Below are positions 1-64,000 of a stretch of 64,000 bases of DNA, one piece after another (within the stretch, counting starts at the first letter, position 1; each line of letters begins with the position of its first letter). Source of the stretch: Sedimenticola thiotaurini. Its GTDB lineage: Bacteria; Pseudomonadota; Gammaproteobacteria; Chromatiales; Chromatiaceae. A program made the translations under genes and the position numbers. The stretch lies in assembly GCF_001007875.1 (NCBI RefSeq), contig NZ_CP011412.1, positions 434,001 to 498,000 on the forward strand, read 5' to 3'. Below the pieces are notes generated by a model. The model had not been told where the DNA came from and did no database searches. It saw only the letters and a list, made by a program, of their open reading frames with translations.

Positions 1-745
1 GATGCGTCAGATGCTTGAGGCTGGCGTGCACTTTGGTCATCAGACCCGCTACTGGAACCCCAAGATGGGGGCCTACATCTTCGGTCATCGTAACAAGATT
101 CACATCATGAATCTTGACAAGACCCTTCCCCTGTACAAAGAAGCCATGAATTTCATGGGTTCCCTGGCTGCAAACGGCGGCAAGATCCTGTTTGTGGGCA
201 CCAAGCGTGCTGCCAGTGAAACCATCAAGGAAGAAGCCACCCGTTGTGGCATGCCTTACGTGAATCATCGCTGGCTCGGCGGCATGCTGACCAACTTCAA
301 GACCATCAAGCAGCGTATCAAGCGTCTGAAAGATCTTGAGGCGATGTTTGAAGATGGCACCATTGAGCGCTTCAACAAGAAAGAGGCCCTGGGCCTGCGT
401 CGTGAAATGGAGAAGCTGGACCGGAGCCTGGGCGGTATCAAGGATATGAACAGCCTGCCGGACGTGCTGTTCGTGATCGATACCGGACATGAGGATATCG
501 CTGTCGCAGAAGCCCGCAAGCTGGGCATTCCGGTGGTTGGTGTGGTTGATACCAACAACAACCCGGATCCGATCGACTACGTGATTCCCGGTAACGACGA
601 CGCCATCCGTGCCATTCAGCTCTATGTTCAGGGCGCAGCTGCGGCGGTCCTGGAAGGGCGCGCCAGTGCGGCTCACATGGGTGGTAAAGAGGGTGCCGAC
701 GAATTTGTCGAAGTGCCGGAAGAGCAGGAGAAGGCAGCGGAGTAA
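1..745 (+). CDS. rpsB: 30S ribosomal protein S2 (5' end cut by window)
   Basis: Ribosomal protein S2 of the small subunit, which binds near the head/body junction and is needed for S1 docking. The reading frame is open at the window edge. The first visible residues, [20 protein letters not shown], align with residues 6 onward of E. coli S2, so about five N-terminal codons lie outside the window and the ATG at base 2 is an internal Met. Family motifs include [16 protein letters not shown] and the [13 protein letters not shown] stretch. The protein has a normal-length acidic C-terminal tail. It is followed by tsf, the classical rpsB-tsf pair, with a GC-rich hairpin between them. Confidence 0.97.
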
Positions 746-772
746 ACACCGCTTCCTGATACCGTGTAACAC

Positions 773-804
773 GGGGCGGGCCCTGTTTGACAGCGGCCCG
801 TCCC
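773..804 (+). promoter_or_regulatory. GC-rich hairpin in the rpsB-tsf intergenic region
   Basis: Bases 773-782 pair with 795-804 to give a 10-bp stem (one G-T wobble) closing a 12-nt loop. No U-run follows, so a simple intrinsic terminator is unlikely. An attenuating or mRNA-stabilising hairpin that sets the rpsB to tsf ratio is an inference from its place inside the 214-base gap. Confidence 0.35.
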
Positions 805-959
805 TTGGAAACTGACAGCGCCAACCTTCTGTGTAAACTGCTCGGGCTGTTCAGCCTGATCGGAACGGGATCCTTTCAACTGACCGGCCAACCAGCCGCC
901 AGCCGGATTTCACGGCGCTATCTACTGACTAGCTTTAAATAAGCGAGGAATAACGAATC

Positions 960-1847
960 ATGGCGATAACAGCCTCTCTGGTAAAGGAACTGCGTGAACG
1001 GACCGGTTCCGGCATGATGGAATGCAAAAAAGCATTGGTCGAGACCAATGGCGATATCGATGCAGCCATCGAAAACATGCGTAAATCAGGACAGGCAAAG
1101 GCTGCCAAGAAAGCGGGACGTACCGCAGCTGATGGCCTGATAGTCATCCAGATGACCGATGACAACAAAAAGGGTGTGATGGTTGAAGTCAACTGTGAAA
1201 CCGATTTTGTTGCCAAGGACGAGAATTTCACCTCTTTTGCCGATGCTGTCGCACAGCGCGCGTTGGCATCTGATGTTGCGACCGTCGAGGAGCTGCTGAA
1301 TGCTCCGCTGCACGATGGGGAAGAGACCACCATTAACACCGCCCGTGAAGCCCTGATCGTCAAGATCGGCGAGAACATGAACGTGCGTCGGTTTGAGCGC
1401 TTCGAGTCTGCCAATGGTCGTCTGGCCAGTTACAGCCACGGTTCCCGCATCGGCGTGATCGTGGATATTGAAGGCGGGGACGATGAGCTGGCGAAAGATA
1501 TCGCCATGCACGTTGCAGCCAGCAACCCGACCTGCGTTTCCGCAGAACAGGTGCCGGCCGACATGTTGGAGAAGGAGCGCGAGATATTCAAGGTACAGGC
1601 GCTGGAGAGCGGCAAACCAGAGAATATCGTGGACAAGATCGTGGATGGTCGTGTGCGTAAGTTCCTGTCTGAAATCACCCTGTTGGGCCAGGCCTTTGTG
1701 AAGGACCCGGATATCACGGTGGAGAAACTGCTGGCTGGCGCAGGCGCCAAGGTCAACACCTTCAAACGCTTCGAGGTGGGCGAGGGCATTGAGAAAAAGC
1801 AGGAAAACTTTGCCGACGAGGTGATGGCGCAGGTTCGCGGCGATTAA
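960..1847 (+). CDS. tsf: Translation elongation factor Ts
   Basis: Guanine nucleotide exchange factor that releases GDP from EF-Tu. At 295 residues it is the usual long bacterial form. The N-terminal UBA-like domain carries [12 protein letters not shown] (about residues 16-27). The core carries TDFVAK (81-86), whose Asp-Phe pair inserts into EF-Tu. Two dimerisation subdomains and the C-terminal module follow. The ATG is preceded by AAGCGAGGAA, a reasonable ribosome-binding site. A strong intrinsic terminator follows directly, so rpsB-tsf forms a closed transcription unit upstream of pyrH. Confidence 0.97.
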
Positions 1848-1856
1848 GCAACACCC

Positions 1857-1887
1857 AAACAGTCCCGGTTTATCCGGGACTGTTTTT
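1857..1887 (+). terminator. Intrinsic terminator after tsf
   Basis: Perfect 12-bp stem (1857-1868 with 1874-1885) around a 5-base loop TTTAT. The final Ts of the stem run into a five-T tract at 1883-1887. The position, 9 bases after the tsf stop, fits the end of the rpsB-tsf transcript. Confidence 0.92.
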
Positions 1888-1926
1888 ATCCTACCCTTCC
1901 CTGAACCTATATATTAGTGAGTTTGT

Positions 1927-2655
1927 ATGTCTGAGTTGATTTGCCGGCGCATCCTGCTCAAGCTGAGCGGAGAGGCCTTGATGGGGTCGCAATCCTTCGG
2001 CATCGATCCTGACGTGATCCGCCGGGTGGCCGAGGATGTAAAAGGGCTGGTCGACTCCGGTATCCAGGTCGGTCTGGTGATCGGAGGCGGGAATATATTT
2101 CGTGGTGAGGGGTTGGCTAAGGCCGGTATCGACCGGGTTTCCGGCGACCATATGGGCATGCTGGCTACCGTGATGAATGCACTGGCCATGCAGAACTCCC
2201 TGTTGAAGCTGGGTGTGGCTGCCCGTACCATGTCCGCCATCAGTATGGAACAGGTGTGTGAGACCTACGTGCGCAGAAGGGCCGTGGAGCATCTTGAGAA
2301 CGGTGAGGTTGTCCTGTTTGCCGCCGGCACCGGCAACCCGTTTTTCACCACCGATTCCGCTGCCAGCCTCAGGGCGATAGAGATAGATGCGGACCTGATG
2401 ATCAAAGCCACCAAGGTCGACGGCATATATTCGGCCGATCCGATGAAAGACCCCAAGGCCCAATTTTATCCCCGCATCAGCTATGATAAGGCGCTGGCTG
2501 AGGGCCTGAAGGTGATGGATGCCACGGCAATTGTATTGTGTCGTGATAACCAGATGCCGCTGCGGGTAATGAATATCAATGCCCCGGGCGCTCTGTTGCG
2601 CCTGGTGAAAGGCGAGGAAATCGGTTCCCTTGTGGAGAGTGGAAATGATCGATGA
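1927..2655 (+). CDS. pyrH: UMP kinase
   Basis: Phosphorylates UMP to UDP in pyrimidine nucleotide synthesis. It is an amino-acid-kinase-fold hexamer. At 242 residues it has the standard length. It shows the phosphate-binding LKLSGEAL (11-18), the GGGN loop (53-56) and the C-terminal Asp/Asn motif region with [12 protein letters not shown]. The ATG lies a short way downstream of the tsf terminator, so pyrH starts a new unit. It overlaps the frr start by 11 bases, which suggests translational coupling of pyrH and frr. Confidence 0.97.
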
Positions 2656-3202
2656 CATAAAAAAAGACGCGACAACGCGCATGGGAAAAAGTGTGGACGC
2701 GCTGGATAATGAGCTGGCAAAGGTGCGTACCGGTCGGGCGCACCCCAGTCTGCTGGATCACTTGACCGTCTCCTATTACGGCTCTGATGTACCGCTAAAC
2801 CAGGTGGCCAACGTTACCGTGGATGATTCCCGGACCCTGGCGGTAACGCCCTGGGAAAAGAACATGGTGCAAACCATCGAAAAGGCGATCATGAACTCCG
2901 ATCTCGGCTTGAATCCCAACACAGCCGGAACGGTGATCCGGGTACCGCTGCCACCGCTGACGGAAGAGCGCAGAAAGGATCTGATCCGGGTCGTTCGTGG
3001 CGAGGCCGAGCAGGCACGGGTAGCGGTACGGAATATTCGTCGCGATGCCAACAGTGAGCTGAAAAACCTGGTGAAAGAGAAGCTGATCTCGGAAGACGAT
3101 GAGCGGCGTGGCCAGGAGATTATCCAGAAACTGACTGATCAGCACATCAAGGAGATTGATGAGCATCTGGCAGAAAAAGAGAAGGATCTGATGTCGATCT
3201 AA
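2645..3202 (+). CDS. frr: Ribosome recycling factor
   Basis: Works with EF-G to split post-termination ribosomes. From the ATG at 2645 the product is 185 residues, exactly the E. coli length. A longer reading from the TTG at 2630 would add five residues and is less likely. The three-helix bundle sequence includes the [13 protein letters not shown] and [13 protein letters not shown] motifs. It overlaps the end of pyrH. A gap of about 210 bases with no obvious signal separates it from uppS. Confidence 0.97.
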
Positions 3203-3410
3203 CCCTTAAATCGCCGTATTGACGGGCCTGTTGGTCCGCCCGGTATCTGGACCGCAGGCTATCGGTATAGATAGGCAAAGGGCAAGTCCCTGTTTGTAGC
3301 AACGGCTTAAGGTGGGGAAGGCGGGTGTTGTGCGGATCAGACTCCGACCCCGGGTATTGGGAAACAGTGAATCTGCAAGATAGAGCAGCGGACGGAGGGT
3401 TCGGGGTTAA

Positions 3411-4169
3411 ATGGAGGTTGATGGAGTGACCCGCTTGCCACGACATGTCGCAATTGTCATGGATGGCAATGGGCGGTGGGCCAAACAACGCGATCTGCCA
3501 CGCCACGCCGGACACAAAGCGGGGGTTAAATCGGTCCGTGCCAGTGTGGAACAGTCGGTGAAGCGCGGTATCGAAGTCCTGACCCTGTTTGCCTTCAGCA
3601 GTGAAAACTGGAAGCGCCCTGAAAAAGAGGTATCGCTGCTGATGGACCTCTTTATGGTGGCTTTGCAGCGTGAAGTGAAGCGCCTCAAACGCAACAACGT
3701 GCGGCTGCGGATTATTGGTGATCGCAGTGCATTTTCCGAAAAGCTCCAACAACGTATCGCCGCCGCAGAGGCGTCAACAGCCGATAACAGTGGCCTGGTG
3801 TTGCAGATTGCCGCGAACTACGGTGGTCGCTGGGATATCGTCCAGGCAGTCAGGAAGCTGGCCCGCAGCGTCGAGGCCGGTGAGTTGGCAGCGGACCAGA
3901 TTACCGAGTCTGCGGTAGCTTCCGGGCTCTCTTTTGCAGATCTGCCGGACCCGGATCTGTTTATCCGCACCGGTGGTGAGCAGCGCATCAGTAATTTCAT
4001 GTTATGGCAGTCCGCCTACACGGAACTCTATTTTACCGACAGGTACTGGCCCGATTTTGACGCGGATGCCTTCGATGCCGCGCTGGACTTTTTTGCCAGC
4101 CGACAGCGTCGTTTTGGTATGACCGGGGAGCAGTTGCCGGATACCGCAACGCAGGATTTGGGCGACTGA
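3411..4169 (+). CDS. uppS: Undecaprenyl diphosphate synthase
   Basis: cis-Prenyltransferase that extends farnesyl diphosphate to the C55 lipid carrier precursor for peptidoglycan and O-antigen. The pyrophosphate-binding MDGNGRWAK motif lies at 17-25 with catalytic Asp18. SSENWKRP, and the C-terminal [17 protein letters not shown] region that binds the allylic substrate and Mg2+, are also present. The start is not certain. ATG 3411 is used here, but a GTG at 3426 has a better-spaced GGAGG (3413-3417) and would remove five residues. It is followed two bases later by cdsA. Confidence 0.96.
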
Positions 4170-4171
4170 TC

Positions 4172-4993
4172 ATGCTGTTACACCGTATTCTGACCGCATT
4201 GGTTCTGCTGCCCCTGGTGATACTGGGGGTGCTCTATCTGCCATCTGCCGGTTTTGCCCTGCTGTTGGCTGCCGTGATACTCGTCGGTACCCATGAATGG
4301 ACCCGTCTGGCCGGATTAACCCGACCCATGCATAAAGTGGCTTACCTGCTGGGTATGGCGCTGGTGATGGGGCTGCTCTATCTGCTGCTTCCTTTGCCGT
4401 TTTTCAGCCTGGGACTGTTTGCTGCCGCCAGCCTGGGCTGGCTGGTGGTCAGTTGGTTAATTATTCGTTACCAGCCTGGGCAAGCGACAGAGGCCGGCCA
4501 GCCAGCCAAGTTGCTGATCGGCTGTTTTGTGTTGCTGCCAACCTGGGCCGCGCTGGTATATCTGCATGGTATGGGTTCGGACGGACCCGCTTTGGTGCTC
4601 TACACCCTGTCGCTCTCCTGGGTGGCGGATACCGGGGCCTACTTCGCGGGCCGACAGTGGGGCCGCGTGAAGCTGTCACCCCATATCAGCCCGAAAAAGA
4701 CCCGTGAAGGTGTCTATGGAGCGTTGCTCGCCGTTGGCCTGTGGAGTGGCCTATTGATCTGGATACGTCCCGAGACCGGCAATCTGCCCCAGGTGGTAAT
4801 GCTCTGTCTGCTGGTCTGCCTGGTATCGGTGGTTGGTGATCTGTTTGAGAGTCTGCTGAAGCGGCAGGCCGGTATCAAGGATAGTGGTAATCTGCTGCCC
4901 GGCCATGGCGGCATTCTGGACCGAATCGATAGTCTGACGGCGGTGGCCCCCGTGTTTACCCTGGGACTGTTGTTGCTTGGGAGTGGTAAGTGA
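4172..4993 (+). CDS. cdsA: Phosphatidate cytidylyltransferase
   Basis: Integral inner-membrane enzyme that makes CDP-diacylglycerol from phosphatidic acid and CTP, the precursor of all bacterial phospholipids. The 273-residue product has about eight hydrophobic segments. It carries the CDP-DAG synthase signature at about 227-253, ending in [18 protein letters not shown], with the Asp residues that hold the two metal ions. It begins two bases after uppS and overlaps dxr by four bases (GTGA), so uppS-cdsA-dxr are very likely coupled. Confidence 0.97.
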
Positions 4994-6168
4994 TTGGTTT
5001 GACTGTTTTAGGTTCCACCGGCTCAATCGGCATCAGTACCCTGGATGTGGTGGCGCGCCACCCGGACAGCTACCGGGTGGTGGCCCTCACCGCCAACCGG
5101 GATGTGGAGCGGCTTTATCAGCAGTGCCTGAAGTTTCAGCCCCGCTATGCGGTCATGGCGGACGCCGATGCGGCCCTGGCACTGGAGAAACGCCTCAGGG
5201 ATGGAGGGGAGTCGATTCGGGTTCTGGCCGGCATGGATGGGCTGGAGCATGTTGCCTCAATGGATGAGGCCCACTATGTGATGGCTGCCATTGTGGGGGC
5301 CGCCGGTCTGCTGCCGACGCTGGCGGCAGCCCGGGCCGGCAAGCGGGTGTTGCTGGCCAACAAGGAGGCACTGGTGGTCTCCGGAGCGCTGTTCATGCAG
5401 GCTGTAGAGCAGGGCGGGGCGGAAATTCTGCCCATCGACAGCGAACATAATGCGGTTTTTCAGTGTATGCCGGCGGATTTTTCCCGTGGTCTTGATCAGG
5501 TGGGGGTATCCCGTATCCTGCTGACCGCGTCCGGCGGGCCGTTCCGCTCACTGCCGCTGGACCAACTGCGGGATGTTACGCCGGATCAGGCCTGCGCCCA
5601 CCCCAACTGGGATATGGGGCGCAAGATATCGGTGGATTCCGCCACCATGATGAATAAGGGGTTGGAGGTGATTGAGGCCTGCTGGCTGTTCCATACCTCC
5701 CCGGAACGGATTCAGGTGGTACTGCATCCCCAGAGCGTGATCCACTCCATGGTCGCCTATACGGATGGCTCGGTGTTGGCACAACTGGGAAATCCTGATA
5801 TGCGCACCCCCATTGCCCACGCTTTGGCCTGGCCAAAACGGATCGATTCCGGGGTAGCCCCGCTGGACCTGTTCGAAGTGGCGCGGCTCGATTTCACAGA
5901 GCCCAGTTTTGAGCGATTCGCCTGTCTCCGGTTGGCCTATGGGGCGATCGAGACCGGCGGTACCTGTCCCGCCATCCTGAATGCAGCCAACGAAGTCGCA
6001 GTGGCGGCCTTTTTGTCACAGCGGTTGGGCTTTATCCAGATCCCGGAAGTGATTGAATCGGTACTCGAGGCGTTGCCGGTGCAGCAGGATGCTGACCTGG
6101 ATACCCTGCTTGCGGTTGATGAAGCGGCGCGCCGGCAAGCGGAACAAATAATCCGCAGCAGGGTCTGA
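4990..6168 (+). CDS. dxr: 1-deoxy-D-xylulose 5-phosphate reductoisomerase
   Basis: Second step of the MEP isoprenoid pathway: NADPH-dependent conversion of DXP to MEP. It starts with GTG overlapping the cdsA stop. The Rossmann motif GSTGSIG lies at 8-14 and ANKEALV near 123-129. The metal ligands are in LPIDSEHNA (Asp150, Glu152) and in the later NKGLEVIEA block. The length of 392 residues is normal. Its place between cdsA and rseP is the usual proteobacterial order and links isoprenoid supply with UppS. Confidence 0.97.
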
Positions 6169-6178
6169 CCTAGTCGCC

Positions 6179-7591
6179 ATGTCATCATTTTTATTCACAA
6201 TAGCGTCATTCATCGTTGCTCTCGCCATCCTGATAGCGGTGCACGAGTTCGGCCATTTCTGGGTTGCCCGAAAGCTCGGCGTCAAGGTGTTGCGTTTCTC
6301 CATCGGTTTCGGTAAGCCGTTACTGAGCTTCCGGGGCCGGGCGCCGGCGTCCGAGGCGTCGCCTGGCGAGCAGCTTACGGAGGCGGATCTGGGTACTGAG
6401 TATGTATTGGCGGCAATCCCCCTGGGCGGCTACGTGAAAATGCTCGATGAACGGGAAGGTGATGTGCCGTCCCGCTATCTGGATCGTGCTTTCAATCGAC
6501 AGTCTGTTGCGGTTCGTTCCGCCATCGTGGTGGCCGGACCACTGTTTAACTTCCTCTTTGCCCTGCTGGCATTCTGGTTTATCGGTGTGTACGGGGACAC
6601 TGGCACCCGTCCCTGGATCGGTCAAGTGGATGAGACGACCCTTGCCGCGCAGGCAGGCTTCAGCGCCGATGACGAGATTCTTTCGGTCGGCGGGACCCGG
6701 ACGCCCACCTGGGAAACGGCTGTTTATACCCTGTTGAGCGATGCCAGTTCCGGTGATGATGTGCTGGTCAATGTGCGGGATGCATCCGGTACGGAACGCA
6801 CCCGCATCCTGCCTGGGGGGCAATTGTTGACGCTGGCCGAAGATGGTCGGTTACTCGAGCGCATCGGCCTGTCCCCCAAGCGACCTATCATTGAACCGGT
6901 TATCGGCCAGGTGGTCGCCGGTGAGGCGGCCGAATCCGCCGGTATCCAGGCCGGTGACCGGGTGCTGTCAATTGACGGACAGGCGGTGAACTCCTGGGCT
7001 CAACTGGTTGAATATATTCAGAAACATCCTGGGTCGCTGGTAACGATGGAGATATCCCGTGCTGGCGTGCAGCAGGCTGTCCAGCTCATCGTTGGGCAGT
7101 TGAAACGGGGTGATCAAACCGTTGGACGGATTGGTGCAGGTCCGGAGGTGCCCGAGGGTCTGTTTGATGATTACCGGGTGGAAGTCCGTTACGGCCCGCT
7201 CGAAGCGGTGACTATGGCTGCGGCCAAGACCGGCGATATGTCGCTGTTTATGTTGAAAATGCTCGGTCGCATGCTGACCGGTGAGATTTCGGTGCGAAAC
7301 CTCAGTGGGCCGATCTCCATTGCTCAGACAGCGGGACGGACCGCCAGTTTCGGACTAACCCAATTCCTCAAGTTCCTCGCTCTGGTCAGTATCAGCCTGG
7401 GTGTATTGAACCTGTTGCCGGTGCCGATTCTGGATGGCGGACACCTGTTCTATTTCGCAATCGAGGCGATCAAGGGGAGCCCGGTTTCCGAGGTTGCCCA
7501 GGCCTTCGGACAGCGGATCGGGATGGCAATTCTGCTTGGCCTGATGACGCTGGCCTTCTACGTAGATATCACCCGTCTGTTCAATTCGTAA
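6179..7591 (+). CDS. rseP: Site-2 zinc metalloprotease RseP
   Basis: Intramembrane protease that performs the second cut of anti-sigma-E RseA and clears signal-peptide remnants. The zinc-binding HEFGH sits at 22-26 in the first membrane helix, and the second active-site motif PVPILDGGHLFYF lies near the C-terminus. Two PDZ domains lie between them (roughly 115-200 and 210-295). The length of 470 residues is close to E. coli (450). It follows dxr by 10 bases and ends before a gap holding a promoter candidate for bamA. Confidence 0.96.
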   Translation: MSSFLFTIASFIVALAILIAVHEFGHFWVARKLGVKVLRFSIGFGKPLLSFRGRAPASEASPGEQLTEADLGTEYVLAAIPLGGYVKMLDEREGDVPSRYLDRAFNRQSVAVRSAIVVAGPLFNFLFALLAFWFIGVYGDTGTRPWIGQVDETTLAAQAGFSADDEILSVGGTRTPTWETAVYTLLSDASSGDDVLVNVRDASGTERTRILPGGQLLTLAEDGRLLERIGLSPKRPIIEPVIGQVVAGEAAESAGIQAGDRVLSIDGQAVNSWAQLVEYIQKHPGSLVTMEISRAGVQQAVQLIVGQLKRGDQTVGRIGAGPEVPEGLFDDYRVEVRYGPLEAVTMAAAKTGDMSLFMLKMLGRMLTGEISVRNLSGPISIAQTAGRTASFGLTQFLKFLALVSISLGVLNLLPVPILDGGHLFYFAIEAIKGSPVSEVAQAFGQRIGMAILLGLMTLAFYVDITRLFNS

Positions 7592-7608
7592 TTAATTCGG
7601 CCTAACCC

Positions 7609-7637
7609 TTGGGCGTGGTGGAAAGATTATTTATACT
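7609..7637 (+). promoter_or_regulatory. Candidate sigma-70 promoter upstream of bamA
   Basis: TTGGGC (7609-7614), 17-base spacer, TATACT (7632-7637). The -10 is good and the -35 matches three of six positions. It lies in the 276-base gap between rseP and bamA, so bamA and the lipid A genes may have their own promoter besides read-through from rseP. Confidence 0.45.
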
Positions 7638-7867
7638 AGGGCACTTTTCCCGTTTAGGGCATCTGGTGGAGATCGGGTGAACAAGGGGAATGTTTTTTAT
7701 TATCAGTGCAGTAGAATGATTCAGCGCGGTTTTTGGCCAGATCATTTTAAGCGGCCACCATCTACCCTTGGTTGATAGGATCAGAAATGGTTAATTCGGA
7801 TTCCGGTACGATGAAGGGCTCTGTTGTCATGGATGGACTTACAATAACAAAACCCCCAAAAGATAAT

Positions 7868-10162
7868 ATGAACCTGGTTAAACTATTTCGATCCTCGCTG
7901 CTCCTGATTGCCCTTCTTCTACCCCAACTGGCCCTGAGCGAAACCTTTGTCGTGCAGGATATTCGGGTTGATGGGCTGCAGCGCATCTCACCGGGAACGG
8001 TATTCAACTACCTGCCGGTCAAGATCGGTCAGCAGATCGAGTCGGACGAGACCGGTGAAATCATCCGGGCGCTTTACAAGACCGGTTTTTTCAAGGACGT
8101 AAAGCTGGAACGCCAGGGTGACGTGCTGATTGTTTTCGTAACTGAACGCCCGGCCATCGCCAAGATTGATATCGAGGGGAATAAATCGCTTGAAACCGAG
8201 CCCTTGCTGATTGCACTGAAAGATATCGGGCTTGCCGAGGGGCGTGTGTTCAACCGCTCCATCCTGGATAAGATCGAGCAGGAGTTGCAGCGCCAGTATT
8301 TCAATCTGGGTAAATACGCGGTCAAACTCTCATCCACTGTGACGCCCCTGGAACGTAATCGGGTTGCGATCAATATCGATATCTCTGAGGGCGGGACCGC
8401 CCGAATTAAAAAAATCAATATTATCGGTAACAGCAGTTTCGAAGATGATGAACTGCTGGATGAGTTCACTCTCGATACGACGGGCTTCCTGTCATCCTTC
8501 ACCAAGGACGACCAGTACTCCCGGGAGAAGCTCTCCGGTGATCTGGAAAAGTTGCGTTCGTTCTATCTGGACCGGGGCTATATCAATTTCAAGATCACAT
8601 CGACCCAAGTCTCCATTACGCCCGATAAGAAGGATATCTATGTCACCATCAATATCGAAGAGGGCGATGTATACACCATCAAGGATATTCTGCTGACCGG
8701 TGATCTGGTTTTGCCCAAGGAGGAGTTCTTCCCCATGATCCACCTGGCCCGTGGTGAAGTGTTCTCCAGAAAGCGGGTTATCGGCAGCGCGGAACGCATT
8801 ACCAAGCTGTTGGGTAATAACGGTTATGCATTTGCCAATGTGAACAGCATTCCGGATATTGATGAAGAGACCAAGCAGGTGGCGGTCACCTACTTTGTTG
8901 ATCCGGGTAAACGGGTCTATGTCCGGCGTATTAACATGAAGGGTAACAGTGATACCCGGGATGAGGTGTTGCGCCGGGAAATGCGCCAGATTGAGTCGGC
9001 CTGGTACTCGACGGAGCAGGTCACCCGCTCCCGGGAGCGCCTGCAGCGGCTCGGTTTCTTCGACGAAGTGAATGTGGAGACACCGGCTGTTCCGGGATCG
9101 ACAGACCAGGTGGATGTGAATATTTCCGTCGTGGAAAAGCCCATGGGTAACCTGATGGCCGGGCTTGGCTTCTCCCAGTCCGATGGCATCGTCTTCAGTA
9201 CCAGTCTGACCCAGAATAACTTTCTGGGAACCGGTAAGCAGGTCTCCCTGGCATTTGACAACAGTGACTCCAGCACCCACTACCGGGTCGGTTACGTGAA
9301 TCCCTACTATACAGTGGACGGTATCAGTCGGGGCTTCAATGTGAGCTATCAGAAAACCGACTTCGACGAGGTGGATACGGCCAGGTATCTGACCGATATT
9401 GGTGACGTGGGGATGGTGTTTGGTGTGCCCATTACCGAGACTGATCGGGTCAATTTCACCCTGGATCTGATACATACCACCTATAAACCGGCGGATGATG
9501 CATCCTACGAAGTAGAGCGGTTCGCAACCGAGAACGGCGATACCTTCCTGGATTTCAAAATCGGCACCAGTTGGAGCAGGGATTCCCGTGACTCAGCCCT
9601 GATGCCGACTAAAGGTGCGATGCAGAGCCTCTCTGCATCGGCCACCATACCGGGCAGTGACCTGGGATACTACAAGATTGCCTACCGGCATAAACGCTAT
9701 TTTCCACTCAACAAGACCTTTACCCTGGCCCTGAACGGGGATCTTGCCTATGGTGATGTCTATGGGGATACCACCCGGCTGCCGTTGTGGGAGAACTTCT
9801 TTGCCGGTGGTATTAAGTCGGTCAGGGGTTATGCGGATTACAGCCTGGGGCCGGTCGATGAAGATGACGATCCGCTTGGTGGCAACGTAAAAATCGTTGG
9901 TAACGCCGAACTGCTCTTTCCGGCACCGTTCAAGCTGATGGAGAAAACCATTCGCCTGAGTCTGTTTTTTGATGCGGGGAACGTCTACTCCACTCATGAC
10001 GGGTATGATGTCGATCTGGGTGAACTGCGTTACTCTACCGGTGTTTCCGCCCTGTGGTTATCGCCCATGGGGGCATTGGGTGTCAGCCTTGGCATGCCGC
10101 TCAACGACAAGGACGGTGATGACACGGAGATATTCCAGTTCACCTTCGGAACCGCATTTTAA
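7868..10162 (+). CDS. bamA: Outer membrane protein assembly factor BamA
   Basis: Omp85 insertase that folds beta-barrel proteins into the outer membrane. From the ATG at 7868 the product is 764 residues with a clear signal peptide (MNLVKLFRSSLLLIALLLPQ then ALS). Five POTRA domains and a 16-strand barrel follow. The barrel contains the SVRGY motif (the conserved VRGF/Y loop 6 signature) and ends in a terminal Phe, the usual outer-membrane signal. The start is uncertain: an in-frame ATG at 7787 has a well-spaced TAGGA (7776-7780) and would put 27 extra residues before the signal peptide. skp follows after 16 bases. Confidence 0.96.
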   Translation: MNLVKLFRSSLLLIALLLPQLALSETFVVQDIRVDGLQRISPGTVFNYLPVKIGQQIESDETGEIIRALYKTGFFKDVKLERQGDVLIVFVTERPAIAKIDIEGNKSLETEPLLIALKDIGLAEGRVFNRSILDKIEQELQRQYFNLGKYAVKLSSTVTPLERNRVAINIDISEGGTARIKKINIIGNSSFEDDELLDEFTLDTTGFLSSFTKDDQYSREKLSGDLEKLRSFYLDRGYINFKITSTQVSITPDKKDIYVTINIEEGDVYTIKDILLTGDLVLPKEEFFPMIHLARGEVFSRKRVIGSAERITKLLGNNGYAFANVNSIPDIDEETKQVAVTYFVDPGKRVYVRRINMKGNSDTRDEVLRREMRQIESAWYSTEQVTRSRERLQRLGFFDEVNVETPAVPGSTDQVDVNISVVEKPMGNLMAGLGFSQSDGIVFSTSLTQNNFLGTGKQVSLAFDNSDSSTHYRVGYVNPYYTVDGISRGFNVSYQKTDFDEVDTARYLTDIGDVGMVFGVPITETDRVNFTLDLIHTTYKPADDASYEVERFATENGDTFLDFKIGTSWSRDSRDSALMPTKGAMQSLSASATIPGSDLGYYKIAYRHKRYFPLNKTFTLALNGDLAYGDVYGDTTRLPLWENFFAGGIKSVRGYADYSLGPVDEDDDPLGGNVKIVGNAELLFPAPFKLMEKTIRLSLFFDAGNVYSTHDGYDVDLGELRYSTGVSALWLSPMGALGVSLGMPLNDKDGDDTEIFQFTFGTAF

Positions 10163-10178
10163 GTGTTAGGAGATTAAG

Positions 10179-10697
10179 TTGAAGAAGTCAGTCTTAAGTA
10201 TTCTTGCTGTTTTACTGTTCGGCCTGGTTTCAGTAGCTGGTGCGGCCGATTTCAAAGTGGGCGTGGTAGACCTGAATAAAGTGATGGAGAAATCACCCCA
10301 GGCCGAGGCGATCAGCAATACTCTGAAGAAGGAGTTTCAGGCGCGGGATCAGGATCTGATTGCCAAGGCGAAGCAGCTGAAGCAGCTTGAAGAGAAACTG
10401 GCCCGTGATGCGGCAGTGATGAGCACGGAAGAGGCCAAGCGGCTGGAGAACGATATTCGCTCCCGACGTCGACAGCTGACCAATGCCCGGGCGGAGTTTC
10501 GGGAAGATGCCAATCTGCGCCGGAATGAGGCGGTCAATCGTCTGCTGCGAAAGGTTGGCGAAGTGGTCAGCCAGATCGGTGAAGAGGAGCAGGTTGACCT
10601 GATTCTCACCGATGGGGTGGCTTATTTCAATAAACGGGTCGATCTGACTAATAAGGTTCTGCAACGCCTTGAAGAGCTGCACAGTAGCTCTAAATAG
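10179..10697 (+). CDS. skp: Periplasmic chaperone Skp/OmpH
   Basis: Trimeric jellyfish-shaped chaperone that carries unfolded outer-membrane proteins through the periplasm to BamA. It starts at TTG 10179, supported by TAGGAG at 10167-10172. The signal peptide covers about residues 1-22 (cleavage after VAGA). The mature part begins FKVGVVDLNKVMEKSPQAE and continues as a long charged helical arm, ending in the QVDLILTDGVAYFNKRVDLT core strand region. The 172-residue length is slightly longer than E. coli Skp (161). It lies between bamA and lpxD, as in most gammaproteobacteria. Confidence 0.95.
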   Translation: MKKSVLSILAVLLFGLVSVAGAADFKVGVVDLNKVMEKSPQAEAISNTLKKEFQARDQDLIAKAKQLKQLEEKLARDAAVMSTEEAKRLENDIRSRRRQLTNARAEFREDANLRRNEAVNRLLRKVGEVVSQIGEEEQVDLILTDGVAYFNKRVDLTNKVLQRLEELHSSSK

Positions 10698-10706
10698 GAT
10701 CGGCCG

Positions 10707-11765
10707 GTGAACAGCGAAGTGTTTCGCCTCGCCGATTTGGCGGCGCGTGTCGGGGCCGAACTGCTGGGCGATGGCGAGGTGCGGATCACCCATGCCGACA
10801 CCATTCAGGATGCCACTGAAGGTGCGATCTGCTTTCTCGCCAACAGCAAATATCGCCACTATCTGCCCACCACCGGGGCGTCGGCGGTTATCCTGCGTCG
10901 GGAAGATGCCGCCCAGGCCCAGGTTGCGGGACTGATTTCAGACAATCCCTATCTCACCTATGCCCGGGTGGCTTCTCTGCTCTACCCGGTGGCCGATATG
11001 GCCGGTGGCGTGCATGCGTCTGCTGTAGTTGACCCGGATGCCCGGATCGACCCAAGTGCCTGGGTTGGTCCCTGCGCCGTGATTGGTAAAAATGTCGAGC
11101 TGCAGGCTGGCGTGCGGGTCGGTCCCGGCTGTGTGGTGGAGGATGCCAGTGTCATTGGGGAAAACAGCCGGCTGGTGGCCAATGTCACCATCTGCTCCGG
11201 TACGGTGATCGGCAAACGGGTGCTGATACATCCGGGCGCGGTTATCGGCAGTGACGGGTTCGGTAATGCCAACGACCGCGGCGCCTGGGTAAAAGTGCCC
11301 CAGATCGGTATTGTCCGGGTGGGTGATGATGTGGAGATCGGTGCCAACACCACTGTTGACCGTGGCGCTTTGCGGGATACGGTGATCGGGGAGGGGGTCC
11401 GGCTGGATAACCAGATCCAGATCGCCCATAACGTGCAGATCGGAGCGCACACCGCCATTGCCGGATGTGCCGGGATAGCCGGTTCCACCTCGATCGGCAA
11501 ATACTGCACCCTGGGTGGTGGCGTGGGTATTTCCGGTCATCTGGAAATTGGTGACAATGTGCACTTTTCCGGCCAATCGCTGGTTACCCGCTCCTTCAAG
11601 GAACCCGGGTACTACAGCGGTAACCTGCCAGCTGTCCCGAATAGTGACTGGCGCAAAACCATCGCCCGGATCCGGCGCCTGGAAAGTGTCATGCAACGTC
11701 TGAGCGCGCTGGAAAAGCAGGTTATGAACCAAAATACCGATAATGATGCTGCTGAGCAGGACTGA
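10707..11765 (+). CDS. lpxD: UDP-3-O-(3-hydroxyacyl)glucosamine N-acyltransferase
   Basis: Third step of lipid A synthesis, transferring a 3-hydroxyacyl chain from ACP to the amino group of UDP-3-O-acyl-glucosamine. It starts with GTG, 9 bases after skp. The N-terminal uridine-binding domain covers about 1-100, then a left-handed beta-helix with many hexapeptide repeats carries the catalytic His region (QIAHNVQIGAHTAIAG). A C-terminal helix, typical of LpxD, ends the protein. The length of 352 residues is normal. Confidence 0.97.
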   Translation: MNSEVFRLADLAARVGAELLGDGEVRITHADTIQDATEGAICFLANSKYRHYLPTTGASAVILRREDAAQAQVAGLISDNPYLTYARVASLLYPVADMAGGVHASAVVDPDARIDPSAWVGPCAVIGKNVELQAGVRVGPGCVVEDASVIGENSRLVANVTICSGTVIGKRVLIHPGAVIGSDGFGNANDRGAWVKVPQIGIVRVGDDVEIGANTTVDRGALRDTVIGEGVRLDNQIQIAHNVQIGAHTAIAGCAGIAGSTSIGKYCTLGGGVGISGHLEIGDNVHFSGQSLVTRSFKEPGYYSGNLPAVPNSDWRKTIARIRRLESVMQRLSALEKQVMNQNTDNDAAEQD

Positions 11766-11843
11766 CCCTCTGCGTGTGCGGCTTATTTAATAACTTTTAA
11801 TCTTGATCGCTGCTTTACTGGGGCAGCGGCAGGGGGAGTCATT

Positions 11844-12293
11844 TTGACTACAATGGATATCAATAAGGTGCTGTCACTGCTGCCGCATCGCTACCCGTTT
11901 CTCCTGATCGACCGCGTACTCGAATTCGAGAAGGATAGCCGATTGCTGGCGCTGAAAAATGTCACCTATAACGAGCCGTTTTTTAACGGCCATTTCCCCA
12001 TCAGGCCGGTGATGCCCGGTGTACTGATTGTGGAGGCGATGGCGCAGGCCACGGGTTTGCTGGCCATGGAGTCGAACCCGGATACGGTGAATGACTCCAC
12101 GGTCTATCTGTTCGTGGGCATTGACAAGGCGCGTTTCAGACGGCCGGTGGAGCCGGGGGATCAACTCCTGCTGGAAGTGAACCAGGAGTCGATCAAACGC
12201 GGTATTGGTAAATTTTCATGTAGCGCTAAAGTCGATGGACAGATAGCCGCTACTGCTGAAATCATGTGTACTGCCAGGGATTTTGCTCCTTGA
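11844..12293 (+). CDS. fabZ: 3-hydroxyacyl-ACP dehydratase FabZ
   Basis: Hot-dog-fold dehydratase of fatty-acid elongation, acting on 3-hydroxyacyl-ACP. It has [14 protein letters not shown], the active-site [20 protein letters not shown] (His and Glu), and 149 residues. The start is taken as TTG 11844 because GGGGAG lies about seven bases upstream. The ATG at 11853 is the alternative. FabZ competes with LpxA/LpxD for the same acyl-ACP pool, and its gene sits between lpxD and lpxA. Its stop overlaps the lpxA start. Confidence 0.96.
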
Positions 12294-13060
12294 TTGATCC
12301 AAAAGCGCTCATTGATCCTGCTGCTGAACTGGATGAAGGGGTTTCGGTCGGACCCTTCTCCGTGGTTGGCGCCGGTGTCCGGATTGGCCGGGGAACCCGT
12401 ATCGGTCCCCATGCCGTCATCAAGGGCCCGACCACCATTGGGCAGGATAACCAGATTTTTCAGTTTGCTTCGGTGGGTGAAGATCCGCAGGATAAAAAAT
12501 ATGCGGGTGAAGAGACGCGCCTGGAGATTGGCGATCGCAACGTGATCCGTGAATTCACCACCATCAATCGGGGTACTGCCCAGGACGCGGTGGCCACCCG
12601 GATCGGTAATGACAATCTGTTGATGGCCTATACCCATGTGGCCCACGACTGCCAACTGGGGGACCATATCATCATGGCCAACGCCGCCTCTCTGGGGGGG
12701 CATGTGGTTATTGGTGACTGGGCCATACTGGGCGGATTTACCATGGCCCATCAGTTTTCCCATATCGGTGCGCACAGCTTCTGTGCCATGGGTTCGGTGA
12801 TCAACAAGGATATCCCGCCCTACATTACAGTAAGTGGACATCCGGCCAGAACCTGCGGTATCAACTCGGAAGGACTGCGCCGCCGGAGTTTCAGCAGCGA
12901 GACGATTCAGCAGATCAAACGGGGCTATAAGATCATTTACAAGCAGCAGCATACTATCGAAGAAGCGCTGGTGGCCCTGCGGGAGCTTGCACAGGAGTGT
13001 ACGGAGATCGGGCTCTATATCGATTTTCTGGAGCGGAGCGAGCGGGGCATTGCCCGCTGA
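12290..13060 (+). CDS. lpxA: UDP-N-acetylglucosamine acyltransferase
   Basis: First step of lipid A synthesis: transfer of a 3-hydroxyacyl chain from ACP to the 3-OH of UDP-GlcNAc. The family N-terminus ([18 protein letters not shown]) points to TTG 12290 as the start, overlapping the fabZ stop as TTGA. A longer frame from 12266 is unlikely. It is a left-handed beta-helix with hexapeptide repeats. The catalytic His lies in [13 protein letters not shown], and the C-terminal helical region has [13 protein letters not shown]. The product of 256 residues is close to the E. coli length (262). Confidence 0.96.
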
Positions 13061-13166
13061 CCCGAATAGTCCCGTATTGATGCTGGGCCCCTACGCTCCA
13101 GCCCGGCTTGGCCCTATCTGATACTTAAACCCCCGACCTTCGAACCCATAACTGAATCAACTCATC

Positions 13167-14324
13167 ATGCTGAAAGTTGGAATCGTTGCCAATGAGCCCT
13201 CAGGCGACCTGCTGGGTGCCGGAGTAATCCGGGAGATCAGGCAGCGCTATCCGGATGCCCAGTTTGTGGGGGTGGGCGGGCCGCTCATGATCGCGCAGGG
13301 CTGTCAAAGCCTGTTCTCCATGGAGCGGCTGTCGGTGATGGGGCTGATAGAGGTGTTGAAACATCTCCCCGAGCTGCTGTCCCTGCGTAAACAGTTGATT
13401 AACCATTTTCGCCAGGATCCGCCGGATGTGTTTATCGGTATTGATGCACCGGATTTTAACCTGGGTCTGGAAACCGCACTGAAAAAAGCCGGGATTCCCA
13501 CTGTCCACTACGTCAGTCCCACGGTCTGGGCCTGGCGTCCGGGGCGGGTCAAGAAGATCCGCGCCGCAGTGGACCTGATGCTGAGTATTTTTCCATTTGA
13601 AACCGATTTTCTTGAACAGCATCAGGTGCCGGTTCAATACGTGGGCCATCCCCTGGCGGACGAGATTCCGCTGGAGAACGATCGTTCCGCGGCCCGGGAG
13701 CAGTTGGGGGTGAGCGATAAACCCCACGTGGTCGCCATGCTTCCGGGCAGTCGAATGGGGGAGGTCCAGGCGCTGGCGGCCACTTTTATTCAGGCCGCTT
13801 CTCAGCTGACAGAGCGTTATCCCGACATCCATTTCCTGGTGCCGTTGATTAATCAGCGTACCCGGGAGGCGTTCGAGGTGATCCTCCATCGCGAGGCGCC
13901 GGACCTGCCGGTTACCCTGATTGACGGGCAGGCCAGGGACGTGATGACCGCCGCCGATGTGGTGCTGACCGCCTCCGGTACCGCCACTTTGGAGGCTCTG
14001 CTGCTGGGGCGGGCCATGGTGGTGGCCTATCGGCTCAATGGGCTGACCTACTGGATTGTTAACCGCTTCAACCTGGTCAGGATACCCTACGTGGCGATGG
14101 CCAACCTGTTGGCCGGGGAGGCGTTGGCGCCGGAGTTTATCCAGCATGCGGCCACACCCGGCGCGTTGGCGGATGCCCTGAGTGAGTTGATCGAATCACC
14201 CGCACGGATCAAACAGATTCAGCAGCGTTATCAGCAGCTGCACCGGCAACTGCAACAGGACTCCAGTCGCAAGGCGGCAGAGGCGGTATTGTCCCTGATT
14301 AACCGGGACCGGGAGCATTTATGA
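13167..14324 (+). CDS. lpxB: Lipid A disaccharide synthase
   Basis: GT19 glycosyltransferase that joins UDP-diacylglucosamine and lipid X on the inner face of the inner membrane. It has the N-terminal [14 protein letters not shown], the [15 protein letters not shown] block and the C-terminal [20 protein letters not shown] nucleotide-sugar binding region. The length of 385 residues is normal. It starts about 100 bases after lpxA and overlaps rnhB by four bases (ATGA). Confidence 0.97.
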
Positions 14325-14899
14325 CGACCTTGATGCGTATCGCCGGCGTGGACGAGGTGGGTCGGGGTCCGCTGGCCGGCCCGGTGGTGGCGGCTGCCGT
14401 TATACTGGATCCGGATCACCCCATCGAGGGGCTGGCGGATTCCAAAAAACTGAGCGAGAAACGGCGCGAGGAATTGGCGCTGGTGATCCGGAAGCGGGCA
14501 CTCTGCTGGGCCCTGGGGCGGGCGGAAGTGGCGGAAATCGACCGGCTCAATATACTCCATGCCAGCCTGCTGGCCATGCGGCGGGCCGTTGAGGCCCTTG
14601 TTGTACCTCCCGATCACGCCCTGATCGACGGCAATCGCTGTCCCGAACTGCCCTGCAGTGCAGAAGCGATTGTGGGTGGCGATGCCAGTGAAGCGTCCAT
14701 CAGCGCTGCCTCGATCCTGGCCAAGGTGGCCCGGGATCAGGAGATGGTGCAGCTGGACCGGCAGTATCCCGGTTATGGTCTGGCCAGGCATAAGGGTTAT
14801 CCGACCAAGTTCCATGTGGCGGCGCTGCTGGAGCTTGGGGTCAGTCCGATCCATCGACGCTCGTTTGGCCCGGTCAGGAAGCTGTTGCAGGGTGACTAG
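14321..14899 (+). CDS. rnhB: Ribonuclease HII
   Basis: Cuts the RNA strand of RNA-DNA hybrids and single ribonucleotides in DNA. The active-site [14 protein letters not shown] carries Asp11 and Glu12. [10 protein letters not shown], an IDGNRCP Asp, and the final AGRPV-like [13 protein letters not shown] region complete the family. The length is 192 residues. Start ATG overlaps the lpxB stop. It is followed by about 200 non-coding bases before dnaE. Confidence 0.96.
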
Positions 14900-15105
14900 G
14901 GGCGCAGAGCCAGCGGTGTGAGGGGAAGGCCGGCATACCAGGGCCGTTATTACTGGTGGGACCGACCTGCCCGGGACAAACATGATTCCGATCTGAAAAA
15001 ACCATCACCCAGTGGGTTACAATACAACGCTATGATCATTAGCCAGCACAGCCAGTTTTCACGGCCGAAGGCCGCCCGTCCGGGTGTGTCACTGGGAATT
15101 GCCGC

Positions 15106-18672
<3,567 letters not shown>

Positions 18673-18792
18673 CCAGTTTCCTGCAGGTGTTGGCGCCCAT
18701 CCAGTGGACCTGTCACCTGTTGGTCGGAAGCCGCTACCGTCAGATGGCTCCCTGACCTGTTCTATCCAAACTTAATCCGGTATATTTCGCAA

Positions 18793-19749
18793 ATGGACAT
18801 GAATTTTCTTGAATTTGAACAACCCATTGCCGAACTCGAGGCGAAGATCGAAGAGTTGCGTCTGGTCGGCAATGATAACGAGATCAATATCCAGGACGAG
18901 ATTACCCGTCTGGAGAACAAGAGCAAGTCGCTGACCGAGTCGCTCTATCAGAACCTGAAGCCGTGGCAGATTGCCCAGGTAGCGCGCCATCCTCTGCGCC
19001 CCTATCTGCTCAACTATATCGAATACATATTTGATGACTTCCACGAGATGCATGGTGACCGGGCCTTCGCCGACGATCATGCCATCGTCGGGGGGGTGGC
19101 CCGTATCGACGGCCGGCCGGTAATGATTATTGGTCACCAGAAGGGGCGGGATACCAAGGAGAAGCTGTTCCGAAACTTTGGCATGCCGCGTCCCGAGGGC
19201 TACCGCAAGGCGCTGCGCCTGATGGAGACTGCAGAACGTTTCAAACTGCCGGTTCTCACCTTTATCGATACCCCCGGGGCCTATCCGGGCATCGGCGCGG
19301 AAGAGCGCGGTCAGAGTGAAGCGATTGCGAAAAACCTGCTGGTGATGTCCGGGCTGAAAACCCCTATAGTCTGCACCGTGATGGGAGAAGGGGGGTCCGG
19401 TGGCGCGCTGGCCATCGGCGTGGGTGATCGACTGATGATGCTGGAGTACAGCACCTATTCGGTGATCTCGCCGGAAGGGTGTGCCTCGATTCTCTGGAAG
19501 AGTGCCGACAAGGCGCCCCTGGCAGCCGAGGCGATGGCCATCACCTCGGATCGTCTGAAAGAGCTGGGCCTGATCGATGCCATTATTCCGGAGCCACCCG
19601 GTGGTGCGCACCGGGACCCGCAAGCCGCCGCCAGTAACATCAAGGCCGTACTCCTTGAGTCGTTGCAGGAGCTTGATGAGAAACCGATGGAACAGTTGCT
19701 GGAAGAGCGTTATCAGCGCCTGATGGGATACGGGGCCTTCCAGAGCTGA
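18793..19749 (+). CDS. accA: Acetyl-CoA carboxylase carboxyltransferase alpha subunit
   Basis: With AccD it moves the carboxyl group from biotin to acetyl-CoA, giving malonyl-CoA for fatty-acid synthesis. It has 318 residues, with the N-terminal [18 protein letters not shown] helix and [11 protein letters not shown]. The crotonase-like core contains [20 protein letters not shown] and [15 protein letters not shown], whose Gly-Gly backbone amides form the oxyanion hole. It supplies malonyl units that also feed the ACP/ketosynthase pair at 39715-41168. Confidence 0.97.
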
Positions 19750-19938
19750 TCCGGCCTTGCCGGCTGAATGGGGTAGCGGCATTCTGCGGGCATGATTCCT
19801 GACCACCGGACAACCACAGCAGGTTGTCCCAGGGGCTGTCCCGACTACAGATGCGGGGCAGCGCAGTACCCCAGTCAGCGGAAACTGCCAATTCGTCATT
19901 GAAGCTGTTCTCACGGCTGCTTCGGAGCTTATCCAGTC

Positions 19939-21300
19939 ATGTCGTTCAGCCCCGATCATCTGCTCAATAGCCTGCGCAACCTCTCCACACCCAGCGGATA
20001 CCTGGTCGGTTTCAGCGGCGGCATGGACTCCCATGTCCTGCTGCACGCTCTTGCCCAGCTGGGTGATCGCCTGTCGGCTCCGCTCCGGGCGATCCATATC
20101 GATCACGGCCTGCAGGCCAGCTCAAGTGACTGGCACCGGCACTGCGAGGCGGTCTGCCGGGATCTGGATATTCCACTGGTAAGCTTCTCCCTGGAGTTAA
20201 AGCCAATCAAGGGTGAGAGCCTGGAGAACGTTGCACGGCAGGCCCGTTATGGCGTGCTGGCGGAACAGATCCACCGCGATGAAATGTTGCTCACCGCCCA
20301 CCATCAGGATGACCAGGCGGAGACCCTGTTGTTGCAACTGTTACGCGGAGCCGGTTTGAGCGGTCTGGCGGCCATGCCGATGCTGAGCCCATTCGATAAA
20401 GGCATGCATGCCAGGCCGTTACTGGATGTCAGCCGCGATGAGTTACTTCAATATGCCACCCGGAACCACTTGCAGTGGATCGAGGATGGCAGTAATCAGG
20501 ATACGGAATTTGATCGGAATTACCTGAGGCATAAAGTGATTCCACTGCTCAAGTCGCGCTGGCCGGCGACTACCCGGACCCTGTCCCGCAGCGCCCGCCA
20601 CTGTGCCGAGGCGGATCAGCTGATTGCCGGCTTGCTGAGCGAGCAACTCAACCAGATCCGGGGTCAGCAGGATGGATCGCTATCCATATCGGCACTGAAT
20701 GCGCTGCCAACCGATCAACAGGGGGCCCTGTTGCGGCTCTGGATCGGACAGGCCGGCTTCACTCTTCCGTCAGCCGCCGTTCTGAAACGGATCATCAGTG
20801 AGGTGTTAGGTGCACGCCCGGACCGGAATCCCCTGGTTACCTGGTCCGGGGCAGAAGTCAGACGTTACCGGGATGCCCTTTACCTGATGTCGCCGCTGCC
20901 GGCGTTTGATTCAGTGCCATCCCTGGTCTGGCGTGGCGAATCGGAACTGATGCTGCCGGCAGGTCTGGGCCGGTTGCAATTCCACACCGGCGAGGAGGGG
21001 GGAACCGGTTTGGCGGCCTCCGGGGTCTGCCGTATCACTTTTCGTCGGGGCGGTGAGATCTGCCGTCCCCTGGGCCGGGGCCAGAGTAAGCGGCTGAAAC
21101 AGCTGCTGCAGGGGGCCGGGGTGTTCCCCTGGATGCGGGATCGGATACCGTTACTGGAAATCGATGGTGAGATTGCCGAGGTCATCGGGGTGTGCCGTTG
21201 TGAGCCGGTGCTGCGGGATAGTCTGTTGCGGCGACTGAACATAACATGGGATTGTCCGCAGCCCTGGATGGGCGCCACAACAGTTAATAAACCGGTTTAA
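19939..21300 (+). CDS. tilS: tRNA(Ile)-lysidine synthetase
   Basis: Modifies C34 of the CAU-anticodon tRNA-Ile to lysidine so that it reads AUA and is charged with Ile. The N-type ATP pyrophosphatase loop SGGMDS lies at 26-31, followed by HIDHGLQ and the HHQDDQAETLLLQLLRG block. The C-terminal TilS domain covers the last third. The length is 453 residues. Its stop lies in a palindromic AAACCGGTTT, and the next gene is convergent. Confidence 0.95.
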   Translation: MSFSPDHLLNSLRNLSTPSGYLVGFSGGMDSHVLLHALAQLGDRLSAPLRAIHIDHGLQASSSDWHRHCEAVCRDLDIPLVSFSLELKPIKGESLENVARQARYGVLAEQIHRDEMLLTAHHQDDQAETLLLQLLRGAGLSGLAAMPMLSPFDKGMHARPLLDVSRDELLQYATRNHLQWIEDGSNQDTEFDRNYLRHKVIPLLKSRWPATTRTLSRSARHCAEADQLIAGLLSEQLNQIRGQQDGSLSISALNALPTDQQGALLRLWIGQAGFTLPSAAVLKRIISEVLGARPDRNPLVTWSGAEVRRYRDALYLMSPLPAFDSVPSLVWRGESELMLPAGLGRLQFHTGEEGGTGLAASGVCRITFRRGGEICRPLGRGQSKRLKQLLQGAGVFPWMRDRIPLLEIDGEIAEVIGVCRCEPVLRDSLLRRLNITWDCPQPWMGATTVNKPV

Positions 21301-21457
21301 ATAGTCGACAAAAAGTCAGTTGTCAAAGCAGGTTACGCTAATTTCCTACCGGCCAGTCGAGGTGATGAGCTGCAGCTGGTGGGTTCGTGGCCAAGTCCAC
21401 AGGAGCGATCGAGCAGGGCGAGCCGGCGCAACACTGTCCGGTTGTACGAAGCTGCTG

Positions 21458-22504
21458 TCAGCTGCGAATGGCGGAGAGACCACCCTCCAGCACGTAGACA
21501 TCAAACCCCTGCTGACTCAACAGAAATGCGCAGGTTGCGCTGCGCTGCCCGGAGTCGCAATAGACAATATATTGTTTGCTCTTGTCCAGTTCGGGAATCG
21601 CACCCCGCAGCTGGTTCTGGGGGATGTTGATACTGCCCCGCAATCCGTTATGCTCAAACTCCCGCCGGAATCGCACATCGATACGAACAGCCCCTTCGGC
21701 CGCCATCTTGACCAGGGTCGGGTAGTCGATCCATTGCAGCAGCGGGGCTTCCAGCAGCTGTAAAAAATCCTGCTTGGCAAGACGCATCAGCTTTCCGTTG
21801 GTCAGCATGGTGACATTGGCATTACGCACGGAATCACTGATCAGTGCCTCTTCCCCAAAACTGCTGCAGGGACCCAGTTCGGCCAGTACCACTTCACCGG
21901 TATCCGAGGGCAGGGTGACCTGGCAGCGACCCTGCTTGATGACGTAGTAGTAGTCACCCGGTTCACCGCTCTGCACAATCAGGTCTCCGGCCCGGGCCTG
22001 GATCTCTTCCATATGGGAGAACAGGTTCTGGATATTTGCTGCCGGCAGGCGCATGAAAGCGGTGGTCTGCATCATCGACATCATCCATTCGCTCTCTTCC
22101 GCATTGGGACCGGCGTCGGTATCGCTGCTGTTGTCGGCGGCAAACTCCGGCGAAAAGTGACCCCAGGCCAGCAAACGTTCCAGCAGTGCGGAGTCGAAGC
22201 GGACGATAGTGGCCGCCTGCGATACCACTACGCCACGGTAGTGCCGGGGTTTGCGGCTGGCCAATGCGTGCAGGCCCCGGTCCGAACCGGCCGAGACCAG
22301 AATCTCCTCCCCCTCGGCGGAGGTGAGGCAGACCTCGCCGGACATGAGAAAGATATTGTCCGGGTCAGTGTCCCCGATATTGAAAATCTGCTCGCCGTTC
22401 AGGTAGCGTTCCACCCTGGCGTGATCGGCCAGATAGAGGAGATTGTCCTCGTAGAGGGCATTAATCGGTATCAGCGTTCGGAATTTATTCAGATCCAGAT
22501 CCAT
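21458..22504 (-). CDS. Tandem cyclic-nucleotide-binding domain protein with C-terminal rhodanese
   Basis: A 348-residue soluble protein in three parts. The first is a cNMP-like beta barrel (about 30-115) lacking a full phosphate cassette. The second is a cNMP domain (about 155-255) with a canonical cassette, FGEEALISDSVRNANV, including FGE 217-219 and Arg227. The third is a rhodanese domain (about 260-348) with the active-site loop CDSGQRSA, nucleophile Cys316. No DNA-binding domain is seen, so it is not a CRP-type regulator. A cyclic-nucleotide-gated sulfurtransferase or persulfide sensor is inference. It is transcribed divergently from prfB and converges on tilS. Confidence 0.85.
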   Translation of the reverse strand: MDLDLNKFRTLIPINALYEDNLLYLADHARVERYLNGEQIFNIGDTDPDNIFLMSGEVCLTSAEGEEILVSAGSDRGLHALASRKPRHYRGVVVSQAATIVRFDSALLERLLAWGHFSPEFAADNSSDTDAGPNAEESEWMMSMMQTTAFMRLPAANIQNLFSHMEEIQARAGDLIVQSGEPGDYYYVIKQGRCQVTLPSDTGEVVLAELGPCSSFGEEALISDSVRNANVTMLTNGKLMRLAKQDFLQLLEAPLLQWIDYPTLVKMAAEGAVRIDVRFRREFEHNGLRGSINIPQNQLRGAIPELDKSKQYIVYCDSGQRSATCAFLLSQQGFDVYVLEGGLSAIRS

Positions 22505-22659
22505 ATGACATCCAGAATGGGTTCACCAGGATAGGGTTTACACTACGAGAATCGGCCCCCTTCGGCAAGGGGCATCGGTCAGGAGTGCGGAGTATCTACG
22601 GTTTCCGTGGATAGCCATTCTGGTGTAATATTCGGCCTCCGTTTCGTGCGAGGTAGACC

Positions 22660-23758
22660 ATGCAGGATCTGAATCCCATCACTAATAAAATCAGTGAATT
22701 ACGAGGGCGCTCCGAGTCCCTTAGGGGGTACCTTTGACTATGACAGCAAGCAGGAGCGTCTGACCGAGGTCCTGCGGGAACTTGAAGATCCCGATATTTG
22801 GGGGGATCCCGAGCACGCTCAGTCGCTCGGCAAGGAGCGCTCCGCCCTGGAGGCCATTGTGGTTACCCTGGATAGCCTCTCCAGTGGCCTGGACGATGCC
22901 AGTGACCTGCTGGAGATGGCTGTCGAAGAGGGCGATGATGAGGCCGTGGACTCGGTGGTGGCAGACCTGGAGACCTATGAGAAGCAGGTGGCGGAACTGG
23001 AGTTCCGGCGTATGTTCTCCGGTGAGATGGATGCCGCCAACGCCTTTCTGGATATCCAGGCCGGTTCCGGCGGAACCGAGGCGCAGGACTGGGCTGAAAT
23101 GCTGTTGCGCATGTATCTGCGCTGGGGTGAACACCGGGGATTCAAGACCGACCTGATGGAGGTGTCGCCGGGCGAAGTGGCGGGTATCAAGTCGGCCACC
23201 ATCCGTTTCGAGGGGGAGTTCGCTTTCGGCTGGCTGCGCACCGAGATCGGTGTCCACCGCCTGGTACGCAAATCACCGTTCGATTCCGGTAACCGGCGTC
23301 ACACCTCTTTCGCCGCGGTGTTTGTGGCCCCGGAGATCGACGATTCGATCGAGATCGATATCAATCCGGCGGACCTGCGTATCGACGTCTACCGCGCCAG
23401 CGGCGCCGGTGGTCAGCACGTCAACCGAACCGAGTCGGCTGTCCGGATCACCCATAACCCGACCGGTATTGTGGTGCAGTGCCAGAATGACCGTTCCCAG
23501 CATAAGAACAAAGATCAGGCGATGAAACAGCTCAAGGCGAAACTCTACGAGCTGGAGATCCAGAAACGCAGCGCCGATCAACAGGTGCTTGAGGAGAGTA
23601 AATCCGATATCGGTTGGGGTAGTCAGATCCGCTCCTACGTGCTGGATCAATCCCGTATCAAGGATCTGCGCACCGGAGTGGAGACCGGCAATACCCAGGC
23701 CGTTCTGGATGGCGGACTGGATATTTTCCTTGAGGCGAGCCTGAAGAGCGGGCTCTGA
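22660..23758 (+). CDS. prfB: Peptide chain release factor 2 (programmed +1 frameshift)
   Basis: Recognises UGA and UAA and triggers peptide release. The gene is in two frames. Codons 1-25 run from ATG 22660 to CTT, then an in-frame TGA at 22735-22737. After a +1 slip translation resumes at GAC 22736 and ends at 23758, giving 365 residues, the same as E. coli RF2. The tripeptide anticodon SPF is in [12 protein letters not shown], and the catalytic GGQ is in [17 protein letters not shown]. Low RF2 levels favour the frameshift, so the gene is autoregulated. lysS follows downstream, as in many proteobacteria. Confidence 0.97.
22723..22738 (+). promoter_or_regulatory. RF2 programmed frameshift site
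   Basis: The internal Shine-Dalgarno AGGGGG (22723-22728) lies just upstream of the slippery CTT and the UGA followed by C (22735-22738), matching the E. coli prfB signal almost base for base. The ribosome pauses at the slowly decoded UGA-C, and tRNA-Leu slips from CUU to UUU. Confidence 0.96.
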
Positions 23759-23942
23759 TTTTTAATCCATTTGGCCGGGACAAACAGCACTTCAGGCCGC
23801 AATTTGGCTTTGCCGATTCCTTTCCACTTGTGGGATCGTCCTCCGGTTTCGACCCGGTCGGCAGCATCATTGGTGATCGGCCTGTTTTTTATCAAGCGTT
23901 CGGCATGGGCCGGCGCAACGGAATAACCAACGAGTTTTAATC

Positions 23943-25439
23943 ATGAGTGAACAGATCCAGGACGAAAACAAGCTGATTGCCCAGCGCCGCGAAAAGCTGG
24001 CCCAGATTCGCCAGCGGGGCAACGCCTTTCCCAACGACTTTCGGCGTAACGTGGTGGCCGGCGAGTTGCACGCGGAGTATGGCGAGAAGAGTGCCGAAGA
24101 GCTTGAGGATCTGGCTGTACGGGTGCAGGTGGCCGGTCGCCTGATGAGCCGCCGGATCATGGGCAAAGCCAGTTTTGCTCACCTGCAGGACATGTCTGGG
24201 CGGATCCAGCTGTTTATCCAGCGCGACGCGCTGCCAGAGGGGTATTACAACAATATCTTCAAGAAAGAGTGGGATGTGGGGGACATCATCGGTGCGGAGG
24301 GGCAGCTCTTCAAGACCAAGACCGGTGAGCTCTCGGTGCGCTGTGATAAGTTGGCCCTGCTGACCAAGTCGCTACGGCCGTTGCCGGAAAAGTTCCACGG
24401 TCTGACCGATCAGGAGCAGCGCTATCGCCAACGCTATCTGGATCTGATCATGAGCGAGTCTTCCCGGGACACTTTCCGTATGCGCACCCGCATGATCCAG
24501 TATATCCGTGACTATCTGAACCGGAGGGATTTCATGGAGGTGGAGACCCCCATGATGCAGGCCATTCCCGGCGGTGCAACTGCCCGGCCGTTCGTCACCC
24601 ACCACAACGCCCTGGATATGGAACTGTTCCTGCGTATTGCCCCGGAGCTGTATCTGAAACGGCTGGTGGTGGGCGGTTTCGAGCGGGTCTACGAGATCAA
24701 CCGTAATTTCCGCAACGAAGGACTCTCCACCCGGCACAATCCGGAATTCACCATGCTTGAGTTCTACCAGGCCTATGCCGATTACAATGACCTGATGGAT
24801 CTCACCGAGGATATGTTGCGGGGTCTGGCGCGGGATATTCTGGGCGATACGGTGATCCAGTATCAGGGCGAGAGTTACGACTTTGGCCAGCCGTTCAGCC
24901 GTATGTCGGTGCGGGAGTCTATTCTCCACTTCAATCCGGATATCCGTCCCGAGCAGTTGGATGACCTGGAACAGGCGCGCGCCCTGGCTGACACCCTGGA
25001 TATTCCCCTGAAGCCTGGTTATGGTCTGGGCAAGGTGCAGATCGAGATCTTTGAGAAGACCGTGGAGCATCGCCTGATGAATCCCACCTTCATTACCGCC
25101 TATCCCACCGAAGTGTCACCGCTGGCACGGCGCAACGATGAGGACCCGTTTGTTACCGACCGTTTCGAGTTCTTTGTCGGTGGCCGTGAGATTGCCAACG
25201 GATTCTCCGAGTTGAATGATGCCGAGGATCAGGCGGAACGCTTCCGTATGCAGGTGGAGGAGAAAGAGGCGGGGGACGATGAGGCGATGCACTTCGACGC
25301 CGACTATGTGCGTGCCCTGGAGCACGGCCTGCCACCCACCGCCGGTGAAGGTATCGGTATCGATCGGTTGGTGATGCTGTTTACCGACTCCCCGTCAATC
25401 CGGGATGTACTGCTGTTCCCGCACATGCGGGCGGAATAA
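23943..25439 (+). CDS. lysS: Lysyl-tRNA synthetase (class II)
   Basis: Charges tRNA-Lys. It has an N-terminal OB-fold anticodon-binding domain (about 55-170) and a class II catalytic core. Motif 2 is [20 protein letters not shown], motif 3 is [11 protein letters not shown] near the C-terminus. The length of 498 residues is standard. It lies 184 bases after prfB and ends at a hairpin terminator shared with the convergent HDOD gene. Confidence 0.97.
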
Positions 25440-25462
25440 GGGGGCAGCGGGTGGTGAATGGT

Positions 25463-25498
25463 CCGTGTCGGCGGCGTGGATGCCGACACGGGTTTACT
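25463..25498 (+). terminator. Hairpin terminator after lysS, possibly bidirectional
   Basis: Perfect 10-bp stem CCGTGTCGGC (25463-25472) with GCCGACACGG (25482-25491) around a 9-base loop, followed on the + strand by GTTTACTT. It sits between the convergent lysS and HDOD genes. The U-tract is short, so termination strength is uncertain. Confidence 0.6.
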
Positions 25499-25532
25499 TG
25501 ATCATTGGACGGGGGGCTCTCTGTCTCCGGAA

Positions 25533-26366
25533 CTAGCGAAAAGCGTCCTGTACGGATTCGATATCCTCCGCCACACCCTCGATCTCTATCAACTCCACTT
25601 CCGGATCCAGTCCCACTTTCTGGAAAGCCGGCACATTGATCCACTCCGCCATCCCGCCTGCGCTGTCAGCGGGTGCTGCCTGTAATCGGGAGACTATCAC
25701 CACGTCGACATAATCGGCCTGGGGGCCGCTGTCATAGTTCAGGTTCTGCGCTTCGGCGGCGACTTTGACCAGGGTCTCCGGGAAGCCCCAGAATTTAAGA
25801 ATCTGGGTGCCCACTTCAGCGGTCAGTTCAGTGACCATCTGATCCAGTGACGCCTCATCCTCCATCAGTTCCGGGAAAGATTCAGCCCAGGTGAGGACCG
25901 GCAGGGCACCAATGTTGTGGATCAGGCCGGCCAGCATGGCCTGTTCCCTGTCCAGGTGTGGCAGGTTCTGGGCCAGTACCCGACAGATGGCCGCGATCTC
26001 CACGCTCTGCTCCCACATGTCCCGTAACCGGGTGTCCAGGGCATCGGAAGTGGCCTGGAACATCTGCTGCATGGCCAGAGTGACCACCAGGCTGCGGACC
26101 AGTTTGTAGCCCAGCCGGGTAACCGCCATCTGAATGCTCTCGATGGGTACCCGACCGCGATAGAGCGGGCTGTTGGCGACCTGCAGGAGACGTGCGGAGA
26201 GTGCGGCATCAGTGACCACCATATCCGCAATCTCTTGCGCGCTGACGTTTTCCTGCTCGACCGCATCCCGCACTTTCAGGGCGACTTCGGGAAGTGTCGG
26301 CAGAGTGATCTTGTTCTCTTTGATGGCTGCCTGTAGCGATTCAAAAAATTCAGCTTTGCCGATCAT
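25533..26366 (-). CDS. HDOD domain protein
   Basis: A 277-residue protein that is one HDOD domain (about residues 15-215) with a short C-terminal extension rich in acidic residues. The domain begins ITLPTLPEVALKVRDAV and continues with DAALSARLLQVANSPLYRG and the SIQMAVTRLGYKLVRSLVV block. HDOD proteins are HD-GYP relatives without metal-dependent phosphodiesterase residues and act as scaffolds in signalling. Several work beside HD-GYP proteins, but nothing here ties it to the rpfG gene 18 kb away. Its leader contains a long hairpin (26391-26449). Confidence 0.85.
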   Translation of the reverse strand: MIGKAEFFESLQAAIKENKITLPTLPEVALKVRDAVEQENVSAQEIADMVVTDAALSARLLQVANSPLYRGRVPIESIQMAVTRLGYKLVRSLVVTLAMQQMFQATSDALDTRLRDMWEQSVEIAAICRVLAQNLPHLDREQAMLAGLIHNIGALPVLTWAESFPELMEDEASLDQMVTELTAEVGTQILKFWGFPETLVKVAAEAQNLNYDSGPQADYVDVVIVSRLQAAPADSAGGMAEWINVPAFQKVGLDPEVELIEIEGVAEDIESVQDAFR

Positions 26367-26390
26367 ATGTATTCTTCAGTCCCTTAGGTA

Positions 26391-26449
26391 GCAGCATCCA
26401 CTGAGTCCGCCGGGTCGATTACCACCCGGTCAGGTTCAGTGGATGCCGC
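26391..26449 (-). promoter_or_regulatory. Long two-tier hairpin in the HDOD gene leader
   Basis: Outer arms 26391-26404 and 26436-26449 pair over 14 positions with one mismatch. Inside them CCGGGT (26410-26415) pairs with ACCCGG (26424-26429) around an 8-base loop. On the - strand it lies between ygfZ and the HDOD start, ending 25 bases before the start codon. No U-run follows, so it may be a structured 5' leader or a Rho/attenuation element. No known riboswitch class is recognised. Confidence 0.55.
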
Positions 26450-26515
26450 TGGTGTTGATATTAATTACTATAGCGGATAATCCGCCCGATACTTGAACAG
26501 TAAACTGCACTGGTT

Positions 26516-27547
26516 TCAGGCTTCCTCAAATCCGTAAGGAAGCGTAGAAGGGGTCAGTTTTGGTCCGCTGTCACCTTGCAGATGCAGATTGTTCTCTTCG
26601 AAACTCTTGATCTCGGCCACAACCAGAAGTTCAAAGCCCCCTTTTGGTGAGGGGCTGGCGTTGACCACCTTGCCGGCGCCCTGGCCGGAAGCACTGCCGG
26701 GTGCAAACAGCTCGTCGCCGGGCTGGGGTCTGGTATCGGAGTCCACGGAGGCCAGGTACATACGCCGTTTCAGCTTGCCCAGATATTTCATGCGGGCCAC
26801 CACCTCCTGACCGGTGTAGCAGCCCTTGGTGAAGCTGACCCCATCAATCTGCTGCATGTTGGTCATCTGGGGTACAAAGGCCTCCACGGTCTGCTGGCGA
26901 ACGGTGGGGATACCGGCGCGGATATCCAGAAGTGACCAGTAATCCCGATTGGCCGGTTGGCCCTCTTTTGCCAGCTCCTGCCAGAGGGTGGATATCCCCT
27001 CCGCTGTACCGCAGACCTGGAAACGGGCCGGCTCGCCGGGGACTCTGATCAGGGTAAGCTCGCCCTGCCGGGTCACTTCACCCGGTTGTGCCGGAACGTT
27101 CTCCACCTGCTTCCGCAACAGCGCCTCGGCGCAGTCACCGGCCAGGCCGATGCTAACCAGTTCGTCGCTGGCGTCGGTCACCTTGGCCTTGGCGATTAAA
27201 ACAAACATGGGCAGACGTTTCAGAACCACGGCGTGTGTGTCCCGGGGCATCTGCAGGATGTAGTCATCCTGATGCAGGAAAATACGGAAGTTTGCCAGCA
27301 TCCGGCCCTTCGGAGAGCAGTAGGCGCTGAGCTGGCTGTGTTGCGGAGTCACTTCACGGATGTCATTGGTGAACTGACCCTGCAGAAAGTCCCGGGCGTC
27401 CTCCCCGGATACCCGGATCAGTCCCAGGTGGGACAGATCGAACAGGGCGCAGGGGGGGAAAGGATCATCGCAGACGAAGCTGACTTCACCGTCCGCAGAG
27501 ATCTGTGCTGACTGGGATTCAAGAAAGCTTTTCCACTGGCTATTCAT
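26516..27547 (-). CDS. ygfZ: tRNA-modifying/iron-sulfur repair protein YgfZ
   Basis: Folate-binding GcvT-like protein that helps maintain certain iron-sulfur enzymes such as MiaB. The diagnostic motif KGCYTGQEVVAR holds Cys243. The start is ATG at 27547, with GAGGACC upstream, giving 343 residues. An earlier in-frame start would add 13 unlikely residues. It is transcribed towards the HDOD gene and divergently from the exoribonuclease gene. Confidence 0.93.
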   Translation of the reverse strand: MNSQWKSFLESQSAQISADGEVSFVCDDPFPPCALFDLSHLGLIRVSGEDARDFLQGQFTNDIREVTPQHSQLSAYCSPKGRMLANFRIFLHQDDYILQMPRDTHAVVLKRLPMFVLIAKAKVTDASDELVSIGLAGDCAEALLRKQVENVPAQPGEVTRQGELTLIRVPGEPARFQVCGTAEGISTLWQELAKEGQPANRDYWSLLDIRAGIPTVRQQTVEAFVPQMTNMQQIDGVSFTKGCYTGQEVVARMKYLGKLKRRMYLASVDSDTRPQPGDELFAPGSASGQGAGKVVNASPSPKGGFELLVVAEIKSFEENNLHLQGDSGPKLTPSTLPYGFEEA

Positions 27548-27832
27548 GTTGCTGGGTCCTCGGGTGCCTGGGATGGGTTGTCCCATCGGGCTGCTGTATT
27601 GCTGAAGATGAATATATTCCCCTCGAATCAGCGCTGTAAACCGATCCGGGGTTGGGTCAACTGAATTTTTTCAGATCCAGCTGAGCAGAATCTGGTGCGT
27701 CAAAGGGTAACATACCGACTGCTCGGGGTCGCCACTCTCGATCTATGGATTTAACATTCGTGTCACCACACAACAGTCAATCATCCATTCTCGGTTTATA
27801 CTCTGCTGCCGAGTAACAGAGATAGGAAGCAC

Positions 27833-29653
27833 ATGTCAGTTTTCAGAGCAGCAGCAGGTAGTTTGGCACTCTACAAGATTCGTCCCGCCCGGGTGGTCCA
27901 GGTCAGCGACAAGATCGATATTGACCTGGGAGGTGGCAAGAGCAAGCGGGTACGCCCCAAGGATATCGTGATTCTGCATCCGGGCCCGCTGGAGCGGCTC
28001 GAGGATCTGGTGGAACCGGCGGGTGAGCTGACCGAGGCCTGGGAGCTGCTGAATGGCGAGGAGACCAACCTGGAGGAGCTGGCATCGCTCATTTATGGCG
28101 AATTTACACCGGCCAGCGCCTGGGCGACCTGGACACGGGTGGCGGAAGGGCTCTATTTCGAAGGAAGTCCGGAGCAGATCCGCGCCCGCAGCCCGGAACA
28201 GGTGGCAGCCGATCAGCAGGAGCGGGAGGCCAAGGCTGCGGCGGAGCAGGCCTGGAACCAGTTCATTGCGCGGCTGGAGCGGGGAGCGATTGAGAGCGAG
28301 GACCGGGAACGGCTGGTGGAAGTGGAGAAGCTGGCCCTGGGGCTGAGCGAAAACAGCCGTATCCTGCAGTTGCTGGGTCACCAGGAGACCCCGGTCAATG
28401 CCCACCGCATGTTGGTTGGGGTGGGCTACTGGCCGGAGGAGCACAACCCGTATCCGCACCGTCAGCAGGTCACCTGTGAAGATCCCCGGCTGGGCCTGCC
28501 ACCGCTGCCGGAGGAGTCCCGGGAGGACCTGACCGGATTGCCGGCGTTTGCCATCGACGACGAGGGGAGTGAAGATCCGGACGATGCCATCTCACTGGAG
28601 GGAGACCGCCTCTGGGTGCATGTTGCGGATGTGGCGGCCCTGATACCTCCCGACTCGGATATTGATCAGGAGGCACGCAGTCGTGGGGCTAATCTCTATC
28701 TGCCGGAACGCATTGTGCACATGTTGCCACCGCAGGCGACCCAGGTACTGGCGCTGGGTCTGCAACCGGTGTCACCGGCGTTATCCATCGGTATGCGGCT
28801 GGACGAAGCGGCGCGCATCAGCGATGTGAAGGTCTGCAAGAGTCTGGTCCGGGTAACCCGCCACTCCTATGGCGAAATCAACCAGCGCATGGACAGCGCG
28901 CCATTTGCCGCCATCAAGGCCCTCACGGATCGTTTTCGGGCACGTCGCCTCGCGGATGGCGCTACCAGTATCGATTTGCCCGAAGCCAGCGTCCGGGTGC
29001 GTGACGGGCAGGTCTGCATCCGCCCGCTGGCCCGTATGGCCAGCCGCGACATGGTCACCGAGGCGATGGTGATGGCCGGTGAAGCGATCGCAAATTACGC
29101 CCTGAGCCAGAACATCCCGGTGCCCTTCGCCATCCAGCCCGCGCCCGATAAGGTGGAGACCCCGGAGGGGCTGGCCGCCATGTACGCCTATCGCCGCAAG
29201 ATGAAACCCTCCCGATCAAGCACCCAGGAGGGGGTGCATGCGGGGCTCGGACTGACCTGTTACACCCGGACCACCAGCCCGCTGCGCCGCTATCTCGATC
29301 TGGTGGTTCACCAGCAACTGCGTGCCCACCTGGATGGCCGGGAGCTGTTGTCGTTCAAGCAGGTGGGCGAGCGGATTGCCGCGGTGGAGCCGCTGAATGG
29401 GGCCATCCGGCGGGCCGAAAGACTCTCCAATACCCACTGGAAGCTGATCCATCTGAAACGCAATCCGACCTGGCAGGGTGAGGCGGTGGTGGTGGAGATG
29501 GAGAATAACCGGGCAACCCTGCTGATTCCGGAACTGGCCATGGAAACCAAGCTGCGGGTGCGCCAGGATCTGAAACTTGATAGTCGTCTCTCTGTGGCAC
29601 TGCGGGAAGTGGATGTGGAGGATCAGGTGGTCTGGTTCCGGCCACTCGGTTAA
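27833..29653 (+). CDS. RNase II/RNase R-family exoribonuclease
   Basis: Processive 3'-5' exoribonuclease of the RNB family, 606 residues. The catalytic RNB domain begins around 230 with the metal-binding motif AIDDEGSEDPDDAI (Asp242/243, Asp248, Asp250/251). It continues with VHVADVAALIPPDS and the YTRTTSPLRRYLDLVVHQQL block. An OB/S1-like domain ends the protein. The N-terminal 200 residues are not the typical two cold-shock domains of RNase R, so it is a shorter divergent member rather than rnr or rnb proper. AGGAAG precedes the ATG. A TATACT at 27797-27802 is a possible -10, with no convincing -35. Confidence 0.9.
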   Translation: MSVFRAAAGSLALYKIRPARVVQVSDKIDIDLGGGKSKRVRPKDIVILHPGPLERLEDLVEPAGELTEAWELLNGEETNLEELASLIYGEFTPASAWATWTRVAEGLYFEGSPEQIRARSPEQVAADQQEREAKAAAEQAWNQFIARLERGAIESEDRERLVEVEKLALGLSENSRILQLLGHQETPVNAHRMLVGVGYWPEEHNPYPHRQQVTCEDPRLGLPPLPEESREDLTGLPAFAIDDEGSEDPDDAISLEGDRLWVHVADVAALIPPDSDIDQEARSRGANLYLPERIVHMLPPQATQVLALGLQPVSPALSIGMRLDEAARISDVKVCKSLVRVTRHSYGEINQRMDSAPFAAIKALTDRFRARRLADGATSIDLPEASVRVRDGQVCIRPLARMASRDMVTEAMVMAGEAIANYALSQNIPVPFAIQPAPDKVETPEGLAAMYAYRRKMKPSRSSTQEGVHAGLGLTCYTRTTSPLRRYLDLVVHQQLRAHLDGRELLSFKQVGERIAAVEPLNGAIRRAERLSNTHWKLIHLKRNPTWQGEAVVVEMENNRATLLIPELAMETKLRVRQDLKLDSRLSVALREVDVEDQVVWFRPLG

Positions 29654-29914
29654 ACCGCCACAGGTCGAGATCGTGGTGGTGGGGAACCGTATCGGACTCG
29701 ATCGGCCATCCCGCGTGGTGCGTTTCCGGCGGCGGCGCGTCAGCAGTGAGCCGGACAGAGGGCATCCTATGCCAAGCCGGTCTGTTGTCTCGCAATTTTA
29801 TATGCGACTCCCTATACTGAGTTACCTGGCCTGCTCATATACATAAGGGTGGATAGAACCTGGTTGCAGGCAAAACGGACCATAACAACAGCAAGCCTGA
29901 GTCGGAGTACCAGC

Positions 29915-30112
29915 ATGTCCGGAGAAGAACAGCACAGTAACGTCGAACCCATTCGGGTCAGACGCCCCTCTGAAGCCTTCAGCGCCTATTGTGAAGCGGA
30001 ATTCGAACGCCGGCGCAACAGCGGCGAACCCTTTGACGAAGCCACCTACAGCGAGGCGATGGAGCTGGCCCTGCGCAAGATCCGTCAGTTGGAAGAGGAG
30101 GGTTACGCATGA
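29915..30112 (+). CDS. Small charged protein, first gene of ATPase unit
   Basis: A 65-residue protein starting at ATG 29915 with CGGAG upstream. It is rich in Glu, Arg and Ala (PSEAFSAYCEAEFERRRNSG, then a helix MELALRKIRQLEEEGYA). I do not recognise the family. Its stop overlaps the ATG of the Rad50/SbcC-like ATPase by four bases (ATGA), so the two are almost surely co-translated. A small helical partner or inhibitor of the ATPase is plausible inference. Confidence 0.7.
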   Translation: MSGEEQHSNVEPIRVRRPSEAFSAYCEAEFERRRNSGEPFDEATYSEAMELALRKIRQLEEEGYA

Positions 30113-31929
30113 TTCTGTCTGAGATCGTCGCGGAGAACTTCCTCAAGTATGCCCGGCTGGCACTCCATGAGCTGCCGATCAGCGGTGTGATCGCCATCGC
30201 CGGCGTCAACGAGTCCGGCAAGAGCTCCATTGGCGAGGCGATCTGCTTTGCGTTGTTCGGGCGCACCTTCTCCCTGGCGGAGGATGACCTGGAGAAAGTG
30301 ATCCGCTGGGGTGAGCCCACCTGCAGTGTGACGGTGGAGTTCCTGCTTGCTGATCAGATCCGCTACCGGATAACCCGCACCCTGGATCGGGATGGGAATC
30401 ACGGTGTGCGGCTGTTTATGTTGGACGGGGATGAGCAGTTGCTGGCCCGGGGGCGGGTGGAGGTGGAAGAGGCCATCTATGACCTGCTGGGGTATGGCTA
30501 CGATGAGTTCATCGAGTCCTACTATCTTGCCCAGCGGGAGATCATCGCGCCCCAACCCCATAGCCAGGCGGTGAAGAGCATGGCGGGGCTTTCCACCCTG
30601 GAGTATGTGGCCTACGAACTGGAGCAGGAGATTGAGCAGGAGCGTGACTCGATCGATCAGCTCCAGGACCGGATTATCCAGCAGGATGAGGCCCTGAAAG
30701 CCCTGGATCTGGATCCCGCCGGGCTGCAGGAGCTGGAGTCAGAGCAGCATGCCCTGCAGACCCGGCAGGAGCAGCTGCAGGAGGAGGGCCAGGGGCTGGA
30801 GAGTGCCTTCGGTCGTTATCGGGAGATGTTGCCAAGACGTTTCGCGGCCCGCCGGGCACGGGGGCGAGCGGCTGTTTTCCGTTTCCTGGCCCTGCTTGGC
30901 GCCTTGCTGTGCGGAGTGGCCTGGGGCATGCTGAGCAAATTACCGGACCACCCCTACAGCGAGAAGATTGCCTCAACCCTGAGCCGTTACCTGCCCCAGT
31001 GGGATGCCGCCCAGCACCTGCCATGGCTGCTCTATGGGGCAGGGGGCTTTGTGCTGCTGTTTCTGCTGCTGTGGATACGGCAAGCAGCTCTGGGGGTGAG
31101 ATTGCGGCGCCAGGGTGCCGATGTCGAGGCGCTGGCAGTTGCCCTGGAGCAGGCCCTGAAAAATCCGTTGAGCGGTGAGTCATCCCACGAGGCTGAAGAT
31201 GGGATGACTCGGGATGAACTGCAGCCTATGCCGGCCCGCATACGGGAGGAGCGTATCTCCATCAGTGAGCTGGAGCCGGCGGTGGAGGAGATTATCGAGG
31301 CGATCCAGGCCCGCTCGGAAGAGATGCGCCAACAGGGTATACGTATCGGCATGTCGCTGCAGAAGGAGCGGCAACGCCGGAGCGATGCGCAACAACTTGA
31401 ATCGGTGCGCCAGGACCTGCTGCAACAGCGAGCCGACCATGAGCGTCGTATCGAGCTGCGGGAGCACGCCCTGACCCTGCTGTCCGGCGCGAGCCGAAAC
31501 CTCTCCCAGCAGTTCAACCGGGATCTGGGTGGATCGGTCAGCCGGACCCTGCCGATCTTCACCAATAACAACTATCAGCACCTGCAGATCGAGGACGATC
31601 TGACGGTACGGGTATTCTCCAGTCAGAAACGGGATTTTATGGATCTGGAGGAGATCTCCAGCGGCACCCAACGCCAGATCATGCTGGCCCTCAGACTGGC
31701 GCTTGCACAGGCGCTGAATCAGCGAACCGAAGGCGGCCGGCAGTTCATCTTTCTGGATGAGCCGTTCGCGTTCTTTGACCAGGAGCGTACCCGCGACACC
31801 CTGCGGGCATTGCCGAAACTGGACGAGTCGCTCAGCCAGATCTGGATTGTGGCGCAGGACTTCCCGGTCGGAGAGGCGTTTGATATCTCGGTCACCTGTG
31901 AGCCGCAACGTGCGGAACTGGTGGTCTGA
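30109..31929 (+). CDS. Rad50/SbcC-like ATPase with two membrane segments in the coiled coil
   Basis: A 606-residue SMC-like ATPase. Walker A is AGVNESGKSS (Lys38), with a Q-loop near Gln142 (YLAQRE), signature SSGTQRQ (517-523) and Walker B FIFLDEP (546-552). Coiled-coil arms (about 165-245 and 335-455) are interrupted by two hydrophobic helices at about 256-275 and 304-323, joined by a 28-residue loop. The head would be cytoplasmic with the arms anchored in the inner membrane. No zinc hook is present and no SbcD-like nuclease is adjacent. It resembles YhaN-type proteins in having membrane helices in the arm region, but the assignment is tentative. Flanked by 65- and 63-residue proteins in one unit. 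Confidence 0.75.
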   Translation: MILSEIVAENFLKYARLALHELPISGVIAIAGVNESGKSSIGEAICFALFGRTFSLAEDDLEKVIRWGEPTCSVTVEFLLADQIRYRITRTLDRDGNHGVRLFMLDGDEQLLARGRVEVEEAIYDLLGYGYDEFIESYYLAQREIIAPQPHSQAVKSMAGLSTLEYVAYELEQEIEQERDSIDQLQDRIIQQDEALKALDLDPAGLQELESEQHALQTRQEQLQEEGQGLESAFGRYREMLPRRFAARRARGRAAVFRFLALLGALLCGVAWGMLSKLPDHPYSEKIASTLSRYLPQWDAAQHLPWLLYGAGGFVLLFLLLWIRQAALGVRLRRQGADVEALAVALEQALKNPLSGESSHEAEDGMTRDELQPMPARIREERISISELEPAVEEIIEAIQARSEEMRQQGIRIGMSLQKERQRRSDAQQLESVRQDLLQQRADHERRIELREHALTLLSGASRNLSQQFNRDLGGSVSRTLPIFTNNNYQHLQIEDDLTVRVFSSQKRDFMDLEEISSGTQRQIMLALRLALAQALNQRTEGGRQFIFLDEPFAFFDQERTRDTLRALPKLDESLSQIWIVAQDFPVGEAFDISVTCEPQRAELVV

Positions 31930-31931
31930 CC

Positions 31932-32123
31932 ATGGCGGGTCGGAACGCATCCTGTCCGGTCTGTCGCTTCATGCGCAGTCTCGCCTTCAGCGCCATCGGT
32001 GCCGGGGTCGCCGGTTACTCGGCATTGGGATTGGGTCTGAGCCAGACCAACGCCATTATCGCAGCCTTCTTTGGTGCCCTGGGGCTGGTGGTGCTGACCA
32101 GCCGTAAACCGGATAATCCGTAG
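31932..32123 (+). CDS. Small two-helix membrane protein with CPVC motif
   Basis: A 63-residue protein starting two bases after the ATPase stop. It begins MAGRNASCPVCRF, with a CxxC pair at 8-11, followed by two hydrophobic segments (about 17-34 and 38-56). I do not recognise it. Co-occurrence with a membrane-spanning SMC-like ATPase suggests a membrane partner. The Cys pair could bind metal or form a disulfide. Confidence 0.7.
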   Translation: MAGRNASCPVCRFMRSLAFSAIGAGVAGYSALGLGLSQTNAIIAAFFGALGLVVLTSRKPDNP

Positions 32124-32152
32124 TTCCGGATCGGGTCGATCGGTCGAGCCGG

Positions 32153-32635
32153 TTACTGTGAAGCGGACACCGGGGTGGGATTGAGTACCCGCTGCAGATC
32201 GTCCGGTGACATGGCGACCAGATAGCCCTTTTTGCCACCGTTGATGTAGATCCGCTCCAGCGTCAGGATACTCGCCTCACAATACACCGGCATGGACTTA
32301 CGTGTACCGAACGGGGAAGTGCCCCCCACCTGGTACCCGGAGTGCCGATCCGCCACCGCAGGCTGGCAGGGGGTGATGGACTTTACCCCGATCAACCGGG
32401 CCAGAGTTTTGGTAGAGACCTCCCGATCCCCATGCATCAGCATGATCAGCGGATTGCCCTTGTCGTCCTCCATGATCAGGGTCTTGATCACCTGGTGTTC
32501 ATCGACGCCCAGTTCCCGGGCAGAGACCCGGGTGCCGCCCCCCTCTTCGTAGCGATAGGGGTGGTCTGTAAAGTTTACCCGGTGCTGACGCAACAGGCGG
32601 ATGGCTGCGGTGGAGGGTCTTTTGTACTTTGTCAT
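32153..32635 (-). CDS. ybaK: Cys-tRNA(Pro)/Cys-tRNA(Cys) deacylase YbaK
   Basis: Editing enzyme that removes Cys mis-charged on tRNA-Pro. It belongs to the YbaK/ProX fold. From the ATG at 32635 (MTKYKRPSTAAIRLLRQH) the product is 160 residues, the family length. The longer open frame upstream carries 72 unrelated residues. It has KTLIMEDDKGNPLIML, the catalytic GVKSITPC and GGTSPFGTRKSMP. It is convergent with the ATPase unit and divergent from hrpB. Confidence 0.93.
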   Translation of the reverse strand: MTKYKRPSTAAIRLLRQHRVNFTDHPYRYEEGGGTRVSARELGVDEHQVIKTLIMEDDKGNPLIMLMHGDREVSTKTLARLIGVKSITPCQPAVADRHSGYQVGGTSPFGTRKSMPVYCEASILTLERIYINGGKKGYLVAMSPDDLQRVLNPTPVSASQ

Positions 32636-32856
32636 GATCTGTCGGTTGTTATTTGCCCAAGCCCTGTTTGGCTGGAGTGGTTGTGGTGTTGGCAACCCGT
32701 TTCGGTTTGGCCTGTTGCCTGGAACAAGACGGAGGATGGACCAGTCCGGTGCGAAGCGTTGTAAAATAGCTGCAAAATCCGCGCTTTCGCCGCACGCCCC
32801 GGTCCGGATGGTCCGACCCCTGGGAAAACGGGAGCTATGATAGAGGATCACCTGTT

Positions 32857-35409
32857 GTGCTGAAAAGCGGTTGTCGTCCCGAACAGAACCAGAGCATGTA
32901 CTCTAACGCTAAACTCCCGGTCACCCGACTGCTTCCCGAACTCTGCCAGACCCTGGCAGAGGAACGTGCTGCGGTGGTGGCCGCACCGCCCGGCTCGGGC
33001 AAGACCACCCTGATCCCCCTGGCGTTGCTTGACCAGCCCTGGCTGGCCGGCAAGAAGATCATCATGCTGGAGCCCCGCCGCCTGGCTACCCGGGCAGCGG
33101 CCCGTCGCATGGCCCAGCTATGTGGTGAAACGGTAGGTGACCGGGTCGGATACCAGGTCCGGTTTGAGCGGGAGATCTCCCCCAGTACCCGTATTGAGGT
33201 GGTTACCGAGGGGATTCTGACCCGTCGGTTGCAGCAGGATCCGGAGCTGGCCGGAGTGGGGTTGGTCATATTTGACGAGTTTCACGAACGCAGTCTGCAT
33301 GCCGATCTGGCCCTGGCGCTCTGCCTGGATGTGATGGAAAACCTGCGCGAGGATCTGCGCCTGTTGGTGATGTCCGCTACCCTGGATACCCGGGCAGTGG
33401 CAACCCTGCTGGGTGGCGCGCCGGTAGTCGTGGGTGAAGGGCGCAGTTTCCCGGTGGAGCTTCGCTACCTGGATCGTCCGGCAACGGACTCCCATGATGC
33501 GGTGGTCCGGGGAGTGTTGCGGGCGGTTGCCGAGACAGCCGGGGATATCCTGGTTTTTCTGCCCGGTACGGGAGAGATCCGCCGTGTCAATGGGAGTCTG
33601 GAGCAGCGTCTGCCCCCGGGGGTGGAGCTGTTTCCGCTCTACGGGGATCTCAGCCGGGCCGATCAGGACGCTGCCCTGACTGCACAGCCGAACCGCCGCC
33701 GGGTGGTGCTGGCGACCTCGATTGCCGAGACCAGCCTCACCATCGAGGGTATCGGCACGGTGGTGGATGCCGGTTGGTCCCGCCGTCCACGTTTTGATCC
33801 CAACAGTGGTCTGTCCCGGCTGCAGACGGTGCGCGTCTCGGCCGCCTCGGCAGAACAGCGTGCCGGACGGGCCGGGCGGTTGGGCCCCGGGGTCTGTTAC
33901 CGGCTCTGGACCGCTGCCGAGCAGGAGCGACTGGTGCCACACCAACCCCCGGAACTGCTGGAGGCGGACCTGGCCCCGCTGGTGCTGGAACTGGCCCTAT
34001 GGGGTGTGGCTGATCCGGGTGAGCTGCACTGGTTGGACCGGCCGCCGGCCGGTGCCTATGCCCAGGCGCAGGCGCTGTTGCGACGGCTGGATGCCCTGGA
34101 CGACCGGGGGCGCATTACCCCGGTCGGTCGCCGCATGGCGGGGTTGGCACTGCACCCCCGGCTCGCCCATCTGATACTGAATGCGGGGGATCAACGGGAT
34201 CTGGCGTTGGATCTGGCCGGCCTGCTGGGAGAACGGGACATTCTCAAGCGTGGGTCGGGAGTGAGCCACTCCATTGATATCGAGGAGCGTCTGCAACAGC
34301 TGGCCGCCTGGCGCCAGGGCGGAACTGATGCGAGAAGCACCCCATACCTGGATCGTTCCATCTGTCGTCGCGTCGATCGGGCGGTAAAGCAGTGGCGTCG
34401 GTCGTTGGGTTCGATAAAAGGCGAGGGGCAACGCCTGAGTGTGGGTGGGCTGTTGTCGCTCGCCTTTCCAGACCGGATTGCCCAACGGCGTCCCGGATCG
34501 AACGGCCGTTATCTGCTGGCATCCGGGCGAGCCCTGCAGGTGCCGGCTGACGACCCCCTGTCCCAACATGACTATCTGGTGGTAGCGTCCCTGGATGCCG
34601 GAAAGCGGGAAGGACGGGCCTATCTGGCTGCCCCCATACAGATTGACCAGATCCGTCAGCTGCAGGGAGCTCACATCGAAATCGCCAGCCGGGTCGAGTG
34701 GGACAGTAGCAGTCAGGCGGTGGTGGCACAGGAAGAGGAGCGACTGGGGCGCATTCTGCTGGCCACGCGCCCGATCAAACGTATCGATCCTGAAGCCGCC
34801 CAGAGGGCCATGGTGGCCGGTATCAGGGAACTGGGATTGTCGGTGCTGCCCTGGAGTGAGTCGCTCCAGCAGTGGCGACAACGAGTCATGTCGCTACGTG
34901 TCTGGCTGGAGGATACCCGTTGGCCGGATGTTTCCGATACGGCTCTACTGGATTCCCTGGAAGAGTGGCTGGGCCCCTGGTTGACCGGTATCAGCCGCAG
35001 AGAACAGCTGAAGCAACTGGAGCTGAATGCCATTCTCACCAGTCAACTCTCCTGGGAACAGCAACAGCAGCTTGAGACGCTGGCACCCGCCAGCCTGACC
35101 ATGCCCAGCGGCAGCCGGCGCAGATTGCGCTATCAGGAAGGGGAACCACCGGTGCTGGCGGTAAAGCTGCAGGAGCTGTTCGGACTGCAAGAGACGCCCA
35201 CGGTCTGCCGTGGTTCAGTCAATGTCATGCTGCATCTGTTGTCACCGGCCCAGCGTCCGATCCAGGTGACCCGGGACCTGGCCGGTTTCTGGGAGCGAAC
35301 CTATGCCGAAGTGAGAAAAGAGCTGAAGGGACGCTATCCCAAACACTACTGGCCGGATGACCCCCATACGGCTGTTCCTACTGCCCGGGTCAGGCCCGGC
35401 AAAAAATAG
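32857..35409 (+). CDS. hrpB: ATP-dependent RNA helicase HrpB
   Basis: DEAH-like superfamily 2 helicase of the HrpB group. It has Walker A APPGSGKTT, motif II DEFHERS, motif III SATLD and motif VI EQRAGRAGRLGPG. It is followed by the HA2 and HrpB C-terminal domains. GTG 32857 gives 850 residues and has AGAGGA at a good distance. ATG 32896 would fit family N-termini better and give 837. The cellular role of HrpB is not settled in any species I know. A short terminator follows. Confidence 0.94.
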   Translation: MLKSGCRPEQNQSMYSNAKLPVTRLLPELCQTLAEERAAVVAAPPGSGKTTLIPLALLDQPWLAGKKIIMLEPRRLATRAAARRMAQLCGETVGDRVGYQVRFEREISPSTRIEVVTEGILTRRLQQDPELAGVGLVIFDEFHERSLHADLALALCLDVMENLREDLRLLVMSATLDTRAVATLLGGAPVVVGEGRSFPVELRYLDRPATDSHDAVVRGVLRAVAETAGDILVFLPGTGEIRRVNGSLEQRLPPGVELFPLYGDLSRADQDAALTAQPNRRRVVLATSIAETSLTIEGIGTVVDAGWSRRPRFDPNSGLSRLQTVRVSAASAEQRAGRAGRLGPGVCYRLWTAAEQERLVPHQPPELLEADLAPLVLELALWGVADPGELHWLDRPPAGAYAQAQALLRRLDALDDRGRITPVGRRMAGLALHPRLAHLILNAGDQRDLALDLAGLLGERDILKRGSGVSHSIDIEERLQQLAAWRQGGTDARSTPYLDRSICRRVDRAVKQWRRSLGSIKGEGQRLSVGGLLSLAFPDRIAQRRPGSNGRYLLASGRALQVPADDPLSQHDYLVVASLDAGKREGRAYLAAPIQIDQIRQLQGAHIEIASRVEWDSSSQAVVAQEEERLGRILLATRPIKRIDPEAAQRAMVAGIRELGLSVLPWSESLQQWRQRVMSLRVWLEDTRWPDVSDTALLDSLEEWLGPWLTGISRREQLKQLELNAILTSQLSWEQQQQLETLAPASLTMPSGSRRRLRYQEGEPPVLAVKLQELFGLQETPTVCRGSVNVMLHLLSPAQRPIQVTRDLAGFWERTYAEVRKELKGRYPKHYWPDDPHTAVPTARVRPGKK

Positions 35410-35423
35410 ATCTCCATTATCAG

Positions 35424-35447
35424 ACAGCGGCCACGCTGTATCTTTTT
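35424..35447 (+). terminator. Intrinsic terminator after hrpB
   Basis: Six-bp stem ACAGCG/CGCTGT (35424-35429 with 35434-35439) with a GCCA loop, then ATCTTTTT. It lies 15 bases past the hrpB stop. Short stem but a good T-run. Confidence 0.6.
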
Positions 35448-35912
35448 CAGCCGGTTTGATCTCGTCATTTATTCCTCTCCGGCGTCACAGAGCCCAGGCT
35501 AATACCTTGTTTTGTATGTGTTTATTATCGGCTCCGGGAGCGCCTGATGACAGCTGTTTGACGGTAGAGCCGGATCATCCAGGGAAGGAGTGTCTGATTT
35601 ATGGCGGAATAGGTCACAGAAATCAGCCGTTTGGGGATCATTTGGTGCGGCAGCGAGTGGGAGTCCACAGGTTACGCCATTGATAGGGGAGTAATCTCCC
35701 CATTGGTGTTTAAATGATCTTACTCACCGAGCAAGGTGAATTTGTCAAGGCTATGTCAAGGCATAGTAATTGCAAGTTTGCGCAGGGATTCTGCTCATAA
35801 GACCGACATTATGGAGTAGTTAATCGTTGGGTCAACGTAATGAGGGAGATGTTAGAAGTCGGGCTGTGAGAATTCCCTGTTTAACTTTATAGAATATTTA
35901 GGAGTGGGAGAA
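35448..35912 (+). promoter_or_regulatory. Long non-coding region upstream of rpfF with repeated sites
   Basis: No gene is seen in these 465 bases. They hold a small hairpin GGGGAG/CTCCCC (35686-35701) and a perfect dyad TCACC-N6-GGTGA (35724-35739). Next to it are two direct copies of TGTCAAGGC at 35743-35751 and 35754-35762, exactly 11 bases apart, so on the same face of the helix. An AT-rich stretch with TATAGAAT lies at 35887-35894, close to the start of rpfF. The arrangement looks like a regulated promoter region. No consensus CRP or sigma-54 site was found. Confidence 0.5.
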
Positions 35913-36830
35913 ATGAAGCAGCAAATTGTCAAGTTGGCGGATCCCCGTGAATTAACCCATGTGAAAGTGGAGTTTGATCCGGAATATCATGCCGTATGGG
36001 CCAAGCTCAGTTTTCCGGATCGACCCTGTATCAGTACCGATCTTATCCGGGATCTGCAGCAGGTTCAGAACCAGGTTTCCAGTATGGCCAGGAAGGGTAA
36101 CGACGCCAATGATCCGAACCGACTGCGCTATCAGATACTCAGTTCTGATTTGCCGGGAGTGTTCTGTCTCGGCGGGGATCTGGAACTGTTTATCCAGCTG
36201 ATCCGACAGGGTGACCGGGAACGGCTGGCGACCTATGCCAAGGATTGTATCGACATCCTCTACGCTTCGATCAGCGGCTATGGATTACCCTTTACCACCA
36301 TTGCCCTGGTGCAGGGTGAGACGCTCGGTGGCGGTTTCGAGGCGGCGTTGGCGGCCAATGTGTTGATCGCTGAAAAGAGCGCCAAATTCGGATTTCCGGA
36401 AACCGTGTTCGGTATGTTCCCGGGCATGGGGGCGTTCAGTTTTCTGGCCCGCCGTATTGCTCCCGCTATCGCCAAGCGCATCATTACCAGTGGTAAGGTC
36501 TACACAGCAGATGAGCTTTTTGAGCTGGGCGTGGTGGACAAGGTGGTCAAAGATGGCCAGGGAGTGGAGGCGGTACATGAATTTATCCGTCACCAACGGG
36601 TGCGCAGCAGCGGCTTTGAGGGCCTGGAACGGGTGGTGGAGCAGTTTAACCCCCTCTCTTACCAAGAGTTGATGGATGTGGTTAACATCTGGGTGGAGAC
36701 GGCTATGCAGTTGTCGGATAAAAATCTTCGCCTGATGGAGTACCTGGTTAATGCACAGAACAAACGCTGGAGTTCCATGCCCCGGGCAAACAGCACGTTG
36801 GAACAAATTAGGGAAAGTCGCGTAGGATAA
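35913..36830 (+). CDS. rpfF: DSF synthase RpfF (crotonase-family signal synthase)
   Basis: Makes cis-2-unsaturated fatty-acid signals by dehydrating 3-hydroxyacyl-ACP and releasing the free acid. It is 305 residues from ATG 35913 (AGGAG at 35900-35904). It matches Xanthomonas RpfF throughout: FCLGGDLELFIQLIRQGDR, LVQGETLGGGFEAALAANV and GFPETVFGMFPGMGAFSF. The two catalytic glutamates fall at 143 and 163, the same 20-residue spacing as Glu141/Glu161 of RpfF. The C-terminal WVETAMQLSDKNLRLMEYLV is also typical. It is not a generic enoyl-CoA hydratase. It converges on rpfC, with a small CAGGCC/GGCCTG hairpin (36979-36999) between them. Confidence 0.94.
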   Translation: MKQQIVKLADPRELTHVKVEFDPEYHAVWAKLSFPDRPCISTDLIRDLQQVQNQVSSMARKGNDANDPNRLRYQILSSDLPGVFCLGGDLELFIQLIRQGDRERLATYAKDCIDILYASISGYGLPFTTIALVQGETLGGGFEAALAANVLIAEKSAKFGFPETVFGMFPGMGAFSFLARRIAPAIAKRIITSGKVYTADELFELGVVDKVVKDGQGVEAVHEFIRHQRVRSSGFEGLERVVEQFNPLSYQELMDVVNIWVETAMQLSDKNLRLMEYLVNAQNKRWSSMPRANSTLEQIRESRVG

Positions 36831-37020
36831 CAGCGCGAAGATGGCGCAGTGAATTAGCTGTCGACACTATCCGTTGTTGTGTTGGTTTTGTATTGGGAAA
36901 ATTTGATTCAGTTGGAAGGTTAGACTGCAGGGAGCGTATGAACCGCAGACTAAACGGAGATAGTTGTCCTCACAATAACAGGCCACGATATCAGGCCTGG
37001 CACGCTTAACAGAATACCTG

Positions 37021-39633
37021 CTAGGGACCTGACTGGCTCGACCGTTTGGTGTCGAGTCCAGCGGGTTCCAGGCGCGGACCCAGGGAGGTGGGAGGATTTT
37101 CCAGCAGCCTGGTGAATTCGCTGACCCCTTGCTGGAAGGCGGTTCGCAGATGGGCCACTTGCTCTCGCCCCAGTTCGGACAGTTGGTCCTGTTGTATCAA
37201 CTCCGCACGTCGGGCCTGTGCCTGTAAACGAATAAGGCCGAGATTGGCAGCCGAACCTTTCAGCGCGTGGGCCTCGCTGCTGAAACGGGCCGGGTCGTTG
37301 GCAACTACCGCTTCAGACATGTTGTTGATCACCTGATTCCCGTCCTGTTGCAACTTTTCCAGCAACCGTTTCAGAAACCCCGGATTGGGGGCAAGCTGGT
37401 ACAGCTCCTCGATGGTCTTCAGATCCAGAACGGATTCTTCATCCGGGACTGCGGCCGGTTCATCAACCACTTCCAGCAGTTGTTCCCGGCCGCTGTCCGC
37501 TATCGCCACCTGGATCATCTGATGCAGCCGGTGTGCGGAGATCGGTTTGGTCAGGAACCATTTAACGCCCGCTTCTTCACACTGCCTGCGACTCTCTATG
37601 GTGGCGTTGGCCGTCAGTACGATGAAGGGTGTGGTGTTGTCCGGATGGGCAAAGCGGAACATCTTGAATGCATCCAGCCCACCCAGGTGGGGCATCTGCA
37701 TATCCACAATCACCAGGTCATAGCGTCGGGTTTCCAGTGCGTCCAGCAACTCCTGCCCATCTTTCACCTCCTGGAAATGGTGACCAGCCTGTTTCAACAT
37801 GCGTCCCAGCACCAGCCGGTTAATTGCATTGTCCTCAGCCACCAGTATTTCCAAGCTGCCATGGGACGGCGTATTGGCCGGTAGCAGGGATTTATCCGGA
37901 TTGATGCTGTTGCCATCATATTCCGAGACCTGGGAAGCGTGCAGGGCGTTGAACAGGTGGACCTTGTTTAAGGGTTCATGCAGGATCTGCAGCCGCTCTC
38001 TGATCGCTGTCGGCAGTAACTCCAGTGACTGATTTGGCTGATTGAGCAACAGCAGGGAGGTTTGCTGGTGATCCTGGCTGTTTAATATCCGCTCGATATG
38101 ATCCACTACGTTCTGATCAATCGACACCTGTTCAAGCAGCAGCAGATGGTAGGGGCGGGATCTGATTGCGGCGTCTTTCAGTTTTTCAGCGGCGTCAGCA
38201 ATATCCGGGCTGTGCTCTATCTGCACGCCCCAGCCCTGCAGGCAATGGGTAACGGCCGTTTCGCTGCTCTCTTCCCGTGGATAGACGCGCAATACCCGGC
38301 AGTGGCGAACCAGTGCCAGTTCCTCATCACCGACAATCTTCTCCTGCGCCTGAAGTTCCAGTTCGAACCAGAACAGGCTGCCGTTGCCGGGATCACTCTT
38401 CAGGCCGATCACACCACCCATCAGCTCAACCAGTTGTTTGGCTATAGTGGTTCCCAGTCTGGTGCCGCCAAAGCGCCGGGTGGTGCTGCCATCCGCCTGG
38501 GTGAACTTCTCAAAAATCTTGTCCTGCAACTCCTGGGGGATGCCGATACCGGTGTCGATTACTTCGAAGCGGAGGGTCCTTTTTGTCTGCTCTTCACCTA
38601 TCTGCAGACACCGCAACTCCACCCGTCCCGTATCGGTAAACTTGATCGCGTTACCGATCAGATTGATCAGTACCTGGCGGAGATGCAGGGGATCCCCGAT
38701 CATCCGGAACGGGATAGCGGGATCAATATGGGCGAATAGCTTGACGCGCCGGGTATTGACTTGTGGGGCAAGCATTTTTACCGTGCTGTTGATCAGGGCG
38801 TAGAGGTCAAACGGAGTTCGTTCGATCTCCAGTTTGCCGGCCTCTATCTTGGAGATGTCCAGGATGTCCTCGATCAGTCGCAACAGGGTGTGCCCGGATG
38901 TATAGATGGTATCCACGTACTCCTGTTCCAGGGGTTTGAGATCGCAGCTTCTGAGCAGTTCACCGGTACCGATAATACCGTTCAACGGTGTGCGGATCTC
39001 ATGGCTCATACGGGCCAGAAATTCACTCTTGGCGTGACTGGCCGCCTCCGCCCGACGACGCTCCTGGTGAATACGTTTCGTCAGTTTTGCCGCGTAGCCG
39101 GGTAGAACAATCAGCGACGCAAGCAGACCGATGCCGAGAGGCAGGTTCTCTCTCCAGTAGGGTGTGAAGGCGATGACCAGACTGAAACCGAGCACGGACA
39201 GCACCCCGGAGAGGTAGAGATACTTTTCACCGTAGCGAAAGCCGTTACCAAATGTGACCCAGAGATATACCGCATACCAGGGCGCACCCTGTTCACCGGT
39301 CAGGGCAAGGCCGATACTGAAGGTGGATACATCCATGATAATGCCGATTGTTCTGCGGATCGGCGACCTGTCCGGCCAGACCAGGATAGAGACAAACAGG
39401 GATGAAGAGAGGATGATGAAAAAAGTGATGAATGCGAGTGTGAAATACCAATCTGTCTCTGACGCCGGTGACGAGGGACCGGCAGCGATGACATAGACCA
39501 GCAGAACGACCTGGATAATCACTCGAACAGCGGCCTGTTCGTGCTCGCTGTCCGGTCGACTGTTTAATCGATGGCTGAGATTACGGAGCCCTTTCTCTAG
39601 CGAGCCATAGATGGATGTGGGATTGCTATTCAT
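37021..39633 (-). CDS. rpfC: DSF sensor hybrid histidine kinase RpfC
   Basis: Inner-membrane sensor of DSF-type fatty acids. It has 870 residues. The N-terminus carries RPDSEHEQAAVRVII (Arg26 to Glu30), like the DSEH stretch just before the first helix in Xanthomonas RpfC, where DSF binding was mapped. Five membrane helices follow (to about 185). HisKA is AKSEFLARMSHEIRTPLNG (His211), HATPase has N-box Asn328, then a degenerate receiver (about 440-565), a true receiver (Asp644, Lys696) and an HPt domain (His789, AHALKGSAANLG). The G2 box reads GGTRLGTTIA, with Arg392 where Gly is usual. It would phosphorylate RpfG and restrain RpfF through its receiver. Divergent from the ACP gene. Confidence 0.94.
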   Translation of the reverse strand: MNSNPTSIYGSLEKGLRNLSHRLNSRPDSEHEQAAVRVIIQVVLLVYVIAAGPSSPASETDWYFTLAFITFFIILSSSLFVSILVWPDRSPIRRTIGIIMDVSTFSIGLALTGEQGAPWYAVYLWVTFGNGFRYGEKYLYLSGVLSVLGFSLVIAFTPYWRENLPLGIGLLASLIVLPGYAAKLTKRIHQERRRAEAASHAKSEFLARMSHEIRTPLNGIIGTGELLRSCDLKPLEQEYVDTIYTSGHTLLRLIEDILDISKIEAGKLEIERTPFDLYALINSTVKMLAPQVNTRRVKLFAHIDPAIPFRMIGDPLHLRQVLINLIGNAIKFTDTGRVELRCLQIGEEQTKRTLRFEVIDTGIGIPQELQDKIFEKFTQADGSTTRRFGGTRLGTTIAKQLVELMGGVIGLKSDPGNGSLFWFELELQAQEKIVGDEELALVRHCRVLRVYPREESSETAVTHCLQGWGVQIEHSPDIADAAEKLKDAAIRSRPYHLLLLEQVSIDQNVVDHIERILNSQDHQQTSLLLLNQPNQSLELLPTAIRERLQILHEPLNKVHLFNALHASQVSEYDGNSINPDKSLLPANTPSHGSLEILVAEDNAINRLVLGRMLKQAGHHFQEVKDGQELLDALETRRYDLVIVDMQMPHLGGLDAFKMFRFAHPDNTTPFIVLTANATIESRRQCEEAGVKWFLTKPISAHRLHQMIQVAIADSGREQLLEVVDEPAAVPDEESVLDLKTIEELYQLAPNPGFLKRLLEKLQQDGNQVINNMSEAVVANDPARFSSEAHALKGSAANLGLIRLQAQARRAELIQQDQLSELGREQVAHLRTAFQQGVSEFTRLLENPPTSLGPRLEPAGLDTKRSSQSGP

Positions 39634-39714
39634 AATTGGGTGATGATACAGTGGCTCGGCGTGTCACCGACAGCAAATCCAGCCTATTTCAGTCCTTATT
39701 CGGAAGCATATCTC

Positions 39715-39966
39715 ATGGCCTTAGACATTGAAACTATAGTTAAAACGGCGATCGCAAATCAGAAGATGATTGATGTGGATTCCATAGCGCTGGAGACATC
39801 ACTACAGGATCTTGGGGTGACCTCCCTGGATGCCATCACCATCGTCTACGAAGTTGAGGAAGTGTGTGATATCGAAGTCCCCAATGATGAGTTGGAGAGT
39901 CTCCGGACGGTGCAGGACATTGTTGACGGCGTTCGGTCGTTAGTGAGCGAGAAAGGCGATGCATGA
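39715..39966 (+). CDS. Dedicated acyl carrier protein
   Basis: An 83-residue acidic ACP starting at ATG 39715 (a longer frame upstream adds 25 unrelated residues). The phosphopantetheine attachment Ser37 lies in GVTSLDAITIVYEVEE, with Thr where the housekeeping ACP has Asp (DSL), so it is a specialised ACP rather than AcpP. The stop overlaps the ketosynthase start. The gene lies 81 bases from the divergent rpfC start. The ACP-ketosynthase pair is organised like rhizobial nodF-nodE. A role in carrying the acyl chain used by RpfF is inference. Confidence 0.9.
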   Translation: MALDIETIVKTAIANQKMIDVDSIALETSLQDLGVTSLDAITIVYEVEEVCDIEVPNDELESLRTVQDIVDGVRSLVSEKGDA

Positions 39967-41168
39967 ATGACCGGGTGGTAGTGACCGGTCTCGGATCGGT
40001 ATCGGCGCTGGGTCTCAATACCGACCAGTTCTGGTCTGCGCTAAAGGAGGGACGGAGTGGGATCTCCTCCCTGCAGGGGTTTGACGATTCGGGATTGAAA
40101 GTTGCTCTGGGCGCCCAGGCCAACGGGTTCGACCCCAGCAGCTGTTTTTTCGCCCGGGATCTCCCGATCCTGGACCGGTACAGCCAGTTTGCACTGATGG
40201 CCTGTCAGGAGGCGCTGGCACAAGCGGGCTTGGATGAAACTGCACTGGATGGCGCTGCGGCGGTGATCGGTACCGGCTGTGGTGGCAAGGAGACCGACGA
40301 AGCCACCTATGATCAGCTCTATCGACAGGGAAAGTCCCGCGCCCATCCATTCACCATTCCGAAAGGCATGCCCAGTGCGGCCGCCAGCCAGGTGAGCATG
40401 CAACTGGCGATCACCGGGCCGGTCTTTACCGTCTCCAGCGCCTGTTCATCAGCCAATCATGCGATTGCACAGGCTGCTTTGCTGATTCGGGCGGGTGTTG
40501 TGCAGGTTGCCGTAGCGGGCGGTACGGACGCACCCTTCACCTATGGCCTGTTGAAGGCCTGGGAAGCGTTGCGGGTGCTTTCCAAGGATAACTGCCGACC
40601 CTTTTCGGCCGATCGCAGTGGTCTGGTTCTGGGGGAAGGGGCCGGGATGGTGGTGCTGGAGTCGGAGCAGCACGCCAGGAGTCGTGGTGCCACAATGCTT
40701 GCCCGGCTTGCCGGTTCCGGTATGTCATCGGACGCGGGCCATATTACCGATCCCTCTGCAGCCGGAGCGGCACGGGCTATCCAGGCCGCGCTCAAGGACG
40801 CCGCCATGGATCCTCAGGCTGTAGATTATGTGAATGCACACGGTACCGGCACCCTGGCCAATGACCGCACGGAAACTGAAGCGATACACCGGGTGTTTGG
40901 TTCGCACGCCGCCAGGTTGATGGTCTCGTCTACCAAGTCGATGCATGGCCATGCCCTGGGGGCATCCGGTGGCCTGGAGTTTGTTGCCACTGTTCTGGCA
41001 CTGCGGGATGGGGTGATACCGCCCACTATCAATTTCACCCGGCCAGGGGAGGGGTGTGACCTGGACTATGTGCCCAATACTGCCCGGGAGAAGAGAATTC
41101 AGGCGGCGATCTCAAACTCGTTCGCCTTTGGCGGATTGAACGCGGTCCAGGTGCTGCAGGCGGTGTAA
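39963..41168 (+). CDS. Beta-ketoacyl-ACP synthase II-type (FabF/NodE-like)
   Basis: Condensing enzyme that elongates an acyl chain with malonyl-ACP. It has 401 residues and the thiolase fold. The catalytic triad is complete: Cys161 in VSSACSSANHAI, His293 in NAHGTGTLAND, and His330 in STKSMHGHALGASG with Lys325. This makes it an active elongating FabF/NodE-type enzyme, not a chain-length factor. It overlaps the ACP gene by four bases (ATGA) and ends convergent with the methyltransferase gene. It is not the housekeeping fabF, because no acpP/fabD/fabG cluster surrounds it. Confidence 0.92.
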   Translation: MNDRVVVTGLGSVSALGLNTDQFWSALKEGRSGISSLQGFDDSGLKVALGAQANGFDPSSCFFARDLPILDRYSQFALMACQEALAQAGLDETALDGAAAVIGTGCGGKETDEATYDQLYRQGKSRAHPFTIPKGMPSAAASQVSMQLAITGPVFTVSSACSSANHAIAQAALLIRAGVVQVAVAGGTDAPFTYGLLKAWEALRVLSKDNCRPFSADRSGLVLGEGAGMVVLESEQHARSRGATMLARLAGSGMSSDAGHITDPSAAGAARAIQAALKDAAMDPQAVDYVNAHGTGTLANDRTETEAIHRVFGSHAARLMVSSTKSMHGHALGASGGLEFVATVLALRDGVIPPTINFTRPGEGCDLDYVPNTAREKRIQAAISNSFAFGGLNAVQVLQAV

Positions 41169-41276
41169 TGGTCACTGTCTGCTGAACAGGCATGTTGTTA
41201 CCAGCCATAAAGCGGGGTGGTTACAGACGGCGCACACTTGCCATGCACGATGGCGGTCTCTGCTCTATCTTCGCGG

Positions 41277-42335
41277 TTACTGCTTGCGATATCGGTAGTG
41301 GCCGTTGCCGAAGAACTGGCCCGACTGGGGAGCGAACAGGACCACTTTGCAGACACTGAAGTAGTTGTTCCAGTAGCGGATATCCTCAACCGACAGCAAC
41401 GTGTCGTGCAGCTGTTCGATCTGTGCCCAGAATCGGCGATGCCACTCGTCAATCGTACGCCAGTAGTTCATACCGTTGATGTAGATGCCCAGTTCCGGGG
41501 TCAGATGGCGCTGCTGGTTCAGCATCTCCCCGTGCGGCCAGACGCGTCCGCCCGGAAAGTAGGCCCCGACCGGCGTTTCCCGGGCATTGAAATATTGGGG
41601 GAATACGGGTTGCGACACGATCAGATGGAGGAAAACCCGACCGGCTGGTTTTAATAGTGATGCCATGAGTTGGAAAATGGCATCCAGATTGTTCACCTGT
41701 TCAAACACCGCGATCGAGATGACCAGATCGTAGCGTTCAATACCCAGCTGTTCCGGCGGAATGTCGCTGATGTCGCTTTCAATCAGTGTCAGATTGGCCT
41801 TGTTGAACAGATGGTCGGGGTCTTGCTGTTTGCTGCGGATATAGTCCGCCTGGGTTTTGCTGGCGGTGATAGTAACGACTTCCACATCCGGGAAGTGCTT
41901 GAACAGGTAGACCTCAAAAGAGCCGAAGCCACAACCGATATTAAGTATTTTTTCATCACCGCGGATTTCGGCCCGCTCACAAATGAGGCGGAATTTCTCC
42001 TCCTGGGCCTGCTCCAGGGTGTAGTCGCACCGCAGAATCTGTTCCGGAGTTTCACCATAATAGGCCATGGAGTAGGCCATGTAATCCTTGTCGAGAAAAG
42101 ACTGGAAAAAACCGAGGGGCTGGTCGTAATGGACCGACATGAGGTCCTGGGTCTCTTCCCATGTGGGGCCCTGGTCAGTGGTGATTCCAAATGCAGCGAG
42201 GGAGTGGTTCTTGGCGGCTTCGCGCTGGTATTCCCGATTGAAATAGCGCGTCAGGCGCTCCTCATACAGTTGTAGCTCTTCCGAGCCGTATGGGTGTATG
42301 CCAGCTTTACGAAGCTTTTGATGGAGTGGGTTCAA
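41277..42335 (-). CDS. Cyclopropane-fatty-acid synthase-like SAM methyltransferase
   Basis: A 352-residue protein of the CFA synthase family. It has the SAM-binding loop ILNIGCGFGSF (130-140), LRCDYTLEQAQEEKF upstream and FEQV where CFA synthases have FEH. The bicarbonate-binding Cys of true CFA synthases (YSCGYW) is Met90 here (YSMAYY). It probably methylates a fatty acyl chain or a related carbon but may not form cyclopropanes. The start is TTG with GAGGG just upstream. It lies 18 bases behind the RpfC-like gene in the rpfG operon. Confidence 0.82.
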   Translation of the reverse strand: MNPLHQKLRKAGIHPYGSEELQLYEERLTRYFNREYQREAAKNHSLAAFGITTDQGPTWEETQDLMSVHYDQPLGFFQSFLDKDYMAYSMAYYGETPEQILRCDYTLEQAQEEKFRLICERAEIRGDEKILNIGCGFGSFEVYLFKHFPDVEVVTITASKTQADYIRSKQQDPDHLFNKANLTLIESDISDIPPEQLGIERYDLVISIAVFEQVNNLDAIFQLMASLLKPAGRVFLHLIVSQPVFPQYFNARETPVGAYFPGGRVWPHGEMLNQQRHLTPELGIYINGMNYWRTIDEWHRRFWAQIEQLHDTLLSVEDIRYWNNYFSVCKVVLFAPQSGQFFGNGHYRYRKQ

Positions 42336-42353
42336 TTTTCCCTCTGCGGATGT

Positions 42354-43931
42354 TTATTCCTGTTCGTAGGCTGAACTATTACCCATAGCGAGGTGTTCAT
42401 GCAAGGCCTGAATAGTAGCAGTGCGACAATTGTCAATGTCACAGACCAATTCATCCACTTCGGCCTTCAGGTCAAGGCTTTCGATTCGGCTCAGCCGCAC
42501 CGCCATCCGATATAGGGTCATGGCGCCCAGGTTACCGGCGGTGTCCTTCAGTTTATGACCACACTCCTGAATGGCGGGAATATCCTGTCCGGCGGCGGCA
42601 AACTGGAGGCTGTGGAGCAGTTCCCTGCTCTCCTTTTCGAACTGCTTAATCAGCTCCAGCAGGAACCCCTTTCTCTTTCCGAGTCGTGTCAGTCCGTTCA
42701 ACTGATGGGTGTCGAGTATCAGGCTGTCGCCATGATACTCGGTCGAACCCTGGGCGGTAGGATAGTCGAAGACCCCGTTGTTGTGGTTTTCATCCCCCAG
42801 ATCCATGGCCCGGGCGACCGCTTCCATCAGGCGCGGGGGTGAGATCGGTTTGGCCAGCAGGTGTTTGATCTCCGCCGCTTCGCAGGACTGGATCGTCTGG
42901 GAACTGGGTGAATCCAGCAAAAGAATGAAAGGTATCCAGGGCTGGCTGAGATGGGCAAACCGGTACAGTTTTACCGCCTCTATGCCGGAAATATCGGGTA
43001 GTTCTGCATCCAGAATGGCCAGGTCAAAGTGGTGATTATCCAGCGCATCCAGTAATTGGGGTGCATCGTCCACCACAAATGCCTGGTGCCCGGAGTTGGT
43101 CAGAATCCGGTGGATTTTCCTCGATTCATTGGCACTGGTGCAGGCGATCAGGATATCCAGCGGCTGGAGCAGTTTCTCCGATTCATAGTGATCCAGCAAC
43201 TGCACCACGTCATGATGGTGCGCAGAGGTTTCACAGGCGTTGTGGAGCGTTTTGAACAGCAGGGTCTTGTCCAGCGGGGTGGAAAGCATGCCGGAGTATC
43301 CCGCCATGTACAGCTGTTCGATGCGGGATGGAAGGGTGCTGTTGCCGTAATGGATCAGGTAGAGTGCCTGCAATGAGGGTTCTGCCCGAAGAGCGATGGC
43401 GAACTGGCTCTCTTCCATGTCCAGGCTGCTCTGATCGACAAGTACGGCCTGGAAGGGGGTGCCTGCATCGCTGGCCTCAATAAGGGTGGCAAATGCACGG
43501 ATACTGCTTTCTACCTGTGTGAACCTGGCCCCCCACCCCTGCACATACTTGGCTACCTCTTGCTGAGTTCGTTTGTTTCCGGACAGGATCAGCAGATGGA
43601 TGCTGCTGAGTGAGGCGGTTTTACTATCCCGCGGTTGTGGGGCAACAGCATTCGGTTCGGAGGCTGATTCGCTCTCTTCAGTGCAGTGAGTGCTGTCGTC
43701 AACGCTCTTTGGTGCTGATGGCCGGGTCAGTCCGGACTGTTTGGCTTTCTGCGTCATTGTGCGGTAAATGACGATCATGCTGATCAGTAAGGCAGGCAGC
43801 AACAGCTCAACCCGGAGGTTTCCCACTAGCATGAGCAGGTCAATACACAACACTCCCACTACAGTGCCGTAACCCAGAATGTCCTGTCTCTTCATGGTAG
43901 TTTGCCGGTGAGTGTTGTTCTGACTATCCAT
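42354..43931 (-). CDS. Kinase-less RpfC-like protein: two receivers plus HPt, membrane-anchored
   Basis: A 525-residue protein built like the C-terminal half of RpfC but without HisKA and ATPase domains. Two membrane helices lie at about 20-36 and 41-56, then a linker and a degenerate receiver (about 110-230, no KP motif). A second receiver (about 257-375) has Asp308 and Lys361 but ACTS in place of the Mg-binding AEDN. The HPt domain has His459 intact in GHKLKDTAGNLGA. The FAH-x8-IPF region of the receiver closely matches RpfC, pointing to duplication. ATG 43931 or 43895 may be the start. It lies 9 bases after rpfG and likely interacts with RpfF or RpfG. Confidence 0.85.
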   Translation of the reverse strand: MDSQNNTHRQTTMKRQDILGYGTVVGVLCIDLLMLVGNLRVELLLPALLISMIVIYRTMTQKAKQSGLTRPSAPKSVDDSTHCTEESESASEPNAVAPQPRDSKTASLSSIHLLILSGNKRTQQEVAKYVQGWGARFTQVESSIRAFATLIEASDAGTPFQAVLVDQSSLDMEESQFAIALRAEPSLQALYLIHYGNSTLPSRIEQLYMAGYSGMLSTPLDKTLLFKTLHNACETSAHHHDVVQLLDHYESEKLLQPLDILIACTSANESRKIHRILTNSGHQAFVVDDAPQLLDALDNHHFDLAILDAELPDISGIEAVKLYRFAHLSQPWIPFILLLDSPSSQTIQSCEAAEIKHLLAKPISPPRLMEAVARAMDLGDENHNNGVFDYPTAQGSTEYHGDSLILDTHQLNGLTRLGKRKGFLLELIKQFEKESRELLHSLQFAAAGQDIPAIQECGHKLKDTAGNLGAMTLYRMAVRLSRIESLDLKAEVDELVCDIDNCRTATIQALHEHLAMGNSSAYEQE

Positions 43932-43940
43932 AGTACCGAT

Positions 43941-44999
43941 TTAATTGCTTAAGCTATCGTGACCATGCGCGGAACGGCTTTGCATGGTGAGAATTTTGTC
44001 GAGGTTTTCCAAAAAGGCGTCCACGCAATCCGGGTCGAAATGTTTACCTCTCTGCGCTTCCAGATAACCGAGTGTCTGATCCAGTGACCAAGCGCTTTTA
44101 TAAGGTCGTTCCGATCGGAGCGCATCATATACATCTGCAACCGCCACTATCCGTGCCTCGATGGGGATCTCCTGACCTGTTAGTCCCTGCGGATAACCTT
44201 TGCCATCGTAACGTTCATGATGGCCGTAAGCGATTATCGCCCCGGCTTGCACGTAACAGGAGGTACTGTCGCGCAGGATCTCATAGCCAATGCGGGTGTG
44301 CGTCTGCATGATGCTCCACTCCCGGGCATTCAGTTTGCCGGGCTTGAGCAGGATATGATCGGGAATGCCGATCTTGCCAATGTCATGCATCGGTGCAGCC
44401 AGTCGAATCACCTCACACAGCTCCTTATCCAGATTGAGAGATTCGGCGATCAGACAGGCGAAGTCGGCCATCCGGATCACATGATCGCCGGTCTCCTCAT
44501 CACGATATTCCCCGGCTCTCGCCAGCCGTAGCAGGGTCTCTTTTTCACGCAGTTGCAACTCTTCGGTTTTGCGTGAGATCTCCTGTTCCAGCCAACGGGC
44601 CCGATCTTTGATAATGACTTGCTGTTTTCTCAATTGCAGCAGGTTCCGGCAGCGTGCCCGGCACTCATAATGGTCGATCGGTTTGGAGAGAAAATCGGTA
44701 GCGCCGGCTTCCAGCGCCTGGTAACGGATCGCTTTATCATCGATGCAGGTGACGATGACCAGCGGTATGTCGGTGCAGGAAGGTATTTTGCGAAACCAGT
44801 GAGTAAACTCCACGCCATCCATGTTGGGCATCTTGTAATCTGTGATGACCAGGTCGTGATTGTTGTGTTTGGCCCATTCAAGTGCCTTGACCGGGTCAGA
44901 AAAACACTCAACGTGGATGCTCTCGTCGATAGAGTGGATCAACTCTTCAAGGATCATCAGACTGATTGTCTGGTCATCTAGAATCAGCACGGTTGGCAT
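43941..44999 (-). CDS. rpfG: Response regulator RpfG, HD-GYP c-di-GMP phosphodiesterase
   Basis: Hydrolyses cyclic di-GMP when phosphorylated by the RpfC phosphorelay. It is 352 residues from the ATG at 44999 (AGAGGA upstream). The receiver has Asp8/Asp9, phosphoacceptor Asp54 and Lys106. A short coiled coil links to the HD-GYP domain with HDIGK (205-209) and the HHERYDGKGYP motif (260-270), so the domain is likely active. The first gene of an operon with the RpfC-like and methyltransferase genes. A candidate promoter lies at 45089-45117. Confidence 0.95.
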   Translation of the reverse strand: MPTVLILDDQTISLMILEELIHSIDESIHVECFSDPVKALEWAKHNNHDLVITDYKMPNMDGVEFTHWFRKIPSCTDIPLVIVTCIDDKAIRYQALEAGATDFLSKPIDHYECRARCRNLLQLRKQQVIIKDRARWLEQEISRKTEELQLREKETLLRLARAGEYRDEETGDHVIRMADFACLIAESLNLDKELCEVIRLAAPMHDIGKIGIPDHILLKPGKLNAREWSIMQTHTRIGYEILRDSTSCYVQAGAIIAYGHHERYDGKGYPQGLTGQEIPIEARIVAVADVYDALRSERPYKSAWSLDQTLGYLEAQRGKHFDPDCVDAFLENLDKILTMQSRSAHGHDSLSN

Positions 45000-45088
45000 A
45001 ACCCAATCCTCTGGTGTTCGGGCGGTGAGGCGAGGCATGTGCTGCGCGCACTCCGGCTCAAAAGCGGATGGTTCTCACTTACCTTTGT

Positions 45089-45117
45089 ATAAAATAAAAG
45101 CATACTAGGTTATTCAA
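45089..45117 (-). promoter_or_regulatory. Candidate promoter for the rpfG operon
   Basis: On the - strand TTGAAT (revcomp of 45112-45117), 17-base spacer, TTTTAT (revcomp of 45089-45094), in an AT-rich stretch just upstream of rpfG. Both hexamers match four of six consensus positions. Confidence 0.35.
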
Positions 45118-45119
45118 AA

Positions 45120-45679
45120 ACAAAAAGATAGCTGTCTATCCACTCGGTTTTTCCACTTGTTTTTCAGGGAGATGGGCCTGTGTCGGTATGCGCTTTTAAC
45201 CGGCTCCAGCCTGAGTGTGGAAAATCGTCGCGCATCCGCTCCATTAATCCGACTGCCGGGACATCGGTTTCGCCAGTCAGTAGCGGGCATGATAACTGTT
45301 TTTCCGCTCTCACTTCTGTTCACTGAAACTCGCTTCATAATGTTTTTCCGGATCGGTGTTTGCCGGTGGCGGAGCAGGATGGATCAGGCCGGTCACTGCT
45401 GGTGCCAGATCCGGCTGGTTGAGCGCTCCGGACGCTTGGGTGTGGGGTAATGGGATGGATACCTCATGCTGAAAGGATCCTCAACCCGGGAGGGTGGAGG
45501 ATGCGATCCAATTCAGTACTGCTGCCCTGCAAGGGACAGCGATTTTTCCAGCCCGGTTTGTATTCATGTATAGGTAGCGGCTGACAGGGCGTACTCTTTA
45601 TCCCAGATTGCCAATTATCCTATCAGTCGATTAACTATTACCGACTGAATATTACTTCCCGGGAATTGTAATACCAGGC
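45120..45679. other. Non-coding stretch between rpfG and thrH
   Basis: About 560 bases with no convincing gene. A short open frame of 97 codons on the + strand (45157-45450) has no recognisable family or ribosome site. The stretch holds a hairpin ATCCTC-A-ACCC / GGGT-G-GAGGAT (45477-45502) with a GGGA loop and no T-run. I found no cyclic di-GMP riboswitch signature, tRNA or rRNA here. Confidence 0.5.
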
Positions 45680-46291
45680 TCAGAGCGACCGGTTGCTGGC
45701 CTGTTTAAAGGCATCCCGGAAGGCGGTGTAATCGGTCACGACAGGATACTGGGGAAACTCGTCAATAACATTCTGTGGGGGGCGGAACAGAATTCCTTTG
45801 TCCGCCTCTGACAACATGCTGGTGTCGTTGTAGGAATCACCCGCAGCGATAACTCTGAAGTTCAGGTTGTGGAACGCCTTGACGGCCTGGCGTTTGGGAT
45901 CTTTCTGGCGGATGTGGTAGTTCTCCACCATGCCGTTTTCATCAATGGAGAGCTTGTGGCATAGCAGGGTGGGGTGGCCGAGTTGACGCATCATGGGGGC
46001 GGCGAACTCATAGAAGGTGTCGGACAGGATCACTACCTGAAATCGCTCTCTGAGCCAGTCGAGGAACTCCCGAGCCCCTTCCAGTGGCGACATGCCATCA
46101 ATCACCGCCTGAATATCCGTCAGTCCCAGATTGTGCTGTTTGAGAATCCGCAGACGCTGTTGCATTAAAACATCGTAATCGGGAATGTCGCGGGTGGTCG
46201 CCTTAAGTTCGTCGATGCCGGTGCGCTCCGCAAAGTTGATCCAGATTTCGGGGATCAGCACCCCTTCGAGGTCGAGACAGGCCATTTCCAC
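45680..46291 (-). CDS. thrH: Phosphoserine phosphatase / homoserine phosphotransferase ThrH
   Basis: HAD-family enzyme that dephosphorylates phosphoserine and can transfer the phosphate to homoserine. The 203-residue sequence is very close to P. aeruginosa ThrH: DLEGVLIPEIWINFAERTGI (catalytic Asp pair), VVILSDTFYEFAAPMMRQL, LLCHKLSIDENGMV and AAGDSYNDTSMLSEADKG. The start is GTG 46291, with AGGAG nine bases upstream. It is divergent from the merR-fad operon. Confidence 0.95.
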   Translation of the reverse strand: MEMACLDLEGVLIPEIWINFAERTGIDELKATTRDIPDYDVLMQQRLRILKQHNLGLTDIQAVIDGMSPLEGAREFLDWLRERFQVVILSDTFYEFAAPMMRQLGHPTLLCHKLSIDENGMVENYHIRQKDPKRQAVKAFHNLNFRVIAAGDSYNDTSMLSEADKGILFRPPQNVIDEFPQYPVVTDYTAFRDAFKQASNRSL

Positions 46292-46435
46292 GTTTCAGCA
46301 CTCCTGCGAACAAAGTGTCGGGGTGTCATATCCCCTGAAAAAATGTCGCTAGGATACACCAAGCCCGAAAGGATGGGCAGCATTGATGTAGTGGCGTTAC
46401 GTATTAGGGATCAGTATGACATTAACGTAAATAGG

Positions 46436-46464
46436 TTGACGTATACGTTATGCATGTCTATATT
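46436..46464 (+). promoter_or_regulatory. Promoter with palindromic operator for the merR-fad operon
   Basis: TTGACG (46436-46441), 17-base spacer, TATATT (46459-46464), 21 bases before the merR start codon. The perfect palindrome ACGTATACGT (46439-46448) overlaps the -35 and the spacer. Further ACGT cores occur at 46399-46402 and 46425-46428. The overlap with the -35 suggests repression rather than the MerR-type long-spacer activation. The likely ligand-responsive protein is the MerR regulator encoded just downstream. Confidence 0.6.
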
Positions 46465-46484
46465 TCAGCTCCAAGGAGTAGAAA

Positions 46485-46883
46485 ATGGATAAGTTACTGA
46501 CAGTTACCGAGTTGGCGGAGGCGTTCAGCGTAACGCCCCGTACGATCCGGTTTTATGAAACAAAGGGGCTGATCAGTCCGCAGCGTGTTGGATCAACCAG
46601 GGTCTACACTTATCGTGATCGTGCTCGATTGAAGCTGATTCTGCGCGCCAAGCGTCTGGGATTCTCGCTGATGGATATTCGGGAGTACCTGGATCTCTAT
46701 AACGTCGACCCGGAGCAGATCGAGCAGCAGCGACTGTTACTGGCCAAAGTTACCCGCCGTATCGAGGAACTTGAGCAGCAACAGGAGGATCTGGCCGCGA
46801 CACTGGATGAGTTGCGGGATATCGAGCAGCAGGCCATGTCCAATATCAAGAAAAAATCCGCCGCTATGGACGAAAGTGCATAG
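46485..46883 (+). CDS. MerR-family regulator of fatty-acid degradation (LiuR-like)
   Basis: A 132-residue DNA-binding protein. It has an N-terminal MerR winged helix (TVTELAEAFSVTPRTIRFYE, about 5-25, then YRDRARLKLILRAKRLGFSL), a dimerising helix (about 85-120), and no Cys-rich metal site. This subgroup regulates branched-chain amino acid or fatty-acid catabolism in proteobacteria. It is first in an operon with thiolase, a FadB-like enzyme, acyl-CoA dehydrogenase and a thioesterase, which it presumably controls. AGGAG at 46474-46478. Confidence 0.88.
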   Translation: MDKLLTVTELAEAFSVTPRTIRFYETKGLISPQRVGSTRVYTYRDRARLKLILRAKRLGFSLMDIREYLDLYNVDPEQIEQQRLLLAKVTRRIEELEQQQEDLAATLDELRDIEQQAMSNIKKKSAAMDESA

Positions 46884-46962
46884 CGTGACGGTGCAGTACC
46901 AGTGCATCAAACACTTTATTGTCCATGTGATCAGTGGCACCTGAGAAATGACGGAGAAAGTA

Positions 46963-48087
46963 ATGAAGAATATCGTGATCGCAGGCTATGCCCGCACTCC
47001 CTTTACCCTATCCAATAAAGGCGCGTTGGTTAAAACCCGTCCTGATGATCTGGCGGCAGCGGCTGTGCGGGGGCTGGTAGAGCGGACTGGGGTTGTGGTG
47101 GATGATATCGAGGATCTGATTCTCGGTTGTGCCTTCCCGGAGGGGGAGCAGGGCTTCAATATGGCCCGTCTTGTGGTATTCCTCAGTGGTCTGCCGATCG
47201 CAATAGGCGGTGCCACGGTGAACCGTTTCTGTGGTTCTTCAATGCAGGCCATTCATCAGGCTGCCGGGGCTATCGCCCTGGGGGCCGGCGAGGTCTATAT
47301 CTGTGCCGGTGTGGAGTCCATGACCCGGGTGCCCATGGCCGGGTTCAATCCCATGCCCAATCCGCAACTGGCCGCCAGCATGCCCGGTGCCTACGTGAGC
47401 ATGGGTGAGACGGCCGAAAACCTCGCCCGGCAGTACGAGATTTCCCGTACCGATCAGGAGGCGTTTGCCGTTGCCAGCCACCAGAAGGCTGCCGCCGCCC
47501 AGGCCGCAGGCAAATTGAGCGATGAAATCGTCTCGGTCAACGGGGTGGAACAGGATGGCTGTATTCGGCCCGAAACCACAATGGAGAGTCTGGCCGGCCT
47601 GAAACTGGCCTTTGATGAGAACGGCAGTGTGACCGCTGGCACCTCTTCGCCACTGACTGACGGGGCCTCGGCTGTGCTGGTCTGCAGCGAAGAGTATGCC
47701 CGCAGTCACGGGCTGGATATCCTGGCCCGGATTCGCAGCTTTGCGATCTCCGGCTGTGCGCCCGAGATCATGGGAATCGGGCCGGTTATTGCCAGTCGCA
47801 AGGCACTGGAACGGGCCGGTCTGAGCATGGCGGATATGGATATCATCGAATTGAACGAGGCGTTTGCCTCCCAGTCCCTAGCCTGTGTACGTGACCTGGA
47901 AGTGGATCTGGACAAGACCAACCTGGATGGCGGTGCCATTGCGCTGGGCCATCCCCTGGGCGCGACCGGTGCACGCATTACCGGCAAGGCGGCCGCACTG
48001 CTCAAACGGGAAGGTAAACAGTTTGCCTTAGCCACCCAGTGCATTGGTGGGGGACAGGGCATAGCAACGGTTCTGGAGGCGGTGTGA
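46963..48087 (+). CDS. Acetyl-CoA acyltransferase (thiolase)
   Basis: Cleaves 3-ketoacyl-CoA to acetyl-CoA in beta-oxidation. The nucleophile is Cys90 in RFCGSSMQAIHQAAG. NEAFASQS, the GGAIALGHPLGATGARI His loop and the C-terminal TQCIGGGQG Cys are all present. It starts at ATG 46963, with GGAG eight bases upstream (the upstream ATG at 46948 is less likely). Its stop overlaps the start of the FadB-like gene. Confidence 0.93.
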   Translation: MKNIVIAGYARTPFTLSNKGALVKTRPDDLAAAAVRGLVERTGVVVDDIEDLILGCAFPEGEQGFNMARLVVFLSGLPIAIGGATVNRFCGSSMQAIHQAAGAIALGAGEVYICAGVESMTRVPMAGFNPMPNPQLAASMPGAYVSMGETAENLARQYEISRTDQEAFAVASHQKAAAAQAAGKLSDEIVSVNGVEQDGCIRPETTMESLAGLKLAFDENGSVTAGTSSPLTDGASAVLVCSEEYARSHGLDILARIRSFAISGCAPEIMGIGPVIASRKALERAGLSMADMDIIELNEAFASQSLACVRDLEVDLDKTNLDGGAIALGHPLGATGARITGKAAALLKREGKQFALATQCIGGGQGIATVLEAV

Positions 48088-50411
48088 TGGAGATCAGGAA
48101 AGTCGCCGTCATCGGCGCAGGCGTGATGGGTGCGGGCATTGCGGCCCACATCAGCAATGCCGGTATACCGGTCATATTGCTGGATATCGTGCCGGAGGGC
48201 GCGGATAACCGAAATGTGGTAGCGGAGGGCGCGGTTGCGAAAATGCTCAAGACCCAACCCGCACCTTTTATGCACAAGAAAAATGCCCGACTGATTACCA
48301 CCGGTAACATCGAGGATAATCTGGACCTGCTGGCCGATTGTGACTGGATCATTGAGGCGGTGATTGAACGTCTCGATATCAAACAGAATCTCTACCGCAA
48401 GATCGATGCGGTGCGTCGCCCCGGTTCTGTTGTTTCGTCTAACACCTCAACCATTCCACTGCGGGATCTGGTCGACGGGCAGTCTGATGCCTTTGCAGCC
48501 GACTTTATGATCACCCACTTTTTCAATCCGCCACGCTATATGCGTTTGCTTGAGATTACGGCAGGTGATCAGACCCGGGCAGAAGTGGTGGAGTCGATAC
48601 GGGATTTTTGTGATCGATCGCTGGGAAAGGGAGTGGTTACCTGTAAGGATACGCCGGGATTTATCGCCAACCGCATCGGTATCTACTGGATTCAGGTTGC
48701 CATTCTGGAAGCGATGGCGCTTGGTTTGACTGTTGAAGAGGCGGATGCGGTTATGGGGCGACCGCTGGGTATCCCCAAGACCGGTGTCTTTGGCCTCTCC
48801 GATCTGGTCGGTATCGACCTGATGCCCCATCTGATGGAGAGCATGCAGCGCACATTGCCGAAAGATGACCCGTTCCTGGAGAAAAGCACCATTCCTGATC
48901 TGATCAGCAACATGATCGCGGATGGTTACACCGGACGAAAAGGCAAGGGCGGCTTTTATCGCCTGAATCGTGATGGGGGCAAGAAGGTCAAGGAGAGCAT
49001 CGATCTTAAAACCGGTGAATACCGGCCCAGCGTAAAGGCGCAGATGGAGTCCCTTACAGCGGCCCGCCACGGGGGGCTCAAGGCGCTGGTGGCCCATCCG
49101 GACCGGGGTGGACAGTATGTGCGCCGGGTGATGGCCCAGGTGTTGGGTTACGCCGCTCGCCTGGTACCCGAGATTGCGGACAATATTCTCGCAGTCGATG
49201 AGGCCATGAAGCTGGGTTATGCCTGGAAGTATGGCCCCTTCGAACTGATTGACCGGATCGGTACGACTGATTTCGTCAAGCTGATGGAGAGCGAAAACCT
49301 GCAGGTTCCCCCGCTGCTGCAACGGGTTGGTGACGGCAGTTTCTATCGCGTCCAGAAGGGGCAGTTACAGTATCTGGATACCGCCGGTAATTACCAGGAT
49401 GTGGTTCGTCCCGATGGCGTGCTGCTATTGTCCGATATAAAACGGCGCAGTGAACCGTTAGCGAAAAATGGCTCAGCGGCACTCTGGGATATCGGTGATG
49501 GCGTGGTCTGTCTGGAATATACCAGCAAGATGAACGCCATGGATCCCGATATTCTCGCCCTGATGCGTGAATCGGTCGATATTGTCACCAATGGCTACAA
49601 GGCACTGGTTCTGCATAACGAAGGAGACAACTACTCGGTCGGAGCCAATCTGGGTCTGCTGTTGTTTGCCGCCAATATCGGTACCTGGGACCAGATAGAA
49701 GAGATGGTGGAGGGTGGACAGCAAACTTACAAGGCACTGAAGTATGCGCCTTTCCCGGTGGTGGGAGCGCCCTCCGGCATGGCTCTGGGGGGTGGTTGTG
49801 AAACGCTGCTGCACTGCGATGCGGTGCAGGCCCATGCTGAGACCTATATCGGTTTGGTGGAGGTGGGTGTCGGATTGATCCCCGGCTGGGGCGGTTGCAA
49901 GGAGATGCTGCAGCGCTGGATCACCAACAAACGCCGTCCCGGTGGGCCCATGCCGGCGGTCATCAAATGTTTTGAAACTATCAGTACCGCCACGGTGGCA
50001 AAGTCTGCCGCGGAAGCCAAAGACTTCCTGTTTTTCCGTCCGGGTGACGGCATCACCATGAACCGGGACCGCCTGTTGGCGGATGCCAAGTCCCGCGCCC
50101 TGGAATTGGCGCAGGACTATCAACCGCCTGAACCAATAGAAATCAGACTCCCCGGACCTACCGCAAAGGCGGCGATGGAAATGGCGGTCAAGGGTGTTCG
50201 CCTGTCGGGTCGTGCCACTGCCCATGATGTGGTGGTCTCCATGGCGCTTGCCGAAATGCTTAGTGGTGGTGACACCGATATCACCGAGCCCCTGACTGAA
50301 GACGATCTGTTGGCGTTGGAGCGGGAGGCGTTCATGTCACTGATCCGTCATCCCGATACCCTGGATCGTATGGAACATATGCTGGAAACCGGCAAACCGC
50401 TGAGGAACTGA
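48087..50411 (+). CDS. 3-hydroxyacyl-CoA dehydrogenase / enoyl-CoA hydratase (FadN/FadB-like)
   Basis: Bifunctional beta-oxidation enzyme of 774 residues. The dehydrogenase comes first: NAD-binding VIGAGVMGAGIAAHIS (8-23), SNTSTIP, and HFFNPPRYMRLLEI. Two C-terminal dehydrogenase domains follow, then the crotonase domain (about 470-650), where GMALGGGCETLLHC and LVEVGVGLIPGWGG carry the two catalytic glutamates. This order is the reverse of E. coli FadB, so it is a FadN/YusL-type enzyme. It overlaps the thiolase stop by one base. Confidence 0.93.
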   Translation: MEIRKVAVIGAGVMGAGIAAHISNAGIPVILLDIVPEGADNRNVVAEGAVAKMLKTQPAPFMHKKNARLITTGNIEDNLDLLADCDWIIEAVIERLDIKQNLYRKIDAVRRPGSVVSSNTSTIPLRDLVDGQSDAFAADFMITHFFNPPRYMRLLEITAGDQTRAEVVESIRDFCDRSLGKGVVTCKDTPGFIANRIGIYWIQVAILEAMALGLTVEEADAVMGRPLGIPKTGVFGLSDLVGIDLMPHLMESMQRTLPKDDPFLEKSTIPDLISNMIADGYTGRKGKGGFYRLNRDGGKKVKESIDLKTGEYRPSVKAQMESLTAARHGGLKALVAHPDRGGQYVRRVMAQVLGYAARLVPEIADNILAVDEAMKLGYAWKYGPFELIDRIGTTDFVKLMESENLQVPPLLQRVGDGSFYRVQKGQLQYLDTAGNYQDVVRPDGVLLLSDIKRRSEPLAKNGSAALWDIGDGVVCLEYTSKMNAMDPDILALMRESVDIVTNGYKALVLHNEGDNYSVGANLGLLLFAANIGTWDQIEEMVEGGQQTYKALKYAPFPVVGAPSGMALGGGCETLLHCDAVQAHAETYIGLVEVGVGLIPGWGGCKEMLQRWITNKRRPGGPMPAVIKCFETISTATVAKSAAEAKDFLFFRPGDGITMNRDRLLADAKSRALELAQDYQPPEPIEIRLPGPTAKAAMEMAVKGVRLSGRATAHDVVVSMALAEMLSGGDTDITEPLTEDDLLALEREAFMSLIRHPDTLDRMEHMLETGKPLRN

Positions 50412-50415
50412 ACAA

Positions 50416-52197
50416 ATGGCTAGCTATAAAACACCCCTGCGCGATATGCGCTTTGTGTATAACGAACTGTTTGATCCCAAGGCGATCCAGGCACTGCCGG
50501 GCTGTGAGGAGGTGACCCCCGATCTGGTGGATGCCATTCTGGAGGAAGCGGGTAAATTCTGCGAGGAGCGCCTGTTCCCGCTGAATCGGTCGGGTGACGA
50601 AGAGGGCTGTCATTTTGAGAATGGCAAGGTGACCACCCCGGCCGGACTAAAGGAGGCCTACCGGGACTTCTACGAGATGGGTTGGGGCGCACTGGCGGCT
50701 GATCCCGAATACGGAGGGCAGGGATTGCCTGAGTCCCTCAGCATGATGGTCGAAGAGATCATGTGTAGCACCAATTTTGCCTTTAGTCTCTATCCTGGTC
50801 TGACCCATGGCGCCTATAACGCCCTGGTGGCGCGAGCCAGTGAAGAGCTGAAACAGGCCTATCTGCCCAATATGGTTGCTGGCAAATGGAGCGGTTCCAT
50901 GTGTCTGACCGAGCCCCAGTGTGGTACTGACCTGGGTTTGATACGTACCAAGGCCGAGCCGCAGGACGATGGCAGTTACCGTGTGACCGGCACCAAGATG
51001 TTCATCACTGCTGGTGAACATGACCTGACAGAAAATATCATTCACCTGGTACTGGCAAGAACCCCGGATGCGCCGAAGGGTATTAAGGGGATCAGTCTGT
51101 TTCTGGTGCCCAAGATTCAGGTCAACGGGGATGGCGAATTGGGTCAGCCAAACGGTGTCAGTTGTGGTTCGATTGAACACAAGATGGGCATCAATGCATC
51201 CGCCACCTGTGTCATGAATTTTGACGATGCACAGGGATTTCTGGTGGGTAAACTGAACAAGGGCATGGAGGCGATGTTCATCATGATGAACACGGAACGC
51301 CTGGCGGTTGGCATCCAGGGCCTTGCGATTGGTGAAGCCGCCTATCAGGGAGCGGTGGCCTATGCCCGGGAGCGGTTACAGGGGCGTGCGCTGAAAGGCC
51401 CCAAGTCGCCGGATAAACCGGCCGATTCATTGCTGGTGCACCCGGATGTACGCCGTATGCTGCTGATCCAGCGTGCCTACACCGAGGGTAATCGCGCCCT
51501 GGCTGGCTGGGTGGCAACTGAAATGGACCATGCCCATCGCAATCCGGATCCACGTCGTCGTCAGGAGGCGGAAGATTTTGTCGCCCTGATGACACCTGTT
51601 GTGAAGGCTTTTATGACCGATACCGGTTCTGAAATGGCGAACCTGGGTGTGCAGGTGTTTGGTGGGCATGGCTATATTCGGGAACACGGAATGGAGCAGT
51701 ATATCCGGGACGCCCGTATTGCCCAGATTTATGAAGGGACCAACGGCATTCAGGCGATGGATCTGGTGGGCCGTAAGATGCCCGCCCATATGGGACGCTA
51801 TCTGCGGCGTTTTTTCCATCCGGTCCGGGATTATCTTGAAGCAAAAGAGCATGACTTCACCATGCACGCCTTTCTGCTGCCGTTAGCCAAAGCGTTTGGT
51901 CGACTGCAGAAAGCAACCGCCTTCCTGGCCCAGAGAGGCATGGCAAACCCGGAGGAGGCAGGTGCTGCTGCGGCAGAGTATCTGCGCTTGTTTGGATTGG
52001 TGGCACTGGGTTATCTCTGGATGCGAATGGCGGAAATCGGTCTGCAGAAAAGGGATGAGGATCCCCTGTTTTACCAGGCCAAGGTGGATACCGCGCGTTT
52101 CTACTTTGAGCGGATTCTGCCCCAGAGCAGTGCCCTGTTTGCCAGTATCATGGCCGGCTCGAAATGCATGATGAAGTTCAATGATGACGCTTTTTAA
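50416..52197 (+). CDS. Acyl-CoA dehydrogenase
   Basis: FAD enzyme for the first step of beta-oxidation, 593 residues. It has the substrate/FAD loop CLTEPQCGTDLGLIRT, the FGGHGYIREHGMEQYIRDAR signature and the catalytic base in IYEGTNGIQAMDLVGRKM. The long C-terminal helical extension marks the group with an acyl-CoA dehydrogenase C-terminal domain. It transfers electrons to EtfAB, whose genes lie downstream. It begins four bases after the FadN-like gene. Confidence 0.93.
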   Translation: MASYKTPLRDMRFVYNELFDPKAIQALPGCEEVTPDLVDAILEEAGKFCEERLFPLNRSGDEEGCHFENGKVTTPAGLKEAYRDFYEMGWGALAADPEYGGQGLPESLSMMVEEIMCSTNFAFSLYPGLTHGAYNALVARASEELKQAYLPNMVAGKWSGSMCLTEPQCGTDLGLIRTKAEPQDDGSYRVTGTKMFITAGEHDLTENIIHLVLARTPDAPKGIKGISLFLVPKIQVNGDGELGQPNGVSCGSIEHKMGINASATCVMNFDDAQGFLVGKLNKGMEAMFIMMNTERLAVGIQGLAIGEAAYQGAVAYARERLQGRALKGPKSPDKPADSLLVHPDVRRMLLIQRAYTEGNRALAGWVATEMDHAHRNPDPRRRQEAEDFVALMTPVVKAFMTDTGSEMANLGVQVFGGHGYIREHGMEQYIRDARIAQIYEGTNGIQAMDLVGRKMPAHMGRYLRRFFHPVRDYLEAKEHDFTMHAFLLPLAKAFGRLQKATAFLAQRGMANPEEAGAAAAEYLRLFGLVALGYLWMRMAEIGLQKRDEDPLFYQAKVDTARFYFERILPQSSALFASIMAGSKCMMKFNDDAF

Positions 52198-52233
52198 GAC
52201 GGTTGATCGGGTAGTGGAATCGGGAAGTAATCG

Positions 52234-52764
52234 ATGAATCTGATTTTCCGTCTGATTCGCCAACTGATTACATCCCGTTTCCGCCCAAGGCAAGGGGTGC
52301 TTGATCCGGCGGTGCTGCGAATGCGGGTGTGGCCGACCGATCTGGATATCAACCTGCATCTGACCAACTCCCGCTATCTGGCATTGATGGATCTGGGGCG
52401 GATTGAGTTGTTGCTCCGCATCGGCGTAATGGGCAAGGTTTTAAAACGGCGCTGGTTGCCGGTGGTATCCATTGCCACACTGAGATTCCGGCGCGAGATA
52501 GGCCCGTTTGAACGTTTTACGTTGCATACCCGGTTACTGGGGTGGGACGAGAAGTGGTTCTATATGGAACAGCGTTTTGAAACTGGCCGGGGTGTAGCTG
52601 CCGTTGGCATCGTCAAGGGCCTGTTCCGCGGTCCAAAGGGTAATGTGCCAAGTCAACAACTGGTCGCATTGACAGGCTATGATGGGGCAATGGTAAAGAG
52701 TGAGATTCTCAACGGGTTGGATGTATTTGAACAACAGCTGAAAGCATTGGATAACAGCACTTAA
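52234..52764 (+). CDS. Hot-dog thioesterase
   Basis: A 176-residue protein of the 4-hydroxybenzoyl-CoA thioesterase type. The active-site region is WPTDLDINLHLTNSRYL, with Asp36 in the catalytic position and a following helix. A short hydrophobic N-terminus (MNLIFRLIRQLI) may sit at the membrane. Last gene of the merR-fad operon, 36 bases after the dehydrogenase. It may release free fatty acid or CoA during overflow. Confidence 0.85.
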   Translation: MNLIFRLIRQLITSRFRPRQGVLDPAVLRMRVWPTDLDINLHLTNSRYLALMDLGRIELLLRIGVMGKVLKRRWLPVVSIATLRFRREIGPFERFTLHTRLLGWDEKWFYMEQRFETGRGVAAVGIVKGLFRGPKGNVPSQQLVALTGYDGAMVKSEILNGLDVFEQQLKALDNST

Positions 52765-52781
52765 CGGTCATAACAGTTTAC

Positions 52782-52854
52782 GTGGAAGCGGATTGGCCAC
52801 TGCGAGCAGGGGGCAACCGTATCGTAGTATATAAAGCTGCCGCTTCCACTTTTT
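52782..52854 (+). terminator. Long-loop terminator ending the merR-fad operon
   Basis: GTGGAAGCGG (52782-52791) pairs perfectly with CCGCTTCCAC (52840-52849) and is followed at once by TTTTT (52850-52854). The 48-base loop is unusually large, but the position right after the thioesterase stop and the T-run fit a terminator. Confidence 0.55.
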
Positions 52855-53016
52855 AATTTATCATCCTCCAATTGTTTGGAAGGTTATGAAAACGCAGGAT
52901 TGCGGCCCTTAACGGCAGCTGTAATTTTATAAAACCAATAAGTTCCTGTGTGCATATGGTATTGGCGACCGGCCGGAAACACGGCGTCGTCAAACCAGTT
53001 CTTATGAGGATCAGCT

Positions 53017-53814
53017 ATGGCTAAGACAGTCGATATTGAACAGCAGGGGGCGGTAGCTACCGTCACCCTGAATCGTCCTGCATCACTCAATGCACTTAAC
53101 GGTCAGATGTCCTATGAATTGCGGGATGGCTTTAAAGAACTGGCCGGTTCTGCGCATATCCGTGCCATTGTATTGCAAGGAGCCGGCGGCCACTTCATGG
53201 CCGGCGGTGATATCAGCTTTTTCAAGAAGAGCCTGGATCTTCCGGCCGATGCGCGGCAACAGAAAGTGACCGAACTGGTTGGTGTTGTGCATGAGTTCGT
53301 CACTATCATGCGTACCATGCCTCAGCCCATCATTGCCAGTGTGCGGGGCAATGTTGCTGGGTTTGGTATGAGTCTGGTTGCTGCTGCCGACCTTGCTGTT
53401 GCCGCAGATAATGCCCTGTTTACCCAGGCGTACTGCCAGATAGGTGCCAGTCCCGATGGAGGTAACACCTTTTTTCTGCCGAGGGCGATCGGTAGCAAGC
53501 GGGCCATGGCAATGACCCTGTTGAACGATCCTGTCTCGGCAGAGCAGGCGCTGGCTATGGGATTGGTCAACCAGGTGGTGCCGGATGGGGAACTGGCATC
53601 CACAACCTTGAAGTTGGCAGGACGTCTCGCAAAAGGCCCAACCCAGGCCTACGCCCGGGTTAAAGAGCTCATTAACAGCACCATGAGTAACAGCCTGCAA
53701 CAGCAGTTGGATGCGGAGCAGGAGCGCTTTGCACTCTGCTCCGTCAGCCAGGATTTTGCCGAAGGGGTGACCGCCTTTATGGAGAAACGTAAGGCGGATT
53801 TTACCGGTGAATGA
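53017..53814 (+). CDS. Enoyl-CoA hydratase/isomerase-family protein (PaaG-like)
   Basis: A 265-residue crotonase-fold enzyme. The oxyanion-hole motif MAGGDISFFK is present. In place of the usual GGGxEL it has GNVAGFGMSLVAA, so the first Glu is replaced by Ser. The second site has GASPDGG, with Asp instead of Glu, the PaaG/enoyl-CoA isomerase pattern. It probably shifts double bonds in enoyl-CoA rather than hydrates them. It precedes etfBA and likely serves unsaturated-chain oxidation, perhaps of DSF-like 2-enoic acids. Confidence 0.82.
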   Translation: MAKTVDIEQQGAVATVTLNRPASLNALNGQMSYELRDGFKELAGSAHIRAIVLQGAGGHFMAGGDISFFKKSLDLPADARQQKVTELVGVVHEFVTIMRTMPQPIIASVRGNVAGFGMSLVAAADLAVAADNALFTQAYCQIGASPDGGNTFFLPRAIGSKRAMAMTLLNDPVSAEQALAMGLVNQVVPDGELASTTLKLAGRLAKGPTQAYARVKELINSTMSNSLQQQLDAEQERFALCSVSQDFAEGVTAFMEKRKADFTGE

Positions 53815-53886
53815 GTGCAGATCCATACCGGCATACAGTGATAATTCAGATCGACAGGCGGCAGCCAAACCAATCAAGGGTGATGT

Positions 53887-54639
53887 ATGAAAGTACTGGT
53901 CGCAGTAAAGCGCGTTGTGGACTACAACGTAAAGGTTCGGGTGAAGGCGGATGAGACGGGGGTGGAGTTAGCCAACGTCAAGATGTCGATGAACCCGTTT
54001 GACGAGATCGCGGTGGAAGAGGCGGTGCGGATCAAGGAGGCGGGCAAGGCGTCGGAGATCGTGGTGGTCTCACTGGGCGTGAAGCAGAGCCAGGAGACGA
54101 TACGTAACGCCCTGGCACTGGGTGCTGACCGTGGCGTGCTGGTGGAGAGTGACGAGGAGCTGCAGCCGCTGGCGGTGGCGAAGCTGCTGAAGGCCGTGGT
54201 GGAGAAGGAGCAGCCGGAGCTGGTGATCCTGGGCAAGCAGGCGATTGATGATGACAGCAACCAGGTGGGTCAGATGCTGGCGGCGCTGCTGGGCTGGCCG
54301 CAGGGCACCTTTGCCTCCAAGGTGGAGCTGGCGGACGGCGCGGTGGCGGTGACCCGGGAGATTGACGGGGGGCTGGAGACGGTCAACCTGCAACTGCCGG
54401 CGGTGGTCAGCACCGACCTGCGGTTGAACGAACCGCGTTATGCCAAGTTACCCAACATCATGAAGGCGAAGAAGAAGCCGCTGGAGGTGATTCCGGTTGC
54501 TGAGCTGGGTGTGGACACGGCGCCGCGGCTGAAAGTGTTGAAAGTGAGCGAGCCGGGCCAGCGCCAGGCGGGAGTGAAGGTAGGCAGCGTCGCCGAGCTG
54601 GTGGAGAAGCTGCGCAACGAAGCGAAGGTGATTTCATGA
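53887..54639 (+). CDS. etfB: Electron transfer flavoprotein beta subunit
   Basis: Small subunit of ETF, which carries electrons from acyl-CoA dehydrogenases to the ubiquinone pool. It has 250 residues with [18 protein letters not shown] at the N-terminus, [16 protein letters not shown], and the [15 protein letters not shown] loop that binds AMP. The C-terminal helix that docks dehydrogenases is present. It overlaps etfA by four bases. Codon use in etfBA is more G/C-ending than in the neighbours. Confidence 0.95.
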
Positions 54640-55562
54640 GTATTCTGGTCATAGCGGAACACGACAATCGGGAGCTGAAGAGCGCGACCCTGCACACGGT
54701 AACGGCGGCGGGCCAACTGGAAGGTGATATTCACCTGCTGGTGGCGGGCTCGAACTGCGGTGGTGTGGCGGAAGCGGCGGCGAAGATAGCCGGTGTAGCC
54801 AAGGTACTGGTGGCGGATGACTCGGTTTATGAACACCCGCTGGCGGAAGGGCTCTCCCTGCTGGTGACCCGGCTGGCGGAAGGCTACAGTCACGTGCTGG
54901 CGCCGGCCACCACGTTTGGCAAAAACTTCCTGCCGCGGGTGGCGGCGCTGCTGGACGTGGCACAACTGTCGGACATCACGGCGATCGAGAGTGGAGACAC
55001 CTTTGTGCGGCCGATTTATGCGGGCAATGCCCTGGCGACGGTGCAGAGCAGTGACCGGATCAAGCTGATCACGGTACGGGGCACGGCGTTTGATGCGGCG
55101 GGGGAGGGTGGCAGTGCGGCCATTGAAGGGATCGAAGCGGGGGAGGGTTACGACCGTTCCAGCTACGTGGGTGCCGAACTGACGGTCTCGGAGCGGCCGG
55201 AGCTGACCAGTGCGAAGATTGTGGTCTCGGGTGGCCGGGGCATGGGCAGTGGAGAGAACTTCAAGCTGATCGAAGCGGTGGCGGACAAGCTGAATGCGGC
55301 GATTGGTGCCTCGCGAGCGGCGGTGGATGCGGGCTATGTACCGAATGACTACCAGGTGGGGCAGACCGGCAAGATCGTGGCGCCGGAGCTGTATATCGCG
55401 GTGGGCATCTCGGGTGCGATCCAGCACCTGGCGGGGATGAAGGAGAGCAAGGTGATCGTGGCGATCAACAAGGACGAGGAGGCGCCGATCTTCCAGGTGG
55501 CCGACTACGGGCTGGTGGCGGATCTGTTCCAGGTGTTGCCGGAACTGGCGGAGACGCTGTAA
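54636..55562 (+). CDS. etfA: Electron transfer flavoprotein alpha subunit
   Basis: FAD-binding large subunit of ETF, 308 residues. It has the N-terminal domain [18 protein letters not shown] and the FAD-binding C-terminus with [34 protein letters not shown] and [19 protein letters not shown]. It starts at ATG overlapping the etfB stop (ATGA). With the acyl-CoA dehydrogenase at 50416-52197 it completes the electron path of beta-oxidation. Confidence 0.95.
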
Positions 55563-55646
55563 CGGTCTGCTGCTGAAGCCGCCAGCAGGTTGGGCAAGCC
55601 GGATAGCGGGCGCAGAGGTAACGCAATTGGAGATCAGGGGATAGCA

Positions 55647-56222
55647 ATGAAAAAGATACTAACAGGCGTGCTGGGATTGATCTGTCTGCTCTCGATACTA
55701 CCCGCCAGCGCGGTTGAACTGGCCAAGGTAACCATTCCGGACCAGATCAACCAGGCAGGAAGCGATACCAGGCTGGTTTTGAATGGAGCGGGTATCCGCT
55801 ACAAGTTTGTTTTCAAAATCTATATTGGTGCGCTCTACCTGCCGGAGAAAACCACACAGGCAGAGGAGGTCCTCAGCTCGACCGGCCCGAAACGGATCCT
55901 GATGCATTTTCTCTATGACAGAGTTGCAAAAAAGGATCTGGACAAGGCCTGGCTGGAGGGGTTTTCCGCCAATCATGACGATGAGGTCCTGGCCAAGCTG
56001 GAGGGGCGGATCAACCGCTTCGCAGGCCTGTTTTCCGACGTGGTCGAGGGGGATGTCATCTGGCTTGACCAGATTCCGGGAGAGGGAACCCGAATCTATT
56101 TCAATGGGGAGTTGAAGGAGACCATACCCGGTGCTGATTTTTACCAGGCCCTGCTGCGGATCTGGATCGGGGGCGAGCCGGTCACCAGTGGACTAAAGCG
56201 GGCTATGCTGGGTCAGGAGTAG
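55647..56222 (+). CDS. Secreted chalcone-isomerase-fold protein
   Basis: A 191-residue protein starting at ATG 55647 with a signal peptide (about 1-22, ending PASA). The mature part is a chalcone isomerase-like domain (KFVFKIYIGALYLPEKTTQ, LMHFLYDRVAKKDLDKAW). Bacterial members of this fold bind fatty acids or act in stress and outer-membrane roles, and catalytic residues of plant enzymes are not recognisable. Position after etfBA hints at a fatty-acid-linked periplasmic role, but this is inference. Confidence 0.8.
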   Translation: MKKILTGVLGLICLLSILPASAVELAKVTIPDQINQAGSDTRLVLNGAGIRYKFVFKIYIGALYLPEKTTQAEEVLSSTGPKRILMHFLYDRVAKKDLDKAWLEGFSANHDDEVLAKLEGRINRFAGLFSDVVEGDVIWLDQIPGEGTRIYFNGELKETIPGADFYQALLRIWIGGEPVTSGLKRAMLGQE

Positions 56223-56490
56223 GCTGGCTATACCTTATCAGCTGATACCACATCGGTGCCCCGGCAGCAGCTCCCCCGTTTTCGTGGGACGGTAGCCGGG
56301 GTAGATTCATTCACTACGCCCGAAAGTCCACTCTCCTGATCCCGGCCGTTTTCTGTGTTTTTTATGATCTGTCTTCCATTTTTCTATCAGGTTCACGGTT
56401 GCCATGGGTGCCGGATCTGATGAAATTTCGGTATTCATTCAAACACCTGATATGATGCGGCACGAATTCTATTGAATACCGGATAGACAC

Positions 56491-57198
56491 ATGGTTTTAA
56501 CGGACTATTTTACGGAAGATGGTGATGGCCTCCGGTTCACCCGGCAACAGGCCAGTCGATTTGCCAAGGAGATAGCGGACGATTTCAATCCTTTACACCA
56601 TCAGGATGCAAAGTTGTTTTGTGTCCCCGGCGATCTGTTGTTTGCGGTCACCCTGGCAAAGTATGGTTTGAGCCAGCGGATGTGCTTTACTTTCTCCGGC
56701 ATGGTGAGCGACGGAATAAACCTGCAATTTCAGGAGCAGGGCGATCATGAGTTGATCCTGGTGGATGAGCAGCAGAAAACCTGCCTGGGGGTTGAACGCC
56801 ACGGCCCGGTTTCCCACGATGCCGGGTTGATCATTGATTTTACCCGCCGCTATGTAGAGTTCTCCGGTAAAAACTTCCTCAACGTACTGGTGCCTCTGAT
56901 GTCACGAGAGGGGGTAATGATCAATCCGGATAGACCTTTAGTGATCTATCAGCAGATGTCTATAGATCTGCAGTGCCTGGATATTGAGAATCCCTCCTTG
57001 GAACTGCAGGATACGGTGATCGAGGTGGATGGAAAGAAAGGGGACGTGCGGATGCTGTTCTGCCTGAAATCCGGCAACCGGGTGGTGGGAACCGGGGAGA
57101 AACGGATGGCACTGCGCGGCCTGAGAGCCTATGACCAGGCTGGAATGGATCGCATGGTGGACTCCTACGAGGGCTACCGGCAGGCCCATTCGGCCTGA
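56491..57198 (+). CDS. DUF3581 family protein
   Basis: A 235-residue soluble protein of a family seen mainly in gammaproteobacteria (Vibrio, Shewanella and relatives). Its N-terminal DDFNPLHHQDAKLFCVPGDL resembles MaoC/hot-dog motifs with a conserved Asp-x-Asn-Pro-x-His. The biochemical role is unknown. A hot-dog fold acting on an acyl group is inference. The intergenic gap upstream holds a TATCAGCTGATA palindrome (56236-56247). Confidence 0.75.
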   Translation: MVLTDYFTEDGDGLRFTRQQASRFAKEIADDFNPLHHQDAKLFCVPGDLLFAVTLAKYGLSQRMCFTFSGMVSDGINLQFQEQGDHELILVDEQQKTCLGVERHGPVSHDAGLIIDFTRRYVEFSGKNFLNVLVPLMSREGVMINPDRPLVIYQQMSIDLQCLDIENPSLELQDTVIEVDGKKGDVRMLFCLKSGNRVVGTGEKRMALRGLRAYDQAGMDRMVDSYEGYRQAHSA

Positions 57199-57219
57199 AC
57201 AACCAGACGAAAAAATATT

Positions 57220-57266
57220 CCGGGATCATTTGATTTGACGGCGAGTTGGGTGATCAAGCCTCCCGG
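57220..57266 (-). terminator. Hairpin between convergent genes
   Basis: CCGGGA (57220-57225) pairs with TCCCGG (57261-57266) across a long loop. Reading on the - strand a T-run (revcomp of 57210-57215) follows. It lies between the convergent DUF3581 gene and the 103-residue gene. Confidence 0.4.
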
Positions 57267-57284
57267 CGATACTGCTTTTGAATA

Positions 57285-57596
57285 TCAGAAAAAAAAGAGT
57301 AGCGAAAGTAGCGCACCAAGCACCAGCAGCACATAGGAGGCGGGTGCGATCCCTTCCCCTTTCATACGCATACCGACAAAACTCTCAAACCGGTTCCGGG
57401 TGACGATACTGAGAATTCCCAACAGGATAAAAAAAGTTCCGGTATAGGCACCGATCTGTTTTAGGATGTCGAATTTTTCATGATCCATCCCACTGACACC
57501 ACCGCCGATGGTGGTAAACTTGTTCGCAAACGACTCTTCCGGTACAGCCAGAGCGGCGATCGACACAGCAAGTAACGTAATGAGCGACTTAATCAT
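57285..57596 (-). CDS. Small membrane protein with signal peptide
   Basis: A 103-residue protein from ATG 57596. The N-terminal signal peptide or helix ends about residue 24 (EESFA). Two later hydrophobic segments (AYTGTFFILLGILSIVT and SYVLLVLGALLSLLFFF) flank a polar loop with EGIAP. I do not recognise the family. A good -strand promoter lies at 57657-57685, so it is a separate transcription unit. Confidence 0.7.
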   Translation of the reverse strand: MIKSLITLLAVSIAALAVPEESFANKFTTIGGGVSGMDHEKFDILKQIGAYTGTFFILLGILSIVTRNRFESFVGMRMKGEGIAPASYVLLVLGALLSLLFFF

Positions 57597-57902
57597 GCGA
57601 TTTTCATCCACTGTTCCAGAAGCGTATCCCTTGATCAGGGGATAGATGTTCACGAATGTATAGCATGTATTGGTTCCCCCCTCAATCAGGGGACGGCAGT
57701 TAAACCTGACGTTTTTCAAGGTTGTGCGGTTGCTATGCTGACAATATGGCGGTAATCAGAAATTCCCCACTCCTCTGTTGATTGCCAGTGGTAAACGTTA
57801 TGATGAAGGATCCATGCTGCAACTGCACCGCTGAGGCGGCACCAACGGGATGTGTGGGCACAAGATGCGCCAGTAGGGCACTGCTGGTCTGTTGAGGATT
57901 AT
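57597..57902. other. Divergent non-coding region
   Basis: About 306 bases between the small membrane protein gene and the UbiM-like gene. Besides the promoter at 57657-57685 it contains a TATCCC/GGGATA hairpin (near 57625-57644). GAGG precedes the UbiM start. No further gene is seen. Confidence 0.5.
57657..57685 (-). promoter_or_regulatory. Extended -10 promoter for the small membrane protein gene
   Basis: On the - strand TTGAGG (revcomp of 57680-57685), exact 17-base spacer, TATACA (revcomp of 57657-57662), preceded by TGC as in extended -10 promoters. Confidence 0.55.
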
Positions 57903-59105
57903 ATGAAGTATGACATCGTAATTATTGGTGCTGGACCGGCCGGGCTCAGTTTTGCCCGTTCTCTGGCGGAGACTGATCTGCGTGTACTGGTCGTGGAGCG
58001 ATCGGGAATGGCTGACCTTCAGGCCCCGGCCATGGATGGGCGGGAGATAGCGCTGACCCATTTGTCAAAAAAGATCCTCACGGAGATGGGGGCGTTTGCC
58101 CGTATTCCGCAGGATTCCATCGCCCCGATGAAGCAGGCTCGGGTGATAAACGGGGATTCCTCTTACTCTCTCAAATTCGATAGCCGGAAAGAGGGGGTGG
58201 ATGCGTTGGGTTACGTGGTGCCCAATTATCTGATCCGAAAGGCACTCTATGAAGAGGTGACTGACAGGGAAAATATCGAGATTCTTGCCGATACCTCAGT
58301 TCTCGATGTGCAGATTACACCAGCAGTGGCAACGGTTACCCTCTCCAATGGCGATGCTGTTGATGCCTCACTGGTGGTGGCGGCCGACAGCCGTTTTTCC
58401 GACACCCGGCGCCGGGTGGGTATCTCGGCATCCATCCAGGACTTTGGGCGGGTCGCCATCGTCAGTCGACTGGCCCACGAAAAGCCACACCACCGTATCG
58501 CCTATGAATGTTTTCACTATGGTCGGACATTGGCGATGCTGCCGTTGAACGGTAATCTCTCCTCCGCTGTGGTTACCGTCTCATCGGATATTGCCAGTCA
58601 AATACAGGCTATGGATGAAACGACTTTTGCTGCTGATGTGCAGGCGCGGTTTAATAATCGGCTCGGTAATATGGAACTGGTGGGGAAGCGTTACGCCTAT
58701 CCGCTGGTGGCGGTGCATGCCAACAAGTTCGTTAAACCGCGTTTTGCCCTGATTGGTGATGCGGCGGTCGGTATGCATCCGGTGACTGCCCATGGCTTTA
58801 ACCTGGGCCTGCGGGGACAGGACACCCTGTACAGGACGATCAGGCAGGCGCTCTTGCAGGGGCAGGATATCGGTGACCTCAAGGTACTGGAAAAGTATCA
58901 GAGCACACATATGCACGTCACCTGGCCGCTCTATACCGGCACCAATGAGATTGTCAGTCTCTATACCAATGATTCAGTGCCGGCAAAAATCCTGCGTGGA
59001 CTGGTGTTGCGTTTGAGTAATAATTTTCCACCGGTTAAGCAGATGATCAGTAAAAAGCTGACGGAAGTTGGCGGACATGGGGAAGCGGGATTGCCGTTTT
59101 TCTAA
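57903..59105 (+). CDS. UbiM-like FAD monooxygenase (ubiquinone hydroxylase family)
   Basis: A 400-residue aromatic-ring hydroxylase of the UbiH/UbiF/UbiM family. The FAD motif IIGAGPAGLSFARSL is at the N-terminus. DGREIALTHLSK and the GDAAVGMHPVTAHGFNLGL loop are present. The GDAAH of most members reads GDAAV here. The DGREIALTH and GDAAVGMHP features fit UbiM (5-demethoxyubiquinol hydroxylase) better than UbiH/F, but the assignment is tentative. It starts at ATG 57903 after GAGG and converges on the DUF599 gene. Confidence 0.85.
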   Translation: MKYDIVIIGAGPAGLSFARSLAETDLRVLVVERSGMADLQAPAMDGREIALTHLSKKILTEMGAFARIPQDSIAPMKQARVINGDSSYSLKFDSRKEGVDALGYVVPNYLIRKALYEEVTDRENIEILADTSVLDVQITPAVATVTLSNGDAVDASLVVAADSRFSDTRRRVGISASIQDFGRVAIVSRLAHEKPHHRIAYECFHYGRTLAMLPLNGNLSSAVVTVSSDIASQIQAMDETTFAADVQARFNNRLGNMELVGKRYAYPLVAVHANKFVKPRFALIGDAAVGMHPVTAHGFNLGLRGQDTLYRTIRQALLQGQDIGDLKVLEKYQSTHMHVTWPLYTGTNEIVSLYTNDSVPAKILRGLVLRLSNNFPPVKQMISKKLTEVGGHGEAGLPFF

Positions 59106-59827
59106 TCGATGGACTGTTCTGCCCGACTCATGATCAACTCGTTTAGCGTTCTGGACTTGAATTCACGCCGATAGAGTATCCAGACAATAGTCCCGCTCAA
59201 GGCGACAAACAACCAGGGGTTGATGAACCAGCCGAGTACCGCCAGGCTGAAATAGTAGGTCCGTAATCCCAGGTTGAAGTTATTTGCCGCCAGTGAGGCA
59301 ACATGGGCGATTCTGAGGGAGATCGCTTTCCGTTCCCGTTCCGAGACCTGGGCGTCGGCGTTGGGCGCGCCACCCATCATCACCGAGCAGAATCCGTATT
59401 GTCTGAGACTCCAGGTGAACTTGAAGAAGGCGTAGGTAAACAGGCCGATCAGCAGGAGTAGCTTGATCTCCCACTCGCTACGACTGGCATCTGTGGCAAA
59501 AGGCACATCAGCCACCATGTCGATAACCTTGTCCGTTGAGCCCAGCACGGTAACCAGTCCCGCTACAATCAGCATTGTGGATGAGGCAAAAAACGCCACA
59601 CTGCGTTCCAGGTTGGCCAGAGCGGTGGTATCAGATACCCGCACATCCCGTGTCAGCATCTGTTCCATCCATGCCTGGCGGTACTTGTGCATGACACTGG
59701 AGAGGCAATTGGTTGTACGGGCCATGCGTTGCGAGTAGAACATATAGCCGTAGAAACAGAGCGTGAACCAGATAACGGCCACGATGCTCTCCCAATGTGC
59801 TTCGATAAACAGGGTGATTTCGGTCAT
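59102..59827 (-). CDS. DUF599 family membrane protein
   Basis: A 241-residue membrane protein with four hydrophobic segments (about 15-33, 80-100, 125-145, 190-230). The family is widespread in bacteria and eukaryotes but has no established function. Conserved polar stretches include CLSSVMHKYRQAWMEQML and YGFCSVMMGGAPN. It overlaps the end of the UbiM-like gene by four bases, convergent. Confidence 0.8.
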   Translation of the reverse strand: MTEITLFIEAHWESIVAVIWFTLCFYGYMFYSQRMARTTNCLSSVMHKYRQAWMEQMLTRDVRVSDTTALANLERSVAFFASSTMLIVAGLVTVLGSTDKVIDMVADVPFATDASRSEWEIKLLLLIGLFTYAFFKFTWSLRQYGFCSVMMGGAPNADAQVSERERKAISLRIAHVASLAANNFNLGLRTYYFSLAVLGWFINPWLFVALSGTIVWILYRREFKSRTLNELIMSRAEQSID

Positions 59828-59961
59828 GGGCTATTACGGGCTTGGGGTTGCGGGATTAAACCAGCCCCAACTATAGCAAGTCGGGGCGCTTCAGGGCACG
59901 AATTATGGGCAGAGGGGTGCATGGCGCACTGTGGCATCAGGACGCCATGCTTGTCCAATCC

Positions 59962-61770
59962 CTAGTGCCCGCTATAGAGGTCGCTGATAAGCGGTTCGCA
60001 GTGTTCGATAATCAACTTGCGCTTGGTTTTCAATGTGGGAGTCAGATAGCCATTCTCCACACTCCACGCCTCCTCCAGCAGCCTGATCTTACGGACCTGG
60101 GCGTAGCCAGGGAACTCGCGTAACTGGTCATTAATCCGGCGATGGACATGGTCCATTACCCGATGATCCTGCAGGGAGTCGGCATTGTCCGGGTCCAGGT
60201 CCAGCCCCTCTGCGAGGCTTTTCCACTGTTCGCTCTCCAGTACAATCAGGGCAGAGAGGAACGGGCGTCCCTCGCCGATAATCATCACCTGTTCGATCAG
60301 TGCATCCATGGCGATGGCAATCTCCATGTCAGCGGGTGACACCTTTTCGCCATTGGCCAGTACAATGATGTCCTTGATTCGCCCGGTAATATAGACATGC
60401 CCGCTGGCATCAATCTTTGCTACATCCCCGGTATGGAGCCAGCCATCCTTGTCGATTACCCGTTCGGTCTCCTGTGGGTTATTCCAGAAACCGAGCATTA
60501 CCGCGTTGCCTCTTGCCAGGAGTTCCCCGTTCTCGGCGATGGATAACTCAGTCCCGGGCAGGGGACGACCTACGCTTTCCGGTACATTGTCTTCGACGCG
60601 GTTCACCGCCAGCACCGGGCTGGTTTCGGTCAATCCATATCCCTGCAGCACCGGTACGCCTAATGCCAGGAAAGTGCGTGCAACCTCCGGGGGTAATGGC
60701 GCCCCCCCACTGATGGCTGTGCGCAGACGACCACCCAGTTTTTCCGTCACTTTGCTGGCTACCAGTTTATTCAGTAGTGGCCAGAGCAGTAACGAAGGGG
60801 ACCAGTTGCCCCTGCCTTGCTGCCACTCAAAGCGTGTCCAGCCCACATTGACCGCCAGATTGAACAGGTGACGCACAAGGGGGGATTTTCCCTCCAGTCC
60901 TTCCTGAATTTTGGCATAGATCCGTTCATAAATACGTGGAACGCTGATCAGGAAGGTGGGGCGGATGATCTGTAAATCCTCGGCCAACTCCTGAATGGAA
61001 CGTGCGTAGGCCACCGTAATCCCGGCCATCAGGGGAAGATAGTACCCGCCGGTACGCTCCAGCATATGGGATAGTGGCAGGAAGGAGAGCAGGATGTCAT
61101 CGTCCTCTATAGTGGTGGTCTGCAGTGCTTCATAGGTGTTGCTGAGAATATTGTGATGACTCAGCATGACCCCCTTGGGATGCCCGGTAGTGCCTGATGT
61201 ATAGACGATGGAACAGAGACCGTGTGGATCGAGGTTATCCACCACCTGGTACTCTCCTGCCGTATCCGGCAACCACTGCTCAAGATGGCAGATCCGGTCA
61301 TCGTGCTCCATGCCGTCCAGGGAATCCAGGGAGATGATGCGATCAACGGTGGGTAGTTCATCCCTGACCGGGGCGAGATTTTGCCACTGTTCCGGCCCCT
61401 GGATCACCAGCAACTTGATGGCAGCCGCTTCAGCGATATAGGCCACATTGCCGCCGCGATCATTATAAAACAGTGGTACGCTGACCAGGCCCAGGCCCAG
61501 AGCCGCCTGATCAAACATGACCCACTCACGGCGGTTGGGCATCATTATGCCCACCCGATCTCCCGGTTTAAGCCCTTCCTGCAGGAAGGCGGCCTGCCAC
61601 CGAGCGGTCTCGGTGCGCATTTCAGACCAGGTACTGTTTTTCCAGACCTGCTGTTCTGGGTCGTAGTAGCGATAAGCGATGTGATCAGGGGTACGGTGGG
61701 TACGTTCCTTAAACAGTCCTGCCAGTGTGACGGCGTCATCCAGGGAGATAATTTCCTGGTTGGCTTTCAT
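59962..61770 (-). CDS. fadD: Long-chain acyl-CoA ligase (FadD/RpfB-type)
   Basis: Activates fatty acids to acyl-CoA via an acyl-adenylate. It is 602 residues from ATG 61770 (AGAGGAGAG just upstream; the longer upstream reading is unlikely). It has the P-loop VYTSGTTGHPKGVMLSH, the A-domain GYGLTETSPVLAVN and GWLHTGDVAKID, and the catalytic Lys region KDIIVLANGEKVSPAD. Xanthomonas uses a FadD homologue (RpfB) to remove DSF, so this enzyme could play that part with RpfF 23 kb away. An extended -10 TGCTATAAG lies upstream at about 61925-61933 on the - strand. Confidence 0.93.
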   Translation of the reverse strand: MKANQEIISLDDAVTLAGLFKERTHRTPDHIAYRYYDPEQQVWKNSTWSEMRTETARWQAAFLQEGLKPGDRVGIMMPNRREWVMFDQAALGLGLVSVPLFYNDRGGNVAYIAEAAAIKLLVIQGPEQWQNLAPVRDELPTVDRIISLDSLDGMEHDDRICHLEQWLPDTAGEYQVVDNLDPHGLCSIVYTSGTTGHPKGVMLSHHNILSNTYEALQTTTIEDDDILLSFLPLSHMLERTGGYYLPLMAGITVAYARSIQELAEDLQIIRPTFLISVPRIYERIYAKIQEGLEGKSPLVRHLFNLAVNVGWTRFEWQQGRGNWSPSLLLWPLLNKLVASKVTEKLGGRLRTAISGGAPLPPEVARTFLALGVPVLQGYGLTETSPVLAVNRVEDNVPESVGRPLPGTELSIAENGELLARGNAVMLGFWNNPQETERVIDKDGWLHTGDVAKIDASGHVYITGRIKDIIVLANGEKVSPADMEIAIAMDALIEQVMIIGEGRPFLSALIVLESEQWKSLAEGLDLDPDNADSLQDHRVMDHVHRRINDQLREFPGYAQVRKIRLLEEAWSVENGYLTPTLKTKRKLIIEHCEPLISDLYSGH

Positions 61771-61999
61771 AATGCTCTCCTCTCTTGAAACTGCTTGGCA
61801 TCTTCTTGTCAGGCGGAAGGATGCACTCGGTTTCATTGCAACCTGGGTGGTCGTTTTCCCGGTTGTCGTGGCGGGGGGCTTTATCACCTGCATCGCCGGG
61901 CGAATTAACAATCTGATTATTATTCTTATAGCATGTTGCCGGCATAGCCACCGGCTTGTTGTCTAATTATCCGATTTGTTAAACAGTGTGCCTCCTGGA

Positions 62000-62743
62000 T
62001 TAACTGGATTTATCTGGGATTCGGGTGTTTCTGTCTGCGCTTTTGAGTACAGCCGGTGGCGCGCTCAGACCACCTTTCAGAAATGGCAGCAGGTACTGGA
62101 CAATGCCCTGTATATCGGTCGGGTCGCAATAACGACAGGATTCGATCATCTCCAGGGCATCGGTTCCCGCCAGGGTGAATGCCATCGCGCCGATTACAAA
62201 ATGTACCCGCCAGGAGAGCTCTTCCTGGGAGAGGTCCGGAAGCGCTTTGGCCAGGGCGGCCCGATAACGCTTTTTAACCTCGTCGTACATGGGTGGCAGA
62301 AAATCGTGGATATCCGGTCCAGGTTCGGCATGGGGTCTTCCCAGCAACTTGATGAAATTGGTGCCGCCCTGTTTCGGATCCAAGCTGGCCCTGAGTGCCG
62401 GCTCCAAAAAGGCCTGGAGAATATCTTCCAGTGCCAGTGGAGTGTCGCCTGCCTTTCGCTCCAATGAATGGAGCATCTCTATGCGGGAACGATTCATCGG
62501 TTCAACACGACGCCGGAAAACCGCTCGGTAGAGCTGGACCTTTGAGCCGAAGTGGTAATTGATTGCGGCCAGATTGACCTTGGCTTGGGAAGTGATGGTC
62601 CGCATGGATGTGGCGGCGTAACCCTTCTCGGCAAAAATCTGCTCGGCAACGTCCAGAATCCGCTCCTTTGTTTCCGCTGGCGCTTTTAAATGGCAGCCAC
62701 CGATATCATTTGCAACCATCGGGTTGGTACTGGAGAGGGTCAC
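62000..62743 (-). CDS. TetR-family regulator, PsrA-like
   Basis: A 247-residue fatty-acid-responsive repressor. It has an N-terminal TetR HTH (ETKERILDVAEQIFAEKGYA, TSMRTITSQAKVNLAAINY, HFGSK) and a C-terminal ligand domain whose RVHFVIGAMAFTLAGTDAL matches PsrA of Pseudomonas. The start is taken as GTG 62743, with ATG 62719 as the alternative. It lies upstream of fadD in the same direction. Its own promoter is overlapped by a palindrome at 62786-62801, so it probably represses itself. Confidence 0.87.
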   Translation of the reverse strand: MTLSSTNPMVANDIGGCHLKAPAETKERILDVAEQIFAEKGYAATSMRTITSQAKVNLAAINYHFGSKVQLYRAVFRRRVEPMNRSRIEMLHSLERKAGDTPLALEDILQAFLEPALRASLDPKQGGTNFIKLLGRPHAEPGPDIHDFLPPMYDEVKKRYRAALAKALPDLSQEELSWRVHFVIGAMAFTLAGTDALEMIESCRYCDPTDIQGIVQYLLPFLKGGLSAPPAVLKSADRNTRIPDKSS

Positions 62744-62783
62744 TGGATCGGATACCTTTTAATTTCTATTGACTTATTCGTGC

Positions 62784-62812
62784 AGTTAAACGATCGTTTG
62801 ATTTTTTGTCAA
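62784..62812 (-). promoter_or_regulatory. Promoter and palindromic operator of the PsrA-like regulator
   Basis: On the - strand TTGACA (revcomp of 62807-62812), 17-base spacer, TTAACT (revcomp of 62784-62789). The perfect 12-bp palindrome AAACGATCGTTT (62788-62799) covers the spacer and part of the -10, as expected for TetR-type autorepression. Confidence 0.6.
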
Positions 62813-62903
62813 GCCCCTATTTTACGCTAAGCTGGTGTAGTAGGTAAGGATCGTGCTAATTGCTGCATGTGCTATCTGAACCAGCGGGTTCCCGGAGGCT
62901 GCA

Positions 62904-63167
62904 TTGTCAGAAGTTATTGAAACACTGAACTACGACCGGCTGCTTGATGTCAGCGGTCTGATCTGTCCCCTTCCGGTATTGAAAACCAAGGCGGCGCTCT
63001 CCCATATGGCGGTCGGCGAGGTATTGAAGGTGATCGTTACCCATCCGGATTCACGCCAGGAGTTTACGGTCCTTTGTCATTTGCCGGAGTTCGAGTTGCT
63101 GGCGCATCGGGAAGAGGGGGGAAGCTATCTTTACTGGATCAAAAAAACTGCCGGAAAGACGGTTTGA
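62904..63167 (+). CDS. TusA/SirA-family sulfur carrier protein
   Basis: An 87-residue member of the TusA family, starting at TTG 62904 with CGGAGG at 62893-62898. The conserved CPLP motif (Cys21) lies in GLICPLPVLKTKAAL and carries persulfide sulfur. It is a stand-alone member, so its partner is unknown. Sulfur relay to tRNA thiolation or to sulfur oxidation are both possible. Confidence 0.85.
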   Translation: MSEVIETLNYDRLLDVSGLICPLPVLKTKAALSHMAVGEVLKVIVTHPDSRQEFTVLCHLPEFELLAHREEGGSYLYWIKKTAGKTV

Positions 63168-63247
63168 GCCGGCGCGCCGGATGGGCAAATGGGGGTGAAC
63201 TTCCGGTATACTCACCATCCTGTTTTTTATTCTCAGAACGGTCAAGT

Positions 63248-63877
63248 ATGAAATTTACTGTAATCCCAGTCACCCCGTTTGCCCAGAACTGTACGCTGCT
63301 CATCTGTGAAGAGACGGGCCGTGCTGCCGTTGTTGATCCTGGCGGCGATATCGAAACGATCCTGCATGAGGTGGAAGCACAGGGGGTAACCCTGGAGAAG
63401 ATTCTGATTACCCATGCCCATATCGATCACGCCGGTGCGGCGGGTGAGTTGTCCAGGCGGCTTGGAATTCCTATCGAAGGGCCGCACCGGGAAGATAAGT
63501 TCTGGATTGACGGATTGGCTGATCAGGCCAGTATGTTCGGCTTCCCACCCGCTGAGTTATTTGAGCCGACTCGTTGGCTTGATCAAGGCGACCTGGTGCA
63601 GGTTGGCAACCAGCAACTTGAAGTACGGCACTGCCCGGGGCACACGCCCGGACACGTTGTGTTTTATAGTCCGGTTGAGAAGATCGCCCTGGTGGGCGAT
63701 GTCCTGTTTAAGGGGTCGATCGGCCGAACAGACTTTCCAAAGGGTGATCATGACACCCTGTTACGCTCTATCCGCGAACAGCTTTGGAGCATGGGAGATG
63801 ATGTGGAATTTATTCCGGGACATGGACCGGTCTCCACCATTGGCCATGAGCGGGCAACCAACCCGTTCCTGAACTGA
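63248..63877 (+). CDS. gloC: Glyoxalase II-type metallo-hydrolase GloC (YcbL)
   Basis: Hydrolyses S-lactoylglutathione and similar thioesters with two metals. It is 209 residues from ATG 63248, very close to E. coli YcbL. The metal-binding motif is THAHIDHAGAA (His56, His58, Asp60, His61), with further ligands in HCPGHTPGHVVFY and IPGHGPVSTIGHER. A longer frame from 63074 is a reading of the upstream gene and gap. Confidence 0.93.
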   Translation: MKFTVIPVTPFAQNCTLLICEETGRAAVVDPGGDIETILHEVEAQGVTLEKILITHAHIDHAGAAGELSRRLGIPIEGPHREDKFWIDGLADQASMFGFPPAELFEPTRWLDQGDLVQVGNQQLEVRHCPGHTPGHVVFYSPVEKIALVGDVLFKGSIGRTDFPKGDHDTLLRSIREQLWSMGDDVEFIPGHGPVSTIGHERATNPFLN

Positions 63878-63888
63878 GGCGTGGGCCG

Positions 63889-64000
63889 GTGAAACGCAGT
63901 GATCATCTTAAAACGCTCTCCTGGGAGCATCACGACGCCCTGAAGTTTGCACGCAATATCAAAAAAGGCATGAGTAACGGCACTGCGCCGGAGCGGATTG
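63889..64000 (+). CDS. Hemerythrin-domain protein (3' end cut by window)
   Basis: The start of a hemerythrin HHE protein running out of the window. From GTG 63889 (GAGG nine bases upstream) the frame reads MKRSDHLKTLSWEHHDALKF, with the first di-iron histidine cluster in SWEHHDALKFAR. Too little is visible to give its full domain layout. It follows gloC by 11 bases. Confidence 0.75.
   Translation, partial: MKRSDHLKTLSWEHHDALKFARNIKKGMSNGTAPERI

Follow-up and report, generated by a model that had tools for sequence, protein, structure and literature searches.

A DSF-type signalling locus in Sedimenticola thiotaurini with a conserved acyl carrier protein, ketosynthase and methyltransferase module points to a custom-built signal molecule

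DSF-type quorum signals are thought to draw their substrate from the general fatty-acid pathway, and species differences are ascribed to substrate supply (excerpts of PMC4504480 and PMC4542539). A locus in Sedimenticola thiotaurini raises the question of whether such a supply can be encoded within the signalling locus itself. The window analyzed here, a stretch of 64,000 nucleotides from this genome, contains rpfF, rpfC and rpfG together with genes for an acyl carrier protein (ACP), a ketosynthase (KS) and a methyltransferase (MT) resembling cyclopropane fatty acid (CFA) synthase, arranged as follows:

35913 to 36830, plus strand: rpfF, a DSF synthase homologue of the crotonase family, with its ATG at 35913 behind AGGAG
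37021 to 39633, minus strand: rpfC-type hybrid histidine kinase with a hydrophobic N-terminal input region, HisKA, HATPase_c, receiver and Hpt domains
39535 to 39558, minus strand: kinase codons 26-33 (RPDSEHEQ), matching the DSF-sensor residues of Xanthomonas RpfC
39634 to 39714: 81 bases separating the divergently oriented rpfC and ACP genes
39715 to 39966, plus strand: dedicated ACP, likely ATG at 39715 (open reading frame 39640-39966), with LGVTSLDAI carrying the Ser for phosphopantetheine
39963 to 41168, plus strand: FabF-type KS of the rpfF-linked clade, with C161, H293, K325 and H330
41277 to 42335, minus strand: SAM-dependent MT of the CFA/CMAS family
42354 to 43931, minus strand: receiver-Hpt phosphorelay protein with a hydrophobic N-terminus, like RpfC without the kinase core
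43941 to 44999, minus strand: rpfG from its ATG (open reading frame to 45038), receiver plus HD-GYP cyclic-di-GMP phosphodiesterase

The six genes named in the initial annotation (rpfF, rpfC, rpfG, ACP, KS and the CFA-like MT) were all found where it had placed them, and the gene coordinates confirm that ACP, KS and MT lie between rpfC and rpfG. The receiver-Hpt gene at 42354-43931 was absent from that inventory. The ACP stop and the KS start overlap by 4 bases, and the receiver-Hpt gene is separated by 18 bases from MT and by 9 from rpfG; given these short gaps, MT is apparently the last gene of the rpfG operon. ACP and KS look like an operon facing this putative rpfG operon, and rpfC and rpfG do not share an operon, since the opposite-strand ACP and KS genes lie between them. 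Shared CRP/Clp-like sites were rejected as evidence of co-regulation, because the window contains 15 where 25 are expected, and neither the rpfF upstream region nor the rpfC/ACP gap holds any. Sigma-70 patterns numbered 5 against 6.3 expected, and no promoter-like or CRP/Clp-like site was found in the 81-base rpfC/ACP intergenic region.

The signalling proteins themselves are readily recognized. RpfF matches the solved RpfF structure 3m6m (E 5.6e-60), passes the NCBIfam model PRK08788 (345 bits, cut-off 177) and falls short of the NCBIfam equivalog cut-off for RpfF (238.5 versus 550 bits); its catalytic glutamates, E146 and E166 in the numbering of the 308-residue open reading frame, are kept and are invariant in 8/8 sequences. 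Characterized relatives act as dehydratase and thioesterase on 3-hydroxyacyl-ACP, which is the substrate taken by Xanthomonas RpfF, and cerulenin, which blocks FabF/FabB, lowers Xanthomonas DSF output (excerpt of PMC4542539). Domain profiles give the kinase the full RpfC set of HisKA, HATPase, receiver and Hpt domains, and its RPDSEHEQ motif matches all of the DSF-contact residues described for the Xanthomonas RpfC sensor, namely R15, D17, S18, E19 and Q22 (excerpt of PMC5391125). Given this canonical motif, the signal sensed by the window's RpfC may have an ordinary head group. RpfG has a receiver and an HD domain with readable HD and GYP signatures, and its identity is 82-89% across the seven other genomes of the same genus whose locus was compared. 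As regards the receiver-Hpt protein, a separate RpfH-like gene was considered at one related locus (L047) and rejected, because an RpfC-like input domain is in-frame with the receiver-Hpt part.

The DSF/Rpf system itself is known; the variant with an ACP/KS/MT module appears new. The locus resembles the Xanthomonas rpfF / rpfC-rpfH-rpfG cluster in its three signalling proteins, in the DSF-contact residues of RpfC and in the convergent orientation of rpfF and rpfC (excerpt of PMC4504480). Unlike in Xanthomonas, ACP, KS and usually MT are found between rpfC and rpfG, these two genes belong to different transcription units, and a receiver-Hpt gene stands beside rpfG. The dspI cluster of Pseudomonas aeruginosa likewise places a DSF synthase homologue among fatty-acid metabolism genes, but the excerpt of PMC4504480 on it gives no known sensor and names no ACP-KS-CFA set. 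In the accessible text of the open PubMed Central papers searched, no account was found that links rpfF to genes for an ACP, a ketosynthase or a CFA-type enzyme.

The ACP and KS are distinct from the housekeeping machinery. The 83-residue form of the ACP scores 43.5 bits against the PP-binding profile. The genome has three PP-binding loci, of which this is one, and the housekeeping ACP adjoins fabF elsewhere (acpP-fabF). The best NCBIfam model for the KS is FabF, with a score below the cut-off (447.6 versus 493.75 bits), and the Cys-His-His with Lys of FabF (KASII) is complete, C161, H293, K325 and H330 all being present, which agrees with the description of this enzyme in the initial annotation as fully catalytic. 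In the KS tree, 34 module KS and one other form a single clade (support 100/99) separate from housekeeping FabF; 50 positions, acyl-pocket sites among them, are fixed in this clade and absent from six FabF. One locus (L167) carries a KS of this clade away from rpfF, and a distant RpfF is found on another contig of the same genome. Chance capture of a housekeeping KS and ACP was rejected, since acpP-fabF is present elsewhere in the genome and the module KS form a clade of their own.

The nearest relatives outside this clade stand beside LpxD/LpxB homologues: in one (L171) the order is LpxD-like, ACP, KS, LpxB-like, and in another (L172) the KS lies between LpxD-like and LpxB-like genes, with no ACP found there. 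A related KS and ACP also occur beside a desaturase and an acyltransferase (L170). Dedicated ACP/ketosynthase sets of the rhizobial AcpXL type serve lipid A chains, and the likeness of the LpxD-associated sets to the Sedimenticola locus is that a private KS (accompanied by an ACP in L171) adjoins an enzyme acting on 3-hydroxyacyl-ACP; the difference is that the consumer here is RpfF and that the expected product would be a free acid signal rather than lipid A.

The MT combines a shape nearer to plant N-methyltransferases with active-site residues of the CFA type. It passes the Pfam CMAS profile, shared by CFA synthase and mycolic acid methyltransferases, with 116.1 bits (cut-off 27), but falls far under the NCBIfam CFA equivalog cut-off (105.9 versus 400 bits). 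Foldseek ranks plant N-methyltransferases highest (TM 0.75-0.79, normalized to the query length), compared with about 0.65 on that scale for CFA synthases; against the shorter mycobacterial enzymes the TM reaches 0.80 when normalized to those enzymes' own length. The bicarbonate site of E. coli CFA synthase, which we take to be C139, E239, H266, I268 and Y317, corresponds to Met90, E212, H237, I239 and Y291 in the window's MT, so that four of the five residues are kept and C139 is replaced by Met90. H237 and Y291 are invariant in 25/25 MT homologues; E212 is lost in two of the 25 (L086, L127).

Is the module conserved with the signalling genes? Of 194 genomes in the window's family, 35 have a close RpfF, 33 have the module KS and 30 have both. 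In 28 of these 30 the two genes share a contig, their starts no more than 5.3 kb apart; the remaining two genomes carry them on separate contigs. All MT-bearing genomes (28/28) also have the module KS. No RpfF was found in three genomes with the module KS (G032, G067, G214) and no module KS in two with a close RpfF (G113, G170); in these five genomes the KS or rpfF lies near a contig end. Of the 37 named RpfF loci that reach 45% identity or more and have 5 kb of downstream sequence, 29 hold the KS; none of 21 more distant ones does. Eight module-bearing loci with RpfF identities of 45-55% keep ACP, KS and MT, and in the stretches compared around these eight none of the Sedimenticola flanking genes (Rad50-like, YbaK, HrpB, ThrH) was found. 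Whole-region synteny as the sole cause of the linkage is rejected, since the flanking genes are not found where the module stays. Within the locus, gene order varies and membership persists (L085, L100, L078). The cultured S. selenatireducens DSM 17993 also carries the complete locus. The arrangement is not due to chance. The initial annotation had staked its idea on conserved co-occurrence in related genomes; such co-occurrence is present, and the idea has survived.

The carriers are a group of sulfur-oxidizing bacteria that includes tubeworm symbionts, and the module is not uniform among them. Two lineages have the KS but no MT (loci L064, L069 and L074), in one case with a radical-SAM gene in the place of MT, and a third is without the whole module. 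In this third, the genus of L077 and L079, the locus retains rpfF, rpfC, the receiver-Hpt gene and rpfG, and searches of the two genomes (G062, G105) yielded neither a module KS nor an MT. The module is thus dispensable for keeping an rpf locus.

The sensor motif of RpfC is also altered in many relatives. By the strict pattern R-x-D-S-E-x-x-Q, and among the 35 of 44 rows in which both traits were read, the motif is canonical at 6/6 MT-less loci and at 6/29 MT-bearing loci. All six canonical MT-bearing loci are from Sedimenticola, the window included, and the strict pattern is altered in 23/23 MT-bearing rows outside this genus; in one of these (L075) the sole contact-residue difference is S18T, a change that Xanthomonas RpfC tolerates (excerpt of PMC5391125). 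For L070, L068 and L071 the MT state was assigned by hand from further contigs, or the ends of contigs, belonging to the genome concerned; the count leaves out L104, L109 and L072, the last because its kinase N-terminus is cut. One of these, L104, is an rpf locus without KS or MT whose non-canonical motif, ESAGEREQ, was missed by the pattern and read by eye; with it added, the canonical fraction among MT-less loci is really 6/7. As the data contain only three independent contrasts, one of them on well-supported branches, the association cannot reach significance, and a tie between MT presence and an altered receptor motif is offered as a lead only.

Taken as a gene set, the locus points to a custom-built signal molecule. 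We consider it probable, though well short of certain, that this is a DSF-type RpfF/RpfC/RpfG locus with a private 3-hydroxyacyl-ACP supply for RpfF, on which the chain is usually methylated. The growing chain would be carried on the dedicated ACP and extended by the condensation catalyzed by the dedicated KS, and FabG and related enzymes of the general pathway would finish the cycle, leaving the private ACP loaded with a 3-hydroxyacyl chain. RpfF would dehydrate this chain to the cis-2-enoyl form and free the acid, which RpfC would sense and to which RpfG would respond by adjusting cyclic-di-GMP. In most lineages, the window's included, MT would place a SAM-derived methyl on the chain as a branch or cyclopropane, the likeliest site being a cis double bond in mid-chain, since a conjugated 2-enoyl bond is a poor acceptor. 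What the sequences show directly is the gene content, the catalytic residues, a long-lasting linkage, a separate KS clade whose pocket has changed and the joint absence of ACP, KS and MT in one genus; from these we infer the hand-over from ACP to RpfF, the methylation of the signal and the identity of the product. A dedicated supply for RpfF, as the initial annotation had envisaged, is supported by the linkage, the separate KS clade and the related KS genes beside LpxD-type enzymes; its further suggestion, a signal that would be a new and methylated member of the DSF family, is a possible one.

A different product is conceivable. ACP, KS and MT could make a separate compound, for example an altered lipid of the membrane or cell surface, that the DSF circuit switches on or off, in which case the module would be an output of signalling and not a signal factory. 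CFA-type enzymes classically act on membrane lipids, the related KS genes sit in LpxD/LpxB-type operons or, with an ACP, by a desaturase and an acyltransferase, MT immediately follows rpfG and the receiver-Hpt gene, and rpf loci without the module exist. However, RpfF, itself a user of 3-hydroxyacyl-ACP, is the sole consumer of the chain seen in the conserved cluster, where no acyltransferase was observed, and the module KS clade is almost confined to genomes with a close RpfF (30/33 in the family sample); we regard this explanation as unlikely, while giving it more weight than the two that follow.

It is more doubtful still that ACP and KS supply ordinary DSF from a pool independent of membrane lipid synthesis, with MT acting elsewhere. 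The canonical contact motif of the Sedimenticola RpfC and the optional nature of MT would fit, as would the Burkholderia RpfF, whose product pattern tracks substrate supply (excerpt of the review PMC4504480), but the KS pocket differs from that of FabF, every MT-bearing genome has the module KS, and by the strict pattern the motif is altered at all MT-bearing loci read outside Sedimenticola, albeit in L075 only by the tolerated change. We consider it very improbable that MT methylates an amine in the manner of coclaurine N-methyltransferase and has nothing to do with the acyl chain: Foldseek matches 1-45 are all plant N-methyltransferases, aligned over the full length, but the catalytic pair of the coclaurine enzyme, presumably Glu204 and His208, aligns with A209 and Q213, and the CFA-type residues E212, H237, I239 and Y291 are kept, two of them in every homologue. 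Position 213 alone is not decisive, as it is His in many relatives.

A bolder proposal can be put forward tentatively, as a possibility that we rate somewhat below even: the locus may specify a new DSF-family signal, a cis-2-enoic acid built by a private ACP and KS and bearing a SAM-derived methyl branch or cyclopropane, with receptor motifs changed in concert, in chemosynthetic sulfur oxidizers and vestimentiferan symbionts, and with a swappable tailoring module (CFA-type MT, none, or radical-SAM). If true, a conserved and evolvable supply module within a signalling locus would explain how signal specificity could be encoded and swapped, DSF signalling would be extended into chemosynthetic and animal-symbiotic bacteria, and the identity of a quorum signal would be set by a built-in, swappable acyl-tailoring module.

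The DSF (fatty-acid quorum signal) locus of the window, in the genome of a Sedimenticola-like gammaproteobacterium (3.96 Mb in two contigs), has the following layout:

35913-36830, + strand, rpfF (DSF synthase)
37021-39633, - strand, rpfC-type hybrid kinase (sensor)
39715-39966, + strand, acyl carrier protein (ACP)
39963-41168, + strand, FabF-type ketosynthase (KS)
41277-42335, - strand, CFA-family methyltransferase (MT)
42354-43931, - strand, receiver-Hpt protein
43941-44999, - strand, rpfG (HD-GYP cyclic-di-GMP phosphodiesterase)

The initial annotation had placed rpfF, rpfC, ACP, KS, MT and rpfG correctly and had overlooked the receiver-Hpt gene, whose position adjoining rpfG is conserved. 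The ACP and KS genes overlap by 4 bases. The MT is probably cotranscribed with rpfG, since only 18 bases separate it from the receiver-Hpt gene and 9 bases separate the latter from rpfG. In two related loci (L046, 14458-16272; L047, 13387-15270) the receiver-Hpt part and an RpfC-like membrane input domain form a single open frame, so the receiver-Hpt protein resembles an RpfC stripped of the kinase core; it could add a relay or a phosphate sink. RpfF keeps both catalytic glutamates, and the KS keeps C161, H293, K325 and H330. The kinase carries RPDSEHEQ beside its first hydrophobic segment, corresponding to R15, D17, S18, E19 and Q22 in the RpfC sensor of Xanthomonas; changing these residues to alanine is described as impairing DSF sensing (PMC5391125). 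A separate acpP-fabF pair, plus one more KS and ACP, occurs elsewhere in the genome; the ACP and KS of the locus are therefore extra copies.

The co-occurrence of rpfF with ACP, KS and MT (together, the module), for which the initial annotation proposed a genome search, is conserved. In a family sample of 194 genomes, with RpfF counted at 48% identity or more, 35 have RpfF and 33 the module KS, with 30 having both (Fisher's exact p = 1e-26, a value that ignores shared ancestry); in 28 of these 30 the two lie at most 5.3 kb apart on one contig. The KS of G021 (59% identity) was left out because it falls outside the module clade in the tree, as were those of G070 and G171 (51-52%). Where the KS occurs without RpfF (G032, G067, G214), it is close to the end of its contig or follows a kinase that this end truncates. 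RpfF occurs without the KS in five genomes: G004 is 65% complete, in G113 and G170 the contig with rpfF (7.3 and 6.1 kb, respectively) stops at the kinase, and in G062 and G105 the locus is complete yet lacks the KS. None of 44 further family genomes with a more distant RpfF has the module KS. The MT is found in 28 family genomes, all with the KS and 25 with it on the same contig. Within the genus, seven of eight further genomes have the MT, each together with the KS; the eighth, where the MT was not among the matches, is the incomplete G004. Two genomes of other genera retain the set, with changed order (G018) or split across two contigs (G027). A class sample of 369 genomes gave five matches at E 1e-115. 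Apart from the window's own genome, these were two with the full rpfF-linked set (G273, G550) and two without it (G442, G557).

Among named genomes, the nearest locus is that of S. selenatireducens DSM 17993 (RpfF identity 87%). The best 80 of 515 RpfF relatives include the KS in 33 loci, the ACP in 34 and the MT in 24. For the 58 of these 80 loci with at least 5 kb beyond rpfF (22 were left out, and some counted loci are near-duplicates), the share with the KS falls from 21 of 23 (RpfF identity of at least 55%) through 8 of 14 (45-55%) to 0 of 21 (under 45%). Module bearers include Sedimenticola, the Lamellibrachia and Escarpia tubeworm endosymbionts, and MAGs labelled Thiohalobacter, Ectothiorhodospiraceae and Chromatiales. 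Separately, in the set L105-L135 (31 loci with RpfF identity of 40-47%, many from alphaproteobacteria such as Sphingomonas), 24 have no RpfC- or RpfG-like match in the stretch examined, which probably points to other pathways or other receptors.

The linkage of RpfF and the module is more than synteny, as three observations indicate. Eight loci of 45-55% RpfF identity (L083, L085, L086, L089, L091, L094, L096, L099) retain ACP, KS and MT, but none of the Sedimenticola flank genes turned up in the sequence searched around them, which spans 1.6-10 kb on the upstream side and 6-10 kb on the downstream side. Internal order varies, with the MT before the kinase (L085) or before the ACP (L100), or rpfG on the opposite side (L078). 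In the genus of L077 and L079, the interval from the kinase to the receiver-Hpt gene lacks ACP, KS and MT jointly, and the corresponding genomes (G062, G105) yielded neither a module KS nor an MT anywhere. In an unrooted kinase tree, the deepest split with support has MT bearers on both sides, a hint that the module is ancient and was lost afterwards. One Sedimenticola MAG has a subtilase and AAA ATPase pair, matching IetAS anti-phage defence, between KS and MT (L058, 6092-9404).

The KS of the module is a distinct one. In a tree of 50 rows, all 34 module KSs, together with one not beside rpfF (L167), form one clade (support 100/99). The 11 paralogues from the same genomes fall outside it, and six of these belong to the FabF clade. 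At 50 positions the module KSs have a fixed residue (in at least 94%) that none of the six FabF carries. Among these positions are the equivalents of I108, F133, G198 and F202 in the acyl pocket of E. coli FabF, where module KSs have Cys, Thr, Leu and Trp; the Trp also occurs outside the clade. The KSs furthest from this motif come from MT-less loci (L064, L069), although another MT-less locus (L074) keeps it. The closest KSs beyond the clade, which branch in an unresolved order, lie in other gene settings: LpxD-like, ACP, KS, LpxB-like (L171, 7478-11484); LpxD-like, KS, LpxB-like, where the KS frame showed no ACP domain (L172, 1582-5607); and an ACP with a desaturase and acyltransferase alongside (L170). 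The L171 and L172 operons probably serve as a dedicated acyl supply for some alternative molecule resembling lipid A. LpxD uses 3-hydroxyacyl-ACP. Since RpfF uses it too (as described in PMC4542539), we regard the LpxD setting of related KSs as the best indirect evidence for a supply of 3-hydroxyacyl chains by the ACP-KS pair.

The AlphaFold2 model of the MT (METHYLTRANSFERASE) is confident (mean pLDDT 93.5). Among the 50 Foldseek matches listed, plant N-methyltransferases rank first (best TM 0.75-0.79 by query length). CFA synthases and mycolate enzymes follow at 0.64-0.66, although the mycobacterial enzymes, being shorter, reach 0.80 by their own length. Pfam assigns the protein to CMAS, and it scores below the NCBIfam CFA equivalog cut-off. 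By alignment, E212, H237, I239 and Y291 of the CFA bicarbonate site are kept and Met90 replaces C139; the N-methyltransferase Glu and His are missing (A209 and Q213 instead), but many relatives have His at position 213. All 25 homologues keep H237 and Y291, and two have lost E212. From these residues and the Foldseek ranking, the MT looks like an enzyme that combines CFA chemistry with an N-methyltransferase-like body. No MT is present in L064, L069, L070 (judged via L176, a contig of the same genome) and L074. In L064 a radical-SAM gene (13897-15408) fills its slot, weakly similar to HpnJ, HpnR, P-methyltransferases and B12-dependent lipid-modifying and methylating enzymes; the pocket motif of the adjoining KS differs.

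In the most likely mechanism, an acyl chain would be assembled by the ACP-KS pair, converted by RpfF to a cis-2-enoic acid and methylated by the MT. The genomes show the linkage, the distinct KS and the joint absence, and from these we infer the hand-over from ACP to RpfF and the chemistry. As the chief alternative, the module may make a separate lipid controlled by DSF. The DSF-contact motif of the receptor has its canonical form in 6 of 6 loci that lack the MT and are readable by pattern, or 6 of 7 with L104 (lacking MT and KS), which the pattern missed and which is non-canonical by eye, and in 6 of 29 MT-bearing loci, all six Sedimenticola, the window included. With Sedimenticola and L104 as exceptions, this fits a co-change of signal and receptor; resting on three independent contrasts, it proves nothing and is only a lead.

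Earlier work recorded RpfC and RpfG in Sedimenticola and the symbionts of tubeworms (PMC10300362), and also in Hiromi 1, a vent isolate (PMC4136832), in passages that do not mention ACP, KS or MT alongside them. The open papers searched yielded nothing relevant tying rpfF to Sedimenticola, Endoriftia, a dedicated ACP or cyclopropane. We file the module-bearing locus as a new variant of the DSF/Rpf system, in which a private ACP, KS and MT supply may make a new signal of the DSF family.
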